A stretch of 39,891 bases of DNA from a virus (IMGVR_UViG_3300048834_000180:1-39891); one strand, 5' to 3'; shown: positions 1 to 39,891, counted from the first letter of the stretch. The notes: a model not told the origin generated them from the letters alone. Program-made: numbers and translations.

Positions 1-127
1 GGGGCCGTTTGCTTTCAACTCGAATCTTTAGCAGACCGTCAGTTCGCCAAACTTCTCGGTCTGGTGGCCCATCTTGATCTTAGTCTCAAGCACCTTGACC
101 TCGACAGCCATGCTCTGAGAAATTTGA
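1..127. repeat. Terminal direct repeat, left copy (assembly overlap)
   Basis: The first 127 bases are identical to the last 127 (39765-39891). An overlap of exactly 127 bases is what a k=127 de Bruijn assembler leaves on a circular contig, so I read this as a closed genome rather than biological terminal repeats. It contains the 3' part of the minus gene ending at 28 and the right half of the terminator hairpin. Confidence 0.95.
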
Positions 128-234
128 TTCGCCAAACCGATGATGTTTTTGCCGTCTGCGGCGGAAAGCTCCCCGCGGTTTGCGCGGTCAAGGGCATCAA
201 TCAGGGTCTTGCGGATGGTGTTGGTGGTGTTCAT
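28..234 (-). CDS. Small conserved phage protein of unknown function (68 aa)
   Basis: A 68-residue predicted helical protein; the central stretch SAADGKNIIGLANQISQSM resembles a widespread family of small phage proteins that have no assigned function. AAGGAG lies about 8 bases before the ATG at 234. The start lies inside the 3' end of the minus gene 197-859 (38-bp overlap), so the two are probably translated together. It ends just before the two-way terminator at 39751-39774. Base composition is AT-richer than the structural genes on either side. No catalytic motif is visible. Confidence 0.7.
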   Translation of the reverse strand: MNTTNTIRKTLIDALDRANRGELSAADGKNIIGLANQISQSMAVEVKVLETKIKMGHQTEKFGELTVC

Positions 235-859
235 TTTTCATCTTCTCCTTGAGGTTCTTGGTTAGCTTGGCAATCTCTTTTGCATCGTCGCGCTTTTTTT
301 CAAGTGCGCGGAACTTGTTATTGCAACCCAAGCACACCGGCCTGAATTGGTCGCCCCCGAAAATCCTAGTGAACTGATGCTCTTTTAGTGGCTTAGGAAG
401 CTTGCCGCACGCCCCGCATTGGTGTCGTCTTTTGTGATTAGACCAATCCCGTTGGCCTGACAGACTTTCCGCCCTTTGGAGAACGGCAAGGTAGTCAAAT
501 CGAGATGAAGCGCAAATAGTCCCCAATTTGTCCGTCTTGACAATGAACTTGTAGCTTTCTTTAGCGCGGCTGGCGGTGCAGTTTCGCGGCCTTTCAAACT
601 CTTTGGCCATAAATGTCCTTGCTGGGTTTCCACTTACCCTTTCGCAAGCGGCCAGCGCCAATTTGCGAAAATCTCCCCACCTGTCAATCTTGTGCAACCT
701 GCAATAGCGGCAGGCTAGTTCGTATGCCGCAAGTGATGGATGCGGGGTTTGCCACCTAAACATTAGCGGGTAAACTCCAAACTTGATCCAGTCGCCAATG
801 AAGGGGCGGCGGTGGGTCTGCCTGTAGCACCTGATTACTGCCCAGAGGGGTGTGTTCAT
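197..859 (-). CDS. Zinc-ribbon protein in an inserted minus-strand cassette
   Basis: A 220-residue protein not recognised by name. Near residues 148-179 it has two CxxC pairs (CGAC and CLGC) about 25 residues apart, the spacing of a zinc ribbon or degenerate HNH finger, followed by a Lys/Glu-rich probable coiled coil and a His-rich tail. An in-frame ATG at 886 would lie upstream of the -10 box of the promoter at 866-893, so the ATG at 859 is preferred. That ATG falls about where transcription should begin and has no Shine-Dalgarno, so translation may be leaderless. The gene is AT-richer than its neighbours and opposes the late operon, as a moron or homing-type insertion would. Function unknown. 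Confidence 0.6.
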   Translation of the reverse strand: MNTPLWAVIRCYRQTHRRPFIGDWIKFGVYPLMFRWQTPHPSLAAYELACRYCRLHKIDRWGDFRKLALAACERVSGNPARTFMAKEFERPRNCTASRAKESYKFIVKTDKLGTICASSRFDYLAVLQRAESLSGQRDWSNHKRRHQCGACGKLPKPLKEHQFTRIFGGDQFRPVCLGCNNKFRALEKKRDDAKEIAKLTKNLKEKMKNEHHQHHPQDPD

Positions 860-865
860 GGCGCT

Positions 866-907
866 ATTGTCCACTACCAGCGGCATCCGTCAACTACCGT
901 TCGTCGG
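866..907 (-). promoter_or_regulatory. Promoter with shared 13-bp upstream element, copy 1 (minus)
   Basis: Read on the minus strand: CCGACGAACGGTA (907-895), one extra base, TTGACG (-35, 893-888), a 16-base spacer, then GACAAT (-10, 871-866). The element and spacing match the promoters at 15915, 19303 and 22780. Expected transcription start is about 859, at the A of the downstream ATG. The element also lies beside the plus-strand -10 at 911, so one factor could affect both directions. Confidence 0.65.
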
Positions 908-910
908 CCA

Positions 911-919
911 TGATACAAT
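911..919 (+). promoter_or_regulatory. Extended -10 promoter for the connector/tail operon
   Basis: TGATACAAT is an extended -10 (TG-n-TACAAT) with no clear -35 box. It lies back to back with the minus promoter at 866-907, and its -35 region would overlap the shared 13-bp element. Expected start is about 926. A tiny reading frame (ATG 931 to TAG 966, 11 codons with two Trp) follows and its stop overlaps the methyltransferase start at 959. Confidence 0.45.
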
Positions 920-958
920 AGACAAGCGGCATGATTTCTGACGAATGGACTTGGACGA

Positions 959-1525
959 ATGCCTAGCAAAATGCCCCTAACATCTGTGCGCGGCCGCATC
1001 CGCGACTACATCGAGCGCCACGCCGACAAGCTGGGCGACGATGTGCTAGAGGTTGGCTCGCGCATGACCAACGACAAGGCGTGGTGGATCGTCAATCGCG
1101 ATCTAGCGCGCGGCAAGTGGCTTGGGATGGATATGCAGCCCGGCCACGGCGTCGATGTTGTAGGCGACCTCCACGCGCTTCCTAGCGAGTGGCGCGGCCG
1201 CTTCTCCGGCGTGCTGTGTAGCGAGGTGCTGGAGCATGTGGCGCGGCCGTGGCTGGCGCTGCCTGAGCTTCGCAAGGTCATTGCGCCTGGTGGCTGGGCG
1301 ATCTTCACCACGCTCTTTGCATTCCCCGAGCATGGCTTTCCTGATGACTTCTACCGATACTCTCGCAGCGGCCTCAAGCTGCTGCTAGAGGACGCGGGCT
1401 TTGTCGATGTGCAGACCGAGTGCGCTGGCAAGGTCGAGCTAAAGCTAAACGATCACGGCGAGCTAGGCTATTGCACGCGAGAGCTTCCGATGCACATTTT
1501 CGCCGTGGCGCGCAACCCATGCTGA
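959..1525 (+). CDS. Class I SAM-dependent methyltransferase
   Basis: A 188-residue Methyltransf_11-type protein. Motif I is DVLEVGSR near residues 28-35, an acidic post-I region (GMDMQPG) follows, then DLHALP and the motif IV/post-IV run SEVLEHV with RKVIAPGG, all typical of Rossmann S-adenosylmethionine-dependent methyltransferases. The substrate cannot be read. It overlaps the following glycosyltransferase by ATGCTGA, and both sit between capsid and connector genes, so they probably modify a sugar, nucleotide or virion component. There is no strong ribosome site; translation may be coupled to the 11-codon frame starting at 931. Confidence 0.8.
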   Translation: MPSKMPLTSVRGRIRDYIERHADKLGDDVLEVGSRMTNDKAWWIVNRDLARGKWLGMDMQPGHGVDVVGDLHALPSEWRGRFSGVLCSEVLEHVARPWLALPELRKVIAPGGWAIFTTLFAFPEHGFPDDFYRYSRSGLKLLLEDAGFVDVQTECAGKVELKLNDHGELGYCTRELPMHIFAVARNPC

Positions 1526-2199
1526 CGCTGCTAACCGCCACCGGCTGCCGACCGTTCGCTTGGTCGCTATGCCAGCGGTGGATGCTAGCGCAGGACTACA
1601 CCGGCCCCGTGCATTGGGTAATTGTCGATGACGGCGCGATGCCTCAGGACACTGACTTTAAGCGCGACGGCTGGATGCTTGAGATTGTCCGCCCGACGCC
1701 GCATTGGGTCGAGGGCATGAACACGCAGGCGCGCAACCTTCTAGCGGGCCTTGATTGCGTCGCGCCGGATTCCAGGCTGGTCATCATCGAGGATGACGAC
1801 CATTACAAGCCAGACTGGCTCTCCAAGTGCGCTGGCTATCTTGAGAAGGCCGAGCTAGTTGGCGAGCATCAGGCGCGCTATTACAACCTAGCGACGCGAA
1901 CGGGCCGCCAGCTAACGAACACGCAGCACGCCAGCCTTTGCTCCACCGCGATGCGCGGCGAGGCTCTGGCGAGCTTCCGGGCCGCTTGCGAGCGATCACC
2001 TAAGTTCATCGACCTTGATCTGTGGAAGTCGCACCCAAACCGCGCCCTTTTCACGGGCCAGTCGGTGACGGGAATAAAGGGGCTCCCTGGCCGTGGCGGT
2101 ATCGGCATGGGCCACGCTAATACTTTCCGAGGCCAGAGTGACGCATCTGGCGACCTTCTCCGCAAGTGGATTGGCGACGACGCGAGGCATTATCTGTGA
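1519..2199 (+). CDS. Glycosyltransferase-like protein (GT-A type fold)
   Basis: A 226-residue protein. The start at 1519 overlaps the methyltransferase stop (ATGCTGA); a longer open frame from 1420 would lie within that gene. N-terminal LTATGCRPFAW and VIVDDGA, then VIIEDDDHYKPDWL with a DxD-like acidic metal/nucleotide-sugar site, fit family 2-like transferases, although the protein is short. C-terminal GLPGRGGIGMGH may be part of the acceptor side. It overlaps the next gene by GTGA. Acceptor unknown; capsid or DNA decoration is an inference from position. Confidence 0.65.
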   Translation: MLTLLTATGCRPFAWSLCQRWMLAQDYTGPVHWVIVDDGAMPQDTDFKRDGWMLEIVRPTPHWVEGMNTQARNLLAGLDCVAPDSRLVIIEDDDHYKPDWLSKCAGYLEKAELVGEHQARYYNLATRTGRQLTNTQHASLCSTAMRGEALASFRAACERSPKFIDLDLWKSHPNRALFTGQSVTGIKGLPGRGGIGMGHANTFRGQSDASGDLLRKWIGDDARHYL

Positions 2200-2531
2200 G
2201 TGAAGTATCCGTTGCCGAGTTCAAGTCTTTTGCGCGAATCATCCATAGCGATGATGACGCGCTGATTGCCATTCTCCTAGAGACGGCGGAGGACGAGTGC
2301 GCTCGGTTCCTGAACCGCTCGCAGCTTGCGACCCTGCCGCTTGAGTACCCCAGCGAATCGGAGACGGAGGAGGTTCCGTCTAGCTCCGACCCAATCGCGC
2401 CGTCCGTCCGCATGGCCGTCTATTGGCTGACGCTGGCTCGCTATGAGGGCAAGGACGCGGACGAGGTGATGAAGGTTCGTCAGGCCGTCGAGACGATCCT
2501 CTATCCGTATCGCACGGAGCTTGGCGTCTGA
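2196..2531 (+). CDS. Head-tail connector (HK97 gp6-like)
   Basis: A 111-residue acidic helical protein that starts with short helices (VAEFKSFARI, DDALIAILLETAEDEC), includes PPSVR-like IAPSVRMAVYWLTLARYEG and ends in LYPYRTELGV, the pattern of the phage gp6-like connector family. The GTG at 2196 overlaps the previous stop (GTGA); the upstream ATG at 2166 would overlap by 34 bases. It is expected to form the ring below the portal. The order connector, adaptor, gp10-like, DUF3168, tail tube is the standard one for this virion type. Confidence 0.75.
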   Translation: MSEVSVAEFKSFARIIHSDDDALIAILLETAEDECARFLNRSQLATLPLEYPSESETEEVPSSSDPIAPSVRMAVYWLTLARYEGKDADEVMKVRQAVETILYPYRTELGV

Positions 2532-2887
2532 TGCTAGCCCAGCGCCTCCGCCACCGCGTAGAGATTCAGGAGAAGGTCGAGGGGCAGGACTCCGAAACCG
2601 GCGACCTGTCACATTCGTGGGCGACCGTTTATCTCGACCCCAATACTCCGCTTGATGCCGTCCCTGCCGAGGTGCTGACCGGCCCCGGCCGCGAGTTCAA
2701 CGCCGCCAACGCGAAGCAAGCGGAGGCCGACGCGCGGATCACGCTGCGCTGGTTCCCTGGCCTCCTTCCCACCATGCGTGTCGTCTGGCAGTCGCTGCCC
2801 TATGATATAATCTCTATTGAGACTGACGCCACGGGGCGGCGTGAATATCGCCTGCGCTGCAAGGAAGGCGTTAACGATGGCGCGTGA
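2531..2887 (+). CDS. Head-tail adaptor (Phage_H_T_join family)
   Basis: A 118-residue protein beginning MLAQRLRHRVEIQEK, with Glu/Asp-rich strand-turn segments and a C-terminal YDIISIETDATGRREYRLRC, the hallmark of the SPP1 gp16/HK97 gp7-like adaptor family. It joins the previous gene at TGATG. Its role is in the neck, sealing the connector and receiving the tail. Confidence 0.8.
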   Translation: MLAQRLRHRVEIQEKVEGQDSETGDLSHSWATVYLDPNTPLDAVPAEVLTGPGREFNAANAKQAEADARITLRWFPGLLPTMRVVWQSLPYDIISIETDATGRREYRLRCKEGVNDGA

Positions 2888-3401
2888 GACTGTCGAGCTA
2901 TTGGGCCTTACGGGCGTGCTAGAGGCGCTAGAGGCGCTTCCGCCCGAGGTGGTTAGCAAGGCCGGCGGCCCCGTGAAGCTGGCGCTCAAGCGCGCTGCGG
3001 AAGTCCTGCGCGCCGAGGCAATCGCAAATGTAAACCGCATTGTGCAAGAGCCTAATAAGGACGGCTTGCCTAGCGAATCGACCGGCCTTCTCGCGGCTAA
3101 CATTGTGGCAACGCGAGGCAAGGCGCTTCGCGGCCCCGAGAAGGGCGAGCAATACCGCGTCCGCATCCGGCGCAAACAGTATCCGGTCGAGGGTGACGCA
3201 AAGAAGGTCAATACGATTCAGGTTGGCCGATTGCTTGAGTACGGCACCGAAAAGCGCCAGCCCATGCCGTGGCTACGCCCAGCCTTCGACGCCAAGAAAA
3301 ACGAAGCGACGCAAGTCTTTGTGCAGGAAATGAACAAGCGCGTTGAGGCGGTCATCAAGCGACTAGAGCGAGAGCAGAGGCGGAAACAGAATGTTCCCTA
3401 A
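2877..3401 (+). CDS. HK97 gp10-like neck/tail component
   Basis: A 174-residue protein. GLTGVLEALEALPPEVV followed by an Ala/Lys-rich helix and RVRIRRKQYP, YLEYGTEKRQPMPWLRPAF (here RLLEYGTEKRQPMPW) match the HK97-gp10 family, which contributes to tail completion. The ATG at 2877 overlaps the adaptor gene by 11 bases. The C-terminus is a Lys/Arg/Glu helix. Confidence 0.8.
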   Translation: MARETVELLGLTGVLEALEALPPEVVSKAGGPVKLALKRAAEVLRAEAIANVNRIVQEPNKDGLPSESTGLLAANIVATRGKALRGPEKGEQYRVRIRRKQYPVEGDAKKVNTIQVGRLLEYGTEKRQPMPWLRPAFDAKKNEATQVFVQEMNKRVEAVIKRLEREQRRKQNVP

Positions 3402-3783
3402 CCTTTTCCCGCTATTCAAGGCCAGTGCAGAAGTCAAGGCCATTATCGGCTCAAGCCCCGTCCGCGCGTACAAGCACGGCGAGGCTCCGCAGAATGTCGC
3501 CGCGCCCTATGTGACTTGGTTTGTTGTCAGTGGCACGCCGGAAAACCAACTGAGCGGCCTTCCTCCGGTGGACGCCTACCAAGTTCAGGTTGACTGTTGG
3601 TCGGACAACACCGGAACCGGCGTAGCTGGAATTGAATCACTGGCGGCGGCTGTGCGCGATGCAGTCGAAGCCCGATGGCACATGGTGTCCTCGCCTTCAT
3701 TCTCGCGCGACCCATCTACCATGCGTTATCGCGCAAGCATGACATTTGCCGTTTGGCAATCCCGCGAACCCCTTTCATCGTAA
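3391..3783 (+). CDS. Tail terminator/completion protein (DUF3168)
   Basis: A 130-residue protein of the DUF3168 family: N-terminal LFPLFKASAEVKAIIG, the run YKHGEAPQNVAAPYVTWF, then the core strand YQVQVDCWSDNTGTG and a C-terminal TFAVWQSREP. The family caps the tail tube next to the neck (lambda gpU-like role). The start overlaps the gp10-like gene by 11 bases. Confidence 0.8.
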   Translation: MFPNLFPLFKASAEVKAIIGSSPVRAYKHGEAPQNVAAPYVTWFVVSGTPENQLSGLPPVDAYQVQVDCWSDNTGTGVAGIESLAAAVRDAVEARWHMVSSPSFSRDPSTMRYRASMTFAVWQSREPLSS

Positions 3784-3792
3784 GGACAGACA

Positions 3793-4275
3793 ATGACCAC
3801 CGGCACCATTGAAACTAAGGGCACCCGCCTTTTCTTCGCAGTTGACGCCACCACCATCGAGCGCGTTGCTTGCCCGACCGGCATCACCGGCCTCGGCGGC
3901 GCGGCCGATCAGATCGAGACCACTTGCCTTGATTCCGTCGAGCGCGAGTATAAGCAGGGCTTCCGCAACCCCGGCCCGGTGACTGTGCCGATCAACTTCA
4001 TTCCGCAGTCCGCGAGCCACCAGGCGCTGCTGACGCTGGCCGAGTCCGGCGACACGATTAGCTGGATGATCGTCCTGTCGGATCAGGCTGGCTCGCCCAC
4101 CGCCACCGACTCCAATGGCCGCCTTGTCTCGCCGGGCGCGACTACCATCGAGTTCCTCGGCTATGTCGCGGACTTCAACATTGACGTCTCGACCAATGAG
4201 ATTGTCCGCGCCACGCTTACCATCCAGCGTTCCGGCGCTGCGGCTTACGACCTGCCGACCGCTATCTACGACTAA
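3793..4275 (+). CDS. Major tail tube protein
   Basis: A 160-residue protein placed directly before the tail chaperone. AAGGA precedes the ATG, which is one of the best ribosome sites in the operon, fitting a highly made protein. GTRLFFAVDATTIERVACPTGITGLGG, then LDSVEREYKQGFRNPGPVTVPI and an Ile/Thr-rich beta C-terminus are typical of lambda gpV/tail-tube-like folds. It would polymerise around the tape measure. Confidence 0.8.
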   Translation: MTTGTIETKGTRLFFAVDATTIERVACPTGITGLGGAADQIETTCLDSVEREYKQGFRNPGPVTVPINFIPQSASHQALLTLAESGDTISWMIVLSDQAGSPTATDSNGRLVSPGATTIEFLGYVADFNIDVSTNEIVRATLTIQRSGAAAYDLPTAIYD

Positions 4276-4290
4276 CGGAGCCTTACACCA

Positions 4291-4644
4291 ATGAATGGAT
4301 ATCTGGACAGCTTCCTTGCCGCCAAGCCCGTTGAGGCCCGCGAGGTCAAGCTGAGTGGCGGGACTGCCACGGTGTATTTCCGCCACCTGACCGCAGGCGA
4401 CAAGGTCGAGCTTCTCAAGGGCAAGAAGTACAAGGTGGGCCAAACTGCCGAGGCGGTCGAAGTTGATCTTGGCGAGTTCGTGGAGGATCGTATGCGCTTC
4501 GTGGCGTATGCGGTCGCTAACGCTGACGGCTCGCGCGTGTTCAAGGCGGTGTCCGATGTGGCCCGCCTGGCGGAAGCTGACGTGGGCGCGCTCTACGATG
4601 CCGCCAAGTCCGTGAATGAGGGCGTGGAGCCGGGGGAAGGCTAA
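4291..4644 (+). CDS. Tail assembly chaperone, short form (gpG-like)
   Basis: A 117-residue acidic protein between tail tube and tape measure, the fixed position of gpG-like chaperones. It contains VKLSGGTATVYFRHLTAGDKVEL and a helical C-terminus ending VEPGEG. Near its stop is the run G-GGG-GAA (4632-4638) and the -1 frame is open without a stop into the following T-like segment, so a minor extended form is expected. Confidence 0.8.
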   Translation: MNGYLDSFLAAKPVEAREVKLSGGTATVYFRHLTAGDKVELLKGKKYKVGQTAEAVEVDLGEFVEDRMRFVAYAVANADGSRVFKAVSDVARLAEADVGALYDAAKSVNEGVEPGEG

Positions 4645-4967
4645 GGGCGGAGCCTTTCCTCCGCTCCCTTGTGCGGCTGGCGGTGAGGTTCCGCCGCCCG
4701 CTGCACGAGGTGGCCGAGTGGCCCGCCGCCCATGTTGAGTTGATGCAAGAGTTCCTAGCGACCGAGCCCGCAGACGGCGACCGGATCGAGATTGCCATTG
4801 CGCGAGGAATCGCTATCTACATCAACGCCAACCGCGATCCTAAGACGCCCGCCGTCAATCCCGTTGACTTCCTGCCATACCTTGACCCGTGGAAGGCGGA
4901 GGAAAAGGCCGGCCGATACTCAGACGTAGACGCATCCGCTCTCCGCGCATTTGGGGTGACTAAGTGA
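4635..4967 (+). CDS. Tail assembly chaperone extension (gpT-like), made by -1 frameshift
   Basis: This -1 frame is open from the slip region at 4632-4638 through the stop at 4965-4967. The downstream part has EWPAAHVELMQEF and a C-terminal ANRDPKTPAVNPVDFLPY, matching the gpT/DUF4035-like ending (NxxRDPK...PADFLP). A GTG at 4671 could start a separate 98-residue protein, but it has no ribosome site, and a lambda-type G-GT fusion fits better. It ends overlapping the tape measure start (GTGA). Confidence 0.75.
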   Translation, partial: GRLRAEPFLRSLVRLAVRFRRPLHEVAEWPAAHVELMQEFLATEPADGDRIEIAIARGIAIYINANRDPKTPAVNPVDFLPYLDPWKAEEKAGRYSDVDASALRAFGVTK

Positions 4968-7033
4968 TTATCAGCATTGCCCTTCGTGCGCTTACCGGTT
5001 CGTTTGAGACTGACACTAAGCGAGCATCGCGCGAGGCGGACAAGGAATATAAGAAGATCGCCGAAAACGCCCGCAAAATGGGCGTTGCGGTTGGCGCTGC
5101 CTTTGCGGCTGCTGCCATTGCTGGCACTGCCGCGCTCACTTCGTGGACGCGCGAGCTTGTCCGAACGGCAGATGAGGTTCGGCGATTCTCCCGTCTGACC
5201 GGAGCTTCCGAGGTAGAGTTTCAGCGCCTTGCCGCTGGCGCTCGCCTTGTCGGAATCGAGCAGGAAAAGCTGGCCGACATTTACAAAGACACGCTGGATA
5301 AGGTCGGTGACTTCATCCAGAATGGCGGCGGCCCGCTCAAAGACTTTTTCGATAACATCGCGCCGCAGGTCGGCGTCACCGCCGCGGAGTTCCGTAACCT
5401 GTCAGGCCCGGAAGCCCTCGGCCTCTATGTCCGCTCGCTTGAGCAAGCGAACCTGTCGAACGCCGAAATGGTGTTCTACCTTGAGGCTATCGCGTCCGAC
5501 GCCTCGCTTCTTTTGCCGCTGCTCAAGGACAATTCGCGCGGCTTCCGCGAGGCTGGCGACGAGGCCGAGCGGCTTGGTGCCGTTCTTGATGAGGAAGCAC
5601 TCGCGGGCGCGCAGTCGCTCCGCGAGGAAATGGTGCGCCTTGATCTCGTGTTCCAGGGGATCAAGAACGAAGTTGCCGGCGACCTTGCCCCTGCGATTGC
5701 AGACCTCGCGCAAGAGATCAACTCACCTCAGTTCCGGGATGGATTCCTTGCCATTGCCGAGGGTGCCGCCAATGCGGCAAAGTTCGTCGCGGAGCTTGTT
5801 GGTGCTGTTGGCGTTCTTGTAAACAATGTGTCGGCCTCTGGCCGTGCTAATTCTGAACTCAACCGCGACCAACTTATTTCGCGTGAAGTCGGCATCAGCG
5901 ACGACATTAAGGCGCTTGAGCAGTCGATTGGCACGATTGGTTTTGGCTCGCGTGACCGGCTAGAGCGACTGCGCGGCGAGCTTGTCGAGGTGCGCCGCCA
6001 GATCGATCTACTCACTCTTGCAGACAACGAAGCCGCGCGAGCCGCAGAGGCGCGCAGGCGCGAGCAAGAAAACCGGCCCGTCTTTGACCCCACCGCAAAC
6101 ATCGTTGTCCGCCCAGGGCAGGCGACGATTGATGCTGCCGCGCGCGAGGAAGAGGCCGAGGCTAGGCGCGCAGCCGCAGCAGCAACACGAGAGCAGGCAG
6201 AGGCAGAGCGCGAGCTTCAAAGGCTCCGTGATCTTGGCGTGCGCGCATCTGAGAATATCCTTTCAGTCGAGCGCGAAATCGCCCGCGAGACTGGCGGCCC
6301 CGTCGTCAACGCCACGCTTGACTATATCGAGGCCGTAGAGCGCCTTGACGCTATCCGCGCCGATCTGCTAGAATCTGGTGAGGCAGAGATTGAGCAGCTT
6401 GCGCGCCTTGATGCTGCACAAGCCGCATACGCCGAGCGCGTCAATCAGGTTATCGCCGCACAAGAGCGCGAAAAGCAAGTCGGCCGCAAGAGCATTTCAA
6501 AGGCTGTCGAGGAAGATGTCGACGAGGCCACCGCCTACGCCGATGAGGCGGCGCGCAACATTCAGGGCATCATTTCCAACGGCCTGACGAATGGCTTTAA
6601 GGGCGGCTTCAAGGGCTTGCTTGACGAGTTCGGCCGCGTCATCACTCAGATTCTCGCGGAGATTGCAGCCGCGCGCATCGCTGAATCTCTGTTCGGCGGC
6701 GGAGCGAATGGCGGCAAGGGGTCGAAGGGTGGCGGCGGCTGGGGTGACATTTTCGGCAGCATCCTCGGCGCGTTTGCTGGCGGTCGCGCGAATGGCGGCA
6801 CCGTCCTTCCCGGGCGCTTCTATCAGGTCAATGAGCGCGGCCCCGAAATGTTCTCGGCTGGCGGCAAAGACTATCTGATGATGGGCAGCGGCGGAGGCAT
6901 GGTGCGCTCTAACCGTTCCAGCACTGTCAATCAGACCATCAATGTATCCGGCCGCGTTGATCGCCGCACCGCTTCGCAGCTTGCCAGCGAATCGGCCCGT
7001 CGCCAGCGCGTGTCCACTTCTAGGTTTGGCTAA
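4964..7033 (+). CDS. Tape measure protein
   Basis: A 689-residue protein, the longest in the genome, consistent with a tail of roughly 100 nm by the usual ratio for this class. An N-terminal helical region, an Ala-rich hydrophobic segment near residues 40-62 (VGAAFAAAAIAGTAAL), a long Ala/Glu/Arg coiled coil near 330-500, and a Gly/Ser-rich C-terminus (GGGANGGKGSKGGGG) with the terminal VNERGPEMF motif common in lambda-like tape measures. GTG start overlaps the T-like stop. Confidence 0.9.
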   Translation: MIISIALRALTGSFETDTKRASREADKEYKKIAENARKMGVAVGAAFAAAAIAGTAALTSWTRELVRTADEVRRFSRLTGASEVEFQRLAAGARLVGIEQEKLADIYKDTLDKVGDFIQNGGGPLKDFFDNIAPQVGVTAAEFRNLSGPEALGLYVRSLEQANLSNAEMVFYLEAIASDASLLLPLLKDNSRGFREAGDEAERLGAVLDEEALAGAQSLREEMVRLDLVFQGIKNEVAGDLAPAIADLAQEINSPQFRDGFLAIAEGAANAAKFVAELVGAVGVLVNNVSASGRANSELNRDQLISREVGISDDIKALEQSIGTIGFGSRDRLERLRGELVEVRRQIDLLTLADNEAARAAEARRREQENRPVFDPTANIVVRPGQATIDAAAREEEAEARRAAAAATREQAEAERELQRLRDLGVRASENILSVEREIARETGGPVVNATLDYIEAVERLDAIRADLLESGEAEIEQLARLDAAQAAYAERVNQVIAAQEREKQVGRKSISKAVEEDVDEATAYADEAARNIQGIISNGLTNGFKGGFKGLLDEFGRVITQILAEIAAARIAESLFGGGANGGKGSKGGGGWGDIFGSILGAFAGGRANGGTVLPGRFYQVNERGPEMFSAGGKDYLMMGSGGGMVRSNRSSTVNQTINVSGRVDRRTASQLASESARRQRVSTSRFG

Positions 7034-7626
7034 TGTCCTTCATTGAAGCCCGCTTGCTCGATTGTCTGGCGATTGGCTCTAGCGGCGGCCCCACTTGGTC
7101 TACGCGCGAGGTGGCGCTGACTTCCGGCATCATTCGCCGGAACGCCACGCGCTCGCGCCCGCTGAACCGCTACCTGATTCTCTATCAGGAGCTTGGCCCT
7201 GGTGACTGGCGTCAAGTCGTGGACGCCTTCAACGCCGCGCGAGGCGCGTCATACGGCTTCCGACTGCGCGACCCTTCGCTTTACTCCGTGACCGATGAGC
7301 CGCTGACTACTGGCACCGGATCGGCTCAGTCCGTGCAGCTAAAGATCACTTCGACGTTTGGCTCTGAATCCGTGGAGCGCCCCATCCGCAAGCCGAATGC
7401 GGATATTGTCATCAAGTCGAGCGGCACGCCTATCTCGGCTACGGTTGACACCACGACCGGCATTGCCACGTTCACAGCTACCAATGGCCAGTCCGTCACT
7501 TGGTCGGGCACCTTCGATGTTCCGGTGCGCTTTGAGTCTGACGAGTTGCCGTGGGAGTGGAACCGTGCCCGCAATGAGTTGTCGCTGTCCACTGACGTTG
7601 CGCTGGTTGAGGTCTTGGACGCATGA
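7033..7626 (+). CDS. Distal tail protein, DUF2460 (GTA gp12-like)
   Basis: A 197-residue protein. TSGIIRRNATRSRPLNRYLILYQ and VDAFNAARGASYGFRLRDP are the signature of the DUF2460/TIGR02217 family, which includes the gene transfer agent ORFg12 distal tail protein. It starts at the tape measure stop (TAATG) and is followed by the g13-, g14- and tip-like genes in the GTA order. Confidence 0.85.
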   Translation: MSFIEARLLDCLAIGSSGGPTWSTREVALTSGIIRRNATRSRPLNRYLILYQELGPGDWRQVVDAFNAARGASYGFRLRDPSLYSVTDEPLTTGTGSAQSVQLKITSTFGSESVERPIRKPNADIVIKSSGTPISATVDTTTGIATFTATNGQSVTWSGTFDVPVRFESDELPWEWNRARNELSLSTDVALVEVLDA

Positions 7627-8573
7627 GGACGATTCCTAGCGCGCTACAGGATCATCTAAACGAAGCCGTCACCACGACCTGTAAGCTGCTCAAGATCACG
7701 CTGGCCGATGGTGATGTGATCGCGCTTGCTGGTCTTGATGCTGATGTTGTGTATGACGACGGTGACGGCGAACTTACCTACAAGGCGAATCAGGGCGCGG
7801 ACGCCTCGGTGCTTGCGTCTGCCGAGGATTTGAACGTCGGCAACGCCGAGGCGCGTTCGCTGCTGGTCACGACTGACGCTCAGATCACCGAGGCCGACAT
7901 TGAGGCTGGCATCTTCCGTGATGCCCAATGGGTGCTGTATCTCGTCAACTACCGCGACCTTTCAATGGGCCATGTCATCCTCGGCGCTGGCGACGTTGGC
8001 GAGGTGAAAAAGCGGTGGGGCATGGTTTGGGTGCCCGAGCTTCTGTCCTACGGCGTGCGCCTGACGCAGCCAATCGGCACGCATTGGAGCCGCACTTGCC
8101 GAGCAATCTTCGGCTCGCCAGCGAATAGCCAGACCGGGTGTGGCGTTGACGCTGAGGCTCTGTGGCGCAATGGCGAGGTGACGACGGAGGGCGCGGAGAC
8201 TGATCGTCAGTTCTTTGCGGACATTGATCCCGAGTCGTCGTCTAGCTCCGAGCCTCGCGCGCTCGTCCCAGGTCGAGTTGAGTGGCTGACCGGAAACAAC
8301 ACCGGCAAGATTGCCATTGTCGAGGCGCTGGACGAGTCTAGCGGCTATGTAACGCTAGGAAACGCCATGCCTTACGAAATCGAGGCTGGCGACACCTTCC
8401 GAATCCGCCCCGACTGCGCCCGCACTAAGGCCGCGTGTCAGTCTTATGGAAACTGGCCTAATTTCAAGGGTGAGGCATATATCCCGACCGGTGACGCGCT
8501 GGCTATCTCGACGCCTGGTGCTCAGGTCACTCTGGAATCCGTGGGGAACGCCGTTGAATCCGTCACCGGCTGA
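7623..8573 (+). CDS. Tail hub protein, DUF2163 (GTA gp13-like)
   Basis: A 316-residue DUF2163/BR0599-family protein: N-terminal IPSALQDHLNEAVTTTCKL, central WSRTCRAIFGS and a C-terminal PDCARTKAACQSYGNWPNFKGEAYIP, the family signature (C-x-R-x5-C-x3-G-N-x-x-N-F-x-G). Four well placed Cys residues (in TCR, GCG, DCA, ACQ) could bind a metal or Fe-S centre, as suggested for the GTA hub; that is inference. It overlaps its neighbours by ATGA on the 5' side and about 20 bases on the 3' side. Confidence 0.85.
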   Translation: MRTIPSALQDHLNEAVTTTCKLLKITLADGDVIALAGLDADVVYDDGDGELTYKANQGADASVLASAEDLNVGNAEARSLLVTTDAQITEADIEAGIFRDAQWVLYLVNYRDLSMGHVILGAGDVGEVKKRWGMVWVPELLSYGVRLTQPIGTHWSRTCRAIFGSPANSQTGCGVDAEALWRNGEVTTEGAETDRQFFADIDPESSSSSEPRALVPGRVEWLTGNNTGKIAIVEALDESSGYVTLGNAMPYEIEAGDTFRIRPDCARTKAACQSYGNWPNFKGEAYIPTGDALAISTPGAQVTLESVGNAVESVTG

Positions 8574-8979
8574 CGCTTTCGTCAACCACGCGCGCTCAAT
8601 GCTGGGCGTGAAGTGGCGGCATCAGGGCCGATCCCCGCGCGCGGTGGACTGTATCGGCCTCTTGGTGCTGTCTGCGCGGGCCGCTGGGCGCGATCTGCGC
8701 GACCGGAAGGGGTACGGGCGCGACGCGACGCGCGACGGGCTTAGGGAGGCACTGGTTGAGCATTTCGGCCAGCCTTCCGGCTATGTGCATGGTGGCGTGG
8801 CTCTGTGTAAGTGGGACGAATGCTCACTTCCTAGCCATGTCGGCATCGTGGCCAAGCGCGATACCGGCTGGTATCTCATCCACGGCTACAGCCTCGCGGG
8901 TAAGGTTGTCGAGCATCGCATCGACGCCAAGTGGGGCGGAACCATCATCGAGGTGTTTGATCCGTGGGCCGACAAGTAA
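8554..8979 (+). CDS. NlpC/P60 peptidase (tail cell-wall hydrolase)
   Basis: About 141 residues from a TTG at 8554 inside the hub gene end; the upstream ATG at 8446 would overlap by 128 bases. Catalytic Cys in RAVDCIGLLVLSAR and His in PSHVGIVAKR, with the expected family spacing, mark an NlpC/P60 cysteine peptidase of the TIGR02219 phage type (GTA gp14-like). It probably cuts the peptide stem of peptidoglycan during DNA entry. Confidence 0.85.
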   Translation: MNPSPADAFVNHARSMLGVKWRHQGRSPRAVDCIGLLVLSARAAGRDLRDRKGYGRDATRDGLREALVEHFGQPSGYVHGGVALCKWDECSLPSHVGIVAKRDTGWYLIHGYSLAGKVVEHRIDAKWGGTIIEVFDPWADK

Positions 8980-10460
8980 TCGGCGGAGTCGTCGGAGCCG
9001 CAATCGGCTTCGTCGTCTCCGGCTTTAACCCGACTGGTGCTTACTATGGCTGGGTGATCGGCGCGGCAGTTGGCGCGTCTACCGAAGTCATCAAACAGCC
9101 TGGCATCGGTGATCTTGCATCCGCCTCGGCTGGCGAGGGTGGATCGCGCGCGCGCGTCTATGGCTCCTTCCGCCCCATCGGCGGCCAGCTTGTTTGGGAC
9201 GGTGGCCCGCGCGAGATTCGCAAGCGTAGCAGCGGCAAGGGTGGCCCGCGCGTTGAGTCCTCCATCATCCTGCGGTCTTACGCTATTGGCGTGTGCGAAG
9301 GGCCGGTGACTGGCATTTCGCGCGTTTGGCGCGATAACGAACTCGTGTGGGACTCGCGCACGGGCGTTAATGTCATTCAGTCGGACTTTGCCACGCGCGT
9401 CACCTTCTATGACGGCTCGTGGGATCAGTTGCCCGATCCGACGATTGAGGCTGCGCTAGGCGTTGACGAAGCTCCGTACATGCGCGGCACGGCATATTTC
9501 GTCATTACTGACGAGGACTTGACCGACCGGCGCGGCGCTGTGCCGTTCTATCAGATGGAGGCCGGGAACGCCGGCACTGTTCCCGCTGGCCCGTTTATTT
9601 TCGGCCCCGTTATTTCTGGTGGCTCGCCTAACTTCTACCTTAAGACCAACGACCCGTCCGATTGGAGCGGCGACCCGATCCCGCTTCCGAGTGGCATTTC
9701 GTCGCTCGTGCGAATCACTCAGGCAAACCGAAAGATTTGGATGGCGTCTCCGGTATCGCTGGCCGTCTCGTCTGACGGTGCAGAGACGTGGACGCTTTGC
9801 AGCGGCGTAACTCCGCGCGAAGCATCAGATGCTTGGTGGAATGGCTCCTACTACTACTACAACGACAAACGCTCTTTGGACGGCATCACTTGGGAGGCTA
9901 TCCCAAACCTTCCGTCTGGCTCGACTATTGTTCTCGCCAGAAAGTCTGATGGGCTTGTTGCCTCGTGGTCTAGTCCGACGTTCGGGCAGGGGTACTATTG
10001 GACGACCATTGACAATGGCGCTAATTGGACTCAGAGCCCAAACTATCTTTCCGCGCCGCCGACGCGAGTGGCTACGGACGGAAGCCGAATCCTTTTCAAT
10101 GTCGAGGGAATTAGGCAGCTTCGTACTGATGATGTTTTTGTCACCGCGAGCATTGCCTCGGGCCTTGACACAACCTATGGAACCTATTACGGATCCAATG
10201 TGTTCATTGCTTATGGCCCAAGTCAAATCTGGAACATGGGCAATGGAGAGTCGCGCGATGTTGCATTGTCTGCGGCGACTGGTGGCTCTAACTATGGCGG
10301 CATGATCGAGGGAAATGGAGAGTGGGCCGTCGCTCTTAGCAATGCTGGCACGACCAAAATTTACTACTCAAGCGACAACGGGTCGAGCTTTACAGAGGTG
10401 GCGTCCTTCCCGTCCGCGTCTGCAACGCCCGATATGGCTGTCGCAAAGGATACTGTCTGA
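8964..10460 (+). CDS. Tail tip protein, N-terminal part, with Asp-box insert
   Basis: A 498-residue protein with a GTG start overlapping the peptidase end. Residues 1-200 look like the N-terminal part of large GTA/J-type tip proteins (GFVVSGFNPTGAYYGWVIG; YGSFRPIGGQLVWDGG; VWRDNELVW; ITDEDLTDRRGAVPFYQ). From about 210 on the sequence changes to repeats ending in Asp-box-like turns: SSDGAETWT, TIDNGANWT, SSDNGSSFT, typical of BNR/sialidase-type beta propellers. It then stops at TGATG where the remainder of the tip protein begins as a separate gene. Propeller may bind host glycan. Confidence 0.75.
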   Translation: MGRQVIGGVVGAAIGFVVSGFNPTGAYYGWVIGAAVGASTEVIKQPGIGDLASASAGEGGSRARVYGSFRPIGGQLVWDGGPREIRKRSSGKGGPRVESSIILRSYAIGVCEGPVTGISRVWRDNELVWDSRTGVNVIQSDFATRVTFYDGSWDQLPDPTIEAALGVDEAPYMRGTAYFVITDEDLTDRRGAVPFYQMEAGNAGTVPAGPFIFGPVISGGSPNFYLKTNDPSDWSGDPIPLPSGISSLVRITQANRKIWMASPVSLAVSSDGAETWTLCSGVTPREASDAWWNGSYYYYNDKRSLDGITWEAIPNLPSGSTIVLARKSDGLVASWSSPTFGQGYYWTTIDNGANWTQSPNYLSAPPTRVATDGSRILFNVEGIRQLRTDDVFVTASIASGLDTTYGTYYGSNVFIAYGPSQIWNMGNGESRDVALSAATGGSNYGGMIEGNGEWAVALSNAGTTKIYYSSDNGSSFTEVASFPSASATPDMAVAKDTV

Positions 10461-12073
10461 TGCCTAGCTTTCAGCTAAAGGACATTGTATCCAGCATTTG
10501 CGCTGGCGCTAACCTGTCGCCGTCAATGTATGACGTTTCCGCGCTTCCTGATGTTGCGGTTGATGGGTTCGCTACCTCCCCCGATTACTCCGCAATCGGC
10601 GCGCTAAAGAATCTTGGCAAAGCGTACTTCTTTGACATTCAAGAGGCTGACGGTGTTCTAAAGTTCATCCCGCGCGGTGGTGCATCGGTTGCCACTATCA
10701 CGGAAGATGAGTTTGTCATCGGTGAGGACGAGCCAGACGAGGACACTACCAAAGACACGATTACCGTCCCGCGCCTAATCCACTTCGTCTACTTCGACAT
10801 TGACGGCGGCCAGCAGGCCGACAAGCAATTCAGCGAGCGCGGCCTTTCTCTGCGCGTTGAACAGCCCGTTGTCATTTCCTCGCCTATCGTGATGACGGCG
10901 GAGAAGGCGGCCGAGGTTGTGGCGATCAATCACAAGGTGATTGAGGAAGAATTGCGCGGCGAACTCAAGTTCGGCGTTTCGGACAAGCTCCTAGAGCTTG
11001 CCGTGGCTGACGTGGTGACGCTCCAGTATCGCGGGCGCGTTGTCCGCTGCCGCATCACGAAGATTGAGCTAGAGGACGGTTGGCAGCGCATTACCGCAAT
11101 GCGTGATCGTGCTAGCGCTTATACGGCCCATGCGACGGCAGTCCCGCCGGCTCCCGTGACCCCGCCGCCCGCGTCTGACGTTGGCGCGACCCGCTATGCC
11201 TTTATCAATGCACCGGCACTTGTGGCCGACGTTGCGGGCTACTACATCGGCCTGAGCGGCGAGTCCGAAGGCTGGCGCGGCGGCGTGGTCGAGCGCGATA
11301 CGTTTGGCGCGTTCTCAACGCTTCTGACCGACGGCACCGGAACGCAGATGGGCGAATTGCTCGACCCGCTGCCTATGGCGTCGGAGCATTACACTGACGC
11401 AACCAACATCATTCGCGTTGAGCTTTACAACCCGGCCGACGAGCTTTCTAGCATCACGCGCGATCAGCTTTTGTCGCGCGGCAATGCGTGCGCCATCGTG
11501 CGTCCTGACGGCACGGCGGAGCTTGTGCAGTTCCAAGATGCCGAGGAAACTACGGAAGGTGTGTGGGAGCTTTCTGGCCTGCTCCGTGGCCGCCTGAATA
11601 GCAAGGCGACCGCGCACGAGGCTGGCGCTCAGTTCGTATTCCTGCTGGGCGTCAACCTTGTTCCGATCAGCGCCGACCTTATCAACACCACGCAGACGCA
11701 CCGCTATTACAGCTTCACGCGGCCGGCCGACTCTGGCGGCACTAGCACGGATTCGCTGTCGCCGCTGCTGATGCAGCGCGAATGGCCGCCCGTGATTGAG
11801 GACGTGACGCTTGATAGCTCGGACAATGTGGCCGTCACTTGGACGCCGCGCTATCGGTTTGGCGGCGACCTAAACCCCGTGGCTAGCGTCAACTTCTCCG
11901 GCTGGTTCGCGGAAGTTAGCAATGGCACGGTCGCGGTGTTTACCGAGACGCTGCCAAGCGTCACGACTGCTACAATAGATACAACGCTAATCGGCCCGCC
12001 TCCCTACACCGTTCGAGTGTATGGCGTCAACCGCCTGACCGGACTTGGTGAGGCTTCGGAGTTTGTCGTATGA
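10460..12073 (+). CDS. Tail tip protein, C-terminal part (Phage-tail_3 family)
   Basis: A 537-residue protein. The N-terminus (LKDIVSSICAGANLSP; SPDYSAIGALKNLGKAYFFDIQE) and LLRGRLNSKATAHEAGAQFVFL match Phage-tail_3/tail tip (gpJ-, megatron-like) proteins, followed by a Pro-rich linker near 225-240 and an Ig/FN3-like end (PPYTVRVYGVNRLTGLGEASE). In most relatives this continues a single chain from the preceding gene; here the ATG overlaps the previous stop (TGATG). It should form the tip that contacts the cell. Confidence 0.8.
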   Translation: MPSFQLKDIVSSICAGANLSPSMYDVSALPDVAVDGFATSPDYSAIGALKNLGKAYFFDIQEADGVLKFIPRGGASVATITEDEFVIGEDEPDEDTTKDTITVPRLIHFVYFDIDGGQQADKQFSERGLSLRVEQPVVISSPIVMTAEKAAEVVAINHKVIEEELRGELKFGVSDKLLELAVADVVTLQYRGRVVRCRITKIELEDGWQRITAMRDRASAYTAHATAVPPAPVTPPPASDVGATRYAFINAPALVADVAGYYIGLSGESEGWRGGVVERDTFGAFSTLLTDGTGTQMGELLDPLPMASEHYTDATNIIRVELYNPADELSSITRDQLLSRGNACAIVRPDGTAELVQFQDAEETTEGVWELSGLLRGRLNSKATAHEAGAQFVFLLGVNLVPISADLINTTQTHRYYSFTRPADSGGTSTDSLSPLLMQREWPPVIEDVTLDSSDNVAVTWTPRYRFGGDLNPVASVNFSGWFAEVSNGTVAVFTETLPSVTTATIDTTLIGPPPYTVRVYGVNRLTGLGEASEFVV

Positions 12074-12858
12074 CCATTGAAACGCTGCCGCTTGAAGTCT
12101 GGCCCCAGGGAATCACTCAGGCCGCCCCTATCGCCAATGACAATGCCCTGCGCGTCGAGGCGATGGAACGTGGCGCGCTTGGCTTTGAGAATGACGAGAC
12201 GACTAGCGAGCCCGCCGACGGCGATTGCTATGTCGTGGATTCGTCTCCCACTGGCGCGTTCGCCGCCTTCTCGCCCGATGACGTGGTGATCTACCGCGAT
12301 GGCACTTGGTACGGCTTCTCGCCGTTCAACGGGCTTATCAAGGCCATTGCCGGCGACCTATACATTTGGGGGCCTGATTCGTCTACGGGCTGGCAGCTTT
12401 ATGCGGGTGGTGGCGGTTCTGGCTCTGGCGATGTTGTCGGCCCAGCTTCTGCTGTGGATGACCGTATCGTCACCTTCGACGGCACTACCGGCAAGCTGAT
12501 TCAGGACGGCGGCGCGACGATTGCCGAGGTTCGCGCGATCCCGCAGAACAGCCAGTCGGCCGCCTATACGCTTGTCCTAGACGACGCTGGCAAGCACATT
12601 CTGCACCCGTCCGCCGACACCACGGCGCGCACCTTCACGATTCCCGCCAATGCATCCGTCGCCTTCCCCATTGGGACGGCAGTGACCTTCATCAACCAGA
12701 ACGCGGCCGGCGTCATCACCATTGCGATCACCACCGACACCATGCGGCTTGCGGGCGCTGGCACGACCGGCTCTCGCACGCTGGCGGCTAACGGCGTGGC
12801 GACGGCGATCAAGATCACCGCGACCGAGTGGATCGTGTCGGGTGTCGGCTTGTCGTGA
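12070..12858 (+). CDS. Tail appendage protein, DUF2793-like
   Basis: A 262-residue protein. Residues 45-115 (GDCYVVDSSPTGAFAAF; IYRDGTWYGFSPFNG; TGWQLYAGG) resemble DUF2793, common after the tip gene in alphaproteobacterial phages. The rest is Thr/Ala/Ile-rich and predicted beta, with a Gly/Ser linker at about 116-125, like a tail fibre end domain. It overlaps the tip gene by ATGA and the inserted HNH gene by GTGA. Confidence 0.7.
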   Translation: MTIETLPLEVWPQGITQAAPIANDNALRVEAMERGALGFENDETTSEPADGDCYVVDSSPTGAFAAFSPDDVVIYRDGTWYGFSPFNGLIKAIAGDLYIWGPDSSTGWQLYAGGGGSGSGDVVGPASAVDDRIVTFDGTTGKLIQDGGATIAEVRAIPQNSQSAAYTLVLDDAGKHILHPSADTTARTFTIPANASVAFPIGTAVTFINQNAAGVITIAITTDTMRLAGAGTTGSRTLAANGVATAIKITATEWIVSGVGLS

Positions 12859-13439
12859 GTGAAATTATGACAAGGAAGCAGGCTATGGCGCTTGGGCTAA
12901 AGCGTTATAGCTCTGCAAACAAATGTTACCTCGACCACGATTGCCAGCGATATACGGCGGACAACTCCTGCGTTGAGTGCAAGCGAATTCAATGCAACGA
13001 AAGGTACAAGAAAAATCCTGCCGCTTATGCAGCATGGAGGGATGAGCATAAGCGCGCAAACCCAGAAATGTACGCTGCGTTTAGGCGTAAGTGGAGATCA
13101 ACGCCTGATAGTCGAGCAAGAGAAATGCTGGGCGCCGCAAAAAGTCGCGCCAAAAAGAAAGGGCTAGATTACTCTCTTGACAAGGCGTGGCTTTTGGCGC
13201 GATTGACGCCGATGAAATGCGAGCTAACCGGCCTTGATCTAAGGATGCTTGATGATGAGCATCATGGAAGGCAGGCCCCACTTGCGCCAAGCATCGACCG
13301 CATTGATTCGGCAAAAGGATACACAAAGGACAACTGCCGCGTTGTTTGCTGGGCCATAAATTGCGGAATGTCTAGCTTCGGCGAGGAAACCTACAAGATG
13401 ATTGCCTTGGCATACCTCAAAAGCACGGGCTTGACCTAA
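12855..13439 (+). CDS. HNH endonuclease, probable homing insertion
   Basis: About 194 residues from a GTG at 12855. N-terminal zinc-type pattern YLDHDCQRYTADNSCVECKR, a Lys/Arg-rich middle, and an HNH-like end CELTGLDL...PSIDRIDSAKGYTKDNCRVVCWAIN. Codon use and base composition are clearly AT-richer than the flanking tail genes. It lies between two tail appendage genes and is joined to both (GTGA and TAATG), so it is a free-standing mobile nuclease fitted into the operon without breaking it. Packaging nuclease is unlikely, because a second HNH gene sits beside the terminase. Confidence 0.85.
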   Translation: MSEIMTRKQAMALGLKRYSSANKCYLDHDCQRYTADNSCVECKRIQCNERYKKNPAAYAAWRDEHKRANPEMYAAFRRKWRSTPDSRAREMLGAAKSRAKKKGLDYSLDKAWLLARLTPMKCELTGLDLRMLDDEHHGRQAPLAPSIDRIDSAKGYTKDNCRVVCWAINCGMSSFGEETYKMIALAYLKSTGLT

Positions 13440-14080
13440 TGGCGATCCAGCAGCTACTCGCAAGCTACGGGGCGGCGGCACCGGCAGTCACTTATGCCAC
13501 ATGGAACCCGTCCGACAAGAGCGCAAACATTACGCTTTCAGGCGGCGACCTTGTGGCTACGCGCGGCGCAGCGGCCAGTGCCTTCTTTGCCGCAAGGGCG
13601 ACGCAGAGCAAGTCCGCTGGCAAGTGGTACTTTGAAATCACCCGAACCGCAGGCAGCGACAAGACCCACCTAATCCCCGGCTTCATGCTGGCCGCGTCCA
13701 GTCTCACCGGCTACCCCGGCCAGACCAGCACCGAGACCTGTGGCGCGCAGCCACTCAACACCTCGGACGTTAACCGCTACCAGGTCGGCTTCCTGTCAAC
13801 TGTCACCGGCCAGTCGGATGTCGGAATCGGCGGCGGCCTCCAGTTTGCGATCGACCTCGGCACTCGGCGGGTGTGGGTCAAGACCTTCGGCGCGTCCGGC
13901 TGGATGCTTGGCGGCGACCCTGCGGCCGGCACCACTCCAACCTTCACGCTTACCGGAACCAGCGCCGTGTTCCCGGCTGTCGGCCTGTTCTCCAATACCA
14001 CCGCCGTGACCGCCAATTTCGGCGCGTCGGCCTTCACCGGCACCGTCCCCTCGGGCTTCAACGCAGGCTGGTACACATGA
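13439..14080 (+). CDS. SPRY-like tail appendage/receptor-binding protein
   Basis: A 213-residue protein. AGKWYFEITRT, GGLQFAIDLGTRRVWVK, GWMLGGDP and FPAVGLFSNTTAVTANFGASAF follow the strand order of B30.2/SPRY domains. Placed after the tip and appendage genes and before lysis, it is a candidate host-binding fibre part. Length fits one SPRY domain with a short N-terminal attachment. Confidence 0.7.
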   Translation: MAIQQLLASYGAAAPAVTYATWNPSDKSANITLSGGDLVATRGAAASAFFAARATQSKSAGKWYFEITRTAGSDKTHLIPGFMLAASSLTGYPGQTSTETCGAQPLNTSDVNRYQVGFLSTVTGQSDVGIGGGLQFAIDLGTRRVWVKTFGASGWMLGGDPAAGTTPTFTLTGTSAVFPAVGLFSNTTAVTANFGASAFTGTVPSGFNAGWYT

Positions 14081-14550
14081 GCAAAACCAAAATCGGCATC
14101 GCCGCCGCCGCAGCGGTCGCGCTGTCTGTCGGCATCATCAAGCCGTGGGAGGGCGTCGAGACGACTACCTATCTCGACATTGCGGGCATCCCGACGGTGT
14201 GCTACGGCCAGACCGGCCAAGCCGCGCGCATCGGGGCGACCTATACTCTAGCTGAGTGCGAGGCCATGCTAGGCGCTGAGGTGGCGCGCATGGCTCGGGA
14301 GCTAGACCGGTGCATCCGCCAGCCGCTTGAGCCGCACGAGGCCGCAGCGGTGCTTTCGTGGGCGTACAATGTAGGGACTGGGGCCGCGTGCCGCTCTACG
14401 CTTGTGCGGAAGATCAACGCGGGCGAACCGGGCTCCGTATGGTGCGCGGAACTCGACCGCTGGAACCGTGCCGGTGGCCGCGAGGTACGCGGTCTAACCA
14501 ATCGCCGCGCCTATGAGCGCGCGGTATGCGAAGGGAGGCGGCAACCGTGA
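14077..14550 (+). CDS. SAR endolysin, GH24 lysozyme
   Basis: A 157-residue T4-type muramidase. The N-terminus KTKIGIAAAAAVALSVGIIK is a weakly hydrophobic Ala/Gly-rich segment, the form of a signal-anchor-release domain. The catalytic set is Glu in WEG, Asp nine residues later in YLD and Thr six after that in PTVCYG (E-x8-D-x5-T, as T4 Glu11/Asp20/Thr26). CYGQTG and SWAYNVGTGAAC are family hallmarks. ATGA overlap with the SPRY gene. Export by Sec and activation on membrane depolarisation are the known behaviour of this class. Confidence 0.9.
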   Translation: MSKTKIGIAAAAAVALSVGIIKPWEGVETTTYLDIAGIPTVCYGQTGQAARIGATYTLAECEAMLGAEVARMARELDRCIRQPLEPHEAAAVLSWAYNVGTGAACRSTLVRKINAGEPGSVWCAELDRWNRAGGREVRGLTNRRAYERAVCEGRRQP

Positions 14551-14966
14551 GCATCATCCCGTGGTCGAAGGTGTCCGGCGTCCTAGCCGTGCTGTGCGTG
14601 ATCCTAGGGGCCATGCTGGCTGTACAGGGCGTGCGCGTCGATGCGGCGGAGGCTAGGCGCGATCTGGCGGAACTCGATGTCAGGCGCGTTGTGGAGGCTA
14701 ACGGCGCGGCGGCTAGCGTCGTGGATCGCTTGCAGGCTGAATTGCTCGCCTGCGCTGGCGAGCGCGAGGCCCTGCTAAACCGATTCCGCTTTGCCGAGGA
14801 GGCCGCGCGCGTGGAGCGTGAGCGCATCCAGCGCGAGCTAGCGGCCCGAACCCGTGAACTGAGGTTGATCTATGAGCGTGACCAAGATGCTGCCGCGTGG
14901 GCTGCTGTGCCTGTCCCTGGCGCTATCGCTGACAGCCTGCAAGCCGGACATAGTGGTGCGCCCTGA
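14547..14966 (+). CDS. Rz-like inner membrane spanin
   Basis: About 139 residues from the GTG at 14547 (GGGAGG eight bases upstream; the ATG at 14526 is less well placed). One membrane segment, VSGVLAVLCVILGAMLAVQGV, then a long Ala/Arg/Glu coiled coil to about residue 115, and a small Pro/Ala tail. This is the Rz topology (N-in, C-out). The overlapping Rz1-like lipoprotein gene begins inside it in another frame. Confidence 0.8.
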   Translation: MSIIPWSKVSGVLAVLCVILGAMLAVQGVRVDAAEARRDLAELDVRRVVEANGAAASVVDRLQAELLACAGEREALLNRFRFAEEAARVERERIQRELAARTRELRLIYERDQDAAAWAAVPVPGAIADSLQAGHSGAP

Positions 14967-15156
14967 GATTGTCGAGGTGCCCGTCGTCCGCTATCGCCCG
15001 CTGCCCGCCACGCTGACCGAGCCGCTGCTGTTGCCGCCTATGCCCGCGCGATGGACGAATGGCGATCTAGTGGACAGAATCGTTTCACTAGAGGCGGTCA
15101 TCCAGCGCGCAAACGCTGATAGGGCGCAGGCCAAGGCGCTCACAGACGAGCCGTAA
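14872..15156 (+). CDS. Rz1-like outer membrane lipoprotein spanin
   Basis: 94 residues. A signal peptide (KMLPRGLLCLSLALS) ends in the lipobox LTAC, so the mature protein starts with lipidated Cys23, followed by a Pro-rich stretch (RPEIVEVPVVRYRPLPATL; LLLPPMPARW) typical of Rz1. It begins inside the Rz gene and runs 190 bases beyond it, an overlapped rather than nested arrangement. It would pair with Rz to fuse inner and outer membranes. Last gene before the terminator at 15188. Confidence 0.85.
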   Translation: MSVTKMLPRGLLCLSLALSLTACKPDIVVRPEIVEVPVVRYRPLPATLTEPLLLPPMPARWTNGDLVDRIVSLEAVIQRANADRAQAKALTDEP

Positions 15157-15184
15157 TCGTTTCAACAGCGCAGCATAGAGCCAA

Positions 15185-15365
15185 AAGAAAGGCCCGCTAG
15201 AGTGATCTAGCGGGCCTTTCAGTTTCTCGATGCTAAAAAGCGTCTTGGCGGCGAATCTTACGCTCTCAAACATCGAAGAACAGTCCTCGGTACTTGCATA
15301 CGGGCCGAGGCTCCGCAGGAGGTTGGACTCAGACTAGAGTCCGGGCCGCAAGCTGGCCCCATGTG
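15185..15365 (-). ncRNA. Candidate structured small RNA
   Basis: Between a consensus minus-strand promoter (15372-15400) and the terminator at 15188-15219 there is no convincing gene. The stretch holds consecutive inverted repeats: 15343-15347/15355-15359 (GGGCC/GGCCC), 15325-15330/15337-15342 (GGACTC/GAGTCC), 15311-15314/15318-15321 (CTCC/GGAG), 15285-15290/15305-15310 (CCTCGG/CCGAGG), and a two-tier stem 15227-15232/15271-15276 (TCGATG/CATCGA) enclosing 15239-15243/15260-15264 (AGCGT/ACGCT) with equal 6-base internal loops. The expected transcript is about 180 nt. No known RNA family is recognised. Confidence 0.6.
15188..15219. terminator. Strong bidirectional intrinsic terminator
   Basis: A perfect 14-bp stem (AAAGGCCCGCTAGA / TCTAGCGGGCCTTT) with a GTGA loop. 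Rightward transcription ends the late/lysis operon; leftward the stem is followed by TTTCTTTT, a good U-tract, ending the candidate small RNA. Confidence 0.93.
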
Positions 15366-15371
15366 CAACGA

Positions 15372-15400
15372 ATCCTATCACCACGCGCGCATCCTGTCAA
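15372..15400 (-). promoter_or_regulatory. Consensus-like minus promoter for the candidate small RNA
   Basis: Minus strand: TTGACA (15400-15395), a 17-base spacer, TAGGAT (15377-15372). The -35 overlaps the stop of the 44-aa gene. It lacks the 13-bp upstream element found at the four other promoters, so it is likely expressed independently. Expected start near 15365. Confidence 0.65.
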
Positions 15401-15531
15401 CCGATGACGCCAAGCGAGCGCAGCACCCACACGATGACCCACACCGCGCCAGCAAGAAGCGCCAGCACAAAAGCAGTCTGAACAACAATCACCAGCGCAA
15501 CAGCGGCCAGCTTGGCCCAAACATTCAGCAT
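15397..15531 (-). CDS. 44-aa single-pass membrane microprotein
   Basis: A perfect ribosome site (GGAGG, 5 bases before the ATG) overlaps the stop of the preceding 39-aa gene. The peptide is almost entirely hydrophobic: VWAKLAAVALVIVVQTAFVL then LLAGAVWVIVWVLRSLGVIG, enough for one long or two short membrane helices. Possible roles: holin or pinholin partner for the SAR endolysin, or superinfection/host-membrane effector; the sequence does not decide. Distance from the lysis genes is small, but it is transcribed in the opposite direction. Confidence 0.7.
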   Translation of the reverse strand: MLNVWAKLAAVALVIVVQTAFVLALLAGAVWVIVWVLRSLGVIG

Positions 15532-15539
15532 AACACCTC

Positions 15540-15659
15540 CTATCGAGTGGCCCGCAGGCCCATCTGTGCGTGGAACGGGATGACCCGCTCCGGGTTGGTC
15601 TTAGGCGGGCTAACGGGCTGAGTGCGCCACGGGTGCGACTTCTTTGGCTTGGGGTTCAC
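15540..15659 (-). CDS. 39-aa basic microprotein
   Basis: GTG at 15659 overlaps the stop of the preceding gene (GTGA). The product is Pro- and Arg/Lys-rich (NPKPKKSHPWRTQPVSPPK) and probably unstructured. Its TAG is shared with the GGAGG of the next gene, so the three genes 15871-15397 are translationally coupled. No homolog recognised. Confidence 0.6.
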   Translation of the reverse strand: MNPKPKKSHPWRTQPVSPPKTNPERVIPFHAQMGLRATR

Positions 15660-15871
15660 GGGCGCGACTCCAAGGAATCAGCCCAGCCAATACCGTTGCC
15701 CGCGCGGCGAACCTGCCCGCACATACAGGCCCAGCACCCGTCGCCAACCGCAAGAACCGGCGCAACCTCAAACCACCACCATTCACCGTCCGCGTCCATC
15801 GCAAGGTGCTTGGCCCACTCCGGCGCATCTTCCCAATTGGGCCGAGCGCTCGTTCCGTCAAACTGATTCAT
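15656..15871 (-). CDS. DAPEW-domain small protein, paralog 1
   Basis: 71 residues from the ATG at 15871 (GGAG five bases upstream). It has the motif PNWEDAPEWAKHLAMDADGEWWWFE, which recurs at 17210-17401 and 28517-28702. The family is a short acidic, Trp-rich module common in phages, function unknown. Here the C-terminal half has CWACMC, absent from the two paralogs. First gene after the internal promoter at 15915. Confidence 0.75.
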   Translation of the reverse strand: MNQFDGTSARPNWEDAPEWAKHLAMDADGEWWWFEVAPVLAVGDGCWACMCGQVRRAGNGIGWADSLESRP

Positions 15872-15914
15872 GTCATCTCCTAGATGGTCGACGTGAGGCA
15901 ATCCCCACGCCGCC

Positions 15915-15955
15915 ACCTTACACCATCACAGCGGGGTGTCAATACCGTTCGTCGG
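15915..15955 (-). promoter_or_regulatory. Promoter with shared 13-bp upstream element, copy 2 (minus)
   Basis: Minus strand: CCGACGAACGGTA (15955-15943) directly joined to TTGACA (15942-15937), 16-base spacer, TAAGGT (15920-15915). It lies across the 3' end of the gene 15926-16132 and gives a leader of about 37 bases before the ATG at 15871. Confidence 0.8.
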
Positions 15956-16132
15956 GTCTGCAATGACAAGCGTCGCCGTGCGCTGGAACTGCTTGAGCTT
16001 CATATGCGACTTGTCCGCAAAGATCACGGAGTAGCCACGGCCGATCTTGCGCGAGCCGACGACCACGGCGGTTTCGATGCGGTCGCGCGAGTAGCGGATA
16101 GAGTAGGTGCCAGGGGTCACAATGTCAGTCAT
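15926..16132 (-). CDS. Small basic protein of unknown function (68 aa)
   Basis: GAGGA lies six bases before the ATG. The predicted fold is beta-rich (GTYSIRYSRDRIETAVVVG; GRGYSVIFADK). It follows the SSB-like gene by 9 bases and is the last gene of the first early segment. Its last codons (PTNG) are spelled by the shared promoter element, so the element has been fitted over the gene end. Function unknown. Confidence 0.65.
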   Translation of the reverse strand: MTDIVTPGTYSIRYSRDRIETAVVVGSRKIGRGYSVIFADKSHMKLKQFQRTATLVIADPTNGIDTPL

Positions 16133-16141
16133 GGTCAGTCC

Positions 16142-16387
16142 TCAAAAAGGGATATCGTCTGGATCAATCTCGCGCGCCGGAGCGTGCTTGACCGGATTCT
16201 GCGCCGGGCCGTCCTTCGGCTTCACGCTCAGGCTAAAGAACTTCTCGCCGTTCGACTCCTTGAGCCAGCCGGACAGCCAGTAGTCGCGGCCGTCCACATT
16301 GATCTTGCCGGAGTAGTCAGGATGCGAGTCCTGCTCTTTGCGCTTGTTGCGGCCAAGCGTGCCACGGTTCGTGTTGTCGTATGCCAT
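16142..16387 (-). CDS. SSB-like OB-fold protein with acidic DDIPF tail
   Basis: 81 residues. NTNRGTLGRNKRKEQDSHPDY, INVDGRDYWLSGWLKE and GEKFFSLSVKPKDG form a short beta-barrel pattern of a common small phage family. It ends in IDPDDIPF, which copies the acidic C-terminal tip of bacterial SSB (DDDIPF) that binds partner proteins. It lies 2 bases downstream of the ERF recombinase, so a single-strand binding role in recombination is inferred. AAGGA before the ATG. Confidence 0.65.
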   Translation of the reverse strand: MAYDNTNRGTLGRNKRKEQDSHPDYSGKINVDGRDYWLSGWLKESNGEKFFSLSVKPKDGPAQNPVKHAPAREIDPDDIPF

Positions 16388-16389
16388 CG

Positions 16390-17034
16390 TTAGTCCTTGT
16401 TCTCGGCCTTATGCTTCTTCATGGCGGCGCGCATCTTGGAGTCAAACAGCGTCCACAGCGCCACCTTCTCGTCGGAGTCATGCCCCGTTTCGTACTTCAC
16501 GCAAGCCGCGCCAACCTGGCCAGCGTTGAACAGTCGCACACACTCCGCGCCGACCTCCCGAAGGTACGCCTGCGCTTCCTCGTTGAAGCTATCCCATGCC
16601 CCATCCAGAGGGCGACCGGCGGGGATCGGCTCCGGCTTCTTGTTATGCGCCGCGCTCTGGCCGTCGTCATCTTCCTGCGCGATGCCAGCCATAGCCGCAA
16701 GGCCATAGCGGCGAAGATAGGTCGTCACCGCGCCGATGCCCTGCGCGTCGGTCTTGGCCGGAACCGCGCTAGCCGTCGAGTAGATCAGCCCGCCAGACTT
16801 GTGCGCCACAACCGTCGTGACGCTGGCCCGCGCGCCGTCAAATGCCGGAGCCTGAATGATGCTCAGGCCGTGCTTGGCGAACACGGGGCGGACGGTGTTC
16901 AGGACTTCCGCCAGGTCGGCATACTTCGACTTGAAGTGCGGGTTGTTGCTACTCTTGGCCGCGTTCTCGACCTCAAGCTGCGCCTGAGCCATTGCCGTGA
17001 ACAGTTCCGGCGTTGCCTTTTCGATGAAGATCAT
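16390..17034 (-). CDS. erf: ERF-family single-strand annealing protein
   Basis: A 214-residue ERF superfamily protein. ALAQAQLEVENAAK-like N-terminus, NNPHFKSKYADLAEVLNTVRPVFAKHGLS, QGIGAVTTYLRRYGLAAMAGIAQEDDDG are diagnostic. It anneals single strands in phage recombination and circularisation. The C-terminal third is helical and variable, as usual. GGGAGG precedes the ATG, which overlaps the previous stop (ATGA). The SSB-like gene follows immediately. Confidence 0.9.
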   Translation of the reverse strand: MIFIEKATPELFTAMAQAQLEVENAAKSSNNPHFKSKYADLAEVLNTVRPVFAKHGLSIIQAPAFDGARASVTTVVAHKSGGLIYSTASAVPAKTDAQGIGAVTTYLRRYGLAAMAGIAQEDDDGQSAAHNKKPEPIPAGRPLDGAWDSFNEEAQAYLREVGAECVRLFNAGQVGAACVKYETGHDSDEKVALWTLFDSKMRAAMKKHKAENKD

Positions 17035-17213
17035 TTGCCCTCCTTCCTGCTAAACGGTATCCAATGATAGCGCGTATTCGCGCGTTTGGCAATCGGCCCG
17101 CTAATCAGCGGCCGGTCGTGCTGGGCGAACGCCGAGCGATAGCGCCAGATCGCTAGGCACTCGGTGTTGTCGATCACGCGGGTTTCGCGCGTCACGATGG
17201 GGAAGGCGATCAC
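17031..17213 (-). CDS. Small protein of unknown function (60 aa)
   Basis: The GTG at 17213 overlaps the preceding stop (GTGA), preferred over the ATG at 17240. Basic, no membrane segment; it has IWRYRSAFAQHDRPLISGP. It overlaps the ERF start. No family recognised. Confidence 0.5.
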   Translation of the reverse strand: MIAFPIVTRETRVIDNTECLAIWRYRSAFAQHDRPLISGPIAKRANTRYHWIPFSRKEGK

Positions 17214-17401
17214 GGGCGGGCCTGCAAGGTGTCGCGCCAATTATTTCCCACAAGTCCCATCATCTGCGACTTTCCAGAGGCAAGCCAGATCCCAGCAACT
17301 TCATGCGCTCGTGGCGCGTTTTCGTACCAATACCAATCACCGTCAGCGTCCATAGCGGCAAATGCGGCCCACTCCGGCGCATCCTTCCAATCAGGCTTCA
17401 C
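17210..17401 (-). CDS. DAPEW-domain small protein, paralog 2
   Basis: 63 residues from the GTG at 17401 (GGAGGA seven bases upstream; overlaps previous stop as GTGA). KPDWKDAPEWAAFAAMDADG followed by WYWYENAP aligns with 15656-15871 and 28517-28702, then WLASGKSQMMG and a short end DTLQARP that resembles ETLEAKP of the third copy. Function unknown. Confidence 0.75.
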   Translation of the reverse strand: MKPDWKDAPEWAAFAAMDADGDWYWYENAPRAHEVAGIWLASGKSQMMGLVGNNWRDTLQARP

Positions 17402-17580
17402 AGCATTTCCTCCATCCACTTGCGGTAAGTCTCGGCCGTCCCCCGCGCTTCCTGACGCACGGCCTCGCTAACGCTGGAGTCCTCCGCGCGACGCTGGGCT
17501 AGGTTCATTAGCGCCTGGAAATACAGCGCGTTGGCATCCTTGCGCGGCATCTGGCGCACCGGCAGTCCGTAGAAGCTCAC
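17398..17580 (-). CDS. Small helical protein of unknown function (60 aa)
   Basis: GTG start overlapping the previous stop. Predicted helical after residue 12: KDANALYFQALMNLAQRRAED and a second helix to the end (ETYRKWMEEML). It resembles a small structural or adaptor peptide; no family recognised. Confidence 0.55.
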   Translation of the reverse strand: MSFYGLPVRQMPRKDANALYFQALMNLAQRRAEDSSVSEAVRQEARGTAETYRKWMEEML

Positions 17581-17717
17581 TTGTCATCCTCCGGGTTGCG
17601 CGTGTCGTCGGCGCAGTAGTCGTGGGGGTCGTCAATGTCAGGCGCATACACCGCGTAAAGGCGCACGGCGGCGGCGAGAATCAGGATCAGCGTGATAACA
17701 ACGGCAGCGGCGATCAT
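17577..17717 (-). CDS. 46-aa N-terminally anchored membrane microprotein
   Basis: Joined to the preceding gene by TGATG and to the next by GTGA. The N-terminal segment MIAAAVVITLILILAAAV is a clear membrane helix; the rest is acidic (DIDDPHDYCADDTRNPEDD). It is conserved in style with other small phage membrane peptides. Function unknown. Confidence 0.65.
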   Translation of the reverse strand: MIAAAVVITLILILAAAVRLYAVYAPDIDDPHDYCADDTRNPEDDK

Positions 17718-17866
17718 CACAGCACCTCGCATTCATAGGGCACGCTGCCCATAACGGGCACGGGAACGCCCATGCTGGGCACGACGGGGCCGCGCGTGCC
17801 GAAGTCGTGGCGGTTGAAGCACTCGGCAGCCGCCTGGGCCGGGGTCATCATCGGTTCGTTAGTCAT
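17717..17866 (-). CDS. Small protein of unknown function (49 aa)
   Basis: ATG at 17866 with GGAGG nine bases upstream; an upstream ATG at 17941 would overlap the previous gene deeply. MTPAQAAAECFNRHDFG looks like a short helix; the end has repeated Pro-Val/Met-Gly (VPSMGVPVPVMGS). No family recognised. Confidence 0.5.
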   Translation of the reverse strand: MTNEPMMTPAQAAAECFNRHDFGTRGPVVPSMGVPVPVMGSVPYECEVL

Positions 17867-18068
17867 AGCTGCTAGCCTCCATCTGCTCAAGCCTGCGGAA
17901 CACAATTCGCGCAATGTCGTTTTCCATCGCGCGCGCGTCACCCTGACTCAGCGCCACGCCTTCGCGGAGGCAATACTCGCCAATCGCGCAGATCGCCGCA
18001 AACGCCATGCCGTTGGCAAGTTCCTCGGTGCCCGTAAGCTCGGGCGGGTCAATCGGTGCGCCGTACAT
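17859..18068 (-). CDS. Small protein of unknown function (69 aa)
   Basis: Starts at the stop of the repeat protein (TAATG at 18068). LTGTEELANGMAFAAICAIG, then a helical acidic C-terminus (DARAMENDIARIVFRRLEQME). A long open frame read further upstream crosses the 12-bp repeats and is not real. No family recognised. Confidence 0.6.
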   Translation of the reverse strand: MYGAPIDPPELTGTEELANGMAFAAICAIGEYCLREGVALSQGDARAMENDIARIVFRRLEQMEASSYD

Positions 18069-18766
18069 TATGCGGCCTCCATCGCGGCATCGACCATCGC
18101 ACGGAATCGTGCGCGCTGGGCAGCCAGCGCCGCAGCCCACGACGCAGCCCGCGCCGCATCCCGCGCCGCATCCCACGACGCAGCCCGCGCCGCATCCCAC
18201 GACGCATCCCACGACGCATCCCGCGACGCATCCCACGACGCATCCCACGACGCAGCCCGCGCCGCATCCCGCGACGCATCCCGCGACGCATCCCGCGACG
18301 CATCCCACGACGCAGCCCGCGCCGCATCCCGCGACGCATCCCGCGACGCATCCCGCGACGCATCCCACGACGCATCCCACGACGCATCCCGCGACGCATC
18401 CCGCAGACTCTCGTCACCTGACTCCAAGTAGCGCCGCACCACGTCAGGCGCGTCCCAACGCTCGATCACCTGCAACGCACACCAGCGGGCGAACTCACGC
18501 ATCAGCGGCTCGGCGTCAATCCGCTTCACGATCCGGCGACGCGACGCCACCACCTTGTCGCCGCCATGATCGACAATCGTTCCGCCAAGCTCCACGAGGC
18601 ACAGCGTATTCCCCGGCGCATAGGTCAACGCATCAAACGGGCAAGCCGAGGCGTGAAGCCCCGATGAACACGGAACCACCGGCCCGTCATGTTCCAGCCA
18701 CTCGCCGTCAGCCGGCACCGGCCGGCCGTCTCGAAGCGTATCGCCAACGAAATGATATGCGTACAT
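18068..18766 (-). CDS. Protein with 22 tetrapeptide repeats (D-A-S/A-R/W)
   Basis: 232 residues from the ATG at 18766 (GGGGG upstream; TAATG with the previous gene). Residues 1-120 form a globular domain (GLHASACPFDALTYAPG; LCLVELGG; GDKVVASRRRIVKRIDAE; REFARWCALQVI) seen in many phage and bacterial proteins without known function. Residues about 123-210 are 22 four-residue units (DASR, DASW, DAAR, AASW), then a short helical end. A period of four with Trp/Arg every fourth position suggests a helix with a winding stripe or a coiled rod. It may bind acidic partners. Confidence 0.75.
   Translation of the reverse strand: MYAYHFVGDTLRDGRPVPADGEWLEHDGPVVPCSSGLHASACPFDALTYAPGNTLCLVELGGTIVDHGGDKVVASRRRIVKRIDAEPLMREFARWCALQVIERWDAPDVVRRYLESGDESLRDASRDASWDASWDASRDASRDASRDAARAASWDASRDASRDASRDAARAASWDASWDASRDASWDASWDAARAASWDAARDAARAASWAAALAAQRARFRAMVDAAMEAA
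18137..18400. repeat. 12-bp coding tandem repeat, 22 units
   Basis: About 264 bp of 12-base units of the form GACGCATCCCRC (plus strand) inside the gene 18068-18766. The blocks 18241-18300 and 18301-18360 are identical, which shows recent duplication of five units. Such an array can expand and contract by slippage in whole tetrapeptides. It also makes long false reading frames on both strands. Confidence 0.95.
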
Positions 18767-18897
18767 TAGAACCCCCACGCCTTAAGGCCAAAGTGAATCA
18801 GCACGACGAAGCCAAAGGACATGACGAACCCAGCCGCCAGCCCGCACCATACGCCGCGCTCAAACGCCTGCGCCCGCTCAATGTCAATGTGGTTCAT
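18766..18897 (-). CDS. 43-aa single-pass membrane microprotein
   Basis: GGAGG six bases before the ATG; ATGA overlap with the previous gene and TAATG with the next. N-terminal amphipathic IDIERAQAFERGVWCG then a membrane helix (LAAGFVMSFGFVVLIHFGL). Fixed place in the early operon shows it is a real gene. Function unknown. Confidence 0.7.
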   Translation of the reverse strand: MNHIDIERAQAFERGVWCGLAAGFVMSFGFVVLIHFGLKAWGF

Positions 18898-19058
18898 GCC
18901 GCCTCCGTCAGTTCAATGATCCGCCGCGCGAGTTCAATAGCGTCCTCGCGGTCAAGTCGAATGCTAATGCCCTTGTGCGCGAATAGCAACACGTCGCCAT
19001 CGTCCGACATGACCGATAGGCCGGACACGAAGGCGTCGCAGGAAATGGTGGCTTCCAT
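18894..19058 (-). CDS. Small acidic protein of unknown function (54 aa)
   Basis: TGATG start at the stop of the first operon gene. Beta-then-helix pattern: VLLFAHKGISIRLDREDAIEL then ARRIIELTEAA. The longer open frame to 19415 is not supported. No family recognised. Confidence 0.6.
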   Translation of the reverse strand: MEATISCDAFVSGLSVMSDDGDVLLFAHKGISIRLDREDAIELARRIIELTEAA

Positions 19059-19276
19059 CAGCGCAGGCCCAGCAGGCGCGCAACGCGGGCCATGAAGCCC
19101 GCCTGGCGGTGGCCGGACTCGCGCAGCTTGGCGAGGGCCAGCGCGCTGATCGCGTCGGCGTTGAGGCGCTGATTCTTCACCTCGTCGTTGCAGTCGTCGC
19201 ACAGTGCGAAATGCGCGGCACGGTCGTTGCGCGTGGCTCGGCCGTGCTTGGCGCCGTCTTCGGATTCGTAAGTCAT
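19058..19276 (-). CDS. First gene of the minus early operon (72 aa, CDDC motif)
   Basis: ATG at 19276 with GGAGGA six bases upstream, about 20 bases after the expected transcription start. It has one CxxC (ALCDDCNDEV) and a helical, Arg/Ala-rich C-terminus (LALAKLRESG; MARVARLLGLR). A single CxxC could pair in a dimeric zinc site. Com of phage Mu lies beside mom and has a zinc finger, but this protein lacks the four-Cys pattern, so I do not call it Com. Confidence 0.65.
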   Translation of the reverse strand: MTYESEDGAKHGRATRNDRAAHFALCDDCNDEVKNQRLNADAISALALAKLRESGHRQAGFMARVARLLGLR

Positions 19277-19302
19277 GGCGTGTCCTCCGTTGTGTTGGGC
19301 CA

Positions 19303-19344
19303 ATGATAGGCCGTGCGCGGCGGGTGTCAATTACCGTTCGTCGG
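19303..19344 (-). promoter_or_regulatory. Promoter with shared 13-bp upstream element, copy 3 (minus early operon)
   Basis: Minus strand: CCGACGAACGGTA (19344-19332), one extra base, TTGACA (19330-19325), 16-base spacer, TATCAT (19308-19303). This is the best -10 of the four copies. It drives the operon from 19276 to at least 15926 and covers the 3' end of the Mom-like gene. Confidence 0.85.
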
Positions 19345-19965
19345 GGCCTTGGGGTACGGATGAACGGCGTACCGAAGCGCGGCCATGATCGCGCGCTTAT
19401 CAGACTTTGAGCCAAGCGGCATGATGTATCGGTGCTTGCGCGCGCGCGGCTCTAGGTAGAAGTCGTCGCCGTACTTGTCCCGCATCGCCTGAGCGCGGTT
19501 CGCGCTGCCCCTGAACTCATCCGCGATGGTCTGCCCGTGCAAATGTTCTTTCCCGCGCACCTTCCAGTCTGTGCGCTTTTCGGACAGGCCGCAATACACG
19601 AAGTTGCACGCTTGATAGACATAACCAGCGTGGCCTTGCGAGGTGTCCGCGAAGCTGACGATGACGCGCGGCCGTGGTAGCATCTTGAGGCTCGCGGCGA
19701 CAAGATAACTGGCCTCATTCTTTAGGTTGTCGCGCAGACATAGACGGTTCAATTCCAGCACGCGCCCCGCCCATTCATCGCCACACACGCCGCGACGCAA
19801 TGGCGCGGATGCTGGTGTGCCGTAGGTCACGACGCCCACAAGATCGCCGCCACGGTGCAGGCCGAAAGCAAAGCTGATCGACGGAATGCGCCGCGCGTAG
19901 TGGATGCCTAGCAGGAACGGATGCGCCTGCCTCGGATTGATTGGCCTAACTTCACCTATTGACAT
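19327..19965 (-). CDS. mom: Mom-like DNA adenine modification protein
   Basis: A 212-residue protein of the phage Mu Mom-like, GNAT-related family: HYARRIPSISFAFGLHRGGD, LVGVVTYGTPASAPLRRGVCG, LELNRLCLRD, VSFADTSQGHAGYVYQACNF, GLSEKRTDWKVRG. Mu Mom converts adenine in DNA to N6-(carbamoylmethyl)adenine and so blocks many restriction enzymes; same chemistry here is inferred. AAAGGAGGG six bases before the ATG. A TTGACA lies upstream at about 20012-20007 without a good -10. It ends PTNGN inside the promoter at 19303-19344. Confidence 0.85.
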   Translation of the reverse strand: MSIGEVRPINPRQAHPFLLGIHYARRIPSISFAFGLHRGGDLVGVVTYGTPASAPLRRGVCGDEWAGRVLELNRLCLRDNLKNEASYLVAASLKMLPRPRVIVSFADTSQGHAGYVYQACNFVYCGLSEKRTDWKVRGKEHLHGQTIADEFRGSANRAQAMRDKYGDDFYLEPRARKHRYIMPLGSKSDKRAIMAALRYAVHPYPKAPTNGN

Positions 19966-20029
19966 AAGCCCTCCTTTTGATGAAGGCTGTCACCACGCCG
20001 CGCCAATGTCAAGCGCGGAAGGAGCCCAC

Positions 20030-20158
20030 ATGACCCTACTAGACCGCATCCGCGCCGCGCTAGCCACAATCGCGCGCACCGACCCCGTGACGCCTGCTGA
20101 GCGCAAGGCGCACGCCGCAATGATCCGACGCCATATGGAGGCACGAAATGTCCGATGA
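20030..20158 (+). CDS. 42-aa basic small protein
   Basis: AAGGAG six bases before the ATG at 20030. LLDRIRAALATIARTD, then AERKAHAAMIRRHMEAR: two helices, strongly basic. It is the first gene of the rightward replication operon, overlapped by the next gene, and divergent from mom. The 64-bp gap between them shows no strong plus promoter. No family recognised. Confidence 0.6.
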   Translation: MTLLDRIRAALATIARTDPVTPAERKAHAAMIRRHMEARNVR

Positions 20159-20441
20159 ATACAACCTAGAGGCCATAGAGGCCGCAATCGAACTGCTGTT
20201 CGACAAAGGAGAGCGCAAGGCCGCCGCGCAGCTTTCTAGCGTGCATAAAGACCTTGTTTGGCGTATGCAAACGCTCAAGGATGAGCGCCAGACGGCAGAA
20301 CAGGACGCCGAGGCCGCTGACCGCCGCGCCCTTGCCGCGCTCGACTTCGCCAACGCCGCTATCGAGTGCATCCCCGATGGCACGCCAATCAAGCTGCTAG
20401 GCGAGGCTGCGCTCGCGCTGCTCAAAGAGGTTGACCGCTAA
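20148..20441 (+). CDS. Helical protein of unknown function (97 aa)
   Basis: Overlaps the previous gene by 11 bases and meets the initiator gene at TAATG. Strongly helical (AIEAAIELLFDKGERKAAAQL; a central Asp/Glu/Arg coiled coil; a C-terminal helix with GEAALALLKEV). Possibly a replication accessory factor by position only. Confidence 0.6.
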   Translation: MSDEYNLEAIEAAIELLFDKGERKAAAQLSSVHKDLVWRMQTLKDERQTAEQDAEAADRRALAALDFANAAIECIPDGTPIKLLGEAALALLKEVDR

Positions 20442-21169
20442 TGGCTATCGTCCGATCCCCCAGGCCCGAGGCCGGATGGTACGCCCTCGACCGTCGCGTG
20501 GCCGATGACTCGCGCCTGTCGTGGGGCGCGCGTGGCCTGCTGATCTTCCTGCTGTGCAAGCCGGACAATTGGCGCGTTTCCGTGGCGCACCTGATCAATT
20601 CCGGCACGGCTGGTCGGGATGCCGTGCGCGGGATGCTGCGCGAGCTTGTCGAGGCCGGATACTTGCAGCGCGAGCCGGTGCGCGACGACTGCGGGGCCTA
20701 TGCTGGCGAGGATTTCATGGTTTTCGACACACCGCAGACGGGTTTGCCGGAGACGGAAAAGCCGTCGCCGGTAGAACGCCCACTAGATAAGACTGTAAAA
20801 GCAGATAAGACTGTAAAAGCACAGATGCAGGAATCTACCGATTCCCAGCGCGCGGCAATGATCCTCGCAGACTACTCGACAACGCTGCCGGACTGCCGTA
20901 AAGTCGGCGCGCTTCCGGCTAGCCGTCTCCGCCTGCTCAAGAAGGCCGACCACCTGGCCCGTGACTTCTGCGCCCGCTATGGGCTAGAGTACGGCCCCGC
21001 GTTCTGGTCAACCTACTGGCGGCACTGCTCAGGCGACGATTGGCTTGCAGGGCGTCGGGCAAACCCGAACAACGCGCAATGGAAGCAAGGGGTTGACACG
21101 CTGCTGTCTGAAAAGACGATGGCGCGGGTCTTTGACGATGTGGCTACTCAAATGGAGGGAAAGCGATGA
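20441..21169 (+). CDS. Replication initiator-like winged-helix protein
   Basis: 242 residues. Residues 1-95 resemble the winged helix-turn-helix of phage replication proteins (WYALDRRVADDSRLSWGARGLLIFLL; VAHLINSGTAGRDAVRGMLRELVEAGYL). A Pro/Thr/Lys linker (about 105-128) carries the repeated peptide DKTVKA, encoded by two perfect 18-bp tandem repeats. The C-terminal part (WSTYWRHCSGDDWLAG; ARVFDDV) is like helicase-loader regions of lambda O/DnaT-type proteins. Directly upstream of DnaB, so it likely opens the origin and loads the helicase. Confidence 0.75.
   Translation: MAIVRSPRPEAGWYALDRRVADDSRLSWGARGLLIFLLCKPDNWRVSVAHLINSGTAGRDAVRGMLRELVEAGYLQREPVRDDCGAYAGEDFMVFDTPQTGLPETEKPSPVERPLDKTVKADKTVKAQMQESTDSQRAAMILADYSTTLPDCRKVGALPASRLRLLKKADHLARDFCARYGLEYGPAFWSTYWRHCSGDDWLAGRRANPNNAQWKQGVDTLLSEKTMARVFDDVATQMEGKR
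20785..20820. repeat. Two tandem 18-bp repeats, candidate replication origin
   Basis: AGATAAGACTGTAAAAGC occurs twice head to tail without gap. It is the most AT-rich stretch in the initiator gene and sits in the linker between its two domains, as the iterons of lambda ori do in gene O. Only two copies are visible, plus a weak third start (ACAGATG). Confidence 0.5.
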
Positions 21170-21414
21170 GCAATGAATGGCAGTGCATGTATGAGGATGC
21201 GGAGGCCGACCTTAAGGCGGCGCAGCAGCGCGTGGCCGAGCTTGAGCGTGAGAAGCGCGAGCTTTCGTGCGACCTGCTGACCGCGCACCGCGAGACGATG
21301 GAACACGCGGGGCGCATCATCGAGCTTGAGCGCGAGGTGGCTAGGCTGCGTTGCTGGGCGTGGGAGGACGAGAGCAAGTCCACCGACAACATGCCCGACG
21401 GGTACGCCCCTTGA
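21166..21414 (+). CDS. Coiled-coil protein of unknown function (82 aa)
   Basis: GGAGGG six bases before the ATG; ATGA overlap with the initiator gene. Nearly all residues 10-65 form a heptad coil (RVAELEREKRELSCDLL; IIELEREVARL). Its place between initiator and helicase suggests an accessory role. Confidence 0.65.
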   Translation: MSNEWQCMYEDAEADLKAAQQRVAELEREKRELSCDLLTAHRETMEHAGRIIELEREVARLRCWAWEDESKSTDNMPDGYAP

Positions 21415-22778
21415 GCCCCAGGCCCGTAAGCACGGACGCCGAGGACGCGGTGATTGGCGCGCTACTCCTTTCGCCCGCCGCACTGCATTCAATCGCGGAC
21501 TTCATCACGGCCGAGGACTTTTTCAGCCGACAGCACAGAAGCGCATACGCGGCGATCTGCGGGCTTTCTGAGGCTGGCCGCACCGTCGATCCGCTGACAG
21601 TCTCCGAGGCGCTTGTAGAGGCTGGCGGAGCGCCTAGCGACGGTTGGCTGATGGACTTGGCGAGCAACACGCCGAGCGCTGCAAATATCGCAGCCTATGC
21701 GGAGATTGTCGTTGACAATTCCCGCAGGCGTCAGGCGATTGCGATTGCCGACCGTCTGCGAGAGGCGGCGATCAATCCGAAGGGCCAGAAGATCGCGGAC
21801 ATTGCGGGCGCTGCGACGCGCGAGCTATCGGCGCTGGAGCCGTCGCGCCACGGCGGGCTGATCCACGTCAAGCCGATTGCGAAGGCGTGGTTTGAGGCGC
21901 TGAGGGAGCGGTATGAGAGCAAGGTGATTCCAGGCGTGCCGACCGGCATCACGGCGCTAGACGACTACACCGGAGGTTTGCAGCCGGGCGAGGTGACGAT
22001 CCTCGGTGGCCGATCCAATCAAGGCAAATCCGCGCTTGCGTTCCAAGTCGCGGGCAATGTCGCGCTTGCAGGCCAGCGTATCGCGGTGTTTTCGATGGAG
22101 ACGCGCGCGGTTCGCGTGATGGATCGCATGGTGGCAGCGTTCGCGCAAATCCCCTATGGCTGGCTGCTCAAGCCGCACGACGAGCGTGACGGCTACTGGC
22201 CGCGCATCAATCAGGCGGTGTCGGCGCTCGCCAAGTCGTCGTTGTTTATTGACGAGTCGCCACGCCTGACGACGCAACAGATCTCGGCGCGTGCGAAGCG
22301 TGAGCATATGCGTCACGGGCTCGGGCTTGTCATCGTTGACCACCTGCACGAATTGAAGCTGCCGAACAAGCAAGGCGAGGTCATCGAACGCGGCGACTCC
22401 GTGCGCGAATTGAAGGCGCTGGCTAAGGAGCTTGGTTGTCCGGTGCTGGTGCTGGCGCAGCTAAACCGCACGGCGACCGACCAGCATGGTGGCGCGGTGC
22501 AGGCCCCGACCGTGGCGCAGCTTCGCGGGTCTGGCGGCATCGAGGAAGCGGCGGACTTGATCCTGATGATCCATCGCCCCGAGGTGTACGACAAAAGCGA
22601 CCGCCCAGGTTTGGCAGAAATCCACGTCGCAAAGGGCCGCGATGTTCAAACCGGCGAAGTGCTGCCGCTACTCGCGCGCCTTGACCAAATGCGGTTTGAG
22701 GCATGGGACGGGCCGGTGCCGCAGCGCGCGGAGCCGAAAAAGGGCGGCACGGATTGGGGCGACCTGACGCGCAAGTGA
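21411..22778 (+). CDS. dnaB: Replicative DNA helicase, DnaB family
   Basis: 455 residues from the TTG at 21411 (TTGA overlap with the previous stop; a further TTG at 21351 would run through the coiled-coil gene). N-terminal DnaB domain (EDAVIGALLLSPAALHSIAD; DFFSRQHRSAYAAIC), RecA-like C-terminal domain with Walker A GRSNQGKS near 200-207, the DnaB-type VFSMETRA and the Walker B region LGLVIVDHLHEL, and arginine-finger area. It unwinds the fork, loaded by the upstream initiator. Last gene before the promoter at 22780. Confidence 0.95.
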   Translation: MSPRPVSTDAEDAVIGALLLSPAALHSIADFITAEDFFSRQHRSAYAAICGLSEAGRTVDPLTVSEALVEAGGAPSDGWLMDLASNTPSAANIAAYAEIVVDNSRRRQAIAIADRLREAAINPKGQKIADIAGAATRELSALEPSRHGGLIHVKPIAKAWFEALRERYESKVIPGVPTGITALDDYTGGLQPGEVTILGGRSNQGKSALAFQVAGNVALAGQRIAVFSMETRAVRVMDRMVAAFAQIPYGWLLKPHDERDGYWPRINQAVSALAKSSLFIDESPRLTTQQISARAKREHMRHGLGLVIVDHLHELKLPNKQGEVIERGDSVRELKALAKELGCPVLVLAQLNRTATDQHGGAVQAPTVAQLRGSGGIEEAADLILMIHRPEVYDKSDRPGLAEIHVAKGRDVQTGEVLPLLARLDQMRFEAWDGPVPQRAEPKKGGTDWGDLTRK

Positions 22779-22779
22779 G

Positions 22780-22820
22780 CCGACGAACGGTATTGACAGC
22801 GGGCGGATAGGTGCTAGGAT
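22780..22820 (+). promoter_or_regulatory. Promoter with shared 13-bp upstream element, copy 4 (rightward accessory operon)
   Basis: CCGACGAACGGTA (22780-22792) joined directly to TTGACA (22793-22798), 16-base spacer, TAGGAT (22815-22820). Expected start near 22827, about 21 bases before the ATG at 22848 with its AAGGAGG. No terminator separates it from dnaB. Confidence 0.87.
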
Positions 22821-22847
22821 TTGTCCACCCAACAAGGAGGGCGAGAC

Positions 22848-23102
22848 ATGAACGATGTAAAGGATAGCGTGGAGTTCTACCGCAATCTCTGGGCGAACGC
22901 GGAGTCGCGGCTCGCGGATTGCGAGTCGTCGCTGATGCAGTCGCGCGCCGAGGTCGAGCGGCTGCGGGTGAATGCGGAGCGGTACGAGTGGCTGCGCGAT
23001 GAGTGCGACGACGAGAGGACGCCCGCTTACGCGTGGATTCTGCAAGCCCCTGGCGACACATGGGACGCCGCCATCGACGCCGCGCGCGGGGTGAAGCCGT
23101 GA
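22848..23102 (+). CDS. Coiled-coil early protein (84 aa)
   Basis: AAGGAGG seven bases before the ATG at 22848. VEFYRNLWANAESRLADCESSL and a coil to about residue 45, then RYEWLRDE and PGDTWDAAIDAAR, a pattern of many small phage proteins (coil plus YxWLR...D..ID). Function unknown. First gene of the rightward operon. Confidence 0.7.
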   Translation: MNDVKDSVEFYRNLWANAESRLADCESSLMQSRAEVERLRVNAERYEWLRDECDDERTPAYAWILQAPGDTWDAAIDAARGVKP

Positions 23103-23290
23103 CCGCCGCTGTCGGCTGGGCGGTGGTGGGGCCGGACGGGGTGGAGCAATCGACATGCGCCGCCTCAAAGGAAATGTGCCTTCATTTTGCCGACGCGCTG
23201 GATTTGTGCGACGCGGACTTTCGGCTAATCCACGGCTACCGCCTCGCCCGCGTCCGCATTGAAGTGATCGAGGAGAGCGACGATGAGTAA
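23099..23290 (+). CDS. Small protein of unknown function (63 aa)
   Basis: GTG at 23099 overlaps the previous stop (GTGA). Two strands flank a central helix (GWAVVGPDGVEQ; LHFADALDLCDADFRLIHGY; RVRIEVIEESDDE). Resembles short phage proteins that mimic a single alpha/beta unit. Function unknown. Confidence 0.6.
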   Translation: MTAAVGWAVVGPDGVEQSTCAASKEMCLHFADALDLCDADFRLIHGYRLARVRIEVIEESDDE

Positions 23291-23531
23291 GCACGACGAT
23301 GGTGGGCCGGCGTTTCCGATCAGCGAGTGGCACCTGTCCTGCACCGAGAACGGGAACCGAGTTCACCCCGACTGGCGTGGCATGACCCTGCGCGACTACT
23401 TCGCGGCGAAGGCGCTGCATGGGTTCTGCGCCGATCCGCACATTCACTCTGCCGCCGCAAAGATCGCGCGCACCGCTTACGACGTGGCCGACGCCATGCT
23501 CGCCGCCCGAGGGGGAAACGATGGACGCTGA
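23283..23531 (+). CDS. Conserved small phage protein, GGxAFP...MTLRDYFAAKAL type (82 aa)
   Basis: KHDDGGPAFPISE at the start and GMTLRDYFAAKALHGF in the middle are hallmarks of a family present in very many proteobacterial phages and prophages, followed by a helix AYDVADAMLAAR. No function is established. GAGGAGAG before the ATG. Confidence 0.8.
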   Translation: MSKHDDGGPAFPISEWHLSCTENGNRVHPDWRGMTLRDYFAAKALHGFCADPHIHSAAAKIARTAYDVADAMLAARGGNDGR

Positions 23532-23802
23532 GACGATGACGAACGAAGAAGCCGCGCAGACGCTGGTGGACATTCTGCAATGCACGCCGAACCTGCGACC
23601 GAAAGACGAGGCCGCGCTGACACTCGCTGTAGCCGCCCTGCGCGCCCAGGCGAAGGCGGAGGCGATTGACGGAGCGATGGTGAAGCTAAAGAAAAAGGTC
23701 GATAAGGCCGAGAATCACCGCGAGCATTACATCGCTTGCTGGATGGCGGTTCACGAAATCGACGACGCCCTCACCCGCTACAAGGAGCGCACCAATGGCT
23801 GA
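23521..23802 (+). CDS. Helical small protein of unknown function (93 aa)
   Basis: ATG at 23521 overlaps the previous gene by 11 bases and is preceded by GAGGGGG. NEEAAQTLVDILQCTPNLRPKDEAALTLAVAAL is a repeat-like helical motif also seen in other phage small proteins; the C-terminal half is coiled coil. Function unknown. Confidence 0.6.
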   Translation: MDAETMTNEEAAQTLVDILQCTPNLRPKDEAALTLAVAALRAQAKAEAIDGAMVKLKKKVDKAENHREHYIACWMAVHEIDDALTRYKERTNG

Positions 23803-24484
23803 CCTGAGCAAGCTGTGTGAGGCCGTGCGAAACAACGACTGCGCCGCGATGGTCGCCGCCGCCCGCGAGGTCGCCGCGCAGGCTGACGCCCAGCCCGCCG
23901 TGGCGGATGTACCGGAGGGGTGGGTGATGGTGCCGAAGGTGCCTACGGAGGAAATGCTCCGAGCAATGCTCAAGGAGGCGGGGGGCTGCACCCTCGGGGA
24001 TAGCAGCGGTGAAGTCTACCCGGCCACCGACTTCCCGCAGGCGAAGACCATCTACGCCGCCATGCTCTCCGCCGCCCCCGCAGCGCCGCAGGTGGCTGAT
24101 GACCCGATGCACGAGCAGGTCATGAAGGAGCGCGACGAGTGCGAGGAGGTCATCGACCAAATCCTCGACCTCGTGCTTGGCCCCGACCGCGAGGAGTGGT
24201 CGAGCGCGTACGGCTACGCCGACGCGATCCTCGATGTCGGCGACAGGATGCGCGATCTGGATTACCACCCGGTGCAGGAAGGCGACGGCTATGGCGAAGG
24301 GTGGTCTGGCTGGGCGATTCAGTACCCCGGAAAGCTGCCGAAGCTGTACGGCGCCGAGGAGATTGCCCGGCTGAACTGGGCGCCTGACGCTGGCGCCGAT
24401 CTCGTGCAGCTCGCCGAGGTCGACCGCGTCACCGCCGGCGACTGGCTCGCCGCCGCCAAGCAGGGGGAGGTGTCCCGTGGGTGA
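23795..24484 (+). CDS. Phage protein with WVMVPKxPTEEM motif (229 aa)
   Basis: EGWVMVPKVPTEEMLRAMLKEAG is a widespread early-phage motif of unknown role. Then YPATDFPQAKTIYAAMLSAAP, an acidic helical centre (ERDECEEVIDQILDLVLG) and a Trp/Gly-rich region (GYGEGWSGWAIQYPGKLP). It looks like a fusion of several small modules. No catalytic motif. Confidence 0.65.
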   Translation: MADLSKLCEAVRNNDCAAMVAAAREVAAQADAQPAVADVPEGWVMVPKVPTEEMLRAMLKEAGGCTLGDSSGEVYPATDFPQAKTIYAAMLSAAPAAPQVADDPMHEQVMKERDECEEVIDQILDLVLGPDREEWSSAYGYADAILDVGDRMRDLDYHPVQEGDGYGEGWSGWAIQYPGKLPKLYGAEEIARLNWAPDAGADLVQLAEVDRVTAGDWLAAAKQGEVSRG

Positions 24485-24797
24485 GCATCTGGAACCGTGC
24501 CCGTTCTGCGGCTGGCAGCCGCCATACGACGACGAGGATTCCATGCTCGACGTGATGTATCCGACCGGCATCTACTGGCGCGAAGAAAAGTCATTCGTAC
24601 CCGGGCCGTTCACAGGCATGTTGCGCCGCAAGTACGTCCGCCGAGACGAACGGAAGGATGCCGACACCCCCTGCATCGGGATGCACTGCACCGAGAATAT
24701 GGGCGGCTGCGGGGCACAGATCGTGCGCGACAGCCGCGAGGAGGCTGCTGCGGCGTGGAACCGGCGCCCGAGCAAGCCGGGGGAGGTGGGGCGATGA
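24477..24797 (+). CDS. Lar-like restriction alleviation protein
   Basis: 106 residues with a GTG start. LEPCPFCG at the N-terminus, then C-x4-HC...GGCGAQIV and the terminal EEAAAAWNRRP are the Lar/ restriction-alleviation family signature (two CxxC-type zinc pairs and A-x2-AWNRR). Lar of the Rac prophage modifies type I restriction. Together with the Mom-like gene this is a second probable anti-restriction function. Confidence 0.75.
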   Translation: MGEHLEPCPFCGWQPPYDDEDSMLDVMYPTGIYWREEKSFVPGPFTGMLRRKYVRRDERKDADTPCIGMHCTENMGGCGAQIVRDSREEAAAAWNRRPSKPGEVGR

Positions 24798-24810
24798 CCT
24801 GGCGTCCCGC

Positions 24811-25017
24811 GTGAAATGGACGCGCCTTAGCGAGTGGTGCGTGCAATCATCCTGCCTCCGCTACACAATCACCAAGAGCGGGCCACCGAATGCTTTGGTG
24901 TTCCAAGCGTGGCGCGGTAAGGCGCTGCTATTGACAACGCCAGCGGGCCATGATGAAGTCGAGGCCAAGCGGCAATGTGCCGCGATTTGCAGTAAAGACT
25001 TGGAGGGTCACGAATGA
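24811..25017 (+). CDS. Small phage protein (68 aa), start possibly frameshifted
   Basis: From GTG 24811: KWTRLSEWCVQSSCLRYTITK, then FQAWRGKALLLTTPAG and EAKRQCAAICSKDLEGHE, a family of short early-phage proteins usually starting M-x-W-T-R. Just upstream, ATG 24794 (ATGA overlap with the Lar-like gene) opens a six-residue frame, MTWRPA, ending at TGA over the GTG. The natural start may have been lost by a small indel. Confidence 0.55.
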   Translation: MKWTRLSEWCVQSSCLRYTITKSGPPNALVFQAWRGKALLLTTPAGHDEVEAKRQCAAICSKDLEGHE

Positions 25018-25706
25018 ACGAAAACATCAATTCCGTTGTTGCCGAGTGCGAGGCCGTGTTTCGAGTCCTCGATTCCTTTGGACTTGACGATCGCGTCGAG
25101 GCTATCAACACGATCCGCGCCAAGCTGCGCGAATACTCGCCGTTTAAGTCAGAGCCGGTGGATTGCGTCCGCTGGGTGCGATCTGACGCGGTGCAGGCCA
25201 ACGATTACAACCCAAACAGCGTTGCGCCGCCTGAGATGAAGTTGCTGGAACATTCCATCCTTGAGGACGGCTATACGCAGCCTATCGTCACCTGGCGCAA
25301 TGAGGCCAAGTATGAGGTGATCGACGGCTTCCACCGCAACCGCGTCGGCAAAGAGTCCGATCCTGTTCGCGCCCGCGTCATGGGCTTCCTGCCGGTCGTC
25401 GTGGCTAATGACAGCCGCACCGACAAGACCGACCGCATGGCTGCGACGATCCGCCACAATCGCGCGCGCGGTAAGCACAAGGTTGAGTCGATGAGCGAGA
25501 TTGTCATCGAGCTTAAGCGCCGGAACTGGTCGGACTCGCGCATCAGCAAAGAGCTTGGCATGGATGAGGACGAAATCCTGCGCCTCTGCCAGCTTACCGG
25601 CTTGGCCGAGCTTTTCCACGACGAAGACTTTAGCAAGTCGTGGGACATTGACGACTTTGACGATGCATTCATCCCGCTGGAGGACGATGCGGAGGCGCAG
25701 TCGTGA
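25014..25706 (+). CDS. ParB/Srx-fold protein with DGFHR motif (IbrB-like)
   Basis: 230 residues. ParB-like nuclease/kinase fold: VRWVRSDAVQANDYNPNSVAPPEM, HSILEDGYTQPIVTW, YEVIDGFHRNRVGK; the DGFHR at 104-108 replaces the GERR of chromosomal ParB and resembles the D-G-x-H-R of ParB-fold ATPases. A helix-turn-helix follows (ELKRRNWSDSRISKELGM; ILRLCQLTG), and the end is acidic. First of three genes with an unknown protein and a PAPS-reductase-like protein, as in E. coli IbrB/IbrA. Confidence 0.75.
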   Translation: MNENINSVVAECEAVFRVLDSFGLDDRVEAINTIRAKLREYSPFKSEPVDCVRWVRSDAVQANDYNPNSVAPPEMKLLEHSILEDGYTQPIVTWRNEAKYEVIDGFHRNRVGKESDPVRARVMGFLPVVVANDSRTDKTDRMAATIRHNRARGKHKVESMSEIVIELKRRNWSDSRISKELGMDEDEILRLCQLTGLAELFHDEDFSKSWDIDDFDDAFIPLEDDAEAQS

Positions 25707-26128
25707 AGCGCATCTATCACACATGGGACAAGTGGGAGTGCTATCCGGCCGGGTTCTATGAAAACGGATCGCCCGATAAATCGCTGTCTGATGATGATTG
25801 CCTCGAAATGTACCGCGCCTTCCTCGCCAACATTCCGCGATTTGCGGCGGCCCTTGGTCGCGTCGTTAGCGAGTGGCGCAACTCTTGCGAGCATTACCTG
25901 AGCAATGAGCGCATGAACCGTATCGCATGGCTAGGCCAGGCCGCAGCCTGCATTGACATGGGGCTTCCATCCGCCTATCGAGCGGGCTACAATCTGCTCA
26001 CCGATGAGCAAAAGTCCGCCGCCGACGACGCCGCACTTACGGCCCTGAACTTTTGGCTTTTCACTCGCGGCGAGCGCATCCTGACGATGGATGAGGCGCA
26101 GTCTAAAACGGAGGCGAATCTCTACTAA
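25703..26128 (+). CDS. Protein of unknown function within the ParB-PAPS module (141 aa)
   Basis: ATGA overlap with the ParB-like gene and TAATG with the reductase-like gene. YHTWDKWECYPAGFYE at the start, then SNERMNRIAWLGQAAACIDMGLPSAYRAGYNLL, all helical. It recurs between or beside ParB- and PAPS-like genes in other phages as far as I remember, so it is probably a functional partner. Not recognised as an enzyme. Confidence 0.65.
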   Translation: MKRIYHTWDKWECYPAGFYENGSPDKSLSDDDCLEMYRAFLANIPRFAAALGRVVSEWRNSCEHYLSNERMNRIAWLGQAAACIDMGLPSAYRAGYNLLTDEQKSAADDAALTALNFWLFTRGERILTMDEAQSKTEANLY

Positions 26129-27336
26129 TGGCCACGATCAAGAAATATCGGGAACAGAATGTGCTTGACGCGGCCCGCGCCCGTGTTGGCTATGCGTTCG
26201 ATAACTTTGAGCGTATCTATGTCAGCTTTAGCGGCGGAAAGGATTCCAGCGTCATGATGCACCTGGTTCTTTCCGAGGCGCGCAAGCGTGAACGCAAGGT
26301 CGGCGTGCTGATCATTGACCTTGAGGCGCAATACAAGGCTACGGAGGATCATATCCGCGAGGTAGTGGCGGAGTACGCCGACAACATTGAGCTTTACTGG
26401 CTGTGCCTTCCGATGCTGCTCCGGAACGCGCTCACAAACTATGAGCCGCGCTGGCTGTGCTGGGATCCGTCGCGCGAGTCCGATTGGGTGCGCCGCCCGC
26501 CACCCGAGGCCATTACTGACGGCTCCATCTTCGACTTCTATCAGCCGAACATGGAGTTTGAAGAGTTCATGGTGTTGTTCGGTGTCTGGTTCGCGCAGGG
26601 CAAGCAAGCGTGCGGTTTTGTTGGCATCCGCGCAGACGAAAGCCTGAACCGATTCCGCACGATTGCGCAGTCTGACAAGGCAATGCACAACGGCAAGCGG
26701 TTTACCACTGAGGTAGCTGACGGCCTGTTCAATGTTTATCCAATCTATGACTGGCGAACCCAAGACATCTGGCGTTTCCATGCCAAGTATCCCGACCTCG
26801 CCCACAACAGGATCTATGACCTGATGCACAAGGCTGGCGTCCCGCTTAGTCAGCAGCGCCTCTGCCAGCCCTATGGAGACGACCAGCGCCGCGGCTTGTG
26901 GCTCTATCACATCTTGGAGCCTGAAACCTGGTCGCGCGTGGTGGCGCGAGTCAATGGAGCCAACAGCGGCGCGCTCTACATTCAGGAGACCGGCAACATT
27001 ACCGGATACAACAAGATCAGCAAGCCCGAGGGCCATACATGGAAGTCGTTTAGCAACCTTCTTTTGTCGTCACTGCCAAAGAAAACGCGAGACCATTATA
27101 TCAAGCGTTTTCGCTCGTTCCTCGGTGGATGGTACGGTCGCGGCTATAGCTCCGGCATCCCAGACGAAGCGCCGAAGGTTCTTGAGGACAAGCACTGGGC
27201 CCCGTCGTGGCGGCGCGTTGCAAAAGTCCTCCTTCGCAATGACTATTGGTGCAAGGGGCTTGGCCTGACCCAGCCCAAGAGCGAGGCATACGGGCGCTAC
27301 CTTGCACTAAAGAAAACCAAAAGGGCGGAGGCGTGA
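26128..27336 (+). CDS. PAPS reductase/PP-loop ATPase family protein (IbrA-like, DUF3440)
   Basis: 402 residues. The PP-loop is YVSFSGGKDSSVMMHLVL (SGGKDS at 35-40). KVGVLIIDLEAQYKATEDHI, FVGIRADESLNRFRTI, YPIYDWRTQDIWRFHAKYP and a C-terminal DUF3440-like half (RLCQPYGDDQRRGLW; ALYIQETGNITGYNKIS). It would adenylate or thiolate a substrate rather than reduce PAPS. In E. coli, IbrA and the ParB-like IbrB co-activate eib genes; the biochemical reaction is unknown. Confidence 0.85.
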   Translation: MATIKKYREQNVLDAARARVGYAFDNFERIYVSFSGGKDSSVMMHLVLSEARKRERKVGVLIIDLEAQYKATEDHIREVVAEYADNIELYWLCLPMLLRNALTNYEPRWLCWDPSRESDWVRRPPPEAITDGSIFDFYQPNMEFEEFMVLFGVWFAQGKQACGFVGIRADESLNRFRTIAQSDKAMHNGKRFTTEVADGLFNVYPIYDWRTQDIWRFHAKYPDLAHNRIYDLMHKAGVPLSQQRLCQPYGDDQRRGLWLYHILEPETWSRVVARVNGANSGALYIQETGNITGYNKISKPEGHTWKSFSNLLLSSLPKKTRDHYIKRFRSFLGGWYGRGYSSGIPDEAPKVLEDKHWAPSWRRVAKVLLRNDYWCKGLGLTQPKSEAYGRYLALKKTKRAEA

Positions 27337-27737
27337 ATAAGGGCGAATGGATCGTGCGGCACGGCTCGGGTTTCCGTGACGCGCTGGTGCCAATCTTCCG
27401 CGTCCTAGTGGCTATCGGCCAGTCCGCCACGCATCCGGTAAAGGTGTCGTGGCGGCTGCTAGACACGCGGACGCTAGAGCAGAATGCCCGGATGAACGCA
27501 ATGTGCGCGGAGGTGGCTAGCCAAGTCGAATGGCACGGCCAGCGGTTGAGCAAGGATGAGTGGCGGCATATGTTCGTCGCCAGCTATCGCCAGGGGCAAA
27601 AGGTCGTCCCCGGCATCGACGGCGGTTTCGTAGTTCTAGGCGCATCCTCGCGCGACCTGAGCGTTAGCGAGTGCGGCGACCTGATGGAACTTATCGCGGC
27701 CTTTGGGGCCGAGCGTGGCGTGATCTTTAAGGAGTGA
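27333..27737 (+). CDS. ninB: NinB-like recombination protein
   Basis: 134 residues from the GTG at 27333 (GTGA overlap). LLDTRTLEQNARMNAMCAEV, QVEWHGQRLSKDEWRHMFVAS, KVVPGIDGGFVVLG and MELIAAFGAERGV are diagnostic of lambda NinB (Orf), a single-strand DNA binding recombination mediator that can replace RecFOR functions. Complements the ERF and SSB-like genes. Confidence 0.9.
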   Translation: MNKGEWIVRHGSGFRDALVPIFRVLVAIGQSATHPVKVSWRLLDTRTLEQNARMNAMCAEVASQVEWHGQRLSKDEWRHMFVASYRQGQKVVPGIDGGFVVLGASSRDLSVSECGDLMELIAAFGAERGVIFKE

Positions 27738-27744
27738 TTTTGTC

Positions 27745-28185
27745 ATGAAATCGGTATTGACAGGAAGGCGCGGAGAATCGCACATAGAGCAAAACCCCGT
27801 CATGGTTGATGGGCGACATACAACGCCAGTTGACCGCGTTGCGCTTCGCGTATTGGCGCGCGGCGTTGACTACAGGCCAGATCATCGCCCTACTGCCGGT
27901 GATAGCAGGAATCCACTTCCCGTCAAGACTGTAATTCCATTTAACATGCCAAATCTAGTCGGCCAAAAATACGGGAAAATGACTGTTATTGGTGTTGCTT
28001 CTCAAAAGCCAGCGGCCTGGGTTGTTAGGTGCGCTTGCGGAACATACACATATCGAAGCACGCGAGCGATTAGGAATCCCGCAAACGACTGTGACAGGTG
28101 CGCCGAATGTAGGCATGTAGCGCATATCAAGCGGCACAACAAGTGGATAAGGACGGGGAGAGATCAAGATGTGCGCGATTTTTAA
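27745..28185 (+). CDS. Zinc-finger DNA-binding phage protein (146 aa)
   Basis: AAGGAG nine bases before the ATG. C-terminal NLVGQKYGKMTVIGVASQKP, WVVRCACGTYTYRSTRAIRNP and CDRCAECRHVAHIKRH form a four-Cys (CxC...CxxCxxC) domain with strand pattern common next to HNH genes in phages. Base composition is AT-richer than its neighbours, suggesting transfer. Its first codons read across CGGTATTGACAG, a 12-base partial copy of the shared promoter element. TAATG with the next gene. Confidence 0.65.
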   Translation: MKSVLTGRRGESHIEQNPVMVDGRHTTPVDRVALRVLARGVDYRPDHRPTAGDSRNPLPVKTVIPFNMPNLVGQKYGKMTVIGVASQKPAAWVVRCACGTYTYRSTRAIRNPANDCDRCAECRHVAHIKRHNKWIRTGRDQDVRDF

Positions 28186-28520
28186 TGAACCGTAAGCGCC
28201 CGCCAACCAAGCAAGGCGCAGCCCGCATGGCGGCGGTCAAGGAGCTAGAGTGCATCGTCTGCGGATACTGGCCGGTCGATGTTCACCACCTGACGCGCGG
28301 AGGAAGGCGCCTAGGCGACCGCTACACCGTGCCGCTCTGTGGGCATCACCACAGAGGAATCCCGCCGCCGCCGTTCGACCACGCGGGCGCTAGGAACTTT
28401 TACGGGCCAAGCCTGATGGACGGAAGCAAGGTCTTTCACGAGGCCCACGGATCGGATGAAGAGCTGCTAGCCCGCACCGATGCGAAGCTAGCGCCTGAAC
28501 ACATATGGGAGGACGAATGA
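28185..28520 (+). CDS. Ref-like HNH nuclease
   Basis: 111 residues. ELECIVCGYWPVDVHHLTRGGRRLGDRYTVPLCGHHHRG (split here: CIVCG, VDVHHLTRGGR, TVPLCGHHH) then GSDEELLARTDAKL match the Ref/RecA-dependent-nuclease and NinG-adjacent HNH group: zinc-binding Cys plus catalytic HH and a final H. It is placed next to NinB, so recombination-linked. Confidence 0.75.
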   Translation: MNRKRPPTKQGAARMAAVKELECIVCGYWPVDVHHLTRGGRRLGDRYTVPLCGHHHRGIPPPPFDHAGARNFYGPSLMDGSKVFHEAHGSDEELLARTDAKLAPEHIWEDE

Positions 28521-28702
28521 ACAAGCCAGACTGGAGGGATGCACCTGAGTGGGCAAACTTCCTTGCGATGGATTGGGACGGTGAATGGGTTTGGCACGAA
28601 CACAAGCCGAGCATTCACGATGGCGTTTGGCTTAGCTCCGGGGGCGAGGTTCGCGCGGCCCGTCTTCCGAGGGCTGAAGAAACCCTTGAGGCGAAGCCGT
28701 GA
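28517..28702 (+). CDS. DAPEW-domain small protein, paralog 3
   Basis: 61 residues; ATGA overlap. NKPDWRDAPEWANFLAMDWDG then EWVWHEHKP and VWLSSGGEVR, ending ETLEAKP. It is the only one of the three on the plus strand and lies 11 kb from paralog 2, so it is a dispersed copy. Confidence 0.75.
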   Translation: MNKPDWRDAPEWANFLAMDWDGEWVWHEHKPSIHDGVWLSSGGEVRAARLPRAEETLEAKP

Positions 28703-29238
28703 GCCAGCCATTTTCGATAGATTGGAGTCGCCCCGATTGGGCGGAGTTTGCAGACACGATGAAGCCGTTTGCGCTCGCACACAAGAATCGAAGGCCGCCG
28801 CCCAGCCCGAAATGGGACACCAGATTCCTCGACCTCGCGGGCCATGTCGCGGAGTGGTCTAAAGACCCGTCCACCCGCTGCGGGTGCGTCATCGTCCGGC
28901 CTGACCGCACGATTGCATCCGTCGGCTACAACGGCCCTCCGCGCGGCGTGAGCGACGCCTATGGCACGCGCGAGGAGAAGCTAGCCCGCACGATCCACGC
29001 GGAGGAGAACGCGATTCTGACGGCCTCTGGCGTGCGTGGCTGCACGCTGTATGTGTACCCGATGCAGCCGTGCGCGCATTGTGCGGCGGTGATCGTCCAG
29101 GCTGGCATCGTCCGCGTCGTTTCGATGCGCCCGAGTGTTGACAAAGCCGCTCGATGGGCGGATAGTTTCAACCACGCCGAGGCCATGTTCCGCGAGGCTG
29201 GCGTGACCCTTGACATTCTAGGAGAGTGCCATGACTGA
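28699..29238 (+). CDS. dCMP deaminase family protein
   Basis: 179 residues with a GTG start (GTGA overlap). Zinc site HAEENAI and PCAHC with the catalytic Glu in HAE, plus GYNGPPRGVSD and TRCGCVIVRPD, the pattern of ComE/dCMP deaminases. It makes dUMP for dTMP synthesis. No thymidylate synthase was seen in the window, so the host enzyme would continue the path. N-terminal 30 residues are extra. Confidence 0.85.
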   Translation: MSQPFSIDWSRPDWAEFADTMKPFALAHKNRRPPPSPKWDTRFLDLAGHVAEWSKDPSTRCGCVIVRPDRTIASVGYNGPPRGVSDAYGTREEKLARTIHAEENAILTASGVRGCTLYVYPMQPCAHCAAVIVQAGIVRVVSMRPSVDKAARWADSFNHAEAMFREAGVTLDILGECHD

Positions 29239-29467
29239 TCGAGTTTCAGAGCGCATCCGCGCCGAGCTTATGCCGCACCTTGATCCGTGCGATGTGTACG
29301 AAGCCTGCGCGAAGGTTGAGCAAATCCTTCGGCCATACCGTGATAGGGCCAGCGCAAAGCGGTTTGTACCGCCAAACGACGACCCGGGCCTGACGCCGGA
29401 AGAGCAGCGACGAATCACGCAAATTGCAGGCGGCCGAAAGGGCGCAATCGGAGATAGGTTCAAGTAA
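29231..29467 (+). CDS. Small protein of unknown function (78 aa)
   Basis: GGAG seven bases before the ATG, 8-bp overlap with the deaminase. Helical N-terminus (SERIRAELMPHLDPCDVYEA; CAKVEQILRPY) and a basic end with TPEEQRRITQIAGGRKG. It meets the next gene at TAATG. No family recognised. Confidence 0.55.
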   Translation: MTDRVSERIRAELMPHLDPCDVYEACAKVEQILRPYRDRASAKRFVPPNDDPGLTPEEQRRITQIAGGRKGAIGDRFK

Positions 29468-29967
29468 TGAGCAAGCCATGCGAACAGCGCCGCGCAGGAC
29501 TGGAAACGATCAGGAAGATTCTTAAGCGAGAGCGGCGCAATGTCCCGCTTAATTGGGACACGGTGAAATTCTGCGCGGATCGGATCGCGCTAGTGGATGG
29601 TGAGTCCGAAGGCGTGAAGCTGATCCGCGAGTGTGTCGGCAAAGATCACGCAACGGCCCATGACATGTTGCGCCGAGCCTATGCCATGTCTAAGGAGCTT
29701 GGAGAAACCATGCGCGGAGGAAACCGTCGCGGCGTGGCTTGGAACAAGGGCGGGCGAGAAAATCCGGAGACGGCCGAGGAAGTCCTAGAGCGTCTGTCGC
29801 TTATGGCGGCATCGGATAGCGCCATGCTAGTAAAGCTTCCGTCCGGCCGCGTAGAGCCTCGCTTGGTTGGCTCTAGGATTGGCAAGGGCGTTGAGATTCT
29901 AGGGGTATATGACATTCGCGCAGACGCGCGGGACATGCTGGCTGACATTAAGGAGGCTATGGCATGA
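29467..29967 (+). CDS. Protein of unknown function (166 aa)
   Basis: TAATG with the previous gene. N-terminal helices rich in basic residues (RAGLETIRKILKRERRNVPL; KDHATAHDMLRRAYAMSKELG), then a segment LPSGRVEPRLVGSRIGKGVEI and a C-terminal helix. Might bind nucleic acid. No motif decides. Confidence 0.55.
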   Translation: MSKPCEQRRAGLETIRKILKRERRNVPLNWDTVKFCADRIALVDGESEGVKLIRECVGKDHATAHDMLRRAYAMSKELGETMRGGNRRGVAWNKGGRENPETAEEVLERLSLMAASDSAMLVKLPSGRVEPRLVGSRIGKGVEILGVYDIRADARDMLADIKEAMA

Positions 29968-30398
29968 CGGATGCGAGCGCGCGCGGCCGCAGCAATCGAC
30001 GCAAGGGCGCGACCTTTGAGCGGCAGATTGCGCGATGGGTGCTGGATGAGCTAGGCGTTAAGGTCGAGCGCCAGCTAAAGCAATATCAGCAGGCGCAGCA
30101 CGGCGACCTCGATCCGGTCGGGCTGTTCCTGATCGAGTGCAAGGCGCACCAACGGCTCGCGGTGAAATCCTGGTGGGTGCAGACCGTCCAAGCCGCGAAG
30201 GCGCGCGACTGCATCCCGCTGCTTATCTACCGCATCCCGCGTCAGGGCTGGCGTGCGGTGCTTCCCGATGAGCTTGCATGGTCTACGCTGGCCCCGTGGC
30301 GCTATGACTTTGAGTTCACGAAGGACATTAGCCCCGCGTGCCTTGCGCTTAACCTGCGCGAGCATTTGGCGACTCTTGACAGAATCGCTAAGACTTGA
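29964..30398 (+). CDS. PD-(D/E)XK nuclease, Holliday junction resolvase-like
   Basis: 144 residues. NRRKGATFERQIARWVLDELG at the start supplies the Glu, then GDLDPVGLFLIECKAH gives the D...ExK core (GDLD, ECK), and QTVQAAKARDCIPLLIYRI supplies the fourth strand. This is the archaeal-resolvase/phage RusA-replacing type. It likely resolves branched DNA before packaging. Contains a TTGACA near its 3' end. Confidence 0.8.
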   Translation: MTDASARGRSNRRKGATFERQIARWVLDELGVKVERQLKQYQQAQHGDLDPVGLFLIECKAHQRLAVKSWWVQTVQAAKARDCIPLLIYRIPRQGWRAVLPDELAWSTLAPWRYDFEFTKDISPACLALNLREHLATLDRIAKT

Positions 30399-30402
30399 TA
30401 AT
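30376..30402 (+). promoter_or_regulatory. Possible plus promoter before the 30.4-kb gap
   Basis: TTGACA (30376-30381) with GATAAT (30397-30402), spacer 15, inside the end of the nuclease gene. The spacer is short and the 13-bp upstream element is absent. If active, it would transcribe the structured 30399-30541 gap and the genes after it. Confidence 0.35.
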
Positions 30403-30541
30403 GTTTGATGGGCTGGGCGGTTCGATTCCGCCTCGTTGGCCGAGAACTGGTGATGGTTGGGTGTTCGATTCCCCTATAGCAGATGGTTCTGCACAGGCCC
30501 GCGTGGCACCGGCGACACGGTGCAACTAATTAGGAGCCAAT
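30399..30541 (+). other. Non-coding gap with two tRNA T-arm-like hairpins
   Basis: 143 bases without a gene. GGCGG-TTCGATT-CCGCC (about 30417-30433) is a perfect five-bp T-arm-like hairpin, and GGGTG-TTCGATT-CCCC follows about 38 bases later. A third hairpin is 30506-30511/30518-30523 (GCACCG/CGGTGC). No matching acceptor or anticodon arms were found, so these are not complete tRNAs. AGGAG for the next gene closes the gap. Possible tRNA remnant, processing signal or old attachment core. Confidence 0.4.
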
Positions 30542-30820
30542 ATGCGCGGCGTAAGCATCAGGCGGGCAGAGGGCGGTGCAATCCTTTCGTACTGGTCGGA
30601 TAGCCTGCCGCGCGTTGAGGCGGTCTATACCGACTTCGATCTTGCGCTAGAAGCTGCGACGGCATGGCTTGGCGGTGAAAGGGAAGTCGCGCGGGTGCAT
30701 GGAAGCCCCGTGACGCTGGGCGATCCGCTGGGCGGCGAGCCAAGCCTTTCGCAGCGTATGCGCGGGATCATTGGCATCCCGTTTGACCCGCCGGAGAATC
30801 CGTGGGAGCGCGACGAGTGA
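30542..30820 (+). CDS. Small protein of unknown function (92 aa)
   Basis: AGGAG before the ATG. GVSIRRAEGGAILSYWSDSL and DFDLALEAATAWLGG form strand-helix units; the C-terminus is Pro-rich and acidic. Similar proteins of unknown role occur in phages beside tail or terminase clusters. No motif. Confidence 0.6.
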   Translation: MRGVSIRRAEGGAILSYWSDSLPRVEAVYTDFDLALEAATAWLGGEREVARVHGSPVTLGDPLGGEPSLSQRMRGIIGIPFDPPENPWERDE

Positions 30821-31011
30821 ACGTGGCGTTCTATTCGCTAGAGTGGTCGGACACCGCGCGCGACTTCAAGGGCCTTGCGCTCGACTATGACGCTATGGCG
30901 GCAATCGGCACGACCGCCAGCGGCGAGGAAGTCAACTTGTGGATCAATTCCGTGACGCTGGGACTTTTGGGGCTTGGCGTCATTTTCGTTTGGCATAGCG
31001 CGAGGGCTTGA
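30817..31011 (+). CDS. 64-aa C-terminally anchored membrane protein
   Basis: GTG at 30817 (GTGA overlap). A soluble N-terminus FYSLEWSDTARDFKGLALDY, then VTLGLLGLGVIFVWHSAR, a tail anchor. Tail-anchored small proteins can act in superinfection exclusion or lysis timing; nothing more specific is visible. It joins the phosphoesterase gene at TGATG. Confidence 0.6.
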   Translation: MNVAFYSLEWSDTARDFKGLALDYDAMAAIGTTASGEEVNLWINSVTLGLLGLGVIFVWHSARA

Positions 31012-31832
31012 TGCGCCACTTTATTTGTCCGGATACTCAAACGCGCCCCGGCGTCCCTCTCGACCACATGGCTTGGATCGGCCAAGCAATCGTGGACTAT
31101 CACCCCGACCGCGTTATTCATCTTGGCGACCATTGGGATATGCCTTCGCTGTCGATGCACGATGCGCCAGGTTCGATGAAGATGGAAGGCGCGCGGTATG
31201 AGGACGATATCGCAGTCGGAAACGAAGCCTTTCGCCAGCTTACGGCCCCGATGGAAGCCGAGGTGCGCCGCCAGCGTAAACGCCAAAAGCCTTGGAGGCC
31301 TGATTGCCATTTCCTGTTTGGGAACCACGAAGGCCGCATTGACCGCGCGATCAATGCCAATCCGAAATACGCCGGCATGATCGGCGACCATCATTGCCTT
31401 ACGCGCGGCTTCAAGCGGCATCGGTACCTTGAGCGCGTGTGGCTAGATGGTGTCCTCTATTCGCATTTCTTCCAGTCGTCGCACAGCTCGCACGCTATCG
31501 GCGGCAGCATTGACAACCGGCTCAATAAGATCGGCTGTAGCTTCGTGCAAGGCCATGAGCAGGGCTTCCGGTACGGTACCCGCATTCAGGCGTCCGGCGC
31601 GACTTGGCATGGCCTCGTCGCAGGCAGCGCATATTTGCATGAAGAGGGATATAGGGGCGCGCAGGGCCAGCGGCATTGGCGCGGCGTGGTGATCCTTAAC
31701 GAAGTGCGCGACGGCGAGTATTGCATCATGCCGCTTACGCTCGACTACCTTTGCCGCAAGTACGAAGGCGTCCCGCTGGTCAAGTATATGCGGGCCAAGT
31801 ATCGCGGCCAGAATTGGGACTTCCTCGCGTGA
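31011..31832 (+). CDS. Calcineurin-like metallophosphoesterase
   Basis: 273 residues. Metal-binding motifs in order: CPDTQTRPGVPLDH (replacing the usual DxH), HLGDHWD, FLFGNHEGRID, and the C-terminal SFVQGHEQGFRYG (GHxH-like) support a binuclear phosphoesterase. Family members include 2',3'-cyclic phosphodiesterases and polynucleotide phosphatases; the substrate is not evident. It precedes the terminase region, separated by an unknown gene. Confidence 0.75.
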   Translation: MRHFICPDTQTRPGVPLDHMAWIGQAIVDYHPDRVIHLGDHWDMPSLSMHDAPGSMKMEGARYEDDIAVGNEAFRQLTAPMEAEVRRQRKRQKPWRPDCHFLFGNHEGRIDRAINANPKYAGMIGDHHCLTRGFKRHRYLERVWLDGVLYSHFFQSSHSSHAIGGSIDNRLNKIGCSFVQGHEQGFRYGTRIQASGATWHGLVAGSAYLHEEGYRGAQGQRHWRGVVILNEVRDGEYCIMPLTLDYLCRKYEGVPLVKYMRAKYRGQNWDFLA

Positions 31833-32248
31833 GCGACGACGGCATGGACGCCGATCCCGGCCGCACGATCCGCGACTTCATCGCCCAGCGCGGCCAGACG
31901 CCAGAGGCGCTAGAGCAGGCCGCAGCCCTCGCAATGGCCCGATGCTGGCCGGAGGGCGTGCCATTCGCTGAGCTAGCTCCCTGGCAGCGCATCGGGCCGG
32001 ACATTATCAGCGGGATGATCGGGCTCGGCGTGGATCGGATTAGCGTAGCGCGGGAGATTGTGAGGCACCTTGAGGCGCTGTATGGGCCTAGCCAAGCGCA
32101 TATGTGGTGCGCGCGGTACGCAATCGAGCGCCTATTCGACAACCGGCCGCCCGATCCGGCCGAGGAATGCGTGGACGCCTATACCTTCCTTGTGTTTTGC
32201 ATGGTAATGGCAACGCGGCGATTCCTTCGGGCTAGTGTGGTAGAATGA
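31829..32248 (+). CDS. Protein of unknown function (139 aa)
   Basis: GTG at 31829 overlaps the previous stop (GTGA). RTIRDFIAQRGQTPEALEQAAALAMA and FAELAPWQRIGPDIISGMIGLGVDRISVAREIV look like successive helices, possibly a helix-turn-helix (LGVDRISVAREIVRHL). It is the last gene before the structured gap and could be a late regulator, but this is inference only. Confidence 0.55.
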   Translation: MSDDGMDADPGRTIRDFIAQRGQTPEALEQAAALAMARCWPEGVPFAELAPWQRIGPDIISGMIGLGVDRISVAREIVRHLEALYGPSQAHMWCARYAIERLFDNRPPDPAEECVDAYTFLVFCMVMATRRFLRASVVE

Positions 32249-32489
32249 ACTAACCGCGCCGGAGTCGAAATCAGGCCGGCATTTCCGGTGCAATGCCGGT
32301 TCCCTGCGGCGCATGAGTCCCGCAGGCGTGTGGCCCCGACGAAACCGGGGCGCTTTGCATGACGCTAAACGACACTAAACGCAGGGTTTTTAGTGTTTCT
32401 CAGACTAGCCAATGCCTTCGTTTTGCCTAGTCCGAGGCGCATTTGAGCCCGAATCCGCGTTAGACCTTCGACATTCTGGAATCCGGAAC
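32249..32489 (+). other. Structured intergenic region with four hairpins
   Basis: 241 bases without a gene. Hairpin 1: 32276-32283/32292-32299 (CCGGCATT/AATGCCGG), extendable with CAGG/CCTG at 32272-32275/32303-32306. Hairpin 2: 32303-32309/32320-32326 (CCTGCGG/CCGCAGG), exclusive with that extension. Hairpin 3: 32333-32338/32346-32351 (GCCCCG/CGGGGC). Hairpin 4: 32372-32379/32389-32396 (ACACTAAA/TTTAGTGT) followed by TTCT. Two mutually exclusive structures suggest a switch or terminator/antiterminator ahead of the packaging operon. No known RNA family recognised. Confidence 0.5.
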
Positions 32490-32750
32490 ATGGCAAATCT
32501 TCGCGTAGTGAAGGATGACGACCCCGCGCCGGAGTTTGATCCGGAGGTTGTGGATTGCCTGCGCGAGGCCCTGCGCCGCGCCGAGGCCGGGCAGGTCAAG
32601 TCGGTGTTCATTGTCACGGAAGACGCTGAATCCGTGTATGAGTATTCGACCTGCACGATGGAAGCGCTCCCTATCTACACTTTCTCTAAGCTGGTGGCTG
32701 AGCAAGAAATCCGCGAGCTTATGGGCTTTGACGACGAGACGCGCCACTAA
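32490..32750 (+). CDS. Small acidic phage protein (86 aa)
   Basis: ATG at 32490, weak GGA upstream; the longer frame from 32412 crosses the structured gap. ANLRVVKDDDPAPEFDPEVV, a helix LREALRRAEAGQVKSV, then FIVTEDAESVYEYST and a final helix. The arrangement (VRVV-acidic, helix, FIV..DG....Y) is common in phage operons near the packaging genes. Meets the next gene at TAATG. Confidence 0.65.
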   Translation: MANLRVVKDDDPAPEFDPEVVDCLREALRRAEAGQVKSVFIVTEDAESVYEYSTCTMEALPIYTFSKLVAEQEIRELMGFDDETRH

Positions 32751-33016
32751 TGGACTTTTTCGACGCTATCGCCACGGTCGCCGGCATTGCTCTAATGCCT
32801 ATTGGCTGGTACATCAATGCCCTGCGCGAGCGATTCAAAGCCGTAGAGGACATTAACCGCGAACAGTCCGCCAAGCTGGCTGCGCTAGAGCTATACATCG
32901 CCAAGAATCACCCCGATAACGCGGACTTTCAAAAGCTAACGGACACGGTGGAAAAGCTGATTGACGCGGTAAACGATTTGCGCGCCGATGTTCGCGGGCT
33001 AATGTCCCGTGGCTGA
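32750..33016 (+). CDS. Membrane-anchored coiled-coil protein (88 aa), holin candidate
   Basis: An N-terminal hydrophobic helix (AIATVAGIALMPIGWYINAL) followed by a coiled coil (LRERFKAVEDINREQSAKL; VEKLIDAVNDLRADVRG). Such proteins often occur in tandem with a second membrane protein near HNH and terminase genes, and some are annotated as holins. No holin was recognised beside the endolysin, so this pair is a candidate. Confidence 0.6.
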   Translation: MDFFDAIATVAGIALMPIGWYINALRERFKAVEDINREQSAKLAALELYIAKNHPDNADFQKLTDTVEKLIDAVNDLRADVRGLMSRG

Positions 33017-33290
33017 CCCCATCGACTCCCTAGCGGCAGCGGTCGCCGGACTCCGCGAGGAAATCAAGGCGCTGCACCTAGCCCGCCACGCGAACACCGC
33101 GAATGTCTCGGTGAACGCTGGCGGGATTGGCGTATGGGTGGCGTCCACTTGCGCCGCCGTGTCTATGTCGCTGTGTATTGCACTTGGCGCGATGGTCATT
33201 CATCAGCAGGCGCAAATCCAGCGCCTAAACGATTACCTCACGGTGATCTACACGCGCGCCCCTAACCTCGCGCCGGAGAGCAGCCATTAG
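33009..33290 (+). CDS. Single-pass membrane protein (93 aa)
   Basis: GTG start, 8-bp overlap with the previous gene. LAAAVAGLREEIKALHLARH, then a membrane segment IGVWVASTCAAVSMSLCIALGA, and a hydrophilic end. With the preceding gene it forms a two-gene membrane pair. It could be holin or antiholin, unproven. Confidence 0.6.
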   Translation: MADPIDSLAAAVAGLREEIKALHLARHANTANVSVNAGGIGVWVASTCAAVSMSLCIALGAMVIHQQAQIQRLNDYLTVIYTRAPNLAPESSH

Positions 33291-33414
33291 CACCATCATC
33301 ATCATTAGCGACCCGCCGCCCAAGCCGACCACCCCGCCGCCCCCTGACGATCCGCCCGAGGACACCGATCCGCCCGAGGATCAGGAGCCGCCGCTTGAAG
33401 ATGAAGGCGGCTAA
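33286..33414 (+). CDS. Possible 42-aa Pro/Asp/Glu-rich protein with ATT start
   Basis: Open frame between the membrane pair and the HNH gene. GGAG lies about seven bases before an ATT that overlaps the previous stop (ATTAG), and there is no ATG, GTG or TTG in the frame. The peptide begins STIIIISDPPPKPTTPPPP and continues as PEDTDPPEDQEPPLEDEGG, very low complexity but with the coding bias of a linker. ATT starts are rare (infC type), so confidence is low. Confidence 0.35.
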   Translation: MSTIIIISDPPPKPTTPPPPDDPPEDTDPPEDQEPPLEDEGG

Positions 33415-33709
33415 TCGCCAGGCAGGCCGCTTCCTAAACACCGGCAGCCGCGCATGGCGTATACAGCGCGAAAGGGTGCTGACGCGCGATATGTACCAAT
33501 GCCAAGTGTGCGGACGGTTTGGCGATCAGGTAGACCACATCCATAACGACGCGCATAGCGACGTGACGGACGACCGCCTACAGACGCTATGTCACGTATG
33601 CCACAGCCGCAAGACGATGACAGAGCAGCAGGGCAAGCAATGGGAGCCGCAGGGATGCAAGCCGGACGGGACACCAATCAATCCGACGCATCATTGGAAC
33701 AAGTCCTAG
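33401..33709 (+). CDS. HNH endonuclease of the packaging module
   Basis: 102 residues from the ATG at 33401. CQVCGRFGDQVDHIHNDAH and LCHVCHSRKT form the HNH core with two zinc CxxC pairs. HNH genes in this exact place, directly before small terminase, are needed for cos cleavage in HK97-like phages, which is the likely role here. Confidence 0.85.
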   Translation: MKAANRQAGRFLNTGSRAWRIQRERVLTRDMYQCQVCGRFGDQVDHIHNDAHSDVTDDRLQTLCHVCHSRKTMTEQQGKQWEPQGCKPDGTPINPTHHWNKS

Positions 33710-33840
33710 GCCGCCTAGGCAACATAGAACGGCTACTCGCGCACCTAGTGAACGCACTAGCGGATCAGGACGATGACATGGCGACTGACCTAGAGGGCCA
33801 GCCATTGCCACGGCAGCGTCAAGGACTTGACACACTGTAA
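33655..33840 (+). CDS. Small helical protein overlapping the HNH gene (61 aa)
   Basis: The ATG at 33655 gives 61 residues with a 55-bp overlap; starts at 33640 or 33589 are also open. ASLEQVLGRLGNIERLLAHLVNAL is a clear helix, the tail is acidic then Arg/Gln-rich. Probably a real small packaging-region protein. No family recognised. Confidence 0.5.
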   Translation: MQAGRDTNQSDASLEQVLGRLGNIERLLAHLVNALADQDDDMATDLEGQPLPRQRQGLDTL

Positions 33841-33961
33841 GCCGCGTGTCAACATTCAGGCGTAGGGGGTGGGTTCAAAGTCATTTGGCCCACTTTTAAA
33901 GCACGCGACGCCACTCTTTTTTTGCTAATTGGCAAGAAATGCGCCAAAGGATTGACGATTT
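33841..33961 (+). other. Gap before small terminase: hairpin plus candidate cos region
   Basis: 121 bases without a gene. TAGGGGGTGGGTTCAAAGTC at 33863-33882 resembles the G-rich motif that lies between HNH and small terminase genes in cos-type phages. The same stretch can fold (33869-33873 GTGGG with 33889-33893 CCCAC, inner CAA/TTG) and is followed by TTTT, so it could be a weak terminator. Inverted TTGACAC/GTGTCAA at 33827-33833/33846-33852 precedes it, and a T7 run is at about 33916-33922. Confidence 0.45.
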
Positions 33962-34393
33962 ATGCAGCAGCGAGGCCGCAAATCCGCCGCATCTATGACG
34001 CTGGTTGGCGCGACCGGCGTTGTTGAGCGCGTCGCGCCTCCGTCAACGCTGACCGAGGCCCAAGCGGAAATGTGGCTGGAAATTACCGGCTCGCTTCCGG
34101 CCGATTGGTTCACCTCCTACACCGCGCCTTTGCTCGCTGGCTATGTCCGCGCCCTCGATATGGTCGAGCGGCTGTCCGCCCAGATTGAGGCTATGACAGA
34201 CGCCAAAGAAATCGACATGGGCGACCTCAAAATGCTGATGAATATGCGCGATATGGAAGAGCGCCGCGCCGTCACGCTCGCCATGAAGATGCGCCTCACT
34301 CAGCAGTCGAGCTATAGCGCCAAGTCCTCGGACACCGCGAAGAAGCGTTCGGGCGGTGGCCTCAAGCCGTGGCAGACGCAGACCATCGAATGA
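33962..34393 (+). CDS. terS: Terminase small subunit
   Basis: 143 residues. QRGRKSAASMTLVG then APPSTLTEAQAEMWLEITGSLPADWF and the central helix VRALDMVERLSAQIEAM, typical of the P27-like small terminase family. The C-terminus is basic (KKRSGGGLKPWQTQTIE) and overlaps TerL by ATGA. It recognises the packaging site, possibly in the gap just upstream. AAAGGA lies about 10 bases before the ATG. Confidence 0.85.
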   Translation: MQQRGRKSAASMTLVGATGVVERVAPPSTLTEAQAEMWLEITGSLPADWFTSYTAPLLAGYVRALDMVERLSAQIEAMTDAKEIDMGDLKMLMNMRDMEERRAVTLAMKMRLTQQSSYSAKSSDTAKKRSGGGLKPWQTQTIE

Positions 34394-35907
34394 CCCGAGG
34401 CGAGCGCAACGCGGCATGGATTGAGGAATACTGCCGCGTACCGGAAGGCAAGCTGGTCGGCCAGCGGGTGAAGTTGACCCCGCAGCAGCGCGACTGGCTC
34501 TGCCAGATTTATGACTCACCCACCCGCACCTTTATCCTGTCGATGGGGCGCAAGAACGCCAAGACGGCGACCTCGGCCTTTATCCTTTTGCTCCACCTCT
34601 GCGGCCCGGAGGCGGTGACTAACGGCCAGCTATTCAGCGCGGCCATGTCCCGTGAGCAGGCGGCCATTCTGTTTGCGCTTGCCGCCAAGATCGTTCGTAT
34701 GTCGCCAGACCTGTCGGCGTGCGTGATGATCCGCGATTCCGGCAAGCAGCTATTTTGCCCGGAGCTTGGCACGCTGTACCGCGCCCTGTCCGCCGAGTCT
34801 AGTACCGCCTACGGCTTCTCCCCGAGCCTTGTAGTCCACGACGAGCTTGGGCAGGTACGAGGGCCGCGCTCGGAGTTGTACGAGGCTCTAGAGACCGCTG
34901 CGGCCGCTCAGGAACGCCCGCTGTCTATCGTCATCAGCACGCAGGCTCCGACCGACGCCGACCTGCTATCACTGCTGATTGACGACGCCAAGAGCGGCAA
35001 AGACCCAACGAAAAAGGTTGTGCTGTACGCGGCGGATGAATTGCTAGACCCGTTTAGCGAGGAAGCCGTTCGCCAGGCAAATCCGCACTTTGATGTGTTC
35101 ATGAACAAGACGGAGGTTATGCGGCAGGCCGAGGAAGCCCGCCGCATGCCTTCGCGCGAGGCGAACTATCGCAACCTGATCCTGAACCAGCGTATCGACA
35201 TTCGCAACCCGTTTGTTTCGCGCAGCGTGTGGGAGCGCAATAGCGCCGAGCCCGAGCCGCTGGAGTTCTCAGAGCGCCCCGTCTTTGTCGGCCTAGACCT
35301 GTCCGCCCGCAATGACCTTACCGCGCTAGTGGCCGTGTCCAAGACCGAGGATGGTTATTGGGATGTGGTGTGCGAGTTCTTCGCGCCCGCGCTTGGCGTG
35401 GAGGATCGCGCGCACCGCGACCGCGCCCCATATGATGTTTGGGCGGATCAGGGGTATTTGACCCTGACGCCCGGATCAAGCGTTGACTACGGGGTCATTG
35501 CGGATCGTGTGGTACAATTGATGAGTGAATGGCAAATTGTCAGCATTCCGTTTGACCGCTGGCGAATTGATGTTTTGAAGGCGGAATTGTCGCGGCGTGA
35601 TGCCGATGTTCCGCTAGAGCCGTTCGGGCAGGGCTTCAAGGATATGTCCCCCGCGCTCGACTTCCTAGAGGCCGAGCTTCTAAACGGACGCGTCCGGCAC
35701 GGCGGCAATCCTATTCTGCGCTGGTGCGTGGCTAACGCTATTGCCCTGAAAGACCCGAGCGGCAATCGCAAGCTCGACAAGTCTAAATCTACGGGCCGAA
35801 TCGACGGACTAGTTGCGCTCGCTATGGCGATGGGCGCGGCTAGCAGGCAACAGGCAGGCGATGACGCCGCCTTTTCCGACTTCATCTTTAATCCGGTGGT
35901 GGTCTAA
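34390..35907 (+). CDS. terL: Terminase large subunit
   Basis: 505 residues, ATG at 34390 (ATGA overlap). Walker A-like SMGRKNAKTATSA near residue 55, Walker B LVVHDELGQ near 155, coupling STQAP near 185, and the RNase H-like nuclease start VFVGLDLSARNDLTALVAV near 300, with later Asp residues. Terminase_1/HK97-type ATPase-nuclease that packages DNA. TAATG to portal. Confidence 0.95.
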   Translation: MTRGERNAAWIEEYCRVPEGKLVGQRVKLTPQQRDWLCQIYDSPTRTFILSMGRKNAKTATSAFILLLHLCGPEAVTNGQLFSAAMSREQAAILFALAAKIVRMSPDLSACVMIRDSGKQLFCPELGTLYRALSAESSTAYGFSPSLVVHDELGQVRGPRSELYEALETAAAAQERPLSIVISTQAPTDADLLSLLIDDAKSGKDPTKKVVLYAADELLDPFSEEAVRQANPHFDVFMNKTEVMRQAEEARRMPSREANYRNLILNQRIDIRNPFVSRSVWERNSAEPEPLEFSERPVFVGLDLSARNDLTALVAVSKTEDGYWDVVCEFFAPALGVEDRAHRDRAPYDVWADQGYLTLTPGSSVDYGVIADRVVQLMSEWQIVSIPFDRWRIDVLKAELSRRDADVPLEPFGQGFKDMSPALDFLEAELLNGRVRHGGNPILRWCVANAIALKDPSGNRKLDKSKSTGRIDGLVALAMAMGAASRQQAGDDAAFSDFIFNPVVV

Positions 35908-37112
35908 TGGATTTCTTTGCAAGGCTGAACCGCTGGATCGGTAATGGCCTGCGCCGGATGATCGGCCTACAGCCTATCGGCCCTGGCGGGTATCAGTCGC
36001 AGGCGGCGTCCCATGTGTCGTGGGATACCGCCATGCAGCTTTCCGGCGTTTGGGCGTGCGTCAAGCTGATTGCCGAGACGGTGGCTAGCCTGCCGCTTGG
36101 CATCTATGTCAAGAACGAATCTGGCCGCGTCCTCGACACCTCGCACCCGCTGGCGATTCTGTTTGCCGGTAAGCCAAACCGCTATCAGACCCGCGTAGAG
36201 TTCTTTGAAACGGTGGTCATGCAGCTTGTGCTGCACGGCAACGCCTACTGCCTGATTGACCGCAACGGCGGGCGCATCACCTCGCTGATGCCGCTTATGT
36301 CGGCGCAGATGGAGGTCGAGTTGCTGGCGGACGGTTCGTATGTGTACCGCTACCAGACCGACGCTACGCAGGCGATCTTTGCGCCCGAGTCGATTTGGCA
36401 CCTCAAGATGATGGGGAATGGCCTTGTGGGCCTGTCCGTGCTTGAGTTCCAGCGCAATACGCTTGGCATCGCTCAGGCTGCCGAGGAAGCGACCACCAAG
36501 ATTTACCGCAACGGCGCGAAGCCATCCGGCGTCCTGTCGTTTGACCGCGCCCTGACCCCGCAGCAGCGCGACATGATCCGCGCCAACTTCGATGGGCTTA
36601 CCTCTGGCGAGGATGCGCGCCTTCTGGTGCTTGAGGCTGGCGGCAAGTTTGAGGCCGTGTCCATGTCGCCGCAGGACATTGAGCTTCTGGCCTCGCGCAA
36701 GTTCCAGCTTTCCGAGATTTGCCGCTGGTATGGCGTGCCGTCCGTAATGGTCAATGACTCCAACGGCACGAGCGTTTGGGGATCTGGCATTGAGCAGATT
36801 GTCGCGGGCTTCTACAAGCTGACGCTGCGCCCGATCCTAGAGAAAATCGAGTGCAGCATGATGGCCTCGCTTTTCTCGCCCGCCGAGCGCCTGCGCTATG
36901 AGGCGGAGTTTGACTTTGAAGGCTTGCTCCGCAGCGATCAGAAGTCGCGCCTTGACGGCTACCGGATCGGTATTCAGGGCGGAATCATGACGCCTAACGA
37001 GGCGCGCAGGCAGGAGGGGCTGCCGGATATGGAGGGCGGTGACACGCTGTATATGCAAGGTGCGACCGTGCCGATTGACAATCTGGGCCGACCGCCCACG
37101 GAGACTGTATGA
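35907..37112 (+). CDS. Portal protein, HK97 family
   Basis: 401 residues. SGVWACVKLIAETVASLPLG, HGNAYCLIDR, IWHLKMMGNGLVGLSVLEF, ICRWYGVPSVMVNDSNGTSVWGS and the end RRQEGLPDMEGGDTLYMQ are classic for Phage_portal (HK97). It forms the dodecameric DNA gate at one vertex. Normal length for the family. Confidence 0.95.
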   Translation: MDFFARLNRWIGNGLRRMIGLQPIGPGGYQSQAASHVSWDTAMQLSGVWACVKLIAETVASLPLGIYVKNESGRVLDTSHPLAILFAGKPNRYQTRVEFFETVVMQLVLHGNAYCLIDRNGGRITSLMPLMSAQMEVELLADGSYVYRYQTDATQAIFAPESIWHLKMMGNGLVGLSVLEFQRNTLGIAQAAEEATTKIYRNGAKPSGVLSFDRALTPQQRDMIRANFDGLTSGEDARLLVLEAGGKFEAVSMSPQDIELLASRKFQLSEICRWYGVPSVMVNDSNGTSVWGSGIEQIVAGFYKLTLRPILEKIECSMMASLFSPAERLRYEAEFDFEGLLRSDQKSRLDGYRIGIQGGIMTPNEARRQEGLPDMEGGDTLYMQGATVPIDNLGRPPTETV

Positions 37113-37777
37113 GCATTGAGCGAAAGGGGCTTGAGGTTGCCGAAGTCGGCTTCAAGTTCATGGATGATGAGCCCGGCGTTTTTGAGGGCTACGCTAGCGT
37201 ATTTAACGGCGTTGATAGCTACGGCGATACCATCCTGCCGGGCGCTTATGCCGTGACCCTCAGCAATCGCCAGCGGCCAATCCAGATGCGTTGGAACCAC
37301 TTTGGCCCGGTCATCGGCAAGTGGCTTGAGGCGCGCGAGGACGACAAGGGGCTGTGGGTCAAAGGCCAGATCGTCACGGGCCACTCTGTCGGGGCTGACG
37401 CCTACGCGCTGATGAAGGCTGGCGCGGTGACTGGCCTGTCCATCGGCTTCCGTATCCCGCCTGGCGGCTCTGAGAAGGACGGCAAGCTCCGCAAGCTAAA
37501 GCGGATTGACCTTATCGAAATCAGCGTGGTCGAGGAACCCGCCGACCTGTCGGCGCGGATTGGCGATGTGAAGTCCGCCATTGAAACCTGCGACTCGCTC
37601 AAAGAAATTGAATCCATCCTGCGCGATGCTGGCGGATTCTCTCGGGCTGACGCTACTGCGCTGGTGGCGCGCGTCAAGTCCCTCGCGCACGGTGATCGTG
37701 CGGAAAGCGAAAGCCCCAGCATCGACATGGCTGCTGCAATCATGCTGCACGCCAACACCATCAAGATGAGGAATTGA
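37109..37777 (+). CDS. Prohead protease, HK97 U35 family
   Basis: 222 residues. FEGYASVFNGVDSYGDTILPGAY, RWNHFGPVIGKW (catalytic His), VTGLSIGFRI (catalytic Ser) and ISVVEEPAD are the family motifs. It cleaves the capsid delta domain and itself during maturation. The extended C-terminus after residue 150 is larger than in HK97. ATGA overlap with portal. Confidence 0.93.
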   Translation: MSIERKGLEVAEVGFKFMDDEPGVFEGYASVFNGVDSYGDTILPGAYAVTLSNRQRPIQMRWNHFGPVIGKWLEAREDDKGLWVKGQIVTGHSVGADAYALMKAGAVTGLSIGFRIPPGGSEKDGKLRKLKRIDLIEISVVEEPADLSARIGDVKSAIETCDSLKEIESILRDAGGFSRADATALVARVKSLAHGDRAESESPSIDMAAAIMLHANTIKMRN

Positions 37778-37779
37778 AA

Positions 37780-38934
37780 ATGTCCGACGTGAATATTGCC
37801 CCTGCGCTTGATGCGCATTTCAAGGCCGTTGAGGCTGCTGTCCAGCGTTATGAGGGTCAGGTTAAGGACGCCGGCTCCGCTGCGAATGAGGCCCGCGACG
37901 CCGTGAAGGTGCTGTCGGCTGAGTTCAAGGCGAAGCTGGACGAAATCAACGCCGTTGTCACCGACGTGGCGCAGAAGTCCGCAGCCGCCCCGCGCGGTGC
38001 CGACAAGCCGCAGACGCTTGGCAATGCCTTTGTCAACTCGCCGGAGTTCAAGAGCCTGGTGGCCTCCGACAACCGCAACGCCATTGCGCGCGTCGAGCTT
38101 AAGAACACCATTGTGGCCGACAACACCACGACCACTTGGCTTGACCAGCGCCCAGGCGTTGTGCCCGGCGCGTTCCGCCCGCTGACCGTGCGTGATGTTC
38201 TCCCGCAGTTCCGTACCTCGACCGACACCGTGGTGCTGATGCGTGAGGCGTCGTTCACCAACAACGCGCGCGAAGTGACCGAGGCGGCCGCCAAGCCCGA
38301 GTCGGCTATCACCTTCAATAAGCTGAATGTGCCGATTGAGACCATCGCCACTTGGCTGAAGGTGTCGAAGCAGCTTATGGCCGATGCTCCGGCCGTGGCT
38401 GATTACATCGACACCCGCCTTCGCTTCATGGTCGAGGATCGCATCGACGGCCAGCTTCTCAACGGCAATGGTACCTCGCCCAACATCAGCGGCCTTCTGG
38501 ACTCGGGCAACTACACCGTCTACACCCCGACCAGCGGCGACAACCTGATTAACGCCATTAACCGCGCAAAGTATCAGCTTTGGGCGATTGGCTACATGGC
38601 TGATGCGGTCATCGTCAACCCGGCCGACTGGGGCGCGCAGGAAATCGAGCAGGCGTCGGATGGCCAGTACCTCTACGGCCAGCCGGGCCTTACCTCGGGC
38701 CTGAATCCGTTTGGCATCCGCGTGGTCATCAGCAACAAGATGGCTCCGGGCAGCTTCCTTGTCGGCGCGTTCGCGCAGGCTGCGGGCGTGTGGAACCGCG
38801 AGGGTACCGTGGTTGAGGCTGGCTACTCCGGTACCGACTTCACGAGCAACCTGATCACCCTGCGCGCCGAGTCCCGTCTGGGCCTCGCTGTGCAGGTTCC
38901 GGCCGCGCTGCTGGGCGGCGAGTTCACCGCGTAA
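37780..38934 (+). CDS. Major capsid protein, HK97 family, with delta domain
   Basis: 384 residues from the ATG at 37780 (AGGA before it). Residues 1-75 are a coiled scaffold-like delta domain (HFKAVEAAVQRYEGQVKDAG; VLSAEFKAKLDEINAV). Then RDVLPQFRTSTDTVVLMREA, LKVSKQLMADAPAVADYID, and DGQLLNGNGTSPNISGLLD, VIVNPADWGAQEIEQ, AESRLGLAVQVPAA define the HK97 fold. Cleavage probably near residue 85-95 by the upstream protease. Confidence 0.95.
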   Translation: MSDVNIAPALDAHFKAVEAAVQRYEGQVKDAGSAANEARDAVKVLSAEFKAKLDEINAVVTDVAQKSAAAPRGADKPQTLGNAFVNSPEFKSLVASDNRNAIARVELKNTIVADNTTTTWLDQRPGVVPGAFRPLTVRDVLPQFRTSTDTVVLMREASFTNNAREVTEAAAKPESAITFNKLNVPIETIATWLKVSKQLMADAPAVADYIDTRLRFMVEDRIDGQLLNGNGTSPNISGLLDSGNYTVYTPTSGDNLINAINRAKYQLWAIGYMADAVIVNPADWGAQEIEQASDGQYLYGQPGLTSGLNPFGIRVVISNKMAPGSFLVGAFAQAAGVWNREGTVVEAGYSGTDFTSNLITLRAESRLGLAVQVPAALLGGEFTA

Positions 38935-38941
38935 GCAATAC

Positions 38942-38969
38942 GGGGCGGCGGGTTTCGGCTCGCCGCCCC
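38942..38969 (+). other. GC-rich hairpin after the capsid gene
   Basis: Nine-bp stem GGGGCGGCG/CGCCGCCCC with a 10-base loop, seven bases after the capsid stop. No U-tract follows, so it is more likely a transcript-end stabiliser or processing signal than a terminator. Confidence 0.75.
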
Positions 38970-38981
38970 ATCGGGGGCAGG

Positions 38982-39284
38982 ATGCTTGTTGTACCGATCA
39001 AGGGTTTTCCGTCTGACGTTTATGGCTACATGCCCAAAGGCGTAGCGCGTGAGGTGTCAGATGCCGATGGTAAACGGTTTATCCGCATTGGGCTAGTGAA
39101 CCCTGGCGGCTATGAAACGAAGGTGGTTCGGGAGTCTCCGCGCCCTTTCGCTGGCCCGGACGGTGGAGAGGCGCTAGCGTCGTCTGCATCGCATCCGGCC
39201 CCAGCCTCACCGCCGCCGACTGTGAGCGCGTCCGAGAGTGGCGCGAAAAAGCGGGGCCGTCCTCGCAAAGAATCGTCGCAGTAG
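38982..39284 (+). CDS. Small protein after capsid (100 aa) with AT-hook-like end and slippery site
   Basis: GGGGG and AGG before the ATG. LVVPIKGFPSDVYGYMPKG, VREVSDADGK-like AREVSDADGKRFI, GLVNPGGYETKVV form a small beta domain. From about residue 57 it is Ala/Pro/Ser-rich, ending GAKKRGRPRKESSQ with an AT-hook-like RGRP. A perfect CCCTTTC heptamer in the right frame (39143-39149) lies at codons 54-56, and a -1 shift would lead into the domain at 39149-39748. Confidence 0.7.
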   Translation: MLVVPIKGFPSDVYGYMPKGVAREVSDADGKRFIRIGLVNPGGYETKVVRESPRPFAGPDGGEALASSASHPAPASPPPTVSASESGAKKRGRPRKESSQ

Positions 39285-39748
39285 CTAACACCACATTCCG
39301 CGCCGCACCGTGGGCAGACCTCTTGTTTGCTATGGATCGCGGATGGTGGATGAAGCATATTCACGAAGTACGCGACACCTTTTCCGGCGAGTTGGCGACG
39401 ACGAGCGGGCAGGTACGGGACTTCGGGCTAGAGCCGATGGGCACCTATGGGGTTGGCTTCCATCCCCACGGGAACAGCGGCGCTGGCCTTGTAGCGATTT
39501 CCCACATGGCAGGCGCGGCACGGGTCATCATGCTTGGCTATGACTGTCAGAAAACGGACGGAAAAGCGCATTGGCATGGCGATCACCCGCGCGGTCTTGG
39601 CAACGCTGGCGCTGTGGCTAAGTGGCCCGCTCAGTTCGCCAAGCTGGCCGAGACTGTGAAAGGAATGGAAGTCATCAACTGCACGCGCACGACCGCGCTT
39701 GATTGCTTCCCGCGAATGGACTTGGACAAAGCACTAAGGCGCACATAA
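39149..39748 (+). CDS. Rossmann glycosyltransferase-like domain without normal start, possible -1 frameshift product
   Basis: An open frame of 199 codons after the slip position. It has ASVVCIASGPSLTAADCERV (the GPSL nucleotide motif of DUF115/GT42-type enzymes), RIVAVANTTFRAAPWADLLF, AMDRGWWMKH, and HPHGNSGAGLVAISHMAGA, GYDCQKTDGKAHWHGDHP, GNAGAVAKW. No ATG, GTG or TTG lies between the stop at about 39116 and a TTG at 39323, which would delete the GPSL part. So translation arises either by -1 frameshift from 38982 or from a rare start. Last gene before the terminator. Confidence 0.65.
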   Translation, partial: RWPGRWRGASVVCIASGPSLTAADCERVREWREKAGPSSQRIVAVANTTFRAAPWADLLFAMDRGWWMKHIHEVRDTFSGELATTSGQVRDFGLEPMGTYGVGFHPHGNSGAGLVAISHMAGAARVIMLGYDCQKTDGKAHWHGDHPRGLGNAGAVAKWPAQFAKLAETVKGMEVINCTRTTALDCFPRMDLDKALRRT

Positions 39749-39750
39749 AA

Positions 39751-39774
39751 AAACGGCCCCATAAGGGGCCGTTT
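39751..39774. terminator. Bidirectional intrinsic terminator between late and minus cassette genes
   Basis: Ten-bp perfect stem AAACGGCCCC/GGGGCCGTTT with an ATAA loop. On the minus strand the stem is followed by a seven-T run, ending the 859-28 cassette; rightward it ends the capsid operon, so genes from 959 need the promoter near 911. It joins the window ends. Confidence 0.92.
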
Positions 39775-39891
39775 GCTTTCAACTCGAATCTTTAGCAGAC
39801 CGTCAGTTCGCCAAACTTCTCGGTCTGGTGGCCCATCTTGATCTTAGTCTCAAGCACCTTGACCTCGACAGCCATGCTCTGAGAAATTTGA
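39765..39891. repeat. Terminal direct repeat, right copy
   Basis: Identical to bases 1-127; see left copy. Features here duplicate those at the start of the window. Confidence 0.95.

Follow-up and report, generated by a model that had tools for sequence, protein, structure and literature searches.

The closest described relatives of the genes considered here are the IbrA and IbrB proteins of Escherichia coli (encoded on an ECOR-9 island and by phage PhiR5_2) and the YbdN and YbdM proteins. These systems have both protein families in common with the locus described below--a PP-loop domain joined to a DUF3440 domain, and a ParB-type protein with a DGFHR motif--and likewise encode them within one operon. 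They differ from it in gene order (IbrA-IbrB), in lacking a third gene (termed here X), and in being known only for the activation of eib genes or as an operon repressed by CitR. IbrA and IbrB took their names from the activation of prophage genes; under their current labels, 'PAPS reductase' and 'partition protein', they often are counted among the genes of sulfur metabolism.

Several better characterized systems resemble this pair in part. The enzymes CysH/CysD and TilS/TtuA share an N-type PP-loop fold with IbrA, which differs from them in lacking the catalytic cysteine motif of CysH, in possessing a C-terminal DUF3440 half and in having an obligate ParB-like partner; the likeness to a TilS-type aminoacyl-base ligase is confined to the PP-loop fold. 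The Dnd and Ssp systems combine a PP-loop enzyme (DndC or SspD) with a ParB-superfamily partner (DndB) and share the GxRxxES and PIxDW motifs, but differ in their Fe-S cysteines and appear to differ in their companion genes, as is discussed below. In the DpdA/DpdB cassette of Rosebushvirus, a ParB-like NTPase again stands beside a base-modifying enzyme, and in sister phages it occupies the same terminase-side slot as the IbrA-IbrB pair; that enzyme, however, is a transglycosylase associated with a QueC/D/E/FolE pathway, with no PP-loop enzyme, and no DpdA-type transglycosylase was found in the trio or among its family-scanned neighbours. Cassettes of the TET/JBP type (with TAGT or ADDT, as in phages Acadian and Waleliano) occupy this slot as well, next to the orthologous ParB gp1, but employ oxygenase, glycosyltransferase and aminoacyl-DNA-transferase chemistry rather than a PP-loop enzyme.

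Here an IMG/VR record is analysed that corresponds to a complete virus of 39,891 bp with a 127-bp terminal direct repeat (the whole of this stretch is termed the window). The genome is siphophage-like, in that a family scan identifies genes for a tape measure protein, a terminase, an O-like replication protein, a DnaB helicase, NinB and a dCMP deaminase. Within its replication/recombination region lie the following features:

24477..24797, + strand: small Lar-like (restriction alleviation) protein (PF14354 at 1.2e-4 and TIGR03655 at 3.6e-7, both sub-threshold)
25014-25017, + strand: overlap into IbrB, ATGA
25014..25706, + strand: IbrB, 230 aa, ParB/sulfiredoxin-fold NTPase-like, with DGFHR (104-108) and RHNRARGxH (147-155)
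25703..25706, + strand: start/stop overlap of IbrB and X, GTGA, read from the sequence as translational coupling
25703..26128, + strand: X, 141 aa, predicted all-helical third subunit, with E12, W58, G78 and A111 invariant
26126-26130, + strand: junction of X and IbrA, TAATG
26128..27336, + strand: IbrA, 402 aa, N-type PP-loop ATPase (PAPS reductase/CysD-like) plus C-terminal DUF3440, with SGGKDS (35-40), GIRxxESxxR (166-175) and YPIYDWxxxDIW (204-215)
27333..27737, + strand: NinB recombination mediator (PF05772 at 6.9e-32, phrog_72), sharing an operon with the trio

The initial annotation had proposed three translationally coupled genes, consisting of an IbrA/IbrB-type pair and an uncharacterised third gene, and the reading frames, found exactly at the positions first given, their start/stop overlaps and the family assignments all bear this out. 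NinB has a possible GTG start that overlaps the IbrA stop (GTGA, 27333-27336), and the Lar-like gene upstream possibly is an operon neighbour as well. No glycosyl-, methyl- or acetyltransferase gene adjoins the trio in the window phage.

IbrA, which belongs to the DUF3440/COG3969 family and is 44% identical to its PhiR5_2 homolog, matches DUF3440 (PF11922) at 1.4e-32 (113.4 bits versus a gathering cut-off of 25), PAPS_reduct at 1.6e-13 and phrog_2302 at 1.3e-84. Its structural model (pLDDT 86.8) matches CysH/PAPS reductase best, with CysD, FAD synthase, TtuA, LarE and MesJ/TilS also among the matches. IbrB, which is 49% identical to its PhiR5_2 homolog, matches phrog_2159 at 6e-72, falls just under the Pfam cut-off for ParB_N (PF02195; 8.7e-6, 26.1 versus 26.3 bits) and, in a profile search against the PDB, retrieves ParB/Noc proteins (ParB at 3.6e-5) and the serine kinase SbnI (0.014), whose DGVHR aligns with the DGFHR of IbrB. 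The DGFHR motif first described is confirmed; the helix-turn-helix described along with it is not, as no such family scores above its cut-off and only a sub-threshold match to HTH_Cbp1 (0.0013) appears. The catalytic residues are retained in essentially the whole family: S-x-GKDS is present in 321/321 unique IbrA sequences, GIRxxESxxR in 320/321, and DGxHR in 319/319 unique IbrB sequences.

For the third protein, X, no Pfam family scores above its cut-off, and PHROG, NCBIfam and PADLOC yielded nothing. X is modelled with confidence as a helix bundle (pLDDT 94.1), for which a Foldseek search of the PDB returned no match (best E 3.1) and a PDB sequence profile search was likewise empty. Close relatives share its C-terminal tail, SKTEANLY, although this tail is predicted to be disordered, which suggests a docking peptide. 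X is joined to the C-terminus of IbrB in many relatives, including about half of the close viral ones, and these fusions (denoted IbrB=X) indicate that X is physically tied to IbrB. A 135-aa protein located directly upstream of IbrA in loci lacking X showed no relationship to X on profile comparison (E 0.07, probability 0.8%).

How constant this arrangement is was assessed using 412 viral and cellular loci (319 once overlapping ones were merged); pairing was counted over loci flanked on either side by 2 kb or more, and fused IbrB=X reading frames were trimmed to domains. All viral loci found with IbrA (71/71) contain IbrB, and all those found with IbrB (78/78) contain IbrA; among cellular loci with such flanks, IbrB is present in 60 of 63. 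Sequenced phage records tell the same story: at least 216 contain IbrA and 221 contain IbrB, with nearly equal numbers genus by genus (IbrA/IbrB 90/90 for Flavobacterium, 55/55 for Mycobacterium and 21/21 for Streptococcus, with Lactobacillus and others represented too). Based on these pairing counts and on this equality across genera, IbrA and IbrB are the core of the module and form a near-obligate pair. X, on the other hand, is a lineage-specific subunit: it is present in 69 of the 71 viral loci found with IbrA, but in only 4 of all 80 cellular loci. Nor is one constant gene order supported: IbrB-X-IbrA occurs in 83 groups, a single-ORF IbrB=X followed by IbrA in 92 and X-IbrA-IbrB in 22, besides an X-less IbrA-IbrB arrangement. 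Because all three genes nevertheless recur, with order and residues conserved, in hundreds of independent contigs, the trio is real and not a chance association. The pair occurs outside of phages as well, within islands and bacterial chromosomes, including a ybdNM copy in the chromosomes of enterobacteria such as E. coli K-12.

An indication of function comes from cluster-B mycobacteriophages and a Gordonia relative, in which a left-end slot beside the terminase contains an orthologous ParB gene (gp1; pairwise identity mostly 47-62%) followed by enzymes that differ from phage to phage. The terminases bordering the slot are themselves orthologous (55-63% identity to that of Phlyer). In Blocker23, a Rosebushvirus that stands in here for Rosebush of the same genus, the slot contains DpdA, QueC/D/E and FolE; in Acadian, a TET/JBP enzyme and a TET-associated glycosyltransferase (TAGT, 6.5e-38); in Waleliano, a TET/JBP enzyme and an amino acid:DNA transferase (1.4e-8); in Ligma, an ABC-ATPase/GNAT fusion and a formyltransferase-like gene; and in Phlyer (B3), IbrA and IbrB. 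In ThreeOh3D2 (B1) no cassette was found in the slot. In Rosebush dPreQ0, the product of the B2 slot, was measured at ~28% of G (PMC6884629). Given the orthologous gp1 and terminase genes, the varied modification enzymes that accompany them and the dPreQ0 of Rosebush, the slot is a site for DNA-modification cassettes, and the IbrA-IbrB pair is among its occupants. Location within a proven DNA-modification locus is a property of these distant cluster-B homologs and not of the window trio, and both they and the Microbacterium homologs described next share no more than ~25-31% identity with the IbrA of the window.

In other lineages, too, the pair is accompanied by transferase genes. In the Rogerhendrixvirus phages of Microbacterium (Hendrix, Rasputia and Leaf), IbrA terminates a cassette that also encodes one or more glycosyltransferases, an acetyltransferase and a methyltransferase, with tRNA genes upstream, and at the left end, as read in Hendrix, IbrB and further ParB genes precede the terminase. 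In Arthrobacter phage Salgado and Bacillus phage 022DV001, the pair is accompanied by methyltransferases of a single PHROG family. A small GNAT acetyltransferase family, which ranges over Clostridia, Proteobacteria, Bacteroidales and viruses, is located inside the operon in 22/22 groups having a GNAT, where it separates IbrA from IbrB or X from IbrA, or follows directly after them. In a separate scan, for which the GNAT served as the query, IbrB, X and IbrA adjoined it in 6/6 viral loci; a tblastn search found no relatives of it in isolated phage genomes. An SNF2-type helicase, considered as a fixed fourth component, is adjacent in only 17 of 24 groups and thus is an optional partner.

Taken together, these patterns make it probable that IbrB-X-IbrA serves the phage as a module for nucleic-acid modification and, most likely, as a DNA base-modification cassette that confers protection from restriction. 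Confidence in this reading goes somewhat past the halfway mark and no further, because of the low identity of the slot and Microbacterium homologs just noted, from which the function would have to carry over to the window phage, and because the modified base is a prediction. The initial annotation's suggestion of a possible role for the trio in nucleic-acid modification or against host defence has, through the slot and the transferase neighbours of distant homologs, gained strong contextual support.

A mechanism along the following lines may be envisaged. The cassette would be expressed together with the replication and recombination genes, so that progeny DNA is shielded from host restriction. 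IbrA, using ATP bound at its PP-loop, would adenylate a carbonyl-type oxygen, either on a DNA nucleobase or on a small precursor, after which a nucleophile--probably an amine rather than sulfur--would displace AMP. IbrB, a putative DGxHR-type ParB/sulfiredoxin NTPase and the obligate partner, would couple nucleotide binding or hydrolysis to the engagement of DNA, much as DpdB, likewise ParB-like, provides the power for DpdA to insert its base (PMC12839542), and X would be a helical accessory subunit attached to IbrB. The product would optionally be decorated further in other lineages, by an acetyltransferase, a methyltransferase or glycosyltransferases. Stated in full, and here only tentatively, as a conjecture with the odds somewhat against it, this would be a hitherto undescribed way of modifying DNA: a PP-loop enzyme would use ATP to activate a DNA nucleobase carbonyl in the manner of lysidine synthase and attach an amine-bearing group, under licence from a DGxHR ParB-type NTPase, with acetyl, methyl or glycosyl groups as optional additions. 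Such a system would be encoded in at least 216 phage records and, in silenced form, by the enterobacterial ybdNM. No DNA modification is known that corresponds to the chromosomal ybdNM of E. coli, and the genetics of E. coli IbrAB points only to the activation of eib genes; both count against the base-modification reading, as may the cys-regulon induction and the frequent IbrA cysteines described below.

Among the alternatives, the one that survives best is that the pair modifies RNA or tRNA, in the manner of TilS, or co-activates transcription of late or lysogenic-conversion genes. It is compatible with the TilS/MesJ and TtuA fold matches of IbrA, with the tRNA genes near the Rogerhendrixvirus cassette, with the chromosomal ybdNM copy held by enterobacteria and with the activation of prophage eib genes by E. 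coli IbrAB (Sandt et al. 2002, as cited in PMC10434257). It is nonetheless unlikely: a mere regulator would have no need for the PP-loop chemistry that remains intact in all homologs, the pair occupies a DNA-modification slot, and the adjoining genes encode terminases, helicases and recombination functions. Moreover, modified DNA can bring about regulatory changes as a secondary effect, and the activation of eib could be one of these.

Ranked after this, and also unlikely, is sulfur transfer, according to which IbrA, acting like DndC, SspD or TtcA, would insert sulfur into DNA (as a phosphorothioate or thiobase) or into tRNA, while host IscS would supply the sulfur and IbrB would be a regulator of the DndB type. 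DndC is indeed the defence-protein profile nearest to IbrA (4e-7) and has a ParB-superfamily partner in DndB; the sulfurtransferases TtuA and LarE are among the IbrA fold matches; C246 and C375 occur together in 266 of 321 IbrA sequences (83%), and all four of C93, C111, C246 and C375 in 177; and in a citR mutant of E. coli the cys regulon is induced along with the derepressed ybdNM (PMC9068703). In that mutant flagellar and other genes shift too, and the cys induction could reflect either a demand for sulfur or an indirect effect. The cysteines of IbrA argue otherwise. DndC depends on its Fe-S cysteines, C280 being indispensable (PMC11662687). Among the 321 IbrA sequences, no cysteine is invariant: the best-conserved columns are C375 (0.86), C246 (0.79) and C93 (0.75), as compared with 1.00 for PP-loop residues; and CxxC occurs in two. 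CysH likewise depends on an active-site cysteine. The Hendrix IbrA has an intact SGGKDS and no cysteine at all, and its Rasputia and Leaf relatives have one. Each of these cysteines has been lost independently; on this account, and on that of the Hendrix protein, Fe-S or cysteine-persulfide chemistry was dismissed as a need of the family in general. Since CysH and DndC need cysteines that IbrA does not invariably possess, sulfur transfer by thiol or Fe-S chemistry is not a requirement of the family; and because no cysteine is invariant and one homolog has none whatsoever, sulfur chemistry is disfavoured and the kinship to Dnd modification proposed at the outset is weakened. Furthermore, neither DndD/DndE nor SspB/SspC was seen among annotated or family-scanned neighbours or in recurrent neighbour clusters, and the operonic GNAT, glycosyltransferase and methyltransferase partners better suit the decoration of a base. 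Adenylation followed by attack of a non-sulfur nucleophile would fit IbrA better than sulfur transfer.

It is quite improbable that the trio serves host takeover, defence or superinfection exclusion, protecting the lysogen or killing or inhibiting rivals without marking its own DNA. ParB-like NTPases do occur in the defence effectors SspE, DndI and GmrSD, and IbrAB is found in islands and chromosomes too, but the trio has no nuclease or other effector domain, matches no defence family beyond the shared PP-loop domain, and lies in a replication/recombination region. Finally, an auxiliary metabolic PAPS reductase of the cysH type paired with a plasmid-like ParB partition protein--as implied by the labels 'phosphoadenosine phosphosulfate reductase' and 'ParB-like partition protein' in PHROG and GenBank and by CysH being the best IbrA fold match--can hardly be correct, inasmuch as the CysH motif CG[LIVM]H occurs in 1 of 321 IbrA sequences, the NCBIfam scores lie far under their cut-offs (27 versus 154 bits for CysH/CysD and 21.3 versus 58.45 bits for the ParB model TIGR00180), the ParB motif GERR occurs in 0/319 IbrB sequences and no parA gene was seen beside the trio.

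A DNA base-modification cassette thus is the preferred reading. IbrA and IbrB already are known by name, and DNA hypermodification cassettes are of a known kind; in the literature searched, no paper was found that proposes DNA modification for IbrA/IbrB, DUF3440, YbdM/YbdN or PAPS reductase, nor do the statistics of obligate pairing, the X protein with its fusion and apparently new fold, or the link to GNAT appear there. If the reading is true, IbrA/IbrB enzymology would constitute a new variant within hypermodification cassettes. The placement of the pair within the slot turns an annotation puzzle into a question that can be answered on phages already in collections, and a new ATP-activated modification of DNA bases, if true, would matter for restriction evasion, for phage biology and for epigenetics.

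The record is a complete phage genome, circular or terminally redundant, because an exact direct repeat occupies both of its ends. Shortly 5' of the trio that encodes IbrB, the 141-aa helical protein X and IbrA lies a Lar-like gene, whose sub-cut-off profile matches would be in line with an anti-restriction region. These features and those of related loci (L-numbers, with coordinates within each locus) are as follows.

Window 1-127 and 39765-39891: direct terminal repeat, exact, 127 bp
Window 24477-24797: small Lar-family restriction-alleviation-like protein (TIGR03655, 3.6e-7; PF14354, 1.2e-4; both sub-cut-off)
L203 7597-8010, L172 5059-5868 and eight other loci: ~135-aa protein, cluster c21, conserved KANSxGSRG motif
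L430 6250-7388, Flavobacterium phage 6H: IbrA annotated in two pieces, gp26 and gp27
L198 10763-13072, Fusobacterium phage phiFN37: additional ParB-like gene, then queuine-transglycosylase-like (DpdA-like) gene and queuosine precursor transporter
L425 813-1691: Acadian gp2, phrog_6059 (Pfam Tet_JBP 1.4e-4, sub-threshold)
L426 785-1759: Waleliano gp2, phrog_6059 (Pfam Tet_JBP 5.5e-6, sub-threshold)
L428 1-2452, Gordonia phage Ligma: ParB, ABC-ATPase/GNAT fusion and formyltransferase-like gene

The c21 protein lies immediately 5' of IbrA in ten loci, all of which lack X; profile comparison found the two proteins unrelated, and c21 was rejected as an X relative. Whereas IbrA is split in phage 6H, a single match spans it in the related phages 1H and 23T; the split is possibly a frameshift or sequencing error. 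Operonic GNATs, small acetyltransferases within the ibrA-ibrB operon, lack the acetyl-CoA-binding RxxGxG stretch in Clostridia and retain an N-terminal FFGSRxxxKE...YDDxxKxW motif (L245, L256, L264, L272); these sequences possibly point to another donor or a non-catalytic role. In E. coli K-12, citR/ybdO deletion derepresses the chromosomal homologs ybdN and ybdM (log2 5.5 and 2.5, respectively) and induces the entire cys regulon and flagellar genes (PMC9068703).

Judged by its genes, phiFN37 appears to harbor two ParB/base-modification cassettes, IbrA-IbrB and, ~3 kb away, the DpdA-like one. In the left-end slot beside terminase in cluster-B mycobacteriophages, the phrog_6059 members adjoin TAGT (TET-associated glycosyltransferase) or ADDT (amino acid:DNA transferase); phrog_6059 is probably a TET/JBP oxygenase family under a wrong PHROG name ('queuine tRNA-ribosyltransferase'). 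The genes occupying this slot in Ligma possibly constitute a further, undescribed DNA-modification cassette.
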